Part shown: positions 1 through 64,000 of the stretch, piece by piece
How the letters are laid out: each line of letters begins with the position of its first letter
How positions within the stretch are numbered: position 1 is the first letter of the stretch
Origin: Odiellus spinosus
Taxonomy: Eukaryota > Arthropoda > Arachnida > Opiliones > Phalangiidae
Direction of reading: 5' to 3'
Assembly: GCA_963920705.1 (NCBI GenBank)
Contig: OY987226.1
Location: forward strand, 8,496,501-8,560,500
Length of the DNA: 64,000 nt
Program-made: the position numbers and the translations under genes
The notes under the pieces: generated by a model
Seen by the model: the letters and a program-made list of their open reading frames with translations, nothing else
Databases searched by the model: none
Told to the model about the DNA's origin: nothing

Positions 1-732
1 TAAAGAAAGAAAAATCTAAAAAATAGGGTTATAAAATTTGTAATAGATTAATCTACCTATTTTCCAATATAAGGGCTGATGGGGGGGGGGGTTGCATTTT
101 TCTTATCCTTTAAATTTAGGGAGCCAGGGTTTTTTCATTCTTATGTTTTTTTTTTTTCTTTTAACATTATTTTGTCGATCGCATCCCCTTGTATTGATCG
201 CTACGAGGTTCCGGTTGAAGGAAAACGTAGTCTGAGGAACGAACGAACGATTTTTTTTTTTTTAAATGAAACTAAAATATTTTGTTGCCGCCCGAATAAC
301 TCTTTTAAAAGCTCTAACATGTACTGTATTTCTTCCGATAGATGTCCCTATTGACCTGATGAAACTATGTAACGTTAGGTAGTGGCAGTTTACGTTTTAT
401 AACTCGAAAGCACACTTTTTCTTTAATATACGCCTACATTGGCATGTGTCAAAGTTGTCAGGACTTTCCTTCATTTATAATGGAGGGTTTTATAAAATAT
501 TTAAGACATGCAACTAAAACAACGCCCTAGTCCGAACTTTCGATAAATGTAAAAAATAAAATTTATAAATGGAATTAGGGCAAAAATTAGGACCCGTAAA
601 TATATTTTAAATCATTAAATTCGAGCGAGTTCAACCAATCTTTGACGATGTTTAGCGTCGTCTGCAATTTTTTTCTCAGAACGTTTTTAATCTAACTTGC
701 AATATAGCCTTCGTAATGATTAAATGGTAAAG
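1..732. other. Intergenic, no gene seen
   Basis: AT-rich DNA with homopolymer T runs and an 11-base G run at 81-91. The short open frames here are low-complexity and show no recognisable motif. I see no RNA gene or repeat. Confidence 0.6.
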
Positions 733-911
733 TAGAGGTCGGGGTTTGGACAAGATAATTTCTGTTTGTTTATCTTTATTCATAATTTGAAATTATCCAA
801 GGGAAGTTTATGATAAATAAAATGTAATCGCGAATATTTATCTGATTAATATTAATAATTAACTGATTAACCAAATATTTATGGATTATCTTGTCCAAGC
901 CCCGACCTCTA
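733..911. mobile_element. Small MITE-like element with 27 bp inverted repeats
   Basis: A 27 bp sequence beginning TAGAGGTCGGGG at 733-759 returns as its reverse complement at 885-911 with one mismatch. The inner sequence is AT-rich and has no coding potential. The outermost TA on each side could be a TA target duplication, as produced by Tc1/mariner-type elements, but two bases are weak evidence. The size (179 bp) and structure fit a non-autonomous DNA transposon. The superfamily is not settled. Confidence 0.6.
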
Positions 912-1674
912 GGTACAAGTAATTTTCGTTCAATATTAACCCTAATTTCAATAATTAGTTTTAAATGAATTTGTGCATACCTATAAAATTTTGATTTTGA
1001 AAAAGTTAACTGGTATACAACCATAAATGTGAAATTTTTGGTGAGCTCTTAGGGGTTTAAAAAAAATAACTCAATTAGTCAGATTTTAAATAGAACTCTA
1101 CTGAAATTTGCTAGATCTGCCCTTTCGGTATATTCTCCGCTATACTATTCATCATATTTCTCATCATTTATTTATGGTTTTGTTGTATTTTCAGTGTAAC
1201 TGTATACTTAAGCTATAAGCTACGTTAATTCGGAAACTGTTAAGGTTCTCTTTTCATCGCTAGTGCATTTCTATCTTGAAAAATATATTTCCCATTCAAC
1301 TTTTAGTCGTTTCGACTGCCTACTACATCACTAGTACCGAATAACGATGTTCTTTTTATATATTCCACATCGCGAAGAAAGAAATCTCAAAAGAACCCTT
1401 CTAAAGAAAGAGAGAGAGATAGAGGGAGGTCGGGCTTCAGCGCATTTGGGTCAAAAAGCAGAAAACTATTTCTCACAAGAAATTATGAATCATGTCAGTC
1501 ATATATTTTCTTCGCCAAAATAGGTGTCTGTACCTCTCTGCTTATTTTCTTTATCACAGAAAAAGAAAAATGCTACAAGACGACTTGAGAAAAATATCGT
1601 CTAGTATTAATCAATAAGTTTACAGCTTGTATAACAACTTGAACTACTTATATAAGAAATGAAAGCATTTGATT
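912..1674. other. Intergenic, no gene seen
   Basis: AT-rich spacer. A purine stretch near 1398-1428 contains a short GAGAGAGA run. No coding signal or repeat structure was recognised. Confidence 0.55.
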
Positions 1675-2090
1675 AAAGGGAGAATGCAACCTAAAAACAA
1701 GTGATTTTTTTATCGATTCCTTATCATTTAAATAGGCCTAATTTAACTGTTAAATTTTTTAAAAACAAATATTAAACTAGAAATATATTTAAAACTTACC
1801 CGGAAAATAGGCTTAGCTGGATTCATAGAGATCACCTGAACTTCTAGAGGCAAATGACATTGATTGATGGCTCTTATATGGATGCAGGATTTCCATGATC
1901 AATGTCATTGGTCGCTATAGAGTTCTGGATATCTCCACAAATCCAGCTAAGCCTATTTTGATGTTTTTAATTTATTTCTAGTTTAATATTTATTTGTAAT
2001 TGGTTTTTTACAGATGGATTAGGCATATATAAACGATAAAGAATCAATAAAAAAAAAATCACCTTTTGTTAGGTTGCGTTCTCCTTTAAA
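1675..2090. mobile_element. Palindromic MITE, complete copy (family P)
   Basis: The left arm starts AAAGGGAGAATGCAACCT at 1675 and the right arm ends with its reverse complement (AGGTTGCGTTCTCCTTT) at 2071-2087. The arms remain complementary for most of their length: both carry the AAATAGGCTTAGCTGGAT block, left at about 1806 and right at about 1935-1960. A central segment of roughly 90 bp carries ATGACATTGAT/ATCAATGTCAT sequences. The element is almost a full-length hairpin of about 413 bp with no coding capacity. Half copies of the same family lie at 12227-12396 and 54394-54641. A TTAA on each side could be a piggyBac-type target site, but the 54 kb copy ends in TTTAGA, so the target duplication is unresolved. 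Confidence 0.75.
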
Positions 2091-2424
2091 AGGAAACATT
2101 ACACGTGCTGAAAACTCAAATTGATATAACGGTCTTAATTCACACTATCTGGAATCGTGCCTAATATGCCGTTTTCGTTGAACGCAAGACCAAGTTTTGA
2201 CTGAAAATGGGGCGATTAAGAAGATTGGACCCGATGTTTAAACTTCAATATATTTTAAGCGCTCACTTAATTAGGGAAATTTTAGACTGATATTTGGAAA
2301 TAGCAGTTTCAAGATGATTACGGTGATATAAACGATCTCCGGCCCTTTTTTTTCTCTCGTAAATAAATTCATATAGCCCATTCATCAAAATCGTAAGTGT
2401 AATAAGAAGTGTCAATTAAGAACA

Positions 2425-2438
2425 GCGCCATGTAGTGG
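2425..2438 (-). promoter_or_regulatory. CTCF-like core motif
   Basis: The minus strand reads CCACTACATGGCGC. This matches the published CTCF core CCASYAGRKGGCRS at 13 of 14 positions by my reading. Occupancy is unknown. A single 14-mer match with one mismatch is expected occasionally by chance. Confidence 0.25.
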
Positions 2439-4286
2439 AGTATGCCACGATACTGTATTTCAGGGCCCGTGATAAAAGATGCGCCCACATAAGATCACAT
2501 GGGGTTTGGGTGCCCTGCTCACTGGAGATTGGAGTATAAGCAGACGATGTCGTCAAATAGCTTTTTGTCATACTTATGTTTTATTATTGTACTATAGTCA
2601 AACATGACAGACTTTAAAATTATCCTTTAATTTATTTATTACTTATTAGTTATCAATCGTATATATAAATTACTGAAATTTCTCTTATTTTGTTCCTGAT
2701 TTAAATGATTTTTAAAGGAGTCTTGAGATACGGTGAACAGTACAAGAATTGAGCGTGGCAACGAACGATTTCTTACTCACACTCTTACATAAAAACAAAA
2801 AACTCAAGCTGACTTTGCAATGAAGATTAACTTCGCTTGTACATTCTAGCGTACTTGACCGACAGACAGACAATTTTAATAACCAAGGAATAGTATTACT
2901 TTTTATACGCAGGTCGTATTATTTGACCTTGACCTAGTTAAAGGCTTCACTTCATAAATGTGCACTAAAGCATGTGTAAAATTAAATCAATAGTTTCACT
3001 CAATCAACGCATTGCCGGTTTCAAGACAATTTAATTAATCGACGATAATTATGTAAATTTTTCAAACGAATTAATAAATAAAGATTGACTTTGAACTCTT
3101 CCAAGATCATAATCGAATAAGAAGAATGAAATATATTCACTAGACTAAACATTTTTCATCAAAATTTACGGCACGACCTTGGAAACATCCATTCCTTATT
3201 CTCATTGGATAATTTTCTTGCGCCATAAACCAATAGACTACCTTTTAACCCGGTAAAGTTCATTCTAAAGGCATAATTTACAGTCACCTATTTCGTTAAC
3301 GATTTGAATGGGTTTCCTCTGCTGGTTCATAAAGTTTTTAACCTATTAAAGTTTAACAACCGGAAAAAGAAATATACGTTGGGACGAAGGATAATTTTGA
3401 ATTCTTTTTTTCTTGACTACTGTATCCGATTGCCAGGGATTATGATCATTCGGGTACCGGGAGATAAAAAAAAATTAAACTCCCGTTTTTATTTCTGAAA
3501 CTATAAAGCAATGTAGAGAAAAAATTGCTCAAGGAGAAACGAGACTCATAGAAGTTTCATTAGTTCTCTTCAATGCAAAAAAAATTAAAAACAAGATCAA
3601 CTAGACAACATATAAACCCAAGATCTTTTCAAACCTTGTATCCAAGATCAGTTTACGCGGGGTTTTGAATGTAGTTTCGAAAATATCCACGCTACTTCAG
3701 CGCCGGCCAAGGCGAACTTGAAGGATTAGCGCTACAATAGAATTTGTCTGTTTTTCAAATTTTTATCAAACTTAGATTTAGGCAAAATTGGTTATTTCTT
3801 ACTAATTTCCTAGACTTTATATTCAACCTCTTCGATGTTTTTAACTAAATTAGCTTAACAATTTTTTTAAGGTGATGAAAACCACGAAATTACGAATTTC
3901 TAGTAAAGTAACAAATTTTATAATTCAATTTACATTACTGAAATGCCATTCAGAATATGATAAAATGTTACTTTAGTCAGTTTTAAGCTGCAGCGATTGT
4001 ATATGCATATATTACATTTCTTCTATATTTACTCAGAACAGTAACCCTAAAATCCCAAATATCTCAGAGTCTATAACTTTAAAAAAGTATTAAGGTAGAC
4101 GGTAAAATATATTATTTTTCACGGGCAGATTTATCTCATCGTCCATTGCCTATTACGCCACGCTACATTGATGCCCCGTTATTGGTCCTAGCTACCTAAA
4201 CACCGGATCGTTACAGTCCTCCCACTTTTTCTCTATTCCACTTTTATCCGCGTCGTTTTTTTAATGGCTATTTTTCTACTAGGGCA

Positions 4287-4298
4287 GCGCCATCTAGG
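4287..4298 (-). promoter_or_regulatory. CTCF-like core motif
   Basis: The minus strand reads CCTAGATGGCGC. The ten-base portion TAGATGGCGC fits YAGRKGGCRS at every position, although the upstream CCAS part is not complete. It lies in a GC-richer island. Confidence 0.25.
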
Positions 4299-4696
4299 AT
4301 AAGAAAAGGAACCCATAAAAATGATCGTTCTTTTTCTACCATCCATCCGTCCGTCCCTTACTACTTCGTTCGGTCTTCGGGCCTCACTCGGACGTTGATC
4401 GGGTCGAAGGGGGTCATCCGTTGTAGTCCGAGCGTTTCCGAAATTACCAAACTGTCTGTCGAAGTGAGGTAAAGAAGAAGAGGGGGTCGAGCCGAACCGA
4501 GCGATGGTGGACAAACTCGACTTGACAGCGACGAAGAGTTAAAAGCTTATAGGGACGATAGCTTCTTTCTTCTGCCAATCGAGATTGTCTAAAGGTTTAT
4601 ATTGGAGAAGGGGGATGGATGGATGGGAGAAAATGCGATCTTATATTAAAGAGGGATCGCGTCGAGTAAGAAGGACCCATTAATTTTCATTACAGT

Positions 4697-4710
4697 CCAC
4701 CAGATGTCGC
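4697..4710 (+). promoter_or_regulatory. CTCF-like core motif
   Basis: The plus strand reads CCACCAGATGTCGC, matching CCASYAGRKGGCRS except for T in place of one core G. It is opposite in orientation to the match about 400 bp upstream. Confidence 0.25.
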
Positions 4711-5309
4711 TAATGAGCCATACACCGGTTCCACCTCCTATCCCGTCTCTTCTTTCGCTTTCCTCTTTTACAGTACGTTCGTGGTATGTGAAGCAACGCG
4801 AACAAAGGTGGATGGCTTAAATTTCTCCGTATTTTCCTCATATACACTTGCCTCAAATAAGTACCATTCAAATATTCCTTTACACCCCTCAACTATGGTC
4901 AAGCTACTTAGGCGAGACCGTTCGACTAGCTCGATTCCATATCGTGATGTTGGGGGAAAGCGCGTTAGAAAGTTGATAACTTTGTAAACGTTGGCTTGAG
5001 TATGGTGGATGAAGTAAGTACGTTTTGATAATTTGAGGCAACGAAGCGACGATATGATGAAAGAAAAACAACTACGTCGCGAGTTAACTGTATTTAGCCA
5101 GCCTCATGGCTAGTAAGTGTTAGTTGAAATGTCTTGGATAAGCTAGAGTCTGTCCAGTTTATTTTAGTCAATGAATTAATACTGGGAAATGATATATAGG
5201 GAGCACCGTATGAAACTTTTCAAGTGTTAACTCGCTAACTGCGAATGGGAGGCATATTGGGTTTGGTTTAAATCCTGCTACATTTTACCCCCATTATTTT
5301 ACGAGAATA

Positions 5310-5319
5310 CCGCCATCTA
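5310..5319 (-). promoter_or_regulatory. CTCF-like core motif (short)
   Basis: The minus strand reads TAGATGGCGG, a full match to the ten-base YAGRKGGCRS part of the CTCF consensus. The flanking CCAS bases are absent. Confidence 0.2.
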
Positions 5320-8300
5320 TGTTCAAAACCAACGACGCTAGCCCGTCATCAACCAATTTTTGATGGCGATTCCTTTTATACGGTTTTAACAGACCGTTCC
5401 CGCCCGCTAACTCTCTGAAGTCTAAAAGGGCCCCCAGTTGATGGTGGGTATGAGAATGTTAATTCGAAGAGTTAATTAAAACCTAGATGGGGAGGGAAAC
5501 ATTGTTTTGGACTTTTCTCTTCCGACGCCGGTGTCGCGATAACCGCCCACTACGAAGCAGAATTATCTGACAATGTATGCCAACCTCCTTTTATATCGTG
5601 ATAGGACTACCTCCCCCCCCCCCCCGCCCCCGCCAATTTATGCTTGTATATTCCTTGTTTTGCACGGATGTATCTCGATAACGAATTATTTGAATGGGTT
5701 TTACCATCACAAACCAGACGAGGGTAAAATATTCTTTGCGATTGGTGTCAGGAAAATTTTCCAAATGAAGAACAAATATTAATTAAATTTTACCAATTTT
5801 GCGGTCGAATTAAAAAGGCTTTGTATTTTACGATATTAACAGGTGATAAAGTTCAAATAATGAAATTAAAATAAAGATAAAATTCCGTGCTTTTAAGACA
5901 TTTAGAGGAGCCTGAACGAAAAATAAGAGAACCCTATTTTGTTGATTTAACAATAAATGTTTGCGAGACTGTGGTTCCTTTTTGTTACGGTTCAATTTCG
6001 GGTTTTTATGGGAAATGAAGCGACCTTTTCTGGGAATTTGTATATTATTGGCATATAGCTGACTAAGAAGACTATGTTTCATCCACTTGAATTTCTCTAA
6101 TTATTTACTCCAGGTCATATTTTTGCTTAGTAATTAGAAACCCAAAAATTAGGTTATGGAATGTTATACTCTTAATTCAGGCTCCCTTTTATCAAAACGC
6201 GGTAATGAACGAAGGATTAACGAAAATAACACTGAAAATTAAATATTTAAATGAATCTCCAACTAACTTTCTTACTAGATATGGGTAACCAAATTGTCTT
6301 TAATTAAATTCGATTATTTTCCAAGAATATAGTTAACCATTTTTCTTTTAATATAAACTGGTGTGATCACTGGCCCAGAAAGCAATCTAAAGTAATATAA
6401 CTATGGCCAAAATCAGGTTGAAATCTCACCATTTAGAAAGCTAAGCCTTTCAATTTTATTATGAGAAATTTCAAGATTCCGACTGCAGAAGATCTTAACT
6501 TCCTACGCATCTTAGGTCTTTAATAAATGAAATTATATTGAGGCTAAATTAGAACAGCCCGATAACTCGTATAGATCTATACAGTGAATTAAGGCCAAAG
6601 CTGGCGTAGCATTGGGATACAATACGGAATGAAGCGCAACCGATTCAAATGCCAGTTTTACTATAAAATGAGTATTAGCATTACCGTTTTAGCCAAACCA
6701 CCCTTTTCATTTTAAACGCGCTTCCCACTCGAGACTAGAAATTAGGAGTCGAACCTGATGCCTGATGGGGGTACTCATGGACTATTACCTTAAAAGCGCA
6801 CTAGACCATTTCCTAACTAAATCGTTCCTATAAATAGTAGAGAAAAGCGCCGGAAAAGGTCCAGTATGCGGCCGTGCAAGCTAGGTTTTAATACTGATTG
6901 CAAAGGCAGACGTCACGCGGAAACAGGAGGCGGTAACTAGCCCATTAAATGTAATTTCGATTTTCAGTCATAATAGAGACGCAGAGTTCCCAAACCGAAT
7001 ACCCGAATATCGAGAAACGGATATATATATATGAAGGCAATTTCTAATTAAACTATATACGCTTCGCTGATTATGAAACCGATACCTTAACGTAGAACTA
7101 AATATACGCCCAATTACCCAAAGTAAACCGCAGGAATAAAAACCAAAAGTTTTAGGGGCAATCAAACCACACCTAAAGATGGAATCACTTCCAAATTTCG
7201 GTTTACTCAATCATAGGATATTAAATATATACCAACTTATTTTGGTAGCGAGTACAAACCTAACCTGCCGTTATCTCCATGATTTATTTACCTGAAGATA
7301 AGGTAGCCTTTACCTACGCGTTTAATGCCAAATTCAAGTGAAACTTTCTAGAAGTTATTTGATGACTTGGGGATAGCTACTGCAGGGAAGTGGTCTCTTT
7401 GTATTTGCTGAAACTTCAAACGAACTTTTGCTGTAGTATAGGAACCAGTTAGAAATCGAAATATCATCTATACCCGCTATTTCTGATAACGACTACTTTG
7501 CTCATAAATATTATTGATATTGTTATTTCACGGTATTAAAAGGATTATTTATAAAAATATGTTTTGAGAGGAAGAATGAAGGCTCCGATACTTCAAGGCT
7601 CCAATTCCTGAACGTGTAATTTCTAACTCGCTGTACACTAGTATTTAATCTGCGTTTTCGTTAAATTAACTTCCGTTTCGGAAGTTTTGAGGAAGAGAAT
7701 AAGAAAATGATTGGACCGTAAAAATTGTGAAAATATCTTCAAGTCAGTATATCGGTGTGTTAATTTATAGCGGCGGAAATTTGTTGCTACACGAAAATAT
7801 ACCACTTCCTTTATATAAATGGAATAGTGAAAGTACTTTTACCGAACCAATTTCCATATGTATACTTATTAACTATACAAGATTTCGATTTTATAAGCAT
7901 GACATTTCACAAGTTTGTCATACCCTAACAACAACCACGAAACATGCTATCCAATTTTGTAAAGGGTTCGCATTCGCAACGAAAATAAAAAAAGAGGCGA
8001 AGACGAGTCCTATCGGCTTACACTTTTATCCAAACTTCATATATATACGCGCGCAAAATCCCACGAACCCCAAAAATCGATCAGTTATCGAATAAAAAAT
8101 ATATTCCTCCTTGATGAAAGAAACGGTGAACTAAGGGAGGAAAGAAGGTCTAAAGGGGCGTCAATTACGCCCTCGCGTGGGCAGAAAAGGATGAAAGGAC
8201 TACTGGAGGGGGCATTATCCCCATGAACACAGCCTTCGTCTCCTTTCCCACTCTTCAGAGGTTCCCGATGGACCAGTAACAAAACGCAACAAGGAGACCA

Positions 8301-10793
8301 AGGGGGAAGAGAAGGGAATATCCCCCTAGCTAAGCCGATTTAATGGCTTAATAAGGAGGGAGGTACCCCCGCAATGTACCATGCCAAAACAACCCTCGGT
8401 AGGGTGAATAATAATAGCGTCACATACACACTGTCATGGGAATACGCAAAAAAAAGAAACCACTTTTTATACGCGATGGAAGTTAAGCCTCGGCTTCGTA
8501 GTATGGTGCCGAAACCCGGGAAAATTCTCCCTACCCAGCTTTTAATTATGAACGAAAACTCGCCGGACTCTATAGTATGTCCACTTCTGGGAGCCGAATT
8601 GAGTGTAAAGCCCTTGGGGAGGATTTCTAACCCTTGTCTAGAGTTTTACGTCCACTAAAACATGTTTAATTCCGGCTTGTTTACTGAACACACTCTAATG
8701 GATAGGGAAAAACGTCTTCGATGCCTATCATTGATTGAGTTACCGCTTTTTTTTTACTCATTCCCCACTTCTTACATGTTAAAGAGGACCTTCAGGACCT
8801 GTTGTTTTGCGGCTAAGAAGAACCCTCCCAAATTAGGGAGGCGAAAGACTACCAGTTTCCTAACCGATAATTGGGGGAAATTGCTTAATTATAGTGGATC
8901 TGAGGCTCTCATCTTTTATACGTTAGGCCGAATTGGCTGTATACGGTATGTTTGTGTACAGTTTGTGACCTAGATGTTTTACTAAACATTAAGGAGGAGT
9001 ATGACGCTAATGTTTAGAAGATGGTAGGAAATTAAATTAGGACTTCAACGTATACAAGTATATAGGTATAAAAGCGCAGTTACTGAATGCTATTACAAGA
9101 TGATTTGCAATATTTAAACAAATAGCCTTAACGGTTAGATAAACTTGTTTTGATTGTTCAATGAACTATATACCTGCATTATAAGAACTCCCGAGTTAAT
9201 TAAACATAAGGGTATATTTTAATGAACCAATACATTCCTTGGTTTAGATAAGGATTAAATTAACTCGGTGATAGCTTCACAATGGGCCAGGTTTACTATG
9301 TTACATGCAAATGCAAAACATCATTCATAATTAACTGTATACTTTAAGAAAGTTACATCACTTTAAATTTAGTTTAATATAATATATTTCTCATACCATA
9401 ATGATGCATTTTATGTAAACTATCTCGAAATTTAAAATTCTACCTTATTAAATCTTAATAATTATTATAAAATGTGGTGTACCATTTGGATCATATTTTC
9501 ATCATATCTCAAATGCGAGTGTAGTGGGTTTTAAGATTTCTCAACGAGAAAACATACCATTTCGTGGTATCGGCCTTAAAATTTGTCTTTAAAAATATAT
9601 CAGTTTCATAACACCTTTATCTTCCAGTACTAAGTCATAACACCACCGTATTATGGACACAGAATGAAATCGCTACACATAACGATCGGCCGAACTATTC
9701 ATCGAATCTTTTGGACTGACCTAAGAGTTTTCTGGTATACTGGGTAGTAGTGATTTAGGGGATTTTTCCTAGTAGAAGTATAGATGTTGCGAGGGAGGGG
9801 GGGGGGGTCTGAAAAAGATAGGCGAGGCCTATACTAATCCCTTAATACGGTCAATTAATCTTTATTTCCGCGATGGTTCTATGGCACCCTCTCGTCTAGC
9901 AATTCTCCTACAACCTTTTGCAGAAGGTTAAGTCTTTTCCACGAAGCAACTTTGGGCCCTAAAAGATTTCCTCCCTATAGGCCACTGGTGGGCTTATAAT
10001 CTTAGCTCCCGGTGTTTTTACCAACTCAATCCCAAGGATGAGATTTTTTTTTCTACATACCCCTTCGGAAATATATAGAAAGCTTTTTCCTACCTTGGCT
10101 GTTTCTAGAAGATGTTGCAGGATCGAGGTTCTGGGTGTTCGGTATTTTTCTCTCCCTATCCTAAGGAATTGAGCTTTTCGGGTGTGGAAGGCACCAAATG
10201 ACCGCTGGCTCGCCATTTCCGGACGTCAGATTTCCAGATAGGGGATACGATGAAACTTCTAGCATTTCTTCTCCTTCTCAACGATCCTCTGTTTTATAGG
10301 CACAGTGTCCATAAAAAACGAATGCGAGGCATTTGGTCGTAGTTCCCTTTCCTATATAAATGTAGGAAAAATATAGGAAAAATATAGGAAAAAATATAAA
10401 ACGGAGAGAATATGGTTAGAGTTCACACTCAAATAATGGTGAGAACAAATGAAGGATTACGCTAAGAAATAAACTGGTTTATGATCGCGAAAACGATTAG
10501 TACACAACGCGAACGCTTAAAAAGTAAAGATATTTATAGAAATGTAACCCTTTTAATACTTTAAAAGTAATTACGGATAGATGTTAGATAATTCATTCGC
10601 GAGTTTTGAGTTTTACCATGAAAAAAGTATCTAAAGTTTCATTTTCAATCAAGAATTTTGTGGGAACAAATCAAAGTTGAAGCTTAAATCACGCTTTTCG
10701 TTTAACCCACGTTATCAGGCTTCAAGTGACAGTGGATATCTTAATGAATTTTATATAATTATATTCAAGTTATGTTCCATGGTTAAGAATAAT

Positions 10794-11280
10794 ACTAGAT
10801 TATTTTTAGAAAAATAACTGCTATACTTCATGGAAATTTAAATAAAATCTGGGTTTTATTAATTAAAAATAAAAATCCTCATTCAGGAGCTTTCGGGTCG
10901 TGACCCTTCTTCAGCTGAGATTTTACAATACTAAAATAATATGCTACCCGTCTTGTTTTTTACATCGGTTTCAATTTAAAACAATACCCCTTTAGTTTTT
11001 AATTTTTTAAGTTCAACCTCCCCCCCCACCCGTTTATATTTATTTGCCCCTTATCCAAGTTCAATCCCCCTCTATCCCTTATTGTATATTGCTTCTTTAA
11101 ACCCCCTTCTATATAAAAAACGAGACGGATAGCATATTATTTTAGTATTGTAAAATCTCAGCTGAAGAAGGGTCACGACCCGAAAGCTCCTGAATGAGGA
11201 TTTTTATTTTTAATTAATAAAACCCAGATTTTATTTAAATATCCATGAAGTAGCAGTTCTTTTTCTGAAAATAATCTAGA
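10794..11280. mobile_element. Foldback element with ~169 bp inverted arms
   Basis: The left arm at 10794-10962 and right arm at 11112-11280 are near-perfect inverted copies. Shared landmarks are CTTCATGG, AAATAAAATCTGGGTTTTAT, the block CTTTCGGGTCGTGACCCTTC, and ACAATACTAAAATAATATGC. The roughly 149 bp loop holds a C-rich tract and no coding sequence. GGGTCGTGACCC inside each arm is itself palindromic. Long arms, a short loop and no transposase indicate a foldback or MITE-type insertion. No target duplication could be fixed by eye. Confidence 0.75.
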
Positions 11281-11345
11281 ATTTTATATAAGCTTCTCTT
11301 GAAAAGGCAAAACCAGAAGCTTGAAGAACTCAAAATCTCTCCCAA

Positions 11346-11407
11346 TAGTAGCTTTGAAATCTCAAAATATCTCCCTATAGTAGCTTTGAAATCTCAAAAT
11401 ATCTCAA
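11346..11407. repeat. Two-copy 32 bp tandem duplication
   Basis: The unit TAGTAGCTTTGAAATCTCAA plus the following 12 bases occurs at 11346-11377 and again at 11378-11407 almost unchanged. A decayed third unit may precede it. It makes the surrounding short open frame repetitive and argues against that frame being a gene. Confidence 0.6.
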
Positions 11408-12226
11408 AAAATCATAAACTCCTGTACACAAAAATGGCAAGTGCCGGACCCCTCGGAATTATAATTTTATGTAACCCCCTCGCGGAGGGAAAGATTGCAG
11501 TATTACCGGTCGCCGTGTCAATACCAAGCATGTGTTTTAATCAAAAGTTTACGTTTTTAACCAAATTTTCCCTGCCTATAACTAAAAAAACAGGTTTTCG
11601 CGGAACTAAAAATGCTAACAAACCAGCCGTAATTATTATCCCAATTTAAATAAATTCTTAATATAACCAAACCAAGTGATTCAAATAGAATACCTAAAAT
11701 GCTTATAATTTAAATCCAATCGAATCCGAACTTCTAATTATTTAATTTAGACTTGGACAGTGGCTGGCGGGATTAAACAGCCCTATAAAACTTTCGTGAT
11801 TTCCATCTGAATTACGTTAAGTCAAAATCGTTTGTCCAAAGTTTTGAACTAGAAATTGGTTTTACCAGACGCTCATTAGTAATAATTATGAATTCACCGG
11901 CATTTTCCCCTATATGCTGACTCGAAATTCCCCCGATATAGGGAGAAATAGTTCAAATTTTGAACCGCAAAAACCAAATAATAAATTAGAGAATATTTCG
12001 AAGCTACGTACGTGATTTACATTCAAATTAATTAAAGGGAACGCCCGGGCGGCCACCAAACCGGCGCAAATACTGTCAAAATTCCTAACCTGAATATTCG
12101 ATATTTCAATCGCGGTTTAGGAAAAGAGCCCGCGACGTTTCGAGACGACCAAAACAATGTAAAATGATTCTAGATTTCGCTTATCAAAACAGAATTGAAG
12201 TCTGGCGAGTAACCCCATAAAAAAAT
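11408..12226. other. Intergenic, no gene seen
   Basis: AT-rich spacer between the foldback element and a MITE fragment. I see no coding or structural signal. Confidence 0.5.
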
Positions 12227-12396
12227 GTAAAATGCAACCTAAAAAAAATTGGATTTTTTATAGATTCCTTATCGTTTAAGTAGTCCTAATCCAGCCAATA
12301 AAAAAAATACAAATAAATATTAAACTAGAAATAAATTTTAAAATCAAAATAGGCTTAGCTGGATTCATGGAAATCACCTGAACTAGCGACCAAATC
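12227..12396. mobile_element. Palindromic MITE family P, left-half copy
   Basis: The sequence follows the left arm of the 1675-2090 element: AATGCAACCT near the outer end, then the ATTCCTTATCRTTTAAGTAG and AAATATTAAACTAGAAAT blocks, then AAAATAGGCTTAGCTGGATT. It passes CACCTGAACTAGCGACCAAAT at the centre and stops. The right arm is missing, so this is a truncated copy. Confidence 0.7.
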
Positions 12397-13511
12397 ATTC
12401 CTTTACGCGCAACACCAATTGAGTAGTTCTCTATAATTATGTAAGCAAATACATTACGTTACAAGACTATTTTTAATGGAATGCGTTGAACTTTTCTAAA
12501 ACATCCGTTACTGTTGAAAATTAATATCTCACAGTTGATTTAAAACTATATATTAAGTTTGAGTTCATTACGGACAAGTTAATACCAACTGTAGTACAAT
12601 AGACACGAGTCAGAAGTTCCATAATGCTGTTGGCAGGGAATTGAGGTTCATATATTACCCCGCTGTATGAATAAGACTTTCAAAAGCCGGCCTATATAGT
12701 CTCTACCCCCGGGTTTTAATGAAGGCTTTCAAAGGCATCTAATCGAACATCACTATTTCCCCGTCTATCGTACTCCATTCCTGTATCCTGACTGTCCCCA
12801 GCCTACTCGCCCATTTCTTTCCCGTTAGATTTTAGCCCGACATGCCACGCGGGTACTATCGACGTATACACATGCACTGACCATCAATCAAATCCTGGCA
12901 ACGCCAGAATCCTCAAGACCCCATACAAACTCTTAGGATCGACTCTAGACTGCACTCCCCCGTTACACCCAATGATCCCTGCACTTCCGGGTGCAGATAG
13001 CCCCGGTGACAGGTTTTACTTTAGCGCCCTCAAAAATAACTAAGAACTATTCACTTAAAGGGGCAGTGAAATTAGGTTACGCGTCTAACGCCGCTTCTAA
13101 ATAATTGAAATGGAAATCAGGATATTGGCTATAGTTTCAATTCGTCTTGCAAATTGTTCGCGACTGGAATGAAATTTGGTTGTTAAGTCTATGGGAGAAT
13201 TACATTAGGAGACGATGTTATTAAAGGGTATGATGGTTAGGATTAGATTCATTGGCATATTTTTGGGGGGAAGTTTGACACGCTTTCAATTAGAACCTAA
13301 CATACGTGCACAAGATAGTTTGTGATGGTTTGTCATGTAATAAGATAATTAAGGCGTGTAAGGCTGTTACGCAATGTTAAATCTGATTGAGAAAAATATG
13401 TAATTTTCAACTCCCAAGTCTGGAATACAATATACATGTTTGAATTTTGAAGAAAAACTTGTAATGAAAGTTTGGATTAGGCTTAACAAATTATTTCAAA
13501 TAATTTTATGA
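12397..13511. other. Intergenic, no gene seen
   Basis: A markedly C-rich block of about 250 bp at 12765-13015 contrasts with AT-rich flanks. It has no open frame of note and no motif that I recognise. It could be a decayed element or an unidentified exon. Confidence 0.45.
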
Positions 13512-13692
13512 CACACGAGCTGAGTTTGTTAAATGTTTACGCAGATTTTTAAAATATTTGTGGTTAAATTTGTGGCCCACGAATTGTAGTTAGCGTTTGT
13601 TTACAAATACTGGTGACAAACGAATTGAGTTTAGCGTTTGTTCACAAAATTTTGTAACAAAACGAATTATGTGCTTGGCAAATATTAGTGGA
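13512..13692. repeat. Degenerate ~40 bp minisatellite
   Basis: Three to four diverged units share CACGAATTG, TAGCGTTTGTT and CACAAAT segments, at about 13512, 13578, 13617 and 13658. Unit length is 39-41 bp with one longer first unit. The 71-codon open frame that runs through it appears to be a by-product of the repeat. Confidence 0.55.
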
Positions 13693-15581
13693 AAATATTG
13701 CGAAAAAAGTTTTAATCAAGCTTGGCGAATTTTACGATACACTTTCACTCTATTTGATAGTTGGTCGATATTCAATCCAGTTCCACATTCCCTTCAACAC
13801 AGACTAGACTAAGTTACTATGAAGAGCTCGAAATTCATTGTTCACGAAGCGTACGAATTCTGGGTCAAAGTCTAGAGACGGGAGTCATCCTTTAAGTAAT
13901 CCTCTTTAGGATCCCAAATATCCCGTTTATTAAGCTTAACGTATAGGGTTTTCCAGATGGTTTTCCAATATGATAAATTAAAGAGACTTTAAAAAAAGAT
14001 GGGGCCCTCTTCTTGTCAAATAGAGATTTACTCACGGACTCCCAAAATAAAGGGATTCTATTGGGATGAGTTTTATTATTTTTATTTTTTTTTTTCTGGG
14101 AAGGTTGGTGCTGTGATCTCAAACGATTCTTTACATTAGGAAGAAGGGTTTTGTTGGCATTATATATATTTTTTTAAAGTAGAAAAACGAAAAACTTTTC
14201 CTGATTTTATCGGAAATGGAAGTTTTTAAAGACAGATAAGTAAAAAAAGGAGGAATTGGAGTCTTACCGTACCCAAGGTAGCTTTAAAAAACCATCTATC
14301 TTAATTTAAAAGGTTTTAAGAAACCTTTCTGGACAGTATAAGGAACTTAAATCCACCGTAGAAAAGTTTTAAGTCGAAGCAAAGGTTACTTTGTCTAACA
14401 TACAAAGTTAGAGCTAAAATACAATAACTAAAATATTTGTTTGTTTCAGTTATTTGTATCATAGCTTGAAACGGTGATGATTAAGAGCAGTTCGCAAACT
14501 AATCGTAGCTGTCCATGTGAGATTAAATCTCATATGATAATTTTAAATTCTCCCCGAAGGTACTACGGGTTTTATTCCCCTTTATCCTACTTAAATACGG
14601 TCTCAAAATATCATTTGTGTCTTCATTATGATATGAATAAAGCAGTCTTGCAAACCGCTCTTTATATGAGACAACAGCTCATTTAACTTGAAGATAGCAG
14701 AGTGATAATTAGGAGAACACGAAGTGCGGTGTTCCCATGGTGATAAGGTAAACCGTGTTCAACTGTAGTTTTCATATCGTTACGTCATGATAGTTAAACT
14801 TACAAGCCTTACTACCGTCTAAAATTTTAAAGCTAAAGATATTACATATTTAGTATCTAGGAGTAGGGCGGTTGCTTGCAATTCCGGACAATTATAATTC
14901 TGGACAGTGTTGGTTTTAAATGAATATCTTTAACTTTCCTGGCTTCATGTCATGAAAAAAGCCCTTATTTTAAGCCTCGGATTCCGGGTTATCTGTATAA
15001 TATCGCTTCAAGACCGTAGGAGATGATCCGGGGACGATCCGACCCTAATTACATGGTACCGTAATTTCTACGCTTAAAATAATGCCAAATTCGGGGAATG
15101 ACTTAAAACGTGACTCCGAAAATAACCTCTCATTGTCTTTAGAAAAAACGGATGGAACAAAACTTACTTTCTATCGAAACTTCAAACTTTCTTAGGCGGA
15201 AAACACATTCGTGGCATCGGTTCGACGGGATATTCGATTATTAATCTTAATTATAAAAAGCCCTCTACGAGCAGCCAATTCCGGACGCCTCGACACTAGC
15301 CTCGATTAGTCATCAATTACCCACGAAAAAAAACCGAACTATAAAAGACCTAAAACTACACGCTTTCGCGAGATTAAGACCTACCGAAGTAATAAAACAA
15401 ACGTTTCCCCGCCATTTAGGCCTAAAAAGAGACGCTACGAATTTTACGTTTTGCTCTACCTTTACGCGGTAGATGTAGAACCCCCCCCCCCCCCCCCCGG
15501 GGCGAGCTCGCGCTTCGTAAGCGTCTTTCCCGCCAAATCCGAAACAGTGACGATTTTAATTCGTTTTCGAGTTTGGGGCAA
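13693..15581. other. Intergenic, no gene seen; C18 tract at 15481-15498
   Basis: AT-rich spacer, then a run of 18 C followed at once by GGGG at 15481-15502. No supported gene. Confidence 0.5.
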
Positions 15582-15720
15582 GGTTTCCGATAACCTACCC
15601 CCCACCATATAACGATGGTTTTGAACTAATTAGGACCTGGGGAGTTCAGAAAAAATACTTAAAAAAATCTTCAACCATCGTAAGTTTGAGAAAAACGCAT
15701 TTCAAAATTTGAAGTTTCCC
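15582..15720 (+). repeat. Repeat A, solo copy
   Basis: Starting GGTTTCCGATAACC, the unit contains CACCATATAACGATGGTTTT, AATTAGGACCTGGGGAGTTC and GAGAAAAACGCATTTCAAAA. The same unit recurs in direct orientation at 16551-16692 and inverted at 16764-16904, so this is one arm without its partner. Confidence 0.75.
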
Positions 15721-15900
15721 TAAAGTTTTCCTATTCTATAAGAGTTCTAGAAACCTGATGGGAAAATGGTTTGGATTTTGGCAAATCCTAAAAAAAAAAG
15801 GTTTTTGTGGGGGTAAAAAAATCTGTTGTCCCATATGAAGGCGTTTTTAGCCTCGCCTATTTTGATAATCTCCGGAGGGGAAAAAAATGCGGAATTTTTT

Positions 15901-16031
15901 AGACGGAATTACGTCATAAACTCGCGCAGATCGTGTTTTAACTCTGCCGACCCCGTTGAATATTCTCAATGGTCCAGACAAGGCTTCAAGTTAATGAATT
16001 TTATTTTATACAATTTAAGTTTGTTAATAAT
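15901..16031 (+). repeat. Repeat B, copy 1
   Basis: AGACGGAATTACGTCATAAA opens the unit. It is followed by CTCGCGCAGATCGTG, CGACCCCGTTGAATATT, and a tail resembling TTTTATACAATTTAAGTTT. The copy at 16189-16358 has the same order, with about 35 bp extra in the middle. Confidence 0.7.
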
Positions 16032-16188
16032 GTGTGTAGAAACCGATTGCGGATCTTTTAGTGCCTGGCATGAATTTTGGAAATTTGTGGTTTAATTCTA
16101 ATATTAACGAAAGACTACCCATTAGACGCTAGATTTTTTATGTGCGCCATTGCCCCCCGAGGTTTATACATATTTCCCGCCTATTTGT

Positions 16189-16358
16189 AGACGGAATTAC
16201 GTCATAAACTCAGTAGCTCGCTCGCGCAGACCGTGATTTTACTCTGTCGACCCCGTTGAATATTTTCAATTCCTCGCCGCGTGCGCTGTTCATTTGGTTG
16301 ACCAAGACGAGGCTTATGGCTAATGAGTTTTAATTTATACAATTTACGTTTTTTAATG
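16189..16358 (+). repeat. Repeat B, copy 2
   Basis: This is a direct copy of the 15901-16031 unit with the same AGACGGAATTACGTCATAAA head. It carries an insertion around CTCGCCGCGTGCGCTG. The pair lies between two copies of repeat A, suggesting a larger segmental duplication or one composite element. Confidence 0.7.
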
Positions 16359-16550
16359 AAGTATTTTAATTATTATTATTGATGGTAAGGCTTTTAGCTC
16401 AGTGTTCGAGAAAGTGTAGGCTATAGTCAGTATTTTAATATTGTAACCGTATCACATTTATTCGCTCGTAATTGAATATACGTTACAAATTAGGTTAACA
16501 AATGGTGTTAGAATATGACAGGTATAATCCTAAATTGCCCATATTGGCAA

Positions 16551-16904
16551 GGTTTAAGATAACCGAACCCCCCCCCCCCACCATATAACGATGGTTTTAA
16601 ACTAATTAGGACCTGGGGAGTTCAGAAAAAATACTTAAAAAATCTTCAACCATCGGAAGTTTGAGAAAAACGCATTTCAAAATTTGAAGTTTGCATGTTA
16701 AATCCCATAGATTCTAACCCAACCAAACCTAAAATATACCCAATCTAACCTAACCTAACCCATGGGAATTTCAAATTTTCAAATACGTTTTTCTCAAACT
16801 TCCGGTGGTCGGAGATTTTTTTTAAATTATTTTTTCTGAACTCCCCAGCTCCTAAATAGTCTATAACCATCGTTATTTAGTGGGGGGTCGGTTAACGGAA
16901 ATCT
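16551..16904. mobile_element. Inverted pair of repeat A (foldback-like)
   Basis: The left arm at 16551-16692 and right arm at 16764-16904 are inverted copies, each containing CTGGGGAGTTCAGAAAAAAT or its complement. The loop of about 71 bp includes three CCTAA units (arthropod telomere type). The left arm carries a C12 run just before CACCATATAACG. The arms are diverged (roughly 85% by eye), so the element is not recent. There is no coding capacity. Confidence 0.65.
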
Positions 16905-19900
16905 CCCCGAGTTTGGGAAGCCTAACAATACCAAGTGAAGGTGAAATTTGACGATCAAGGTATTTTAACTCTTATTTTTCCGCGATACGATTAAAAAGAG
17001 CGTTAGAAAAGCTTTTATTTTTAATTTAAAGTATAAATATACGTTGGAAAATTATAATTTAAAACGGGTGTCCGGACATGAGAAGCGGGAATTAGAATCG
17101 AACGTCCGAAATAGGAAACCACCACTAGCTGAAGGGAAAGCGCTATTTCTCATTGCTTTACGGGTGTTTTCAGCTTGAAACAGGCTTAAAAGACGCGCAA
17201 AAGATCAAACTATAGGATAATATGTCAAATAGTTGGGGTACCTTAGTGTGGCAACTATTTTTTTTTTTAGTTGATGTATGTCATGGCGCACAGTATTTGT
17301 ACCGCTATTTTATTTTCGATCGCTCCGTAAACGTTGCTAAATGTCTCGCTAAGGAAGGAGAAGTCTTTGCCACGACAAAGCCGCTTGCTTGTGACACACA
17401 CCCGTACAACACACCCTAGTTTCTCAATTCCCGTCTCACCGCCGCTGTACCGACGCTCTGCCGCCCACACCCTTTAACCTTTCCCCTTTAAGAAAGGTTT
17501 TCGCTCGCTCTCGTATCATTAAAACTGCTAAAATCGATGAAAACTCCGCCGCAATAAGAAATACAAGCTTTAACTCCCCACTTACAAACCCATACCCTAC
17601 CCTTTACTCGATAATCATAAAGGGAAAACTGAACACACCCAACCCCCCACAAAGTTGTGTTTCCTTGTAATACACGCGATTTACGACGAAAGGAAGCGTG
17701 TTCAATGCTGGAGAGTGGTTCGGAGCATTCGTTTCAAATGGTTAAACATTTGAATTATTGTACGCAATTTTTTTTAATTATACTAGAGTCTGTTCCATTT
17801 GTCTTAGTGATATGTGGAGAACAAGAAAGGAGAAAGTTACGATTTGGTCCTTTTTGGACCATATCCAAAAAAAAAGGGGGCAGATTATTCCATCTTATAT
17901 AGTTTTGCAGTGAACATTATGGTATAATTCTTAAATGGCACAACCGATGGGAAGTTTCTGATATTTTGGATAACAAACACTGAGTACGCGGCACAAGTAT
18001 ACAATTTGTTCTCAACGGCTTTCAACTCAGAATATGAACACTACAAGCGTGGACCAGTAAGACAACACTAACACATGTCATTTAAAATTAAGAAAAATTT
18101 ATCTGGCAAATGCAAAAACCATCCTTAAAAGCGATTTTGTTTAATGTAAAAAAATAATATAAATGTTCTACGGCTTTGAACATGTTCAGGTGCCAATAAC
18201 TGAGTGACAAGAGAGTATGCGGAATACAATTTCATTTTGTTGAAATTGAATGCAATTATTTCCTTCCCCCCGAATTGTCTCGTATAAAATTTCGAAAACA
18301 GAATCATGTACCAAATATGGAAACGATAATGCACGGTTTCCGTGCGAGACGCTACTTAAAAGTCGCGTATATATAAATTTAGAAATGTGTTGTTGGCCCC
18401 GAGGTTAGCCCTTTTTCTTTCTGAGATACATAATGATGATGGTACGTCCGTTATAAACAGAAATGGAAATTACACTTTTGCAAATATAATAGAAGTGAGA
18501 CCTGAATGGTGATACGTCATGCGATATCTATAGGAAAAATAAAATACCAAGGCAGTTTTCAAAATGGCCAAAACTGATACGGGTAAATACATTGAATAAA
18601 ATCTCGCCTCATTAGGAAAAAAACAAAAAACTAATCGTTATCAATAACCTTTTATCACGAATAATGTTATTTTAAAGTGATGACGTCACTAATGGAATTT
18701 GATTAGCATTGACCAACAAAGAAAGACTTAAGAATGGGCACCTCTTTTAATAGATAAAGATGGATAACAAAACCTGGCATTCATAGGCATCCGCTAAAGG
18801 TGGAAAAAGTAATTAGTTAACTCGCTTTCACTTTCTAATTTATCGTTAATCACATTTTCCCCCATATTCTACGACATCAAGCAAAAAATTATTTATATTT
18901 TTTGGACATTTTAATTTTGAAGTTTCTTTTGAACTCGTTCACATAAAGGTGCATAATTTGAAATATACTTTTAATAGTATTAAAAAGCTCATATTAGAGC
19001 TTCAAAGGAAATGATGAGAGCATCACTCTCATATATATTTGAAGATTAATATCTCATATTTAGGAATACTACCACCGTTTTTGTCGAAGGTCTATGAAAT
19101 ATATTATGAGCTCTTCGAACTATTAAAAAACGATATCCAAAATTGGGTTTGATGTGTTTTTAAAATTCGTCAAAATTAAAATTATAAATTCAGTTATAGC
19201 TAAATATTTGAATACGAAATTAGCCCACTCGTCGAAATCAAACCCACATGGGGTCGCTTGATTAAGGCCTAAAGCATTTTAGAATTACTGGCATATACTT
19301 GAAAGTGAAAAAGAAAATATGCCATAATAGTTTAGCTATAATCACTATAATTAATCTTCTTATCTTCTTTTAATCCCTACGTAATGCCCTTAATTTTAAT
19401 TGTTATATCATTATCAATTCTGGTAGGATATAAAATCTAAAATTTAAATTGGTAATCGATTAAAAACAAATACCATTACACCGTTCCTTTATTAAAATAA
19501 TAATAATAAAAAGATATCCAAGCCCACGCCAATTTTGAAAATAGCCCATTTCTTGGAAATGGCCTTTTTTTTTCGAAGCGTTCTTTTGAAATTAGACCCT
19601 AAAAGAACCCCCCGTTAAAAGATAGAGAAGAGAAATCCCATGACAATAGGCCATTGCTAATTGAATACATTATAAAACAACAGTTTCAACTTTAGGAGCG
19701 AAACAGAGAGGGGTAGAACTTTTTTGAGCCCCCTTTCAAAGAAAGAGTTTATTTGCAGGGAAACAAGATGGGGAAGTTTAAATTATACACTACACTCTTT
19801 GGTGATTTCCATCAACTTCGAAAGCTAATAACTATTGCCTAATGGGGATATCTTCTAAATAGACTGTAATGTAGAAAAAGTATCATCTGCTTAGAGCTAA

Positions 19901-21600
19901 TGTTGAACTCCTATTGGCATAAATCTTATTTTATATCTCCATTATAGGTCAATTAACCTCTTTTCTCCCTCCTTTTATAGCAAAATGTAGCTTTCGTAGA
20001 CTCGTAATCGATATTGATATCTTGCCAATCTAATAAAGGTTTAACCTTCATGACACTTCTTCAACCATCACTCACCAATCGTCTGTTCTAGATTAAGATT
20101 AAGGTAAAGGTAAACCATTGGTCGATTAAATCATGATTAAATTGGGACCCTGATTATTTGTTCGTTATTTTAAATCAATTAGACTGATTAAAATACTTAT
20201 TAATCTCGATTAAATGCACAATCAGAAACAAAGCAAACTCGTGGGACTATATACGTAATCTGTGTATAATCCTGTAGCTTTGACTGTACTACGTAACTAA
20301 TCAGTTACGTAATCACTTTAATACAGTCAAAACTAAGTACATACTATATTTAATATAAAAGGATCATAATCATAAAAGGGTTTGATTAATTTTAAATATT
20401 TTTACTTTGAATTTACTGCGACTATCTTTTAGTAGAAAATCGCATAATGACATCATTAGGAGCATCTTTTTCTTCTCGCGTTTCCGTTATCCAACTACTT
20501 GTACTACGTCACTAAACAAACTATAACAATCACAATTTAGGAATGCGACTTAGGGGGAAAAAACTGGCCTTTCATACTGCTTTTGGGAGGAAAGCTTTTT
20601 TTGAAGGATATAGGAAATAGGAGAGCTCCCCAGCTGGTAAAGGATAGTAGCCAATCAGTGAAGGATGGATTGATGCTACTCGAGAGCCACCTAACGACAC
20701 TTCAGGGAAACTACATTAGGCGCGAAAATTTCACCTTATTTTTTTTACTTTTCTAGTCTTTTTGTCCTTTTAGAAGAAAAACCCACTTTTTTTTTTTTTT
20801 TAACTTCTTTTTTTTTTCGGACCTGGTCCGTAAAACTCTTTCTTTTTAAACTTTGACGATATATTTTTTTTTTTTTTCGTTTCCGAGGAAAAAGAGAATG
20901 GCCTCGAAAATAACAAAGTAAATTGCTCCGTAGGTCTAAATCAAATACTTCAAGGAGAAGGATAGATAGATTCTTATATGTACCGGTATTCAGTGTAGTC
21001 TATAGCTATTCACTAACAATTCTTCGATTTTATTGTCTCGTGTCCGTCTGTCTTGGAACGACGGTATTGGAACAAGAATCTATATTGTCCTGACAATAAA
21101 AGTGCCGAATGTTGATGTCATCTTGCTTAGTGTGTTACTCTTGTACATCGAAAGGAATTTAGGTCGGCGGAACAATTCAGTGAGATTGGGGTACGAATAT
21201 TTCTGTCGTTTTTGGGGGCATTTCCCTAAAATAACGTTTTGAATGAAATTTACATTGAAATAAAGAAATTACGCAATGGTAAAAAAGTTATTATACTAAC
21301 AGATTTATCGATCCTAAATCAAGAACTAACGAATCCAAAGAAAATTCATTCTATCTTATTTTTTAAACTCCAATTAAAAATATATATGTAACACAGGTCA
21401 ATTTAATATCAGATCGATGAATATATCTTATTAGTTTCATTTTCAATGGCATGTACGTGTAAAAGAAAAAAATAGTTGCAAAGGAGAATTGTATAGAATC
21501 TTTTCCTTTGTTCAAGTTATTAATTCGAAATTGCCTCATTCTTTAAGCCTCGAGTGAGGAACGTGAAATATATAAAATATATCAAAAGCTGCTAAGAAAC
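16905..21600. other. Intergenic, no supported gene
   Basis: AT-rich spacer. A weak inverted similarity links about 18888-19000 with 19085-19185 (shared AAGCTCATATTA and ATTTTAATTTTGA blocks), but it is low-complexity. T-rich runs cluster near 20730-20880. No coding signal was recognised. Confidence 0.45.
20279..20331. repeat. 53 bp imperfect palindrome
   Basis: TTTGACTGTACTACGTAAC is mirrored by GTTACGTAATCACTTTAATACAGTCAAA around an AACTAATCAGTT centre. The inner arms (TACGTAACT/AGTTACGTA) are perfect; the outer arms are offset by a few bases. It may be a very small foldback element or a chance hairpin. Confidence 0.45.
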
Positions 21601-21624
21601 CACCAGGGAACAAGTTCTTCTTCA

Positions 21625-22072
21625 ACAGTCCGTTGAACTAATTTCATTTAATGTTTACAAAGCTGAAGAAGGAAAGCTTTTTAAGAAACACACCTACGTG
21701 ATTATCCTCTATCTTAATTCCCTAATCATTCTCTTCATTGACTCAAATAATCTGAACCTACAATAGTCAGTTCAACAAAAACGCCTAGCAGTTTTATTCC
21801 CTTTCTAAATCATCAGTGCTTCATTGACTCAAATTAACTGAAAGTCACTTCATTGACTGCATGAAATAATCCGAACAGAACGCAGTTTGTTCGACTTATT
21901 TGAATGAATGTGTAAAAACTGAGAGAGGGTTTTATTTGTATCTAAACACACACTTCTCTTTCTTCCTTCATCATCACTTCAAGGTCTCAGATACTCGGAA
22001 CACAGTCTGTTCGACTTATTTGATTCAATGCGTGAAAATTGAACTGATAAAGCTTTCTAATCAAACACACCT
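21625..22072 (+). repeat. Three diverged copies of a ~72 bp unit
   Basis: Copies at 21625-21700, 21882-21953 and 22001-22072 share the order CAGTCTGTTCGACTTATTTG, AATG, TGAAAA, AAGCTTT and AAACACAC. CATTGACTCAAAT occurs twice between copies 1 and 2. Spacing is irregular (about 257 and 119 bp), so this is not a simple tandem array. The function is unknown. Confidence 0.5.
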
Positions 22073-24008
22073 GTAAAGGTTTTACTTACTGTAGCATCAC
22101 TAACATTCAATGAGGCCATTTGAACAGACACAAGGGATTGGGAGAAGAAACTAAGGGTTGGGATACTCGAAGATAAAAAAAAACTAAAAGAAATCCCAAC
22201 TAGGTTTTTTTTTTATTTTTTTTTTCATTCTCTAGAACAAAAACGAAGAAAAAAATAGTCTGCTGTGAAGTGCTTATTGGAAAACGATATTTCTGGCTGG
22301 CAGGTGAACTTCTAATCTAGTCTGGACACCCCTTAAACCTACCTTAGACTCATTCCGATATACCGGTATACGAGAAAACTCATTAATTTATAAAAGTGCT
22401 TAAAGGAGTATACATCAAAGGTAGTTAAGGTATCTTATATATCCAAGGTTTTAAAACTCTAAATGGTTGCAGAGATTCGTGAAAAATACGGTAAAGCCTT
22501 TTCACCCTTTAAGCAATTTCCGCGTAAATCTTCATCAAAGCTTTTTGTATAAAAGAGGATTACTATTTCCATAGGTGAAAAGACAAATTTTATCAAATGA
22601 AATCGTAGAAAATTTAAGTTTTGGATGATTAACAATCAATGCACTAAAATCAAGAGCTCATTTATGTACTAGAAGTACATTGAAATACCATATTAACTAC
22701 AACCCACTCTGAATTTTCATAAACTGCGTTCACACTACAGACTATGAAACCGTTTTTAACAGTTTTGGAAAGGTTATAATGGAATATCTCGGGTTTAACT
22801 GTAGAGAGTCTTTGTCCAAATGGAATTATTTACTTTGAATATTCGAAATGCTTTAATACGGTTGCTAGTCTGAACGTAGCTTAATTTCTCCTAAGGCTAA
22901 TTCCTCAAACTAGGAATGTTCCAATAGTTAATGTTAAAAATAATTTTATTCTAGGTATCGTATCGAATTAGATCATGTTAGCTAATATAGTATTTAGACC
23001 TGTATATTCCATTTCGGTGGGTTACGAATTATCCGCCTATATACAATAATTGAGAGACAATATAGGTCATAACTCTATCAGTAGTAGACATCTTTTGCCC
23101 CCACCCCATGATTATGAACTGTAATTTCGGCTCCTACACCATGCCGTAGGTGGAAAGACCTAGCTTATATAGCAACCTGAATTGGGAGGGGTTCTTCGGG
23201 ATCGTTCTGCTTGGATTAAACTATAATTTGAAACGAACACGGGTTGATTAACGCCGAAGAGAGTGCCAGGGCCAGCGTATCATATCCTCGAAGGAACCCT
23301 AACGAGATTCAACATTAACGACCATTCCATTTTCCATGTAGAAAGGGATCGAGGGGGAGAGGATGGGGAGAGAGCGAAAGATATGGAACGAGATAGGTAA
23401 GGATATATTGTAGAGGGCGCGCCACGTTCGCCAAAAGTTCTAATAAAGGCAAAGACGCTTAATCTTGGCTCATTTTATCACTCCTACCATCATTATTGAT
23501 CCCTTTTTCCTATAAGAGGTGAGCCGGTAATAATGTTGAAATTTGGAAGGTCTTAGTGGCCACCTCACGAGGTGTTAGCTCATAGAAAACGTACGCCCGA
23601 GTCTAAAGGGCTTAAATCCTTCCACGGCAGAATGCGTCAATTTAATTCCACGAAAATCGAGCGCTTTTAAATCTAACGGCTTCTTTTTGGCGCATGCTCA
23701 GTTCATTCTCTAATTTCGTTTTTGCGATATAGAGACACAAAATATAGAGTGATATAATTAGATATACATTGATCTAATTTTTACTATACATCTATACTTT
23801 TATTGAAAAGGATTTGGCATAATGAAAAATCTGAGGAGGACCGATTCATACAAAGTGTTATACCTTATATACTAATGAAAATAGTCCGTGGAATTTATTT
23901 AGAACACTAATAATCTATATCTGATGATTGAAATCAATGTACGTTATTGTTATCCTTAGAAGGTGACAATATTTGAAATCACTGACACTTTATTTCTTAT
24001 AAATAGAA
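22073..24008. other. Intergenic, no supported gene
   Basis: Apart from a candidate small inverted-repeat element at 22721-22884, I see only AT-rich spacer and a modest GC-richer stretch at about 23200-23460. Confidence 0.45.
22721..22884. mobile_element. Candidate 164 bp MITE with short inverted ends
   Basis: ACTGCGTTCACACTA near 22723 is mirrored by TAGTCTGAACGTAGCTT ending at 22883 (about 13 of 15 bases complementary). A second complementary AACCG pair lies inside. There is no coding capacity. The repeats are short and diverged and no target duplication was identified. Confidence 0.35.
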
Positions 24009-24236
24009 ATTTCCCATAAATATATAGTAAATAATAACAAAATTTCCATTAATTTAAGTGGAAATCATAAAATGTCCATTAATTTAAGTGGAAATAATAT
24101 CATAATACCCATTAATTTATAGGAAATAATAAAATTGCCATGAATTTATAGGAAATTAATAAAATTGCCATTAATGTATAGGAAATAATAATAAAATTGC
24201 CATTAATTTATAATAGATAAAGGAAATTTCCCGTAA
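24009..24236. repeat. ~30 bp AT-rich minisatellite, seven units
   Basis: Head-to-tail units have the pattern TTGCCATTAATTTATAGGAA followed by ATAATAAAA. Units vary from 29 to 33 bp and the outer ones are more diverged. The array is AT-rich and non-coding. Confidence 0.8.
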
Positions 24237-27200
24237 AATATTTGGGAAAAGAAATTTACCATACATAGGAAATAAAATAAAATTTTAAATTAATTCTTGT
24301 GAAGTAATGGGAATTTAGGCTAATTAAAATTAAATTTATGTTAATTAAATATTTAGAAAAACAGTTATAGGGTAATATTTTAAAATATAAGAACATTTGT
24401 GCCCTGTCTGTTTTTTAAATACATTATTGACATCAGGCTATTATTTATCATTGACACTAGATCGCCTTTGTCGCTCCTTAGGCAAAGAGGAAGGTTTTCT
24501 GGAAAACCAAGCAAGCCTTTAAAAGAGAGAAAGCTTCGTAAGGTGACGAGGTTGGACTACTAGAGGGATGGAGGCTGGGGGTACATAGTTGAAATGCCGC
24601 GAAAAACAAACGGACATACCGCAAAAGCCGACAACCGAAATTCGAAGCTGCCTTGTTTCGACAGTTAAGGGAACTTTTCCTACTAACTCTCCTAGCTGTT
24701 TTACGCCTATATACGAGTTGAAATTTTCCCACAGTTTCCGACTGAAAGGCACTCGAAAAGGACAGTATAGGGAGAGCGTTTTGTGTTTCGAGCAAGGGTT
24801 GGTTGGACGCGATTCCGCGAAAGTTTCAAATCACGAGGGAACCTTACTCAGTTTTAAAAGCTTTTATTTGTTACGCTAAAATTGAGACTTACCACGCCCC
24901 TTTTTTTAAAACGCTATTTTTGTAACATTCTTTAAGGTTTTAACACGCAAACGAAATTTACGCGTCGTCTAACGATTTTATTTTAACCCTATAAAGAATC
25001 GATAAAGTCGTTAAAAATCGATATTTTTATATTTTTAAAGAAATGGAGGAAAAAAGAAGTGTGGCCTTGGTTTGGTTTCCCTAAACTATAATTTCGGTAA
25101 AAAATAGTCCAAAATTATTTCTTTACAACATGTTGAGGGGCTGATTAGTGCACTCAATCGTTGCGCAAGTGATTACGTAGCTAAATAGTATTTACCATTA
25201 TTAAATGGTTGTAAAATTACTCATATTTTCATTGAAAATGGTCTCAATTATACAGATAAACATGCCTCATTTAAACAGAACAGTGGGCGAAATTATAAGC
25301 TAAGTGAAGAAATTAAATTTACACCATGAACAAATCTCCTCCGATTTATGAATTGGTGGTTAAGACTATAGTTAATTAATGAAGTTACCTATTAATGATA
25401 AGCTTATTTAACACGATAGTCGAAAGATTAATTAAAAAATATATATTTAGTCTAAGCAACTGAATTAAAAATTAATAAGGTTTTGCAAAACAATAATAAA
25501 TGGTCAAGGTTGAATTAAGGCTTAACACTCAATTTATTGATTAATGGATTTAGAAACGCATTATTCAGTTTAAATATTGATTTAGTCTCAGCAACCTTGT
25601 ATATAATGTATATTTAGTTAAATGGATTAGGTTTAGCAAAGAAGGTCAAAAATTGATTTTGAAGGTTCAACGCTCCGATATTATTTAATCACGGAATATC
25701 GTTGTACTCGAAACATTTCTTTCCAATCAATATTTTAGGCTTAGCGAAGAAAACAAAGAAATCCAACAAAACCAGATATTTCTTGGGTTATTCAACCACC
25801 CTTTACACTTTGTTTTTGTACGAAAATTACGTTGATAAATGCCTTTATAGGCCCGAGCATTTTTCATTCCCTCAGTTGTCACTGAAGGGGATTTTCGTTG
25901 TAAAATGAAATGACGAAGAACCTTTCCCTTCTTCTTGGAGATTTTATTCTTTTTTTGTCTTTTTGCCTTTGCTTTTGCCGACGTATAAATCTAAAGGGAA
26001 AGCATAAGCTGAAAATAAAACCTCATTTTATTGGCTTACCAGAATCATCGAGTTGGAAAACGTAGTCGAGTCATTTGCAATGACAATGGTTTGGTGCATT
26101 TATGCTAGGAGCTTGAACGTCCGCGAATGGCCAAAGCAGTAGCTTCCACTTCACAAAATTGCCTTCCCAATTCACTTTGTTTAGGGTGAGAGGGAGAAAA
26201 TGGGCAAAAATTGAAAGCATCAGGACATTCAAGGCCAAAACCTCTGCACGGGAATAATTTATCGATAAAATATTTCCGTTTCCGAAAAGCAAATGGCGCT
26301 ACTGTATTTGTTGTATATGGTAGATTACGGAATAATGGAATAATTAAATAGTTTTTACCCGGAAAAAGACCTAAAACCATATGATAATAATTTTGTCGTC
26401 AATATATTATGGCAAGAAGACATTGCGAATATTCCTTGTGTTGACGTAATCGGGAAAATTAACTTAATCGGAATAAAACAATGTTTTAGCCAAGGGTTAG
26501 GTACAAATCCCCATGAAATATGTTACTAAATATCGCTGTTCTGACACACGTACGCTGAAATGGGCAACGCTATTTTAAAAACCGCAGACCTACCCACCAA
26601 CCTCTTGAGGCTGACTGTTTAACATGCTATAATAGTTAACCCGTTGTCCCCAGGGCCGGGTTAAAGTAGCAGAGCCCAGGGGCGCAAGGAAAATTCGGCC
26701 CCCTTCAGTTTTATCTTTTCCCGTGGTCGATAATCAAATATTCCAATTTGAGTCAAAAGCAGCGCCCCCAATTTAAAAAAATTTCCATGAGTCCTAAATA
26801 CTTAATTGGATCCCTAAATTAAGTTCAAACCCTAACCGAAGCTCAAAATTTTAAGTAGTTAAATTTATCTGGTATGAATGTATAACATCATAATGAAAAT
26901 AAATTAAAAATCAGATTCAGCTGCTATTTTCCCTTCAAACAAGAAAATGGAAGGAAGCCTTAAGATTTACAACCAGAATCTCACTGAATTTTCAGCGAGT
27001 ACAAATCGAATGTCCTCGTTATCGCTATGTGAAATAAATAAGATAGAACCTTACTTTGTACACGATGAAATTTTAACCTGATTTTGTCTAAGCTTTATGT
27101 AACTGAGAGTCGTAACTCCATGTTTTGGCAAGCGAATCTTCCCTGCTAAATTAGTCGAATCGCGAGGGGTGCGCCGGCGGAACAGAGGCCGTCTTTCAAC

Positions 27201-30200
27201 GATACACATCCGAGTTCGCACCTCCTATCTCGTTCCATAAATCTAAATCTTTTCTCTCTTCTTCATTCGACGCCAAAAACGCGTGTTCTTCTTAATCTTA
27301 GAAGGTTTCGTCACTATTTTCTAACACACAATAATACAGTGTAAAGGAATCAAGCTAAATGCTGCGGCGAAAGGAATTAAAAAAATAACTTCCGGTTAAA
27401 AAAATGTAAAGTCTATATGTAAGCAATATGTATTACGAAGAGATTCATTGCAAATAAACAGGACTAGAAAGCTCGCAGGCGCTTGCTATTTGAGCAAGCG
27501 TATACCCCTTAAGTTTTATCAAATTCGTAAAATTTTAAAAGACCTCATTGCCTTTATGGTAAACACTCAGTAACCGGAACCGGAACATACCCAGTTTAAT
27601 GCATAATAAAAGGTACACCTTCTAGTCCGTCTGTATTTTGTCTAGGGCCGATTTCACGTTTTGCATTCTACCCCTAAATTGTAAGTAGATTATTGGTTAA
27701 ATATGGCTAACCATGTACACAAAGGAAGCGACAACAACCACTAGATTATAGCTTTAAAAAATTAAGGATTTAAAATTAATTTGGCAGCCTTATTAATAAC
27801 GTAAATCTGACTAAGCCACTAAATTTACTAATTAAATTTAAAAAGGCCTAACTCTCACGTGCCAAACGCGCGTCTCAGTTTGCGAATATAACAACACCGC
27901 AAATTGTTCCGAATGAAAAATTAGGGAAATATTCAGGCACGTAACAATGATGTAACTAATTACTCGTGAGTAAGGGGTGTCTCAATCCGCTGAGTTTTCT
28001 TGTGACGTTGCAAACGTCTTCCAAAGATAGTTTATTATAAAACAAAAACAACTGCAATTTAGAGCTTGGTTTTGTAAACTTCAGGAGCAAATTAAACCTA
28101 ATACTACGTATTTTAATTAAGAGATTGCATGTAGTCTTTAGTAAACTGCGTGTGAGCTACGTAAATAACCCTTCCAAGTTTTAAAACTAAGCTTATCCGC
28201 GTCAAGAAACTTTTAAATAATCCTACGGCAGGTCTGTACACACAATTTTGACAAAATAAAGCGTATGACCCAATATTATACACACTGTCACCATCTCACA
28301 CGAGCAAAGGAAACGAGCTACTCTTATCTCCAGTCTGCGAGTCTCAAATGTCGTTTGACCGCGAGTGTTAAAAAGGAAAATCTAGATTTAGTTGTTTTCT
28401 CTAAAGAAATGGGCTTCAAATCCCCCACGAGTACCAATATATATATTTTTTTTTTGGGTTTTCCATTCTATTTGACCGAACTACGAAGCAATTAAGGGAC
28501 AAGCTAATTGTCTCACAATTCGGTTAATAGGTGGCGACTCGTTCTTCAGATACGGCTCAAATAGGAAAACTCAATTTCTCTCTTCATAACACTCCCTCTT
28601 CATATTGCCACCGGCTTGGCCGACACCCTCAAAAATGACTTCATGGAAACATAAATTGCAAGCTCACGGATATGCTAATTTAGTTCTTGGTAACACTTTA
28701 CAGTCTTACGTTACTTATGCTTCTAGCACTATCGCGCCTCAGTCCTTCATGTTCCTTATTGGCTGTAGTTTAGGTGACAAATTGAATTTGGTAATCCCTT
28801 ACAGTGGAAAATGATATTATATAAGTGTATGTATTAGGACAAGTTACACCCGCATATATATATACTGGTTCGAAATGGGATTATGGGAGATACGATTCGG
28901 TATTGAGCGTTGTCAGGCGCCAATTTCAATCATGATATCGTTAAAGCGCGGACCGCGGGCTTCAAATCGATGCTGATGGAAGCATTTGATTTTTGGATTG
29001 ATCTTGTCGCAATCGCTTTCCGAAATTTCGCGATATATCGATATCATTTTATGACTAATACTGCGCATATTATTCAAATTATTATCACTAAGTCTCCGTG
29101 AAAGATTCTTGAATACACGACATAATGGGCCTTGCAATTATCGTAAGCGTAATTACGTGTCGCAAAAATCCTCTTGAATTTTTAAGGAACTGTTTTTCGT
29201 TATTTACTTGTTAGTTGGTTTTATTTTTTTCTACAAGGTTCATAAAATATATATGAAACGTCATCGTGATCCATTGAGCCAGATTGAAAAAGGTTGGCAA
29301 ACCAAGAAAAGCTCTCTTAATGCGTTCTATATATTTTTAAAATAAATATATTTTTTTTCGTAAATCCCTCGAAAATTTTCCTTTCGATAAAACTTTAGTT
29401 CGTAATACTATCTATCATGGATACCAAATTATTCAGTATTTATCTGAATAAGTTAGTACATAATTTCATTAGGTTTTCGGAAAAGATTTTTCAGAATATT
29501 TATGTCCTGCATGGTTTTAAAATTATAGCAAAACCGTGAAGGGTAAAGTGTACTAGAGTTCGAAATCGGTAATTTACACGGTAATGGTAATTTACACAGT
29601 AAATTATCAGGATAATGGTAATTTCCGTTTTTCTCTGGTAAAATTACCAATGGTTATTTATAATACATTTTGGAATAAGAGTGAACAAATTGCTAGTAAA
29701 GGTCAAAGTTTAACTACAAGTTAAAACGTAATAGGATTCAAATACGAATTATTTAAATTACCATCTCACGGTAATTTACCTCGAAAAGAACTCTTAGTAC
29801 ACCATAACCAACAAATTAAACCTCACGAATAATAGCAGTTTTTGCCAACTGCTATATGGGGACAAGAATAGAAGATCTGGAAATTCAGAACACCCCAAAG
29901 ATTGATTGTCTATCAAATCAAAGACCAGCTGTATTTTAACAGAACTTTTCTTTCGTTTTGGAGTTCTATTGTTTCCCAGTCCCGGCAGGCAGAAACAAAA
30001 AACATTATGGGTTATGTCATCTAATTATAGTAAAATATATCACGACTGAAGTTTTTTAAATAAACTATGCCTTCTATTGTAGCATTTTGTACAAGAAGAT
30101 AAATTCTATTTCAATTAAAAGTAAAATAAAAACATGAAATTAATTAAGCTATATCCCACGAATAAAGTTGTTTTAAATTACATTTAGGACTAAGCAGGTT

Positions 30201-33200
30201 TAGATGATTTTCGTAAACAAAAGGCTACGAAACGATAGAAACAATAGGACTTGGCACGGTGACGTATGTTCTACGTATTTCGGTTGCCATTCTGAAATAC
30301 CACCAATCAGAGCGCGGGTTAAAAGGGTAAATAAAGAAATTAGAATGACAACTGATAGGAAATAAGTCCGATGTGCCCTGTTTTATATTTATAAGATTGA
30401 AAATGCGCCACGACTCTAAACGTTTGCTCAAAATAAATTTTATACCAAGAATTAAAATATTTAACTATACTTCATCAAACAACCATGATGTAAATTTAAC
30501 TTATATTTAATAGACAAGATACTTCATGGGTTTAAATCCTCAAAAATAAAAGTTAATTAAATTTATATTTCACCGTGGTTAATAATTTGAATATTAACCA
30601 TGATGGTATATATAAATTCCACCTCGAGTTGACACCACATGTAAATTTAGGCTACAGATATAATATCTAAAATCTTTGGACTAAAAGAAAAAGGGAACCT
30701 AAGTTTCGAGTGTGCTTTCAACATGAAATGGAATCGACTATAAACCTCAATATACGCCCCCAATGACGCGGGACATTACATTTATTTTCTACTATAAATG
30801 ATCTCGAATGAAAAATATGAAAATAAAAATAAAAATGTTCCGTCATTTCCAGTAAAAAGACAAAAGCTCCATTTCTTTCGAATGGGTATAGAAATAGATT
30901 GGGCACGCGAACCTTTATGTTTTTGTTTGTATGTTTTGTTTTTTTGTTTTCGAGCCGAAAAAAAAAAAGAATAGGAAACGGAGACGACACGACGCTTATA
31001 AAATAAAGAATATAAGATCCTATTGTCAAAATAACTACGAGTTTTCAGTATGATAAAAGCTTAGCTTCGACATCTCTTAACCTCTAATCTACAATGTTCG
31101 TACGAACTGAAAACTCAAATTGATTCGAAAAAAAGATATCCTACAATTCTAGGAGAAGAAAAACTATTTTAAAAAGTACTACATTTTGTATTTTGTATTA
31201 CTCCGCCGTATATTTCATTACTTTGGCAAATGTTTTTGAACTGAATTGTATACAGGCCCATAAGAACTTTAGGGGGGGGGGGGGGGGGTACTATACTATA
31301 GGGCCAAATGCGAATATAGCTCTCTGGTTTATCCGCGGGACCGGATTTTGACGGGTGGGCGTGAAGAGCTAGGCGACAGATCGCGAAACGCGCGACTGGC
31401 GTTTTGGCACGAGCGTTTTCTCCCTATAACCTCTCTCAGCTTTTTTCACTCATTCTCCTCTTCGTAGCTCTCTTTCATATTCCAATCCTGTCGGTTTGTG
31501 CCTCTTTTCCTACCACGCGCGTCGAAATGCGATGGGAACCCGGTGTTAATTCGTGACAATAACGTCGTAACTCACAATAGTCTCGTTTTGATTTAAAGGG
31601 AGAGTGAAGTTGATAATGAACTGTTTTTTTCTCTCTTGATTCTGCTTCTATAATTAATAAGACAAGCATGTTTCCATTTTAAAACATTCGGGAAATGGCT
31701 CCGAATTTAAATCTTCTAAAAGGAGAAGCTCTGACTAATCAAAAGACAACCCATCTTTGGCTTTGTAAAATCCCCGCGACACGTGCTGAGGCACACTCCT
31801 TGAATCATGCTTAATCTCGTTCTTGATTATTTTCCATTGAGTTTGGATTCTATTTTTTTCTATTTAGATTTTCAGTTTGCGAATGATTTTTTTAAAGATA
31901 CGGGATGGACGTTCTTATAATTAATAAAGAGAAAGGCGGATTGTCATTCGATGAACTTTATCATCGCGTTCGCTACATAAATTATATAAAATCGATAAAG
32001 AAATCACTTGATTTTCCTCTTCATTCACCCTTTAAATATTTTTTTTGTAAGTACAATATATAGCAGTTTTATTTAACCTATGACTCAGGTTTTTAAGGTC
32101 TTGTTAAAAAATTAATTTGTCCATAAATTATACCCTTTTACTGGTAAATTACATTTTCATATATAAATTTGATGTAACGATAAAAAGTTAATTGAAAGCT
32201 TATAATAAACCCAAAACGTTTTTGCTCCTTTATGGTGTTAATTTAACTGTAATTTATCGTAAATGCTAATTGATTATAGTAAAAATACCGTATTTAAACC
32301 AAGTCCTGGTCCTCTAGCTGAACACACCCGAATGAACCTAATTAATAAATATGGAAGAATTATTTTACTTCTTTGGCGAGTGAGGTGAAACAAATTTCAA
32401 CGTATTCGGGTCAAATGGAATCTAAATAATGAATTCATTGATAAATATAAATCTAAAGTGTACGATACAGAAAAGTAAATATTTAATTTTTGGGGCGAGA
32501 ACGTCAAAGAAAAAACATCGTCAGTAGAAATATTCCCAATTACTTCAATTCGTGTGTACTGAGCTATAAGCAGTATATACAATCATAATTTGTCAGAACG
32601 TACCTATGTACACTGTTTAATTAGAGATAAAGGGAGTTTATCTTTACCCAACCGCTGAAGCGTACGCCAATTCATAGGAGGATTCGTAATATTTCCCGAA
32701 GGTTTCCAAATATTTGCAGGAAGAACTGTTTGAAATCCTATTGACAACGTTAATGGTTTTGATATACAGTTTATGTCGCGTAAGAACGAAATGTGTATAA
32801 ACGTAAAATAGATACTCAGATACAACATTGTAAAACAGGTTATTCACAAGTGATTTAGGAAACTTTTCGGGTTGTAACTGAGAACAGTTAAATTGAAATT
32901 TACAAAACTGATAATGAAGATGAAAAAACATTTTGTTTTAAAGTCTGACACTCAGTAAAATCCAATAAAGAGCTGATATTCTATTGTTAAAAGATTGAAC
33001 AGGAAAAATCCTATATTAAAAATATGTAGTGCGCATGCTGGTAGTGATTTTTGGTTTTTGCGTTCCGATAATAATTGAGTAGCTGATCCTCAGAAGAAAT
33101 TAATTTTAAAATGATGATTTCGAATGGATTCGTTTATAATGAAAATTTATTTGGGATTAGAATCCTTGTATTGATAACCAGATATGACGTCAGTAAAGGA

Positions 33201-33566
33201 CGAAAAGGTTTCTTTTAATCGACCACGGAAGACTTGTATACACAAGGCGGAATATCTAAATATATATTCAATGCTACAAGTTAAACTAATACCATTTAAT
33301 CAATCGTTACATAATTCAAACCCACCTCAGTGAAACCAGAAGCGTATGAGTTGTATTTAAAAAAAAATACTAAACACATTCTTAATTAAATAATACGAAA
33401 CTCAAACGAAACAGTAAACGGTAGTAACTTCCTAAACATTCAAATCTGCGAGACTATCTTTTTCAAGCACCCTCTCAATCCACCTAACGGTTCAGTCTCC
33501 CAAATGAGTGAGGTAATTCAACTCCTGGACCACGTGAGCGTGGTAATTAGCCAACAGCTCTGGGAG
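24237..33566. other. Long intergenic region, no supported gene
   Basis: AT-rich spacer. The block 24478-24880 is open in three overlapping frames but resembles nothing I know. A G17 run lies at 31272-31288. A GC-richer, CpG-containing stretch at about 31320-31560 could be regulatory. A possible decayed hAT end lies near 26652. Confidence 0.45.
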
Positions 33567-33813
33567 ACCAAAATCAGGCTTGGAAATAAGGATATTTTAC
33601 TTAGTAGTCAGACTGACTAGTGAGCCCCCTCTCCTTATTTATTTTAGTAGTCACTGACTACGGGGGGTAGATGAATATTAGAATTGAGGTAAATGTTTCA
33701 CTAGTCAAATTGACTAGTTACCCCCCTGATTTTTATTAATTTTAGTAGTCAGGGCATTTATTTTAGTAGTCAAATGCCGTGACTAGTGCCTTATTTCCAA
33801 GCCTGACCAAAAT
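33567..33813. mobile_element. hAT-type MITE with 8 bp target duplication
   Basis: The element occupies 33575-33805 and is flanked on both sides by ACCAAAAT (33567-33574 and 33806-33813). Its ends are perfect 17 bp inverted repeats starting CAGGCTTGGAAATAAGG. An 8 bp duplication with CAG/CTG-type ends is characteristic of hAT transposons. Inside, TTTAGTAGTCA-type motifs and their complement TGACTAGT recur about six times, typical of subterminal transposase-binding repeats. There is no coding sequence, so it would depend on a transposase elsewhere. Confidence 0.85.
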
Positions 33814-34482
33814 ACTCAGAGCCTACCGGGCTCTTCAAACCCCTCCGCTTCCCTTTGACCAAAACTAAAATTTTATACCAATTCCCTAAGCTTGAGTAAG
33901 AGTATACCGGATAAAACAATCGTTGGCATGAAGTGAACATGAAACTTCGTCACCAACGCAACAATGGAATGCAATTATGGTTTAGGTTCAAATATCTTAT
34001 GAAATTCTTGTTTAAGTTAAACCGTTTTTACTCTAAAATCTAGCACCCTAGTAAAGAAAGAGGCACCCTTCGAGAAGAGAGAAAAAAAAAAGAACGATCT
34101 TCACGCTGGTATACCCCTTGCCATCCTATGGAAAGATTGGTGTGAGGTCTTTTTTTTACACCCTCCCAGAGACACCCTACAAGCGCTTTTAAAACAACGA
34201 CTAGATCTGTCTGACATTTTCATTTCCCGACCAAAATAGAGCCCCAGCAACGATACCTTCAAGTTTCTCGCCACTTTTTTTCGTTTCACTAAACACGAGC
34301 GAGAACAGTTTTACGAGACGCGTGGTATAAACAGGAAAGCCCGAGCGCCGAGAGTAGCTCGAAATATTGTGCCAGGGATGTCGGTTGTATCGCTTCACCG
34401 TGCAGGATGAGCTAGAGTAACACACGTGAGCGGTTTTTAGTAACAAATGTTTCCATCTAAAAGGCATTAGTATCAAAAACCG

Positions 34483-34525
<43 letters not shown>

Positions 34526-36514
34526 GAAAACGTGTTAGAAGCGGTACGTGTAGTACTGTAGAAAGAACTATTATATATTGGTTCTTAAAACAGGCATATT
34601 TTTGTTCAAAATAGCGATTTATACATGGTATTAAAGGGAGAATATGACTCCGAAAACGTAAGCCTACAAAAGGTTATAGAATTTTGGATTTAGCAGTATC
34701 GCTCGACGCGGCTCTACAATAAAATCGCGAGATGTAGATAGGCATGGTGGTGAGATGGTGACTTTGAGAATTGCAGTACGATTCAATTGGATTTTTTCAG
34801 CAAGACTCACACTCGAGACATTTAACAAATTTTATAAAATTACATTGTTTGACTAGTAGACAACTTCAACCAAGCCTATAAGCGCTATGGAATTTAACAT
34901 GGTTCGGGTAGCTTCGTTGAAGTTTATATATTATAAATTTGGTAAATTAACTGATTCTCGGAGCCTCGGCAAACTGGGAAATAGATATCAGTTAAACAAA
35001 TGTTACACGATACCTTTACTACTAAGATTGAGATCTTTTAGTCTTCCATGTAAGTCGTACTACAGTTTTACGTTATAAGGAGTTAGCTTTAGATTCAGAT
35101 TTCATCGCTGGAGTATATACATACGCACAAAATAGCAAGAACTAGGTTTCCAATTATGTAGTGGGAACAATATTAAGTACCCGCTTGATATTCTATATGC
35201 AGCGACTGACTGATAAGAGATATTGAATTGCATTTAACGTTATCAGATATCAGAGTATTTAGTCAAGGGCTCAAATTATGTAACGTTCTCTCAGGTGTGA
35301 AGTGCGGTTCACATTTCATGTATTTGTAACACAAGTATACGTCAGTTAGTTTAGTGTACCGTGTATTCAATACAGAATATTACAAGCTTAAATTTAAGGG
35401 ATGGAGTTCAAAAGCCGTAAAGGGATAGTGAAATATAGAAACAAATGGTATACTATTAGATTCAAAATTTAGTCAAAGTGATGCTGACACCGATTTATCG
35501 TGCAATTGATTTTCGGAAAAATTTCCAAATTTTTTTGGAAATATTTCCGAAGACGGATTGATTTAGTTAACGCTTCATCGTAGCCCATGTATAATCCCAC
35601 TAGAGTTGCAATTCGTTCGGTTTAAGAATCAGTACATTATAAAACGTCCACAACTCGTTTAATAATTAACTTAAATAAAAAAATTCGCGGTTTTGTTTTA
35701 TTTTTTTAAATGTGATCTTAATATTTTTTTAATCCTGGAACGTACTTTTAAAAATTTGGGCAATTTAGTACTTTAGTAACCCCAATTTCTGGGATGTAAT
35801 GAAGTGCACCAAATACCCAAAATGTGTGTTTAATACTTCACGCGCTATACATGGTTCTATGTAAAAAAGTCCCAGGATAAATTAAAATTAAAAATGTAAT
35901 ATTCCCAAGATTTGAGATTAATTAGATTTAATATTTCCATCTATTTATCTCATATTACAAACTATTCTTCGTGTCTTTTAAATTCCTAATTAAATTAATT
36001 AGTTAATTACTTCTATATCTGTGAATAAATACGCGTACTACCGTCACCTGACTTTAATAGTCCCAAAATTAATCTATATATTTCCAAAACGTCTGCGTAC
36101 ATCGATCCCCATTCAATCATTATATGGGTCATTATCTACAAGAAGCCTTTAAGCTGATCATTCTTAACAACATTATATGTTTGACCGTGACTTTCAGAGC
36201 TGTCTGAATGAGAAGGAAATGGCCTTTCGATTGTATATTAAAAGTAGCCCAGGATTCATTAGGATGAGATTCTAGCATTTATTTTATAAAACATGTATTA
36301 GAAAGGCATATATATATATATAAATGAAAATGGTAGCTATAAGAGGCTTGATTTTCCGACTCCCTCAGCACTATACCGTTGACCAATTTAATTTCTAAGG
36401 CACGCGATTTTATTCCGTCGACGTCTTCCGTTCTTGTTCGTCGTCAGAGGCAGCTGACCTCTTATGGTACGAGCTCTCTAATGGAGTTACGCGCAAAACT
36501 CGGCACGGCACGAG
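33814..36514. other. Intergenic upstream of the kekkon-like gene
   Basis: AT-rich spacer with no supported coding sequence. It contains an A40 tract at 34483-34522 and a TATATATATATATAAA run near 36310-36323. A GC-richer stretch at 36400-36514 ends in a consensus splice donor. Confidence 0.4.
34483..34522 (+). repeat. A40 homopolymer
   Basis: An uninterrupted run of 40 A, followed by TGGG. It could be the tail of a retroposed transcript, but I recognise no SINE, LINE or mRNA-like sequence upstream and no flanking duplication. It may equally be simple-repeat expansion. Confidence 0.8.
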
Positions 36515-37579
36515 GTAAGGGACGCCACAATCTACCGAATAATCGTTTCTGATGGCCCAGCTAGTGACGTCACCGAGGCCCCCCTCTATAGCTTAGACTT
36601 CCAGTTTGGTTATCACTTTTATCCCACGAATGAAATTCGCTAGAATTTAAGTTCAACCCGAGTTTAAATTCCCTACGATAAGATAGAGCTTCGGTAATGG
36701 GACGAATTCGCCCGCGGCTGCAGAGCGCCGAGATAATGATCTTAAAATGAAGCCCGGCCTGAAGACGGCGGAGCTCAAAAGCCGATAGACTTCGGTCTCC
36801 TTTTCTCTCCTCTTCTGCTCCAAAAGCAGCTCTTCTCATCTCATCTTGGGCTTCACCGTCCTCCTACATCGCCCAGAGAGATGAGAAGAGGGATAGTTCG
36901 AGAAGGCAGAGCGTATGAAGAAAAAAAAATATTCCAATTTACTTCGTCTTAATGCGATATTACGGGTTTTACAATGATTACAAGGGATTTCTTTAATGCT
37001 AAAGCTTCTCTATCTAGCGCCACGCTGCTGAGCGACTTCGCGGAACAAGACATTTTAAATAAATGGTTTTAAGGCTATACTCGGTTCATTCATATTTTTC
37101 TTTAATCTTTTTTGGGTTTTTTTATACGACGCACTCAGTCTTATGAAATATGATATAATAAAAGGGGTGGCAAACTGTGTTATAATTATTTAGATTAAAC
37201 ATTATTCTGAAGTAAGGTAGTTTATTTTAAGTTTTGTTTAGTTTTCAACCTTTCGGTTAGTATTTAAGATTTAAATAGTCTTAAAGCTTCAAATTAAATA
37301 TTCTGAAGAATAAGGTCACTTCAAATTAAGTAGGTTATTAAGCTTATTAGTTCTGGTCAACGTTTACTCAATGGTTACGGATTTAGTGGCAATTCAATTA
37401 GTCAATTCAAATTTAAAAATTTGATGCTATTTCAAAGTCACATTTTTATTAAGGAATTAAATTAAAACCTTGAGGCTGGTACTCGGCAAAGTTAAAACTA
37501 AATGTGATATAAATATAATATTTGAAGATATGCACCTGGAAAAATTATTAATTGAATTGAAATTTCTTTTCTTTGGCAG
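36515..37579 (+). other. Candidate 5' UTR intron of the kekkon-like gene
   Basis: A strong donor (GAG then GTAAGG) begins at 36515. A strong acceptor (polypyrimidine TTTCTTTTCTTTGGCAG) ends at 37579, 297 bp before the preferred start codon. The two would define an intron of about 1.07 kb entirely in the 5' UTR. The acceptor is convincing. Its pairing with this donor is a guess, and a more distant exon outside the window is equally possible. RNA reads spanning the junction would decide. Confidence 0.3.
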
Positions 37580-37876
37580 GATTCCGAGTTAATCTGGCAT
37601 TAGGATCATCCGGCTCCGTCAGATGAGATCTCTCCCAGAAGAATGTCCATCGTTTGTTGTTACATCTGCCATCATCGGCTGCGATCCAACGGGGACTTGT
37701 ACGACGAAAGGAACGAATCGAACGGCGCAAGTTGTTACCGCGACGACGTTGGTTCGGTTCCGGCGGCGGCGACATCGGCCTCGGTTCAATGTCGTCGTCG
37801 TAGAACGTGTCACGCCTCTCGCCGTGAACGGGTCGTTCGAAACGCGTCGCCCAGAACCTCAAATAGCGCGGCCTTC

Positions 37877-39973
37877 ATGTGTTTGGCGGTCGTGGTCTTG
37901 GCCCTCTTGGGTACCCACGGAGTCTCGGGGTTCCCTTGTCACCCAAAGTGTAATTGTATTTGGAGAAATGGCAAGAAATCGGCCACTTGTCACGATCTCT
38001 CTCTGACCAAAGTACCAAACGACTTTGACCGTGAACTCCAAGTATTGGATTTGAAAGGGAACAAGTTTCCTTACTTGCCGCGTCTCACGTTTGTCGACGC
38101 CCATTTAACAAACTTACAGAAACTATTTATGCCCTCGTGCAGTCTTGAGCAGGTGGACGAAATGGCCTTCGAGCGGTTAACAAACATGATAGAGATAGAT
38201 TTCTCTCAAAACTACCTTAACACGGTCCCTACGGCGTCGTTCCGCCACTTAAAATCACTCAGGACGCTGACCCTCAGTCGAAATAAGATCACCTTCCTGG
38301 GTCAACAGGCCTTTGCCGATTTAAAAAATTTAGTGTCGTTGGAACTGAGCTTTTGCCAGATCGATTCGGTAGCCGTCGGGGCTTTCGAGGGTCTGGACAA
38401 ACTGTCGGTCTTGAAAATAGAAGGCAATCGTTTGGAAACCTTATCGGGCAAAGCCGTTCTCCCGCTCAAATCCCTCAATGATATCGCCCTCGATCTCAAT
38501 CCGTGGCGTTGCGACTGCGAACTCAGGCCCCTGAGACAGTGGCTCGAAATAAGAAACATTCCCTACGTTTCCCCTACCTGCGAGAAACCGGCCAGGTTAA
38601 CGCGTAAATTATGGAAAGACGTGATACCCGAAGAGTTCGCGTGCCCGCCCGCGTTTCTCAACACCTCTAGCGCCTTTCACGTTTACGAAGGAACCAACGT
38701 CACGCTGGAGTGCAAGACGACGGGAGACCCTTTACCGACCATACAGTGGTTCTGGAGGGACCGCGTCTTGGGAAATTTATCCGAGGGAATATCGCCGCGT
38801 CAAATCTTTACGGTGGTAGAAAGAGGCGACAGAGACAAGTACTCGTCACTGACGGTAACTTCGGTACAGGAACCCAACGGGGGAACATATTCTTGCAAAG
38901 CTGAAAACGTGGCGGCGAAAGTGGCCAAGAATTTCACCGTACACGTTTCCCGTAAACCAGTAACGGAAACCGAAGTCAAGCGACCCGGACCCCCTATCCC
39001 GGGCCACGACGAGAACGCCCAAGAAGTGAAAGAGTTTGAAGCGGGCGGCGTTTCTGGGGGAACCTCGGACAGTAACAAAGACACGTTGATCGGGTTAATA
39101 GTTGGGGTTGTCGGAGGGGCTCTTCTGGTATTGATCATCTTCGCCGTTGTTCTGTTCGTCTGCCGTCGACGCAGGCGAGACAGAAGACAAAGAGCGGAAG
39201 CCAGCGCGGCCGGAGGACCGCTAAATAAACTAGCTCCCATGGACAAAGTCCCCGATTGCGTGGACGAAGCCGATACCAAACTACTATCACCAAGGCCTCA
39301 AAACGTTAGCGTTTTACCGCCAGCTTACCTACACCAGCACGAAATGGAACCATTAGAACCACTGATGGATCGAAATTCATTATCGCCTCACGTCTGGGTT
39401 GTCAAGGACCACGTACCGCCGGAATGGCCGCCGAGAAGGAGTCCCATTCCAGTACCAATGCCCGTGGCTCCTACCTCGAACGACCCTGAAGCCAATGCCA
39501 GGTTACATAACGAGTTAGCGGACACTTTGCGGCGCAAGGGAGATAGGAGAGTGATAAACGAACGCGAACGCGGCGACGGCAGCTCAGAAATGGAAGCGAT
39601 GGAAGACCCGGACGGCTTAAAAGCCCCTCCGGCGCCTTTCGAAACGCTACGCGTACGCGAACTTCAAGATAGAGCGGCTTCGGGCGACGAACCGGACTTG
39701 CTACTCTTGGAACGTCCCAAGAGGACGCAACCCATGGACCATCACCACCATCCTCAATATCAATCCTCGACCCTAGACCGACGAGGTCACTCCCCGGCCT
39801 TGTCGCAAGCCGGATCGGGACGACCGGATTGGGGTGACGCGTACGACCACCCTTCCGCCTATTTCCGACCTGTTCAGTCCACCCCTGTGCCCAATCCTAT
39901 CTTACACGTTCCCGTTTTACAAACAGTTAAAGACGCCGATGATGGAGGCGGATCCGACGGTACGGAAGTATGA
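37877..39973 (+). CDS. kek: Kekkon-family LRR-Ig transmembrane protein
   Basis: Predicted type I membrane protein, 698 residues from the chosen start. Residues 1-18 (MCLAVVVLALLGTHGVSG) form a signal peptide. An LRRNT cap with four cysteines follows (about 19-50), then six 24-residue leucine-rich repeats (about 53-197). An LRRCT cap (NPWRCDC...C...C, about 207-257) precedes one C2-type Ig domain (about 265-357; cysteines 279 and 340, DxGxYxC-like NGGTYSC), which has four N-glycosylation sequons in or beside it. The membrane helix is at about 403-429, followed by an RRRRRDRR stop-transfer. The tail of about 269 residues is proline-rich and ends GTEV, a class I PDZ ligand. This order defines the Kekkon family, whose Drosophila members modulate EGFR, BMP and neurotrophin-like signalling. 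I cannot assign the paralogue. The coding exon is uninterrupted. An in-frame ATG at 37643 would add 78 arginine-rich residues before the signal peptide, so the ATG at 37877 is preferred. Confidence 0.93.
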   Translation: MCLAVVVLALLGTHGVSGFPCHPKCNCIWRNGKKSATCHDLSLTKVPNDFDRELQVLDLKGNKFPYLPRLTFVDAHLTNLQKLFMPSCSLEQVDEMAFERLTNMIEIDFSQNYLNTVPTASFRHLKSLRTLTLSRNKITFLGQQAFADLKNLVSLELSFCQIDSVAVGAFEGLDKLSVLKIEGNRLETLSGKAVLPLKSLNDIALDLNPWRCDCELRPLRQWLEIRNIPYVSPTCEKPARLTRKLWKDVIPEEFACPPAFLNTSSAFHVYEGTNVTLECKTTGDPLPTIQWFWRDRVLGNLSEGISPRQIFTVVERGDRDKYSSLTVTSVQEPNGGTYSCKAENVAAKVAKNFTVHVSRKPVTETEVKRPGPPIPGHDENAQEVKEFEAGGVSGGTSDSNKDTLIGLIVGVVGGALLVLIIFAVVLFVCRRRRRDRRQRAEASAAGGPLNKLAPMDKVPDCVDEADTKLLSPRPQNVSVLPPAYLHQHEMEPLEPLMDRNSLSPHVWVVKDHVPPEWPPRRSPIPVPMPVAPTSNDPEANARLHNELADTLRRKGDRRVINERERGDGSSEMEAMEDPDGLKAPPAPFETLRVRELQDRAASGDEPDLLLLERPKRTQPMDHHHHPQYQSSTLDRRGHSPALSQAGSGRPDWGDAYDHPSAYFRPVQSTPVPNPILHVPVLQTVKDADDGGGSDGTEV

Positions 39974-42900
39974 CCTAATTTTTCCCAAAATTAATATTTC
40001 GTAAAATAATTGAGATGAAAAAGTTTTCCAATAACTCGGTCAAGCCCCGTGTTATAAATTTTGGTAAAAATTAGAATTTGTCGAACACGAAGCTTAAAAT
40101 AAGTTTAAATATTAAATAAAATTATTCGGAGATGAACATCTAATAATTAAAAGTAACATTTACTCGCGAAGTCGAGGAATTTAATTAATACACCCTCTTT
40201 CAAAAAATACTGGTACCCCAATCACAAATAGTAGATAATTTATCATCACTAACGGTTCAAGATTTTTACCTAATTTGATAACCTAACAATTCCACTAAGA
40301 AACAAAGTATTTGTTTAAGTGACAACTACAAACATGTGTATATTAAGGAAAAACAAAAACTGAATTTTCAAATTTAAAATTCAGTCAATTTAGGAAAACG
40401 GCAAAATGTGGCGCGGATTTCCGATGTGCGCGCCAATTTTTAAAAAAAAGTAGTAGTATCAAATCGCGCACGCGGCATCCTGTTGAAAAAAAAAATTAAA
40501 AAAAAAATTGATTAAAAATGAAACAGAAAATATATTGTTGATGTTGTTTGTTGTTTTCCCAAAACACGCAAAAAAAAAAAAAAAAAAAATTAAATATAAC
40601 ATTAAAAGAACTATAAAACGTTTTAAGTTTCAACCGTGAGTGTTTTTCAAAAAGAAACGAATTTTTAAATTGACGAAATTATTCCAAAAACACTATTTTA
40701 CGGGAAATCATTTTTTTTCAAAGAATTAAAAAACATTCTTAACCTAATTTTTTTTTTTTTTTTTGTATAATTTAGAATAAGGACTACTGTTTTTTAAATA
40801 ACTTGTTAGAATGTTCGGCGCTTCGTTTCGTGTTGTTTTGTGCCAAAGTTTTAGATAATTTTGAATTATTAAAACATTTATTTGAAAAAAAAAAGAAGAA
40901 AAGAAAAAAAAAAAAAAACTAAAACCCAAAAATATATAAATGAATATATAATAGCGCCTAAATATTTGTTTGCTGAATGTCATAGTATTTATGGGAAATC
41001 ATATTCCCCACCCCCTAAATTTGTACGACATGGTATTGTTAAAAACTAATTAACCAATTATCTAAAAACAAAACAAGATAACCTCCCTCACGTTACGTTC
41101 ACTTCGTCCTGTTCAAAAACAATTGTCACAAAAATTATTAAATCACGTGGGATAGTATTTTACCCTTTCCTCTTTTTCAGAGACGAAAAAAGTTCCAGTC
41201 GCAAAAACAAAACACTGTAAATATTATATATATAATAGATTATAGGGGAAAATGAACCACGCGGGAAAGAGAGAGAAAAATAAAACTATGGGTACTTTGT
41301 ATCCAATTTTTATACAAAAAATTGTATCTATTGATTTAATCATGGCCTATTTCATATCTCTTACAAAATACTAAACTTGAATCTTCAGTCTCAAGGAGTA
41401 AGAACACTTTCCAAAATAAAGTACACCGAGAGCAAAATCGCCAAATCACCTCACAAATTACCTCAAAAATAGCGAAATCACTCCAGAAAACAATTCTTTA
41501 AATTTCAAAATCCGTGATTACAAAACCCTTGCTTATTTGTCCGACCCCTCGTTCGGTTTTGACTGACCAGGTCATCGTAAGTTTCAAGATATTTGAGGTT
41601 ACAAAAAGGATTTAGCTAATATTTTAGGGGACTTATTTTCTTTAAACTGTTAATTTCCTTTGCACAACAGCATTTTCGTCTCAATCTTAATATAAATATA
41701 CCGGTAAGAAATGCAATTTCAAATTTATCTATTCATATTCCCGGGATTAGAAAATATATGAAGTTGAGAGAAAACTTTATTGTGTATTTTCATCTAATTA
41801 GCATCCGCCAATTTTTGGAAGGCTATACACGGTGGAGGTATTGCAATCATAAATTCCTTAGTGTGTTCCGTATAGAATGTGAATAATATCCCATTAATTT
41901 TAATTCCGAGAAGGAGGCGAAGGTTTGGGGACAAAGAGTCAAATAAATTCTTCGAATAGCGGGCAAACTTTCGTCAATGATTTAAATTAGGACCAAGCCC
42001 TTTCTATATTTGATTTAAGAGCAAGCATATTTTGCTACTTTGGACGCTGGAAACGCTCTTATTATTTTACCGCTATACCTTTCCTTAACTCGTATATATT
42101 TTTGGCAATTAATTATATAGCGACCATTTTCTCTTTGAATATAAACTCTCGGAAATTTAAGGTTTCTATCAAGTAATATTTTTAGAAATGTCTAAGTATT
42201 TAATTTATGACACTGTGAATTCAGAATTTATATTAGATAGATGAAAACAGGACCGTTGCCTTTATCCAGAAATTTTGCGATATGTCTGTTGTTCAATGCC
42301 GAAATTTCTGCAAAGGGTCCTTTTGGTACAGAAGAACGTACTATACCATTAATGCCCTCATTACAATAGACGACCGTGGTACCGAATATCGGAGCTATAT
42401 TACAGAAGAACAACGTTTAGGGTTCTCCTATTACAGACAGAATAAATAGCCTAAAATGACATGGGAAGCCCACTTTACAGCGTTTACCCAACATAAAGGT
42501 TATCCGAAATGGAGGTTTCCCCAAAACATCGGTTTCTAATTTTTAAAATCAGCGACTGTAATGTACGCTTCATACATCAGAAGAAAAACAATTGATTTAT
42601 TGTGTTTTTTAAGGGCATATTGTCGAAAACTACTACGAGCGTTTCAGATTTTAATTTCATTTAAAATTCGAATAGATTTATTTTACTTTCAAGTGAAAAT
42701 TCATCTATTACTATAACTGCTTTCAAAGTCTCTTTCGGTGCACGTTGAAAATTTTAACCACTTTGGCCTTTTTAAAATAAAATATATATTTATAAAAAAA
42801 ACAACCGTTGATTTACAAAGAATAAAACCGCTCTGCAGCAAACGAAGCTGAAAACTGTATAATATTAGGGTAAGATGGGTAGGATGTGGATGGGGAGCTT

Positions 42901-42975
42901 TATTTCTCGGCTATATCCTTCATTTATGCGAAAAAACAGACTTTGAGATACACAAAAGGGGTTATTGAAAAACCG
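39974..42975. other. 3' region of the kekkon-like gene and intergenic spacer
   Basis: The stop codon at 39971-39973 is followed by AT-rich DNA. An AATAAA at 40115-40120 is the first candidate polyadenylation signal, but the composition makes this motif common. Long A and T runs occur at 40570-40589 and 40749-40764. No gene is seen. Confidence 0.4.
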
Positions 42976-42985
42976 TAGATGGCGG
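42976..42985 (+). promoter_or_regulatory. CTCF-like core motif (short)
   Basis: TAGATGGCGG fits the ten-base YAGRKGGCRS core exactly. It sits just upstream of a GC-richer, CT-rich stretch (43010-43260). The full 14-base consensus is not met. Confidence 0.2.
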
Positions 42986-45900
42986 AAATAAAAAATGTCC
43001 AGGGAGGGTGGATGGGTGAATGAAGGCGCCGAAGCACGGTCTCGCTTACATTAAAGCTAAGCCTTGGCTATGGGCCGTTTTCAATAAAAGCTTCTCTTCT
43101 CTTTCTCGCTCTTTCTCTCTCATCTCATCTATAAGGCCGTTGCTCTCGCTCTTCTTTTTCTAACACGCGCTATATAGCTAGGTTTTATTTTTTCGATCCA
43201 CCCATCTTCCCACCCTCATTTCCTGCCGCATCTTCCACCCCCAAACGATATCTCGGATGAAACCTATTCTTCAAAAAGCGATAAAAATAGAGCTCTATTT
43301 ATGCGGAGGTTACCGCATGCGGGAGTGAAAATCGACTCGCTGAGTCGCTGAGCGAGAAAGGAGATTTAAGAGGATGGAATAGCAGCCTAGAGGATACTTT
43401 TTCCATATATGTACGTGTTTTATACGCGTACGCGTGTACGCCGCGGTGATTTGGAATATCAATTCTAAAAGAAGTTCAAAAGATTTCGGCGAAATGTCTG
43501 AGAAAATAAAAGAGGGGGATGAATTCGAATTCGCATCAACGAGAGCTTTAAAACGAGTACAAACAGTGTGGTGATGAAAACGATAGTTCAATTGCGAGTC
43601 TATAATATTCCTATCACCGCAGTATCCGATTTGAATTCTTCTCGATGAGAGCTTCAGAAAAGGTGGGATTTACACGGATCAGTTGATGTTTTTTTTTTTA
43701 AATAAATATATATTCATTCAATTGCATTATTGAATTACTATTTCGACCTACAACGAAATCGACAAATAACATCAATATTTCAACACAAGCATTCCCCCAA
43801 AGACACTGTATCTGGGTCAAGAAAACATTTTAGCCATAGACTAGTAATGGCCAAATTTCACTGAACCTTATTCCAAAGTCCCGCGAATCCTTTAAAAAAA
43901 ATTATAGTTTGGCCGCACAAAAATTGGTTTGAAACTTTTTACCACGAAAAAGCTTTTCGCGTGCTTGACAGAATGTTATTTTCGTTTTTTCTTTTGTTAG
44001 CACGTAAATTCGATCCGAGGCCCACACTGAACTACTAACTTCCAAATGAAGAACTTAGCTGAACTATATTTTTTCCCGGAAATTTAATTTCCTCCACAGT
44101 CTAATTCATTCATCACGCTTCGCCTAAATTTTCAAAGATGATACGATCAGTCCATAAAAAAATCACCACCACAATAACAAAATCCTTAAGGTTCTTGTCC
44201 AAGGGATGAAAAAAAAAAAAAAAAAAAAAAAAATGAAGACAGGCTGTATATTGGGTGGTGTCCTTTGATATAAAAGTTTTATAGAGGAGACATGTCCCCT
44301 TTTCTGGCTTGTTTGGTAATTTTGACATCCTAAACCTCGCATACAACTCGGTTCGGAACCCCGAAATTCAGAAGGGAATATACTACAGCTCTGCTTAACC
44401 GAAAATAAAAAGGGGGCAAAAAAATCCATTACCAAAATGAAAAATGGACTATTTCTTTGGATCGAAGGAAAGTTTGGGCTGAGGTAGACCTAAAACAGTG
44501 AAAAATTTAAGAGACTTTCACACATGATTCCCACAACGACTCGAAATATGAAATCATTAACCTATTCAAGCAATATTTGGTGAAAATAAGGATAAATATC
44601 TCTAAAATAGAAATGAATATGGGACAAGAATAAATAGCAAATAGTTAATTTCCCGCTCTAGTAATTGTATGAGGACCCCAATTTACCCCGGTCCGGGAAG
44701 TCGGAATATCCGGGTTTTCATCCCGGGTCGGGTGGAGTCAGGTTGGTTAATTTTTCGGGTTTTCTCAGTTTTTTTAATTTTCAAAATATTTTGGGATTTC
44801 AATGTGAATTTCCCATTAAGAAAGTTTAGATAAATTTGGAATTTTAGTCAAACTGTACGTGATTTTGGCAAGTTTCTATGTGCTCGAATTCAATAGCCTT
44901 AGTCTACACTCCGTGAAGCAGTTCCACTGGTTTCAAGTAGTTTTAGAGAAAACTGAAGTATAAGAACCCCACGCTTTGCTATACGTTTTGTATGATGAAT
45001 CGCAACAAATAAAAAGATAGGATTTTTGGTTTATAATTCTTTGAAATATTTTAATTTTTTTAAATATGTTTAGTTTGTTTCGCTACGAAGCCAATCCTTA
45101 CCCATTAAGTAAAAAAATGCATCCCATTCTATAAGAGATTCCACGCACGATTGAAATGACTATTTTAGGAACGTACCCAGCACCATTTACGTAAAACGGC
45201 AATTTCAGATTATAGCAAGATCCCCTTACCGGCCGCGCATCTCGAGCCCATACAGGGTCGTTTCCTAGTATGGCTAAACTTTATTTCGCAAAGCTTAGCA
45301 CGGTCGAAAGAGTAATTCAATTGATAGAAGACCGTAGTAGAGAGCTTTAAGGCAGCAGTGTGCGCGTGCTAAGGCCTAACATCAAACCCCATCTCGTCTC
45401 GGCTTCTGAATTTTTGCAGCGATGCAGATGACCTATCTTCTTCGCGGCAGCAGCGCGGGGATATATATACCCTATTCGTTCCTATATATCTCGGCTTCCT
45501 TCGCGCCCATCAAGTAGCGGAATCTCTTCTACCGCGAAATACCGTCTATAAAGCTTGGAAATTCCTAGGTATATCTCGAGGAAATATAAGAGTCACCGTT
45601 GCTTGGCTACCACATAGTCTTTCTCTTGTTGACTCTCAGACAATGTATCGCTATCAGCCCTAAGATCGCCCACGCCCCGAGATTGAGTTTCCTATCCACG
45701 CCCGTTTCGCGTCGTATATCAACTCGATACGCTTATTTTTCGAAGCTAGTGTTGACTACGGTATAAACACGGATGGCTCGCTTTAAAGCCACGTTTGAAA
45801 AGTCGATTACCCCGCCTTTCAACGTAGTAAACATTCGTCTCGAAAATTGCGTTATATTTCATTTCATTCTAGGTTTTCAACACTAACGTCATCAGTTTCC

Positions 45901-48900
45901 TTAGCAGTTTCTTACTCGGTAATTTCAGTTTAGATCGCGATGCACGTTCGGTACGATACCAACTAAAAATGGTTGAGTTTATATCAAAAAAGAATTGCAA
46001 TACGTTTGAAACTAGGTTAAGCTAGAAAATTCTCGAAAATCATAAATATGAAAGAGTTTGTATTCGCTGCAAATACTAAGTGGGATGAATTTAAAAGAAT
46101 TCTATCAAATAAGGAGAGCAATACATTTAAAAAGGCATCCCCGTTGAAGTTATACACTTGAAATATTATGAAAACGGGGTAAGTTAATGAGATTCTCATC
46201 GTAGGCTCCGTGTGGGATGAACTACGAAGATGGGTGTCCTTCTAGGCGAACTGCTTGCGCCCAAAAATAGCTAAATATTCAAATAGAACTGAAAATAGCG
46301 ATAAATCTTTCTAGATAGCTTTGTTCAGAGTTTAAGGAGAAAATATATATACCGTCATTGCCTGCAGCGGCCCCTTTTTTTGGATAAGAAAAAAAACGTG
46401 CCTGCTTTTTTTTTCGGCGCAGACTTCGATTTTTGGGTAGGAGGTATTTACACTGCTTTTTAAAGTATACGAAAATGTAGGCCTTGACTGAAAAATATTT
46501 TAGAAAGACCACTTGGTCTTGGGCAAAATTCCGTTAGCTGAAAGATCCGGAAACCAAAAATGTATCTAGCTTCCTGTTCCGAAAAATATTTCATATTTTA
46601 TTTCGGCGAAGAAATAGTTAAACTATAACGTCTGGAATATATTTAACTTCATACACTTTAGAGATCTATATGTATAAATTTCATTTCGTAGAATATGAAC
46701 TTCTGTTCAAGATGAGTTAGAATAATTTACAAAAGATAGAGTGGATTGATATAAAATATTGAGCCACATAAAAAAGAAAGTAGTAGGTGGCATCTTCTCT
46801 TGAAAGCAGGATACAAATACCTTTAAAGTTGCGAGATATGGATATTATTTACTAATTTAAATCGAGCCTGAAGGAAAATTCAAGTCATATTTTGTTGATA
46901 AATCACTAATACGTTAATAAAATAGTCCCTTTCTCAAGGCAAACATTTTCGCTTTTTTTCCATGTAGAAATATATCATATTTTAATTTGGACAAACGCTA
47001 ATTTTTTATAATTGAATTTAGATGGAGCCACTGCCTTCGTCTCTCTCTAGATTTGGGGAGGTAATCCGCGTATCCTAAGGTTGGTACCTTTTCTTGTTCT
47101 TCATAAGATCTGTACCCGAATTTCGAGTCTTCAGTTTCATCAATTAAAATAGTGCTCGTGGTTCGTTTTTCAACGGTTCAATATATTTTTGAGAGGGGGG
47201 GGGGGGGGGCTTTTTACTCCAGATCATATTTAGGGTCTAAGAAGTGTACAAATCAAGGTATGGCCAACTAAACTCAATTCGCTTCAGTATCCCTTTAAAT
47301 ATACATAGAATATTGAAGATTTGAACTGTGATCAAAATGTTCATGGAAAGTACTGAAGTTTCCAGAGAAACACAATAGTGTATAGTATCGCATGACGGGG
47401 AATAAGGAGAAATAGAGGTCACATGTGTTCTAGCCAATGAACGAGGCTCATTTTGCTTCGAACTCTCACTGCGGCTTTTTAGAACCCGTGTTAAAATTTT
47501 GCCTTCAAAAGGAAGCTATTGTGAGCCGATATGAAGTTCATGAACATAGTTTGCTCTTATTTGCTATATGTGTGGATGGCCCTTATGGTATGTATATGAA
47601 AAAACTACGCGTGTAATAGCGTTCAAACCACCCCACAATATATACTCCCAACATTCAGGGTGGTAAGGTTCAATTTCATAATATTCCAGGAGTGTTAAAA
47701 CTAAAAATATAGAATTTCCCGCGGTCTAGTAGAGGTTTGTACATAGAAAGATGTCAAGTATAGCACGCGGGGTTATAGAGTTTCTATTAGTAGTTGCAGT
47801 CAGTTGGGAGAAAGCTGGGGCAAAAAAGCCCACCCCGAAGCAACCAGGCTAGATAGGAGACATCGCACTTAGCGAACCATAGAGTTAGCCTCGCGACAAA
47901 ATTACAATCTTTCCAGCGCGTTAACTTCCCGCTTTTCGATAAAACGACCGAGACACGTCAAATTTCATTTTTGTTGAGTCGAGCTAAGAGAGAGAGAGAG
48001 AGAAAGAGAGAACCTCGACCGAAACTAGAGGAAAAAGAAGCTACAGTCAATTCCACTTCAAATGGACAACACAGACAAAGCTATACCTCGGGTTATCCCT
48101 AAATAAGCAAATCATACGTATAAAGAGTAGCCCAGCTTTGTTCGTAGAATAGACTAAAGGGTCTCATCTTCTCATACCTACTAGAATTACACGAAAGACG
48201 AGGCTTAGCTTAGTTAGTAGCCTGGTGCTAAATGTGACCACTGAACAGAGTTGCGCACTCACGAGTGTTAATTTAGAAGTTACGTATACTCCGAACATTT
48301 CTTCAATCGGATTCTTTCTTGTTCTCGAAAGGTTTCGTAGAGTTTATCAAGAATGAAAGTTTGAATGTACAGAGTATCTAAAATGTCAGCCACAATTTAA
48401 ATGGTAATGCAAAAGCGTGTGAATAAAAAATTCAAAGAATTATTTAATTAATGCAAAACTTTAACTTACGAAATTAAAAGCCTTTTAAATTATAACCAAT
48501 TATTCGTACACCGAAATTTAAATTAAATTAATTTATAACCTATTATACCCAGTTATAATTAAAACTTCTGTTAAATTATCACATTGGAGTATTCTTAATT
48601 CATCCCTAACGGTATTTCTAGCATTCACTAATTACATTTAGGATTATAACGTTGGTTTTTGGTAGTTAAAAATTTCAATTTATCACTATTTTAAGTTGAC
48701 ATTGGTTCTGAAACGTTTCACTTTGGCCCTAATTTATGGAACATAAATCTGTCTACAAAGCATTTGCCGACATTTCAGAAACACCCTGTATATTCGCTGC
48801 ACGATGAGAGATTGAGTACGTTCGGTGGTTTGAGTTGGTGGATTTCTAAGGAAAGGTATGCATCTTTTCTACTTAAGCCTAACATGGTTTTATTCGGATG

Positions 48901-49140
48901 AAAACCGTCTAATTCAAGAGGTGAAAATCAGAACAGCTCAGAGGAATACAGGGAATAGTATTTTTCTAGTCACGCGTGCCTGAAATTTTCTCCAACACAT
49001 TTTAACATTACTGTACCAGAAGTTCACGCTATACCTAAAGTGTCGAAGAATATTTTGGTTTGCGACTTTCCTCATTTTATTTTTACGAGTTTTAAAAACT
49101 GGTAGCTCACGACTAAAGTTAAGTTCGTAATAAAAATAGC
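42986..49140. other. Intergenic with GC-rich islands, no supported gene
   Basis: AT-rich spacer interrupted by CpG-containing islands at about 43010-43320 and 45220-45780. Inside the second, GGGGATATATATACCC (45457-45472) is TATA-like. An A25 run at 44209-44233, a G15 run at 47195-47209 and a GA-repeat at 47988-48010 are present. The islands could be promoters, enhancers or unrecognised exons; no open frame in them is identifiable. Confidence 0.4.
47988..48010. repeat. (GA)n tract, possible GAGA-factor site
   Basis: A run of GAGAGAGAGAGA with one A insertion. In insects such tracts can bind GAGA factor near promoters, but simple dinucleotide expansion is an equally good reading. Confidence 0.4.
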
Positions 49141-49292
49141 GGCTGAAGTTAATTTTCTAGATGATTTTAAACTTAAGTGGTTTGTGCGTAAAATGTTCGA
49201 AGTTAAATGGTTTTCACTTGAAATATTTGAGTTGTATGGTTTCCGCGTTAACTTTTTTGAGTTACATGGTTTTCGCTATAAGTGGTTTTCGC
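49141..49292 (+). repeat. Exact 30 bp-period tandem repeat
   Basis: Successive 30-base units begin at 49171, 49201, 49231 and 49261. Each has an A/G-TTA-x-x-TGGTTTTCGC core followed by TTT/ATTTGA. Sequence has diverged between units but the spacing has stayed at exactly 30. A decayed unit may start at 49141. It runs into the inverted repeat that begins at about 49277. Confidence 0.6.
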
Positions 49293-49472
49293 ACATGCAG
49301 GCGGCGAGCTTAATGCCGCGAATGATTTGTATCTTAAAATCTAGTTAGTACGCTGCGTTTTGAAAAGAAAATATAGAATAGGGATGATCAAACTCTAGAC
49401 GGTACATATCCATCAAAGCCAACACGCTAGGCCATAGAGGTAGAACGCTGCATCTGAGGAGAAAAATTTCGC
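49277..49472 (+). repeat. Inverted repeat C, left copy
   Basis: Landmarks in order are AGTGGTTTTCGC, GGCGAGCTTAAT, TTTGTATCTTAAAATCTAG, AAAGAAAATATAGAATAGGG, ATGATCAAACTCTAGA and GGCCATAGAGGTAGAACGCT. The reverse complement of the same series occupies 52448-52634. The copies are roughly 75-80% alike by eye. Confidence 0.65.
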
Positions 49473-52447
49473 CTATTTTTTCACGTAGGCCTCTGAATTT
49501 GACAGTGGCGGCGAATATGACCATGAATGCTATAGTGACTCAAAACTAGATAAATTGCGTAACTAAAAATAGTTGTTCAACCTTAATTTGAACACTAACA
49601 CTTCCAAGCGTGTTATTTCCGTCTATACAAGTGCATGTTACATAAGTGACAACGACAGCCGCCATAACATGGTATACCGAAGATGATGCAATTGTCGTTC
49701 TATTCATAGCTATTGGGTGACAGATTTATGTTCGATACATGATGTACAAAGTCAAGTAACTCGTTTTGCGCTTTTCAGCCAAAGTTTAGCTCGCTGTTGT
49801 ACCTGTTGAAAACTCTCAAGTTATTCTAATTACAGTTTGTTCAATGTATTCCAATCAATAAAGAAATCTCGGAGGAATCATAACAGGATATAGCTGGCAG
49901 ACTTGAAACCTTCAGACACCAGCCTTCTTACGCATTGACTCAAATTAGAGAAACTGAATGGGGGGTCTCGCTCGACGCCAAAGATGAAATTTGAGCTGGA
50001 TGAGCAATTTTATTCGGGAGGTAGTCGAACGCCCACCCATATCCCGCCGTCCCTCGCAAACTCTTCGCGTCAAAAAGGGAAAACTAAACAGAATGATGTG
50101 TTAAAACAACAATAAAGCGAGTTGGGAACAAGGGAGCAGTTAAGGTGCCTTCACAAATGAATGGACTGAAACTGAAATGAATTCCAAAAAATTGTTTTTT
50201 ATAATTTTTCTTTTATTTCGCTAGGGGTCCTCTAAACAGACTACGCGTTTTTTTCTTCTGTAAACAAGGATTAATTAGCGTGGTCTGCTTAAAGGACTTA
50301 TAAAGCTGTTGCACTACAAGTGGCGAAATTCTTAGAACTCTTGCAACCGTATTTCGGTACTTGGCCATTTACATCTGTTATCTGCTAAATATTATATTAC
50401 AAGCAGGTTTCTATTGACTACAAACATGCCACGCGTACCTTCAAAACTAGATTTAATTTATTATTTATTTAATACCGTGTTTTAAATTATTAAATTAAAT
50501 TTTTGCTTTTCTATTCAAAAGGACCACCCTTGAAATCAGCTCTATACGCTAGCTATCATGAGGGGTATATTTCAATAGATGATTTTATTATTATTATACA
50601 ATCTTAAACCGAATATTGATAACGAATCTTTTGTATATATCTTCCTAGCAAATTTATCTTGCGATTGTGAAGGTACCTTTAGCGTTAAAAATGAGTAGTC
50701 GATTGAGGGCAGCGCCGAGACACTTAGGCTGAAGTCTATTTCCCTATATATATATACCAGTATATGTCGTTTCCTTTCAAAAATTTAATCAAGGAAAAAT
50801 AATAATTGAAAAATTACATATAGTAACGCGACCGTCTCTCTTTTGCTTTCAGCTGATGATTGCAGACTTCGAGAGGGGATTTCGGTCATGTAAGTTTTCG
50901 AGTGAAAAATAAGTGTCCTACACCAAATTCGCGTAACTGTTTAAATATTTTATGATTTTTGGTGATGAAAAATTAAACAAAATCAGGTCGAAGCAGATTA
51001 TTATTACAAGAATATACTCGTGGGATTAGAATTGTAGCGAAAAGGTAACAGTTTGATATTTGAGGTTTATTGTTAACCACAAAACTTTGCCAATGATGAT
51101 TTTATTGTTCGAGTGTCTTCCTGATATTAAGACACTCGTAGCTTTACAATTGTAAATCTGTGTGATTTAGAATAATAACTCTACTTATGATTGCAATTTA
51201 TGTCACTATCATATATAGATATTTTTAATATTATCAAAAGTATTTGACAACCGTAATTTGTGACGGGATAGCTAATTATTTCTAATTGCAAAACTTCACT
51301 TGACAGTTTAGCGGACACACCTCAAACCCATCCGTGTCAGTGTATACGGGCCTTTAAGGTAGATATTAATATACTTTTCGTAATATGTGGTTAACATTTC
51401 TAACTTTAAATTAAGGATAAACGTTAAATTAACAATTTTATATTTTAATGCTTCTTATCAATTAAAATATCATGTCACTTCATGATTAACTTCGAAGTTC
51501 TGCTAAGATGTATCGATGACGTTCGACTGTTATAGCAAATGCTTTCAAACAACAGCAACGTATTTCGTTATTTCATGCTACCTTAAAGCTTAAGAGTATA
51601 ATTAAAGGTTTTTTAGATTTAAGAAATAATATCAGTATAAAAGCACTACAAAATAATTTCTTGCAAAAATAGCCCAACAGTAAATGTTAAAAGAAACTGT
51701 AAAAATGCCATGATTGCGCTCTCCAACAAACCCTAATATCCGAATATACATACATGTATTTAATTTAAAAGTACTTTACTGAAAATATTTCACTTAGGAC
51801 GCATATAGCTATATACAGGAAATGAAAATTAATAACTTCTCCCACCAGCTCGTAATCCAAAGTTTCCCCTATTTAAAGTTAAATATAAAATTGGTCAAAA
51901 GTCTTAAAGTTTCGAGGCACCGTCCGTTCTGCCGCTGAGCTCTGTATCCGCCAGAAGTATTTCAAAGTGGTGAGAGACCAGTTGAGAGCCGGAAGGTTGG
52001 GATGGAGGAGGAAACCTCATTCTTAATAAATTAATATAAACGTCGGCTTCCCCGTTTGAACCAGAACGGCGTCGACTTTCCTCGACTCCTATCCCCCCGC
52101 CCCCCTTCGAGTAACTCCAAAAACCAATATTAAATAGCGAGGTTAAAAGTTCGTCCAATAAACAAATGTGAATTAAGATATTCCATGGAAGGTAAAAACT
52201 GCAAGGAATTAGTTGCATACGTAGAAAGAATGAAGTTGAAGACTAATGACAATGGACATCTATCTTAATAGAAAAAGATGAATAAAAAAAGATGAATTAA
52301 GCGTCCTCTAACCGCAAACAGTTCGGGCAAAAGTAGAAAATAATAAAATCTCATGGATAAAGAGCAGAAATGGTTTTGTTAGTTACTGCTTTTGCCATAG
52401 CGTTCATTGGAACTCAAAGTAAGGATTCTAGCACTAAAAAAACTATC
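49473..52447. other. Spacer between inverted repeats C, no gene seen
   Basis: AT-rich DNA with no frame resembling a transposase. If the two C repeats were the ends of one element, its coding region has decayed beyond recognition. They may simply be two insertions in opposite orientation. Confidence 0.45.
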
Positions 52448-52634
52448 AGAAAATTGTTTTCTCTCTTAGACAGCGTTCTACCTCTATGGCTCCAGCGTTT
52501 TGTCTATCTAGATTTTGTTCATCCCTATACTAAATTTTCTTTTTAAAACCCAGCTTGCTAAGTACTAGATTTTTAGATACAAACCGTCCGCCGCCTATTA
52601 AGCTCGTCACCAACTTAGAGCGAAAACCACTATA
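52448..52634 (-). repeat. Inverted repeat C, right copy
   Basis: Read on the minus strand this gives AGTGGTTTTCGC, GACGAGCTTAATAGG, TTTGTATCTAAAAATCTAG, AAAGAAAATTTAGTATAGGG and GCCATAGAGGTAGAACGCTG, matching the copy at 49277-49472 in order and spacing. Confidence 0.65.
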
Positions 52635-54393
52635 TTGTTCGGAACTAAACACTCTGTAAATCTTTGTAAGTATACTTTTCTTGTAATTTAAAAATTGATT
52701 TTTAACCTAATATTTGTAATATTTTTACTTTTGAATTAAGCATATTTTAGAAAAACAGTGGCTTCATTCTTCCTTTATATATAGGGGTTTTATTCCCAAG
52801 TCTCAGTAACCATATGTTTTGGACTCAATTTTCGTAATTAAAAGTAATTGTAAGTCTTCATTCATCATATTTTCACCCCCGCAAATGCAATTAAGAAAAG
52901 CTTTCTCTGTATAGATTTCAGTTTTGGGAAATTAGTTCCATTTACTTTCGGAGCACAAGCTACGCCACTATTATTAAACAAAAAATAATAAAAACTCCTA
53001 TATATTTTTGTTGTCTTTTACACAACATTCAACTTGGCTCCGTGGATAAGGTGAGGCAGAAATCACGGAAAATCAGCTTCGCCTTATTGCGTACAGTATA
53101 TCTAATTTAGCCTAAAAGTCAATATGGAAATATTTCTACGTTATTATTAACATTCAGAGAACGTACATATATATATATAAATATTATATTCCTTTTAGAA
53201 AGTGGAAGTTATACATATATATCCATTCTATATGTCCTCGCGTTCATTGGTTTAGAGACAACATATCGAAAAGCAGGGGAGACAGAAATACGAATCCATA
53301 TCCACTTTTATCGTTCCTATACGCGTTTCAATGTATTGCTTCTAAAGGTATAAACTGACTATGGAACCGTACTGGATTGCGCTAGGATGCAGTGGGACTC
53401 TCATATCAGAGAAGGACGGCGCCAAAACGTTAAAATAAGCAATCGACATCCCTTAGGAGTGAGCGTGAGAGTGGAGAGTCGGGACAGAGCTCGGAAGAGT
53501 GGAGGGAAGATATAGGAAAAGCGTGACTCACTTATAATATTCTAGCGCCATCAAATTACGGTTATACGCGACGGGGCGTTCGTGGTAGTGTTGGGGACCA
53601 AAGAGAGGTGAAAGGGCAACTTCAGTCGCTTTCCCGGTAATTGGCTTAGGGTCCGTGCCTGGACCCCATAGCTCCGATTTTCGTACATCCCTCTCCGTTT
53701 TGAGTTTTGACTTATAGTATCTGTAGTCGACCCTGCACGAGTTCCGCTCTAGCATGGACCAAATATATTTTAAGGAGTCAAATCGTATATTTAGCATCAA
53801 TGTGTCCTTTAATATAGTGGGCAATCCTAGCTTCGAGCACGATGAAGAGTCGTAGTGAACCTAACTAAAGCCAGCAAAGCGGGACTTAGATCTTATTAGA
53901 AATATATAGTGGTTTTAAAATTGTGGTTTTGGAGTTTACGCTCACTCTACTTCCCCCATAAGACCTCCACGCTTTAAGGCTACTTTTAGAAATTGGCTCT
54001 TTTCATAATTTTAGGCGCGGTGGATCGGTAAATTTTTAGAAGCAACTACTAATAAAATGACGTAACTCGGCCCTAAGGGGTTGAGAATTTTGGAAAATTG
54101 CGGAGGAAGTCGCTTGGGTGATTTTCCTAATGATGAGATCTTCAAGAGTTGGATACTATATTTATAGTACGTTTTTCGTGGTTAGGGTTAATGGTCACGA
54201 GCTTCGGAGATAGTCAGATTGTTAGATAGAAGCAAAAACATTTCGGTTTGGGAACAAATTTCTAAAGAAATTTCCTTCAAGTTAAAAACCACAAAAGACA
54301 CCAATAAGAATGCAATAAATATGTTTAAAAATTAAGATGTAAACAAGTTTGACGCATGCAGAAATTTACGCGCTATAACTCCGTTCAAATTAC
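52635..54393. other. Intergenic, no supported gene
   Basis: AT-rich spacer with a GC-richer block at about 53380-53760. That block contains a 98-codon minus-strand open frame with no recognisable domain. It could be a promoter region. Confidence 0.4.
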
Positions 54394-54641
54394 TAGCGAT
54401 TACCAATGACATTGATCATGGAGATCCTGCATTCCCCATATAAGAGCTATCGATAATATCATTGGTCGCTATCCTTATATGGGGAGTTCAGGTGATCTCC
54501 ATAAATCCAGATAAGCATGTTTTCCGGGTAAGTTTTAAATTTATTTCTAGTTTAATATGTTTTTAATTTTTTTACTGTTGGATTAGGCGATAAGGCATTG
54601 ATAAAAAAAATCTCTCTTTTTAAGGTTGCATTCTCCCTTTA
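54394..54641. mobile_element. Palindromic MITE family P, right-half copy
   Basis: It begins in the element's centre (AGCGATTACCAATGACATTG) and continues through CAGGTGATCTCCATAAATCC, TTTCCGGGTAAGTTTTAAAT and TTATTTCTAGTTTAATA. It ends AAGGTTGCATTCTCCCTTT, the same terminus as the complete copy at 1675-2090. The left arm is absent. The central segment is inverted relative to the complete copy, as expected when a palindrome recombines between its own arms. Confidence 0.7.
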
Positions 54642-56937
54642 GACGAGTCAAATTAAATACGGAAAACTATTTTCGATGTAAATATTTACTCTACGCAAGG
54701 CTGTAAAGAAGTATACTTCAAAATTCTAGTAAGAACGATGCTTATAGAAATTTTAATAAATTTACTCAATCTATAGTGAGATGCCCATCAAACATAATTG
54801 ATTAGGTTTAAAAGAAGGATGGAAAATAAAATTTTAAATAACAACAACAGAAAAAAAACCTTGAGATTTGCATTATAAAGAAATGTGGGAGGTATAATTT
54901 AGAATAAATATCGTTCGTATATGTGTAGGAATTCTTCCTAAAATAAATGGTCCAAGTAAATTAACTGGATAGTGAAAAAACCCAAAAGAAAGAAAATGTA
55001 AGCTCAATCTTATGTGTGTGTGTTTTCAGTGAGAAAAAAAACGAAGAAAAAAGAAGAAACTGGAAGTAGATTTTTTCCACCTGGATCATGGGTAAGTGAG
55101 AGAGGTAAAAGAGGAACTAAAGGTAGAATAGACTCAATTTCGTTCGCGTTCAAACCATAAATACAATTTAAAGCTTCGCAGTGACCCAAGAGGGTAACAC
55201 TGGCACTTCTATGTACTTTACTTAGCCCTTAGATCACAGGATAAACGAAAAATAATACCTTGAAGACCTAAATTCATTCTCGTTCAAACTATTAACAGGT
55301 TAGAAGGTAAAATTGCTTTTGTGTATCGAACTATCATTTACCGATATTCAATTGTCAATACTTAAACCTCATTCCTTGGCTGATCGCGAACGTAAATGAT
55401 TGGCAATCCAAATTTATTCGAGTACAAACTGTTAATGCATCGCAAACCATGTGTTTAGTGTATTCTTAATACGATCTGCCCTTTTTCCCTACTTATAACT
55501 TTATTTAAAGGGTCATTGCGAATATAATCATTAAAAAAAATTTAGTATATTGGTGCTCGAACTGTTAACAATATATAATGGTGAAGAAAGACATAAATGT
55601 AATCAACATCTTCCCTTTTATTTTCCTTTTCCATATTTGAAGCTTCATTACCTGGATCATCGCGAACAAAACAAGAATGAAAGGAGGCGTGAAAAACTGG
55701 TCTCATTTATCTTCCCATCCATCCTCTCGCCATCCGGCGAAGCGAACACTGCATGGGGAGATGCGCTATATCCCAGCTTTCCCCGGGATGAGGTTGAGTC
55801 TAACTTTACTATAGTTCACGAAAGGTAGTGCACGAAAGAGACGTTGAAAACGATTTTATTTTCCAAAAATTATTCGTGCATTAAACCACTAAAATTTCTT
55901 GTTAATTAGAGAAAAATGCAAACGATAATAAGTTAGGCTTAGCGTCGTTTGAAGTCGAAAAAGGCGCAATTAAATCTTCTTGATGTTTTATATAAACAAG
56001 AGATTAATTATTTCTAATTTATAGGGGGGGAAATACTTTGGTCTAATTAATTTAAGATATAATTGTATGTGAAATATGGTAATCTATTTTATTTAAATTC
56101 AGCCCCAATTCAAGAGTATTAAATCATACGTAATTACCTAATTAATATCATTATATTCACTTTTCCACACGCCCTTTAAAGAGTTTCGCATACTTAAACT
56201 TCGGTGTGCCCCGGTTCAGTTCAGGGTCGCCCTGGTATTCTATTTCCTTATCTACGCAAGGTCCAGGACTCTGTAAGCGAGTTTTTCAATTTTAAAGGTA
56301 TACAGTATATACTGCAATGTTTTTTTCCTTTTTTTTTCAAGTTTATCTTTTTATTGTATATACTTTTTTTAAAGTTGCATTAAAGGCTTTAAACTCAGGC
56401 TAGGGTTTTGGACCAGGGGTCTCGGAAAACTTTTGAATAAAAAACAATTTTGTGTATATATTTGGGTCACATCTGACTCGGCAGCGAAGATAAAGGTACT
56501 TGAACGTTTGCAGTTCATATTTAAACGTAACAGGTTACGTGATGTGGGCTACAAGTTATATACATGTTAGGAAAGAAAGGATTTTGGAAGGGATTCGTTT
56601 TTTTTTCAACAAATTTTATGTTGAAGAAGCAAAAGTATAGTAATGCATTGTATGGAAAATTCGTAAAATAATTCAAGCTTCTCTTAAAATAAAACAAGAC
56701 GGGGAAATTTAGTTTTAAACGGTTTTTTTGTATGCTAACTTAAATGGATAGTGTTCGGGGTTGTACGCATAATTTAGTCTATGTTCCACAGTAAGAAAAT
56801 AAAGAATCATTCAATAACGAAAAATCAATTCTTCAGGTTTGAATTTTATTATATACGAATCCCTATTTTAAAATAAATTTATTTTCAATCAGATTACTAA
56901 AGTATGGAGGAAAGAAAAAATATTTCTAAAGGCGCTC
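54642..56937. other. Intergenic, no supported gene
   Basis: AT-rich spacer. A diverged motif of the form ATTCTCGTTCAAACTATTAACA recurs near 55138, 55276, 55418 and 55553, with roughly 140 bp spacing. That suggests a very decayed tandem array. No gene is seen. Confidence 0.4.
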
Positions 56938-57797
56938 TCTTCGAAGATCTGCGGTTCAAACCTTTATACAGAAACAATGTTGGAAGATTTACTGTTTGAA
57001 CATATCTACAGCTAACAGCCACAATATACTACGGTTTGAAAATTTCTACAGGTGTAATATATTCGACATCTACGGTTCGAACATTCCAAAATGTACTACA
57101 GTTCGAACATTTCTACAGGTAACAGGTACAATATATTCGGCGATCTACGGTTCAAACATTTCTACAGGTGCCATATATTCGAAAATGTACGGTTCGAACA
57201 TTTAAACAGGTGCAAAATTCGAAGATCTACGATTCAAACACTAAGATGTACTGTTCGAACATTTCTACAGGTAACAGGCGCAATATATTCGACGATCTAC
57301 GGTTCGAAAACTTCTACACGTGCAATATATTCGACAATCTACGGTTCGAACATTTCTACAGGCGCAATATTCGAAGATCTACGATTCGAACATTCTAAGA
57401 TCTACTGTTCGAACATTTTTACAGGTAACAGGCGCAATATATTCGACGATCTACGGTTCGAAAACTTCTGCAGGTGCAATATATTCGACAATCTACGGTT
57501 CGAACATTTCTACAGGCGCAATATTCGAAGATCTACGATTCGAACATTCTAAGATCTACTGTTCGAACATTTCTACAGGTAACAGGCACAATATATTCGA
57601 CGATCTAGGGTTCAATCATTTCTACAGTTTCAATATATTCGACGATCTATGGTTCAATCATTTCTACAGTTGCAATATATTCGACGGTCTACGGTTCGAA
57701 CATTTGTACAGGCGCAATATTCGAAGATGAACGCCAAATTCGAATATCAACGAATCAAATATTTATAGAGACGTAATATTCGAATATCTGCGAAGTT
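56938..57797 (+). repeat. Minisatellite with a 154 bp higher-order period
   Basis: The array is built from short units of the form GGTTCGAACATTTCTACAGG, then GCAATATATTCGACGATCTAC, in lengths of about 49, 42, 40 and 23 bp. These four together make a 154 bp block that repeats almost exactly at 57252, 57406 and 57560. Units outside this core are more diverged. 154 is not a multiple of three, so the long open frames running through the array change phase at each block. They encode only repeats of NISTG/FEHFYR-like words, which I treat as non-coding. Confidence 0.85.
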
Positions 57798-59822
57798 TTT
57801 ACAGCTTCATTGAACGAGTTAGGCAACCAGCTTTATAATTTTTTCAAAAACTTCAATTGAAATGAGATCTTTCCTTTAGGTAAAAATTAATTAAGTTTAC
57901 AACACTGATATCAACAGATACCTTTGCTGACATGAAAAACATAGAAAGCGAGGAGTTAAATGTCACAGAGCGCCGAAATTAACAAAATACCCTAAGGTGG
58001 ATGAGAAAAGAACACTCGAACAACCTCTCGAGTTCCAGGCTTAAAATCGTAATCCGGACTGAGTTTTCCCCGAGAGAAAATGATATAATTCACGTAGAAT
58101 TTTATACGAACAGAGAGGCTTAAAATTAATGAATACCAGTCCTTTTCGCGTCGTCTAGAGCCACTAACGCTCGCGCCGGGGTCAAGCAAGCATGGTATAG
58201 AAATTGAGAAGATCAGACTCCTAGGATCTCTCAGGCGCCTACACACTCGAGAGCTTCGATGCTCGGAAAACTATTATAAATAAAAGGGAACCAAGCGGCG
58301 CTCCAATTAAATGATATTCAGATTTTAAAATTTAGGAGGATAGGCAAGATTTTTATACTTTTATACCAAATTTTCCATGATAAGAGTGTACCGAGATCCA
58401 AAGGAATTTAAATTGGATTTTATAAGGTTACGTAAAAGGTAGGAGTCCCCTCTTTTGGCTACGGTAAACACTTAGTTTGAAAATTACAACATACAGTCTC
58501 TTACGTCGCAGATTATATTATCTCGACCTCGAGCGACTCTCCAAAACTAATTATCCATTCGGAAATTTTCATTTTAAACGATATTTTTGGAAAAGAGGAA
58601 CGGAAAATTAAGGGAAAAATCTTGATAACGTTTCGGAGGAAGAAACCTTACGCGCGTAAATAATTTATTTCATTTTGATTCGTCGGTACGGGTAAAGATG
58701 TACTTCGCGTTTATCGCTGAACAAATCAATTGTATAGAGATAATGAGTAGTTGCAGTTTTGGAAGGGCTGAAAATTTAAGATGGAATAGATCGTTAGATT
58801 ATATAATCAAATGGTATTAAAATTCCGTTCCTGAGAGGGTTACCGTATTTACAGAAGGAATTTTTTAAAAGACTCGCCGAAGTAGAAAATGAAAAAGGCT
58901 TTCAAGTTGAATTTATATTTGTCATTCAAGTTACCGGTACTTCAAGACATGACGATAAAGGGTTTCGCTAATATATATATTAATTAAAGAATTAAATTTA
59001 CATCTCAAAGATAGGAATAAAAAAAAACCTGAATTATTAATTAGCATAATGAAGATGAAAGGATAGGTACAGAGAATTCCACATTTTATAGTTTCAAAAA
59101 CTTTTATCAAATGTCGCTTCTTCAAAAATGCTTAATAATATCAGTTTTGGGAGATGTACAATGTCGTTTTGTATATCATGAATTAAAAATTAAGGTTTAT
59201 ACTATTTGGTATTCAGCTTGAAAAGTTCTTTAGAATGAAATTATTTTTGGGTTTTTGGAAAGGGGTCATAATTAAATGACCAAAGAACACATAGTAGATG
59301 GAATAGAACAATTTTAAAATGATCGACCAGAGGTTTTCCAATTGATCGACTTTTATTTTAAGGTTATGTTAGTTTTTGAACTCGATTCATAAAGCTAATC
59401 ACCTGCAGGTCAGAAATCAGCACAAATAGTCGTAGGTCAAACGGCCCGTAATAATTTGGGTAAGCTAATAAATATAAGGTTTGACAAAAAATTCCAAATA
59501 ATTTGGAAAATGGGATTGTAAACATTATTTATGTTAGGCATTTTTTTGTGAAAATATGGCGTGTTTTCAAAATTGAAATGAAACATCTATTATTAATATT
59601 ATCTTGACCTTATTCCTACGGGCCGTTGGGTTTGCTCTTTTAACATCAAGCATGTAATTGAAAGACTAACTTATGATATATAATTTCGATGATGTCGAAG
59701 CACTACAAGGTCGTTTCATCAACACAAGCGCTTCATAAGCAAGAATGAGAATCAGCATTTTCCTTATACACTGCATTTGCATAAAATATTCTAAGTACCC
59801 CTAGCTCAAAACCCTAAGTGCC
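57798..59822. other. Intergenic, no gene seen
   Basis: AT-rich spacer between the minisatellite and the transposon. No structure was recognised. Confidence 0.5.
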
Positions 59823-59827
59823 ATATT

Positions 59828-60170
59828 AGTCGAGGAGACAAAGCCCTATTTTGGGGTGAACCGTCGGATTCGGTATGACTAAAGTTTTTTGATTGATTCC
59901 GGTATTTTCAAGGGTGCTGATCACGAATCTGCCGGGTGCCAGAGCGAGAAAGTTGAGCATTTTAAGTTATGACGTCATCAAGATGACCACTGGTCACCTA
60001 ACACCAAACGAGTCTTATCTCCTTAAATAATGGTCATATAATAACGAGCAGTATATCATTTAATAGATAATGAGGCGAGGAACAATATAAAATTATAAGA
60101 TTTTCCATGTCTGCCGTCAGGGGGCGCTGTTACGAGTGTAAACTTACCTTTCTGTTATTTTTACCCACAT
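59828..60170 (+). repeat. Transposon terminal inverted repeat, left
   Basis: 343 bp, complementary to 61823-62156. It contains TGACGTCA (CRE-type palindrome), GACCACTGGTC (palindromic), and a CTCF-like motif at 60114-60127 (CCGTCAGGGGGCGC). It has about 10 bp more than its partner just inside the terminal 14 bases. Confidence 0.9.
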
Positions 60171-60448
60171 ATTGGCTTGTTATACCTAATTTAGAAGCAT
60201 ATCTTTTACTGTTTAGAAATAATTAAAATGTTTTAAATTAACTATTGATTATAGATGCCCAAAGATGACTTTTTTGTGTGATTCAAGCTTGTGCGCCATT
60301 AGATTTCTATGAGCGAGCTAGCTTGAATCTCAAGAATGAACATGGGCATTGAGCTGCTTTGAGCATGAATTTAGAAGCTTTTCAAAGACAAATGCACTCG
60401 CAATAAGAAAAAAGTACTTCAGTTAATAGAAATGAATTGAAAAAATAT

Positions 60449-61790
60449 TTATTCGTCATCACCTTCATCGTCTTCAGATTCTAAAATAGGGATTTTGATG
60501 GAGTTGGGATTTTTGCAGTTATCACCGCCTTCACATTTGCAGTAAGAAGTACACGATAACCCTGATGATTTACAGGTGCATCGTTTTCCTTCACACGCGT
60601 TTTTAGATTGGCAAGAGCAAGCAACAACTTTTAGTAATCCTTCAGGGGCTATAGCAGATGTTCCAAAACTCGGCACAGGTACTTCCTGATCTAACTGCCA
60701 CCCGAAATTTCTAATTTCCAATTTTGGAGGTCCAAGCTTGTCAGCGGCACACCAAATCATTACTTGAAGTCGAGCACGCTTAATATGTTGAATAGCAGCT
60801 TCATTGGTTGGTGGAAGAGATTTAATCTTTGGTGGGTCCTTCCTTCGGCTAAAAATTTCATACCTTAATGTGCTCAAGTCATGATTATCTTTGTTACCGC
60901 CGTATAAACTAATCATGAAAGATGTCCCCGCTTTCATGTAAGTTTCTCCTAGGGCTTCGTGGTCACACATAGAGGAGAGATCAATGTTGGTTTTTAAAAA
61001 CGATTTTAAGGCACTGACTTTGCCTTTTCCGAAAGGATAAGAAACAGAATCACATCCAGTCAAGGCATGAAAAGGCAAAATCGACCCAGCTCTATCTCCT
61101 AGCTCCTAGATTTGAAGCTGTTTTATTTATATCAATTATTCTTCCATCAAACTTCTTCATTGAAACTGTTGAACTTATTTTGTATTTCCAAACAAAGTAG
61201 ATTAGAAGGAGAAAAATATCTGTATCGTCGGCTGTTACTCGAATATGAGTTCTTCCTTCGGAATGGAGTTTAAAGAGATAGCTAATAATTGTCACGTCAG
61301 CCTCTTCGTGTTGAAACAAACATTTCTCCTCCCCAATAAGATGGAGATTAGTTTCTAAGTTAGAACTGCAGAGAGCTTTGATTAGTTCACGTTTATTATC
61401 ATCACTTTTCATTATCATATCTATGGGTGGAAGAACTGTCTCCTTTGTCAAAATTACTTGCTTTATAGACACATTTCCAGAGCGTCGACTTCTTTCATGA
61501 GATTTAATCGACTGTTTCTGATATTTATCGAAAATAACAAAAGTTTCGTGACTACTTTTCACGTAGCCACATAACGTAGAAGCGAAGTCCGTAACAGTTT
61601 CGAACAAAAAACTCGTAAAATCCACAGACAATAAAAACGCGTTTGAGCCAAGCCACTTCGGAATGTGAGTCTTCTGAATATAGCGAGGAACACGCGTCGA
61701 TGACTCATGAGTCATCGGCGGGTGTTTCCACGCTATGATAGTGACATCTACTGTTGCAACCTTACACAAGTTTATATTTATAATCAGCAA
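60449..61790 (-). pseudogene. Transposon-borne FEN1/XPG-like nuclease with CXC cluster, frameshifted
   Basis: The minus-strand frame has two pieces. The first (to 61092) contains VIFDKY then KSHERSRR, HEEAD, and ADDTD. These spaced acidic motifs parallel the FEN1/XPG nucleases: the VFDG aspartate, the GEAEA glutamates, and the D-x-D pair. The second piece (from 61078) opens with ALTGCD, comparable to the FEN1 LLGSD aspartate, followed by a glycine/lysine stretch. Next comes a nine-cysteine cluster (CSC...C...CTC...C...CKC...C, about residues 154-188) resembling tesmin/TSO1 CXC domains, and an acidic tail. CTCCTAG in tandem at 61096-61109 (7 bp duplication) shifts the frame and creates the stop at 61092. 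The first ATG is at 61715; no ATG precedes it, so the N-terminus is missing or spliced. The AATAAA over the stop could serve polyadenylation. The family resemblance is from memory of motif patterns. Confidence 0.7.
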
Positions 61791-61822
61791 ATTAAATGCT
61801 TTTAAATGAGGTATTACAATCC

Positions 61823-62156
61823 TTTGTGTGTAAAAATAACCGAAGGGTAAGTTTACACTCGTAACAGCGCCCCCTGGCGGCAGACCTGGAAAATCTTATA
61901 ATTTTATATTGTTCCTCGCCTCATTATCTATTAAATGATATACTGCTCGTTATTATATGACCATTATTTAAGGAGATATGACTCGTTTGGTGTTAGGTGA
62001 CCAGTGGTCATCTTGATGACGTCATAACTTAAAATGCTCAACTTTCTCGCTCTGGCACCCGGCAGATTCGTGATCAGCACCCTCGAAAATACCGGAATCA
62101 ATCAAAAAACCTTAGTCAAACCGAATCCGACGGTTCACCTTATTGTCTCCTCGACT
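61823..62156 (-). repeat. Transposon terminal inverted repeat, right
   Basis: 334 bp, the inverted partner of 59828-60170. It carries the CTCF-like sequence CCGCCAGGGGGCGC on the minus strand at 61867-61880, matching 13 of 14 consensus positions. The minus-strand coding frame of the element is open back into this repeat as far as a stop at 61896-61898, without an ATG in the repeat. Confidence 0.9.
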
Positions 62157-62161
62157 ATATT

Positions 62162-64000
62162 GTCGTTTGTAATTATTCTCTTTGTTACACCCATTTCATC
62201 GCAGTTTCCATAATTAATTCAGAGTAGAGGTATTTTCTATACCTCGCCTATAACAATTCTGCTCGTGAGGCCGAAAGTCGCGAATTATGTAATACCACAC
62301 ATTAATAAACTTTAAAGTGAGGATGAAGAAGAAAATCAAGTAATTTTTTTATCTGTTCTATTCTACTTCTCCAGTTGTAAAATTTCAAAGAAAGACTATA
62401 CATTCCGTATATATTACAGGGAATGGCGATTCCGAAAATAAATTCAAAAGCTGTTCCAATTTTAGATCTAACTTTCCCTTTAAACTTATTTATCATGGTT
62501 AACATATAGATTTTGTTACAGGGAAAACGGCATGGTATTTATAGAAAAACTTTTATTTACGAAACATTATGAGCCGAGGCCCTTTCTCAGTCAATCTTTA
62601 GTGTTAATTTAAGTTTTTCTAAAAACAATTTCTACTATACATTCACTATTTAGTAAAACAACGAATTGAAATTTGTCAAACTTACGAAATATGAGGTGGA
62701 AAAATAGGTAAAACTAACTAGGGGCATAGTGATAATGGCTGCAAAATATTAAGGCTCTCCGAACTGAATTAAAACCCTGCGCACGCCCATGGTAACGAAC
62801 ATGCTTATTCTCATAGGCGTACTTCTTACTGTTTTTATTATAAAATTAACTGATAGACCTCAAGACCAATCGCGAGTCACTGAACATTTAATAAAATACA
62901 CGTGACACGTTCGGTGGACGTGAAAATCAACAAACGTGCGATATATCACGAGACCCCTGCTTTTAAGCGTGATCTACGTTTTTTCGTGACGGCCCAAAAA
63001 AAAATAAAAAAATCGAGAGATAGTTTCAATTGTTTTCCTAAAGTCTCTGATCAAAGAAGAAAATATATAGCCGTTGAATGAGGACTCCAGAGAGACTTCT
63101 TTTTTTACATACGATTTAAGGGGAAAAATTAGAGGGGTAGGGGAGAAGGAAATATCAAAAAGAATCTCCACACTGCGTTTTAATGTACTTATGATATAAG
63201 TAAATCAATACTATACATCTTCAATATATTTTGTATTAGGTTTTTATAAAACCCTAGAACTTACGAGGATGGGGGTTTGAATTTTTTCTATTCCTATATA
63301 CAGACGTAGGTTATTTCCAAAATCAGAGCCTGAAATATATCATACTCCAAACAATAAAATTTTTCAGAACATTCCGATGTGGAAATCAAATATCGTATCA
63401 AAAAAGTTCAATATAGAAATATCTATAGATCAGTAGAGTGCCCTCAAAAAAATATTAAAACCGGGAAAAAAAAAAATAAATATTGCAGAACGCAATATTG
63501 CAAAACTCGTAAATCAAGAACAAAAAATATCTTCGTAAAAAAAAAAAAAGACGCGAAAGTAATTCTTCGTCAAAATGATGTATTTCTATCATAAATCGTT
63601 CGGAAATTCGTTTGAAGGGAAAAAACCCTTACCCCCCGTTATCCTATATCAACAAAATGATGAATACGTAATACGAAAACTATCCCAGCACACAATTCCG
63701 CCTTCCTCAACTGATCCCAAAACAAAAAATTTGACCGAGATTTCCTCCCATTCCCGCCAAATTTACATCGCATCATGATGAATAACCCAACTAACCCCCA
63801 AACTATCCCGCACGTAGCATTATCATACTTAATTTCATCCGTAATATAACCAGAAGTATATAAAATATACATTACTCTTTATAAGTAGTGTTCCATACCC
63901 AAGATAGACAGAAGCGTTGGAAATTATTTTCAAGTTGGCCAAGGCCAAATTATATGGGGCTCAGTTATTACCAAAGATCCGACGGTCGAGTGGGGCTTGC
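62162..64000. other. Intergenic to window end, no gene seen
   Basis: AT-rich spacer. A lysine-rich open frame at 63379-63594 reflects A-rich low-complexity DNA. No repeat or RNA gene was recognised. Confidence 0.5.

Follow-up and report, generated by a model that had tools for sequence, protein, structure and literature searches.

A 64-kb stretch of the Odiellus spinosus genome, hereafter the window, contains a short DNA transposon with long inverted repeats, in which the coding sequence resembles a FEN1/XPG-type nuclease followed by a cysteine-rich tail. The locus raises the question of how such an element could have moved. A preliminary description offered two answers, namely, that the nuclease itself is the mobilizing enzyme, founding a mechanistically unusual class of transposases built on a PIN/FEN fold, or that it is an accessory nuclease left behind in a deleted derivative of a larger element. 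Comparing the window element with its relatives across the 443-Mb genome (286 contigs), we find that it is non-autonomous and very probably arose by internal deletion from an Academ-type DNA transposon of the nuclease-carrying (AcademX-like) branch.

Structure and boundaries of the window element

The whole element spans 2.33 kb (59827..62157), has the ends TAG...CTA, and is flanked on the left (59824..59826) and on the right (62158..62160) by the target-site duplication (TSD) TAT. Its terminal inverted repeats (TIRs) are approximately 380 bp long, the left one (59827..60215, plus strand) starting with TAGTCGAGGAGACAA and the right one (61776..62157) lying on the minus strand. An ungapped core (59855-60169 and 61825-62139) pairs at 97% over 315 nt, and in the gapped alignment of the complete arms, 356 of 377 aligned bases are identical, with 17 gap columns, well above chance. 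The unit of about 2.3 kb with long inverted repeats that had been reported is therefore real, and its repeats stand, except that the true start lies one base further out. The reported 5-bp duplication, ATATT, gives way to the 3-bp TAT once six complete copies are compared: on each side, ATATT extends TAT by a single base from the end of the element and by a single, coincidentally matching base of the flank. The 5-bp reading fails in the relative L009, where the 3-bp GTA fits.

The same structure recurs in three sister copies at other sites in the genome. The six complete members of the window family are flanked by TAT (window), GTA (L009), TTT (L010), TAG (L011), TAT (L012), and TAC (L013). 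TIRs starting with 5'-TAG together with 3-bp TSDs were found in all 15 complete elements checked across three families, that is, these six, two of the five listed copies of the L028 type (TTA and TAG), and seven of the eight elements found for the L042 type (3 bp in 7 of 7), with the one-ended copies L014 and L015 excluded from the count.

One of the latter, L015 (C1:6979202), is an isolated left end from the window family that measures 450 bp and is approximately 91% identical to L009, with no partner end within two mismatches across 9.5 kb. Separately, a 43-bp piece 93% identical to the terminal repeat of the window element is present at six places in the genome, including L055 and L056, where its surroundings look alike by eye, as if it were located inside another repeated sequence. 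Elsewhere in the window, we noted a large open frame (37604-39973) in which leucine-rich repeats and an Ig domain both score above Pfam cut-offs and which we take to resemble the insect kekkon proteins, and a tandem array (57029-57704) with a 154-bp period and 4.4 copies, overlapped by rows with a 42-bp period.

The window element is an internal-deletion derivative

A genome search that used the window element's left end as the query yielded 20 matches, including both ends of L009 and of L010. The preliminary description had proposed tracing the longest element that shares the terminal repeat and looking there for a recombinase; the search led to L009, a 5.56-kb relative with a 1133-aa open frame (P0003), in which a DDE-type region lies upstream of the nuclease and the CXC-like tail, all in the same polypeptide. 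The frames of the window element correspond to the last third of P0003.

The minus strand of the window element carries all the motifs noted previously (VIFD..KSHERSRR, HEEAD, ADDTD, ALTGCD, and the cysteine cluster). What had been taken for a single coding region comprises two overlapping frames, split by a 7-bp tandem duplication that causes a frameshift (61095..61112). Open frame 1 (61092..61895, minus strand; 267 aa stop to stop) corresponds, from 61597 downward, to P0003 residues ~752 to 927, with the PIN/XPG acids D777 to D880. Open frame 2 (60449..61105, minus strand; 218 aa) continues the match in another frame (P0003 914/917-1133) and holds the last XPG acid (ALTGCD), the C-terminal region, and the CXC-like cysteine cluster. 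Nor is the unit whole: at the junction 61597..61598, 3246 bp of L009 (2716-5961) are absent. The deletion removes P0003 up to residues ~752-753, including all the DDE acids and the first nuclease aspartate, D739, so that with this residue deleted and the frame shifted, the leftover nuclease is broken, and a complete FEN1/XPG active site is absent from the window copy.

The 7-bp duplication is present in all four short-form copies and absent from L009 and L014, the two full-length-type copies in which this stretch could be matched; in L010, which is more diverged, the pattern found no match. Identity among the four short copies is 99.3-99.9%, and they occupy different sites, with different flanks and their own duplications. 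Because these four copies at four sites share one frameshift, the short form must have been moved by a protein made elsewhere and multiplied after its frame was already broken. Thus, the window copy is a defective internal-deletion derivative of a larger transposon, as the second of the two earlier proposals had it, and the 2.3-kb form, which retains no transposase and an incomplete nuclease, spread in trans.

Full-length relatives encode a DDE-type region, a nuclease region and a CXC-like tail

Upstream of P0003, L009 contains further frames with cysteine motifs recognized by eye; with this part divided among several frames, the N-terminus of L009 appears to be broken or interrupted. L010 is a second copy, approximately 90% identical to L009, with stops and frameshifts, and in L014, the match to the full-length copy is limited to the initial 3011 bp of the latter; an unbroken full-length gene was not found within the window's own family. 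A protein search of the genome produced at least 67 matches (41 of 354 candidates scored). Among these relatives is the diverged L028-type family (31% identity), whose five listed copies each have a single unbroken 1464-aa frame laid out like P0003. Two L028-type copies are 99.97% identical over 5.72 kb and occupy separate sites with their own 3-bp duplications. One viral-contig scan yielded no confirmed relative.

Every unbroken long frame examined (L028 type, L043, and L044) includes both the DDE-type region and the nuclease, and in the unbroken relatives, the DDE, XPG, and CXC-like regions form a single polypeptide. In the full-length relatives, the nuclease region combines a predicted PIN/FEN fold with an acidic active site. 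The profile of the nuclease family matched Exo1 in the PDB at E 3e-4, and the predicted model was closest to Exo1/FEN1/XPG; together with the conserved acids, these results bear out the FEN1/XPG reading of the preliminary description. Exo1 was detected through the family profile, whereas a single-sequence PDB search with the nuclease frame gave no match, no hit in Pfam and NCBIfam scans of single proteins exceeded the cut-off, and no family was assigned by PHROGs. By profile match, predicted fold, and acids, the region thus appears to be related to the Exo1, FEN1, and XPG 5' nucleases but, unlike these, is joined to a predicted transposase and to a CXC-like tail. The CXC assignment of the tail holds for its conserved cysteine pattern, the eight cysteine columns checked (1078-1112) and N1114 being invariant in non-gap rows, but not at the level of Pfam scores, which fall short of the curated cut-offs (E 0.057 for MSL2-CXC and 0.37 for TCR).

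The upstream region contains conserved D/D/GxxH/E residues in the full-length relatives. For its predicted structure, a low-confidence model (mean pLDDT 59), the best VIA-align rows were the P-element and Hermes transposases, in a high-rmsd re-ranking of Foldseek's own top 1000, whereas plain Foldseek returned no PDB match at E <= 0.001. The profile of the region had no convincing relative in the PDB (two rows, E 0.7 and 0.87), and its Pfam match to DUF6589, a domain with a putative link to Academ, was weak (best E 0.0059, in 3 of 19 rows). Judging by the conserved residues and the model, the upstream region is a predicted DDE-type transposase and part of the autonomous element. P-element and hAT transposases share a core of RNase H-like fold that is interrupted by a large helical insertion, and they are not known to carry an XPG nuclease. 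The modeled resemblance does not extend to the target sites: P and hAT superfamilies generate 8-bp TSDs, in contrast to the 3 bp in 15 of 15 elements here.

Relationship to Academ transposons

Within the Academ superfamily, the nuclease of AcademX is XPG-like. The superfamily itself reportedly goes back to Kapitonov and Jurka in 2010. PMC9587614 counts Academ as one of the superfamilies whose transposase is of the DDD/E type, and curated bivalve Academ elements have a mean length of 5565 bp according to PMC10294476. PMC10045372, which credits its description of AcademX to Kojima 2020, gives TSDs of 3 or 4 bp for AcademX and 9 or 10 bp for AcademH, linking this difference to the encoded nuclease or helicase. 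As far as these sources go, the elements described here are like AcademX in encoding a nuclease rather than a helicase, in belonging to a DDE superfamily, in their 3-bp TSDs, and in their length of approximately 5.5-5.7 kb. No difference from AcademX was found in the features tested, the comparison being with its description rather than with a Repbase sequence. The assignment to AcademX is accordingly strong on features, set as it is by descriptions instead of a phylogeny of reference proteins. Within the literature searched, which was not exhaustive, we found no description of an XPG nuclease in Academ, specifically, none in the accessible parts of PMC10045372, PMC9587614, PMC10294476, PMC10799480, PMC3627910, PMC4455052, PMC5753468, and PMC9783078.

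AcademH, of the same superfamily, also carries an accessory DNA-processing enzyme according to PMC10045372 and PMC3627910, but there it is a helicase, with 9-10 bp TSDs, in contrast to the nuclease and 3 bp here. That the accessory part thus looks exchangeable would fit the idea that the nuclease-CXC part is captured host cargo without a role in movement. We regard this as improbable: the DDE-XPG-CXC order is kept in diverged families, in which the nuclease part is 25-32% identical to that of L009 and retains the catalytic acids, and between L009 and L010, the dN/dS of the nuclease (0.39) resembles the values for the transposase (0.44 for residues 321-675 and 0.14 for a 108-codon stretch), suggesting that both parts were kept working. 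For young pairs, in which changes are too few, dN/dS was uninformative. The shared order, the retained acids, and the similar dN/dS point to a long-standing working part of an AcademX-like transposon rather than to a passenger.

A second family of short elements retains the nuclease-CXC end

A second, unrelated family of short elements, typified by L042 (C280:374510-377361), has TIRs of approximately 460 bp (TAGTCCATGAGCCAG) and also keeps the XPG-CXC region. Searching the genome with the L042 TIR identified 8 elements; in the five analyzed over their full length (L042 and L069-L072), a profile search found no DDE core. Together with the window family, this makes two cases of a retained nuclease-CXC end that are suggestive of independent retention. 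Given that L042 was found through nuclease similarity and that several copies are frameshifted, we make no claim of selection on this end.

We considered whether L042-type copies of 7.2 kb could be the full-length form of this family, and rejected this possibility given that L069, the one such copy analyzed in full, is the short form with an inserted non-LTR retrotransposon. The insertion (positions 793-5131 of L069, on C45) contains an 852-aa frame and was named by eye from its reverse transcriptase motifs. Another element of about this size (C1:6100413-6107599) is flanked by a duplication of its own, CTA, and the loaded element may therefore have moved together with its passenger.

The KP derivative regulates the P element, providing a model for another explanation, under which the 2.3-kb form persists because its shortened nuclease-CXC product acts as a regulator or competitor of the full enzyme. 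Retention of the same C-terminal part in two unrelated derivative families and the unbroken 576-aa frame in one L042-type copy, L042 itself, are in line with such a function. The frame of the window family was, however, broken before the spread of the short form, the L042-type frameshifts likewise speak against a functional product, and a sample gathered by nuclease similarity is biased toward copies that retain this part; we accordingly consider regulation by a truncated product to be improbable as well.

Even though the nuclease-like region is the sole recognizable coding region of the window copy and likewise stands alone in the five L042-type copies analyzed in full, the reading of the FEN1/XPG-like nuclease as the mobilizing enzyme of a PIN-fold transposase class is highly implausible and already largely refuted, given that a separate DDE-type region, modeled like DDE transposases, accompanies the nuclease in the polypeptides of full-length relatives and in all unbroken long frames examined, and that the short copies, with neither the first aspartate nor an intact frame, still came to occupy different sites. 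The proposed mechanistically unusual class dissolves accordingly, the element matching a known kind that carries a DDE transposase; a full-length relative with a transposase of its own is the outcome that the preliminary description had named as counting against that class. The nuclease by itself is not the mobilizing enzyme, and it may have a role alongside the DDE transposase.

A possible division of labor within one polypeptide

For the AcademX-like transposon from which the window element derives, a working scheme can be outlined. The DDE region would make the transferred-strand cuts and join the ends to a target staggered by 3 bp, while the CXC-like tail and the N-terminal cysteine motifs might bind DNA. 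The XPG-like nuclease could trim 5' ends or flaps, acting on the non-transferred strand during excision or else on the gap that insertion leaves. A more specific version, in which the XPG-like nuclease cuts the non-transferred strand at each end and cutting and joining of the transferred strand fall to the DDE region, is a tentative proposal that we consider rather unlikely as it stands.

There is a precedent for an element that pairs its DDE enzyme with another nuclease unrelated to it, namely, Tn7 with TnsA-TnsB. The likeness to the element described here would be functional only, given that TnsA is a protein of its own and folds like a restriction enzyme. If true, second-strand cutting by the XPG-like nuclease would represent a eukaryotic, one-polypeptide counterpart of TnsA-TnsB, built on a PIN/FEN fold.

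These findings replace the claim of a new transposase class with a different question, namely, why the transposase polypeptide of some DDE transposons also includes a flap-type nuclease. The five listed unbroken copies, together with non-autonomous partners that have known ends, make the role of the nuclease in excision and integration testable.
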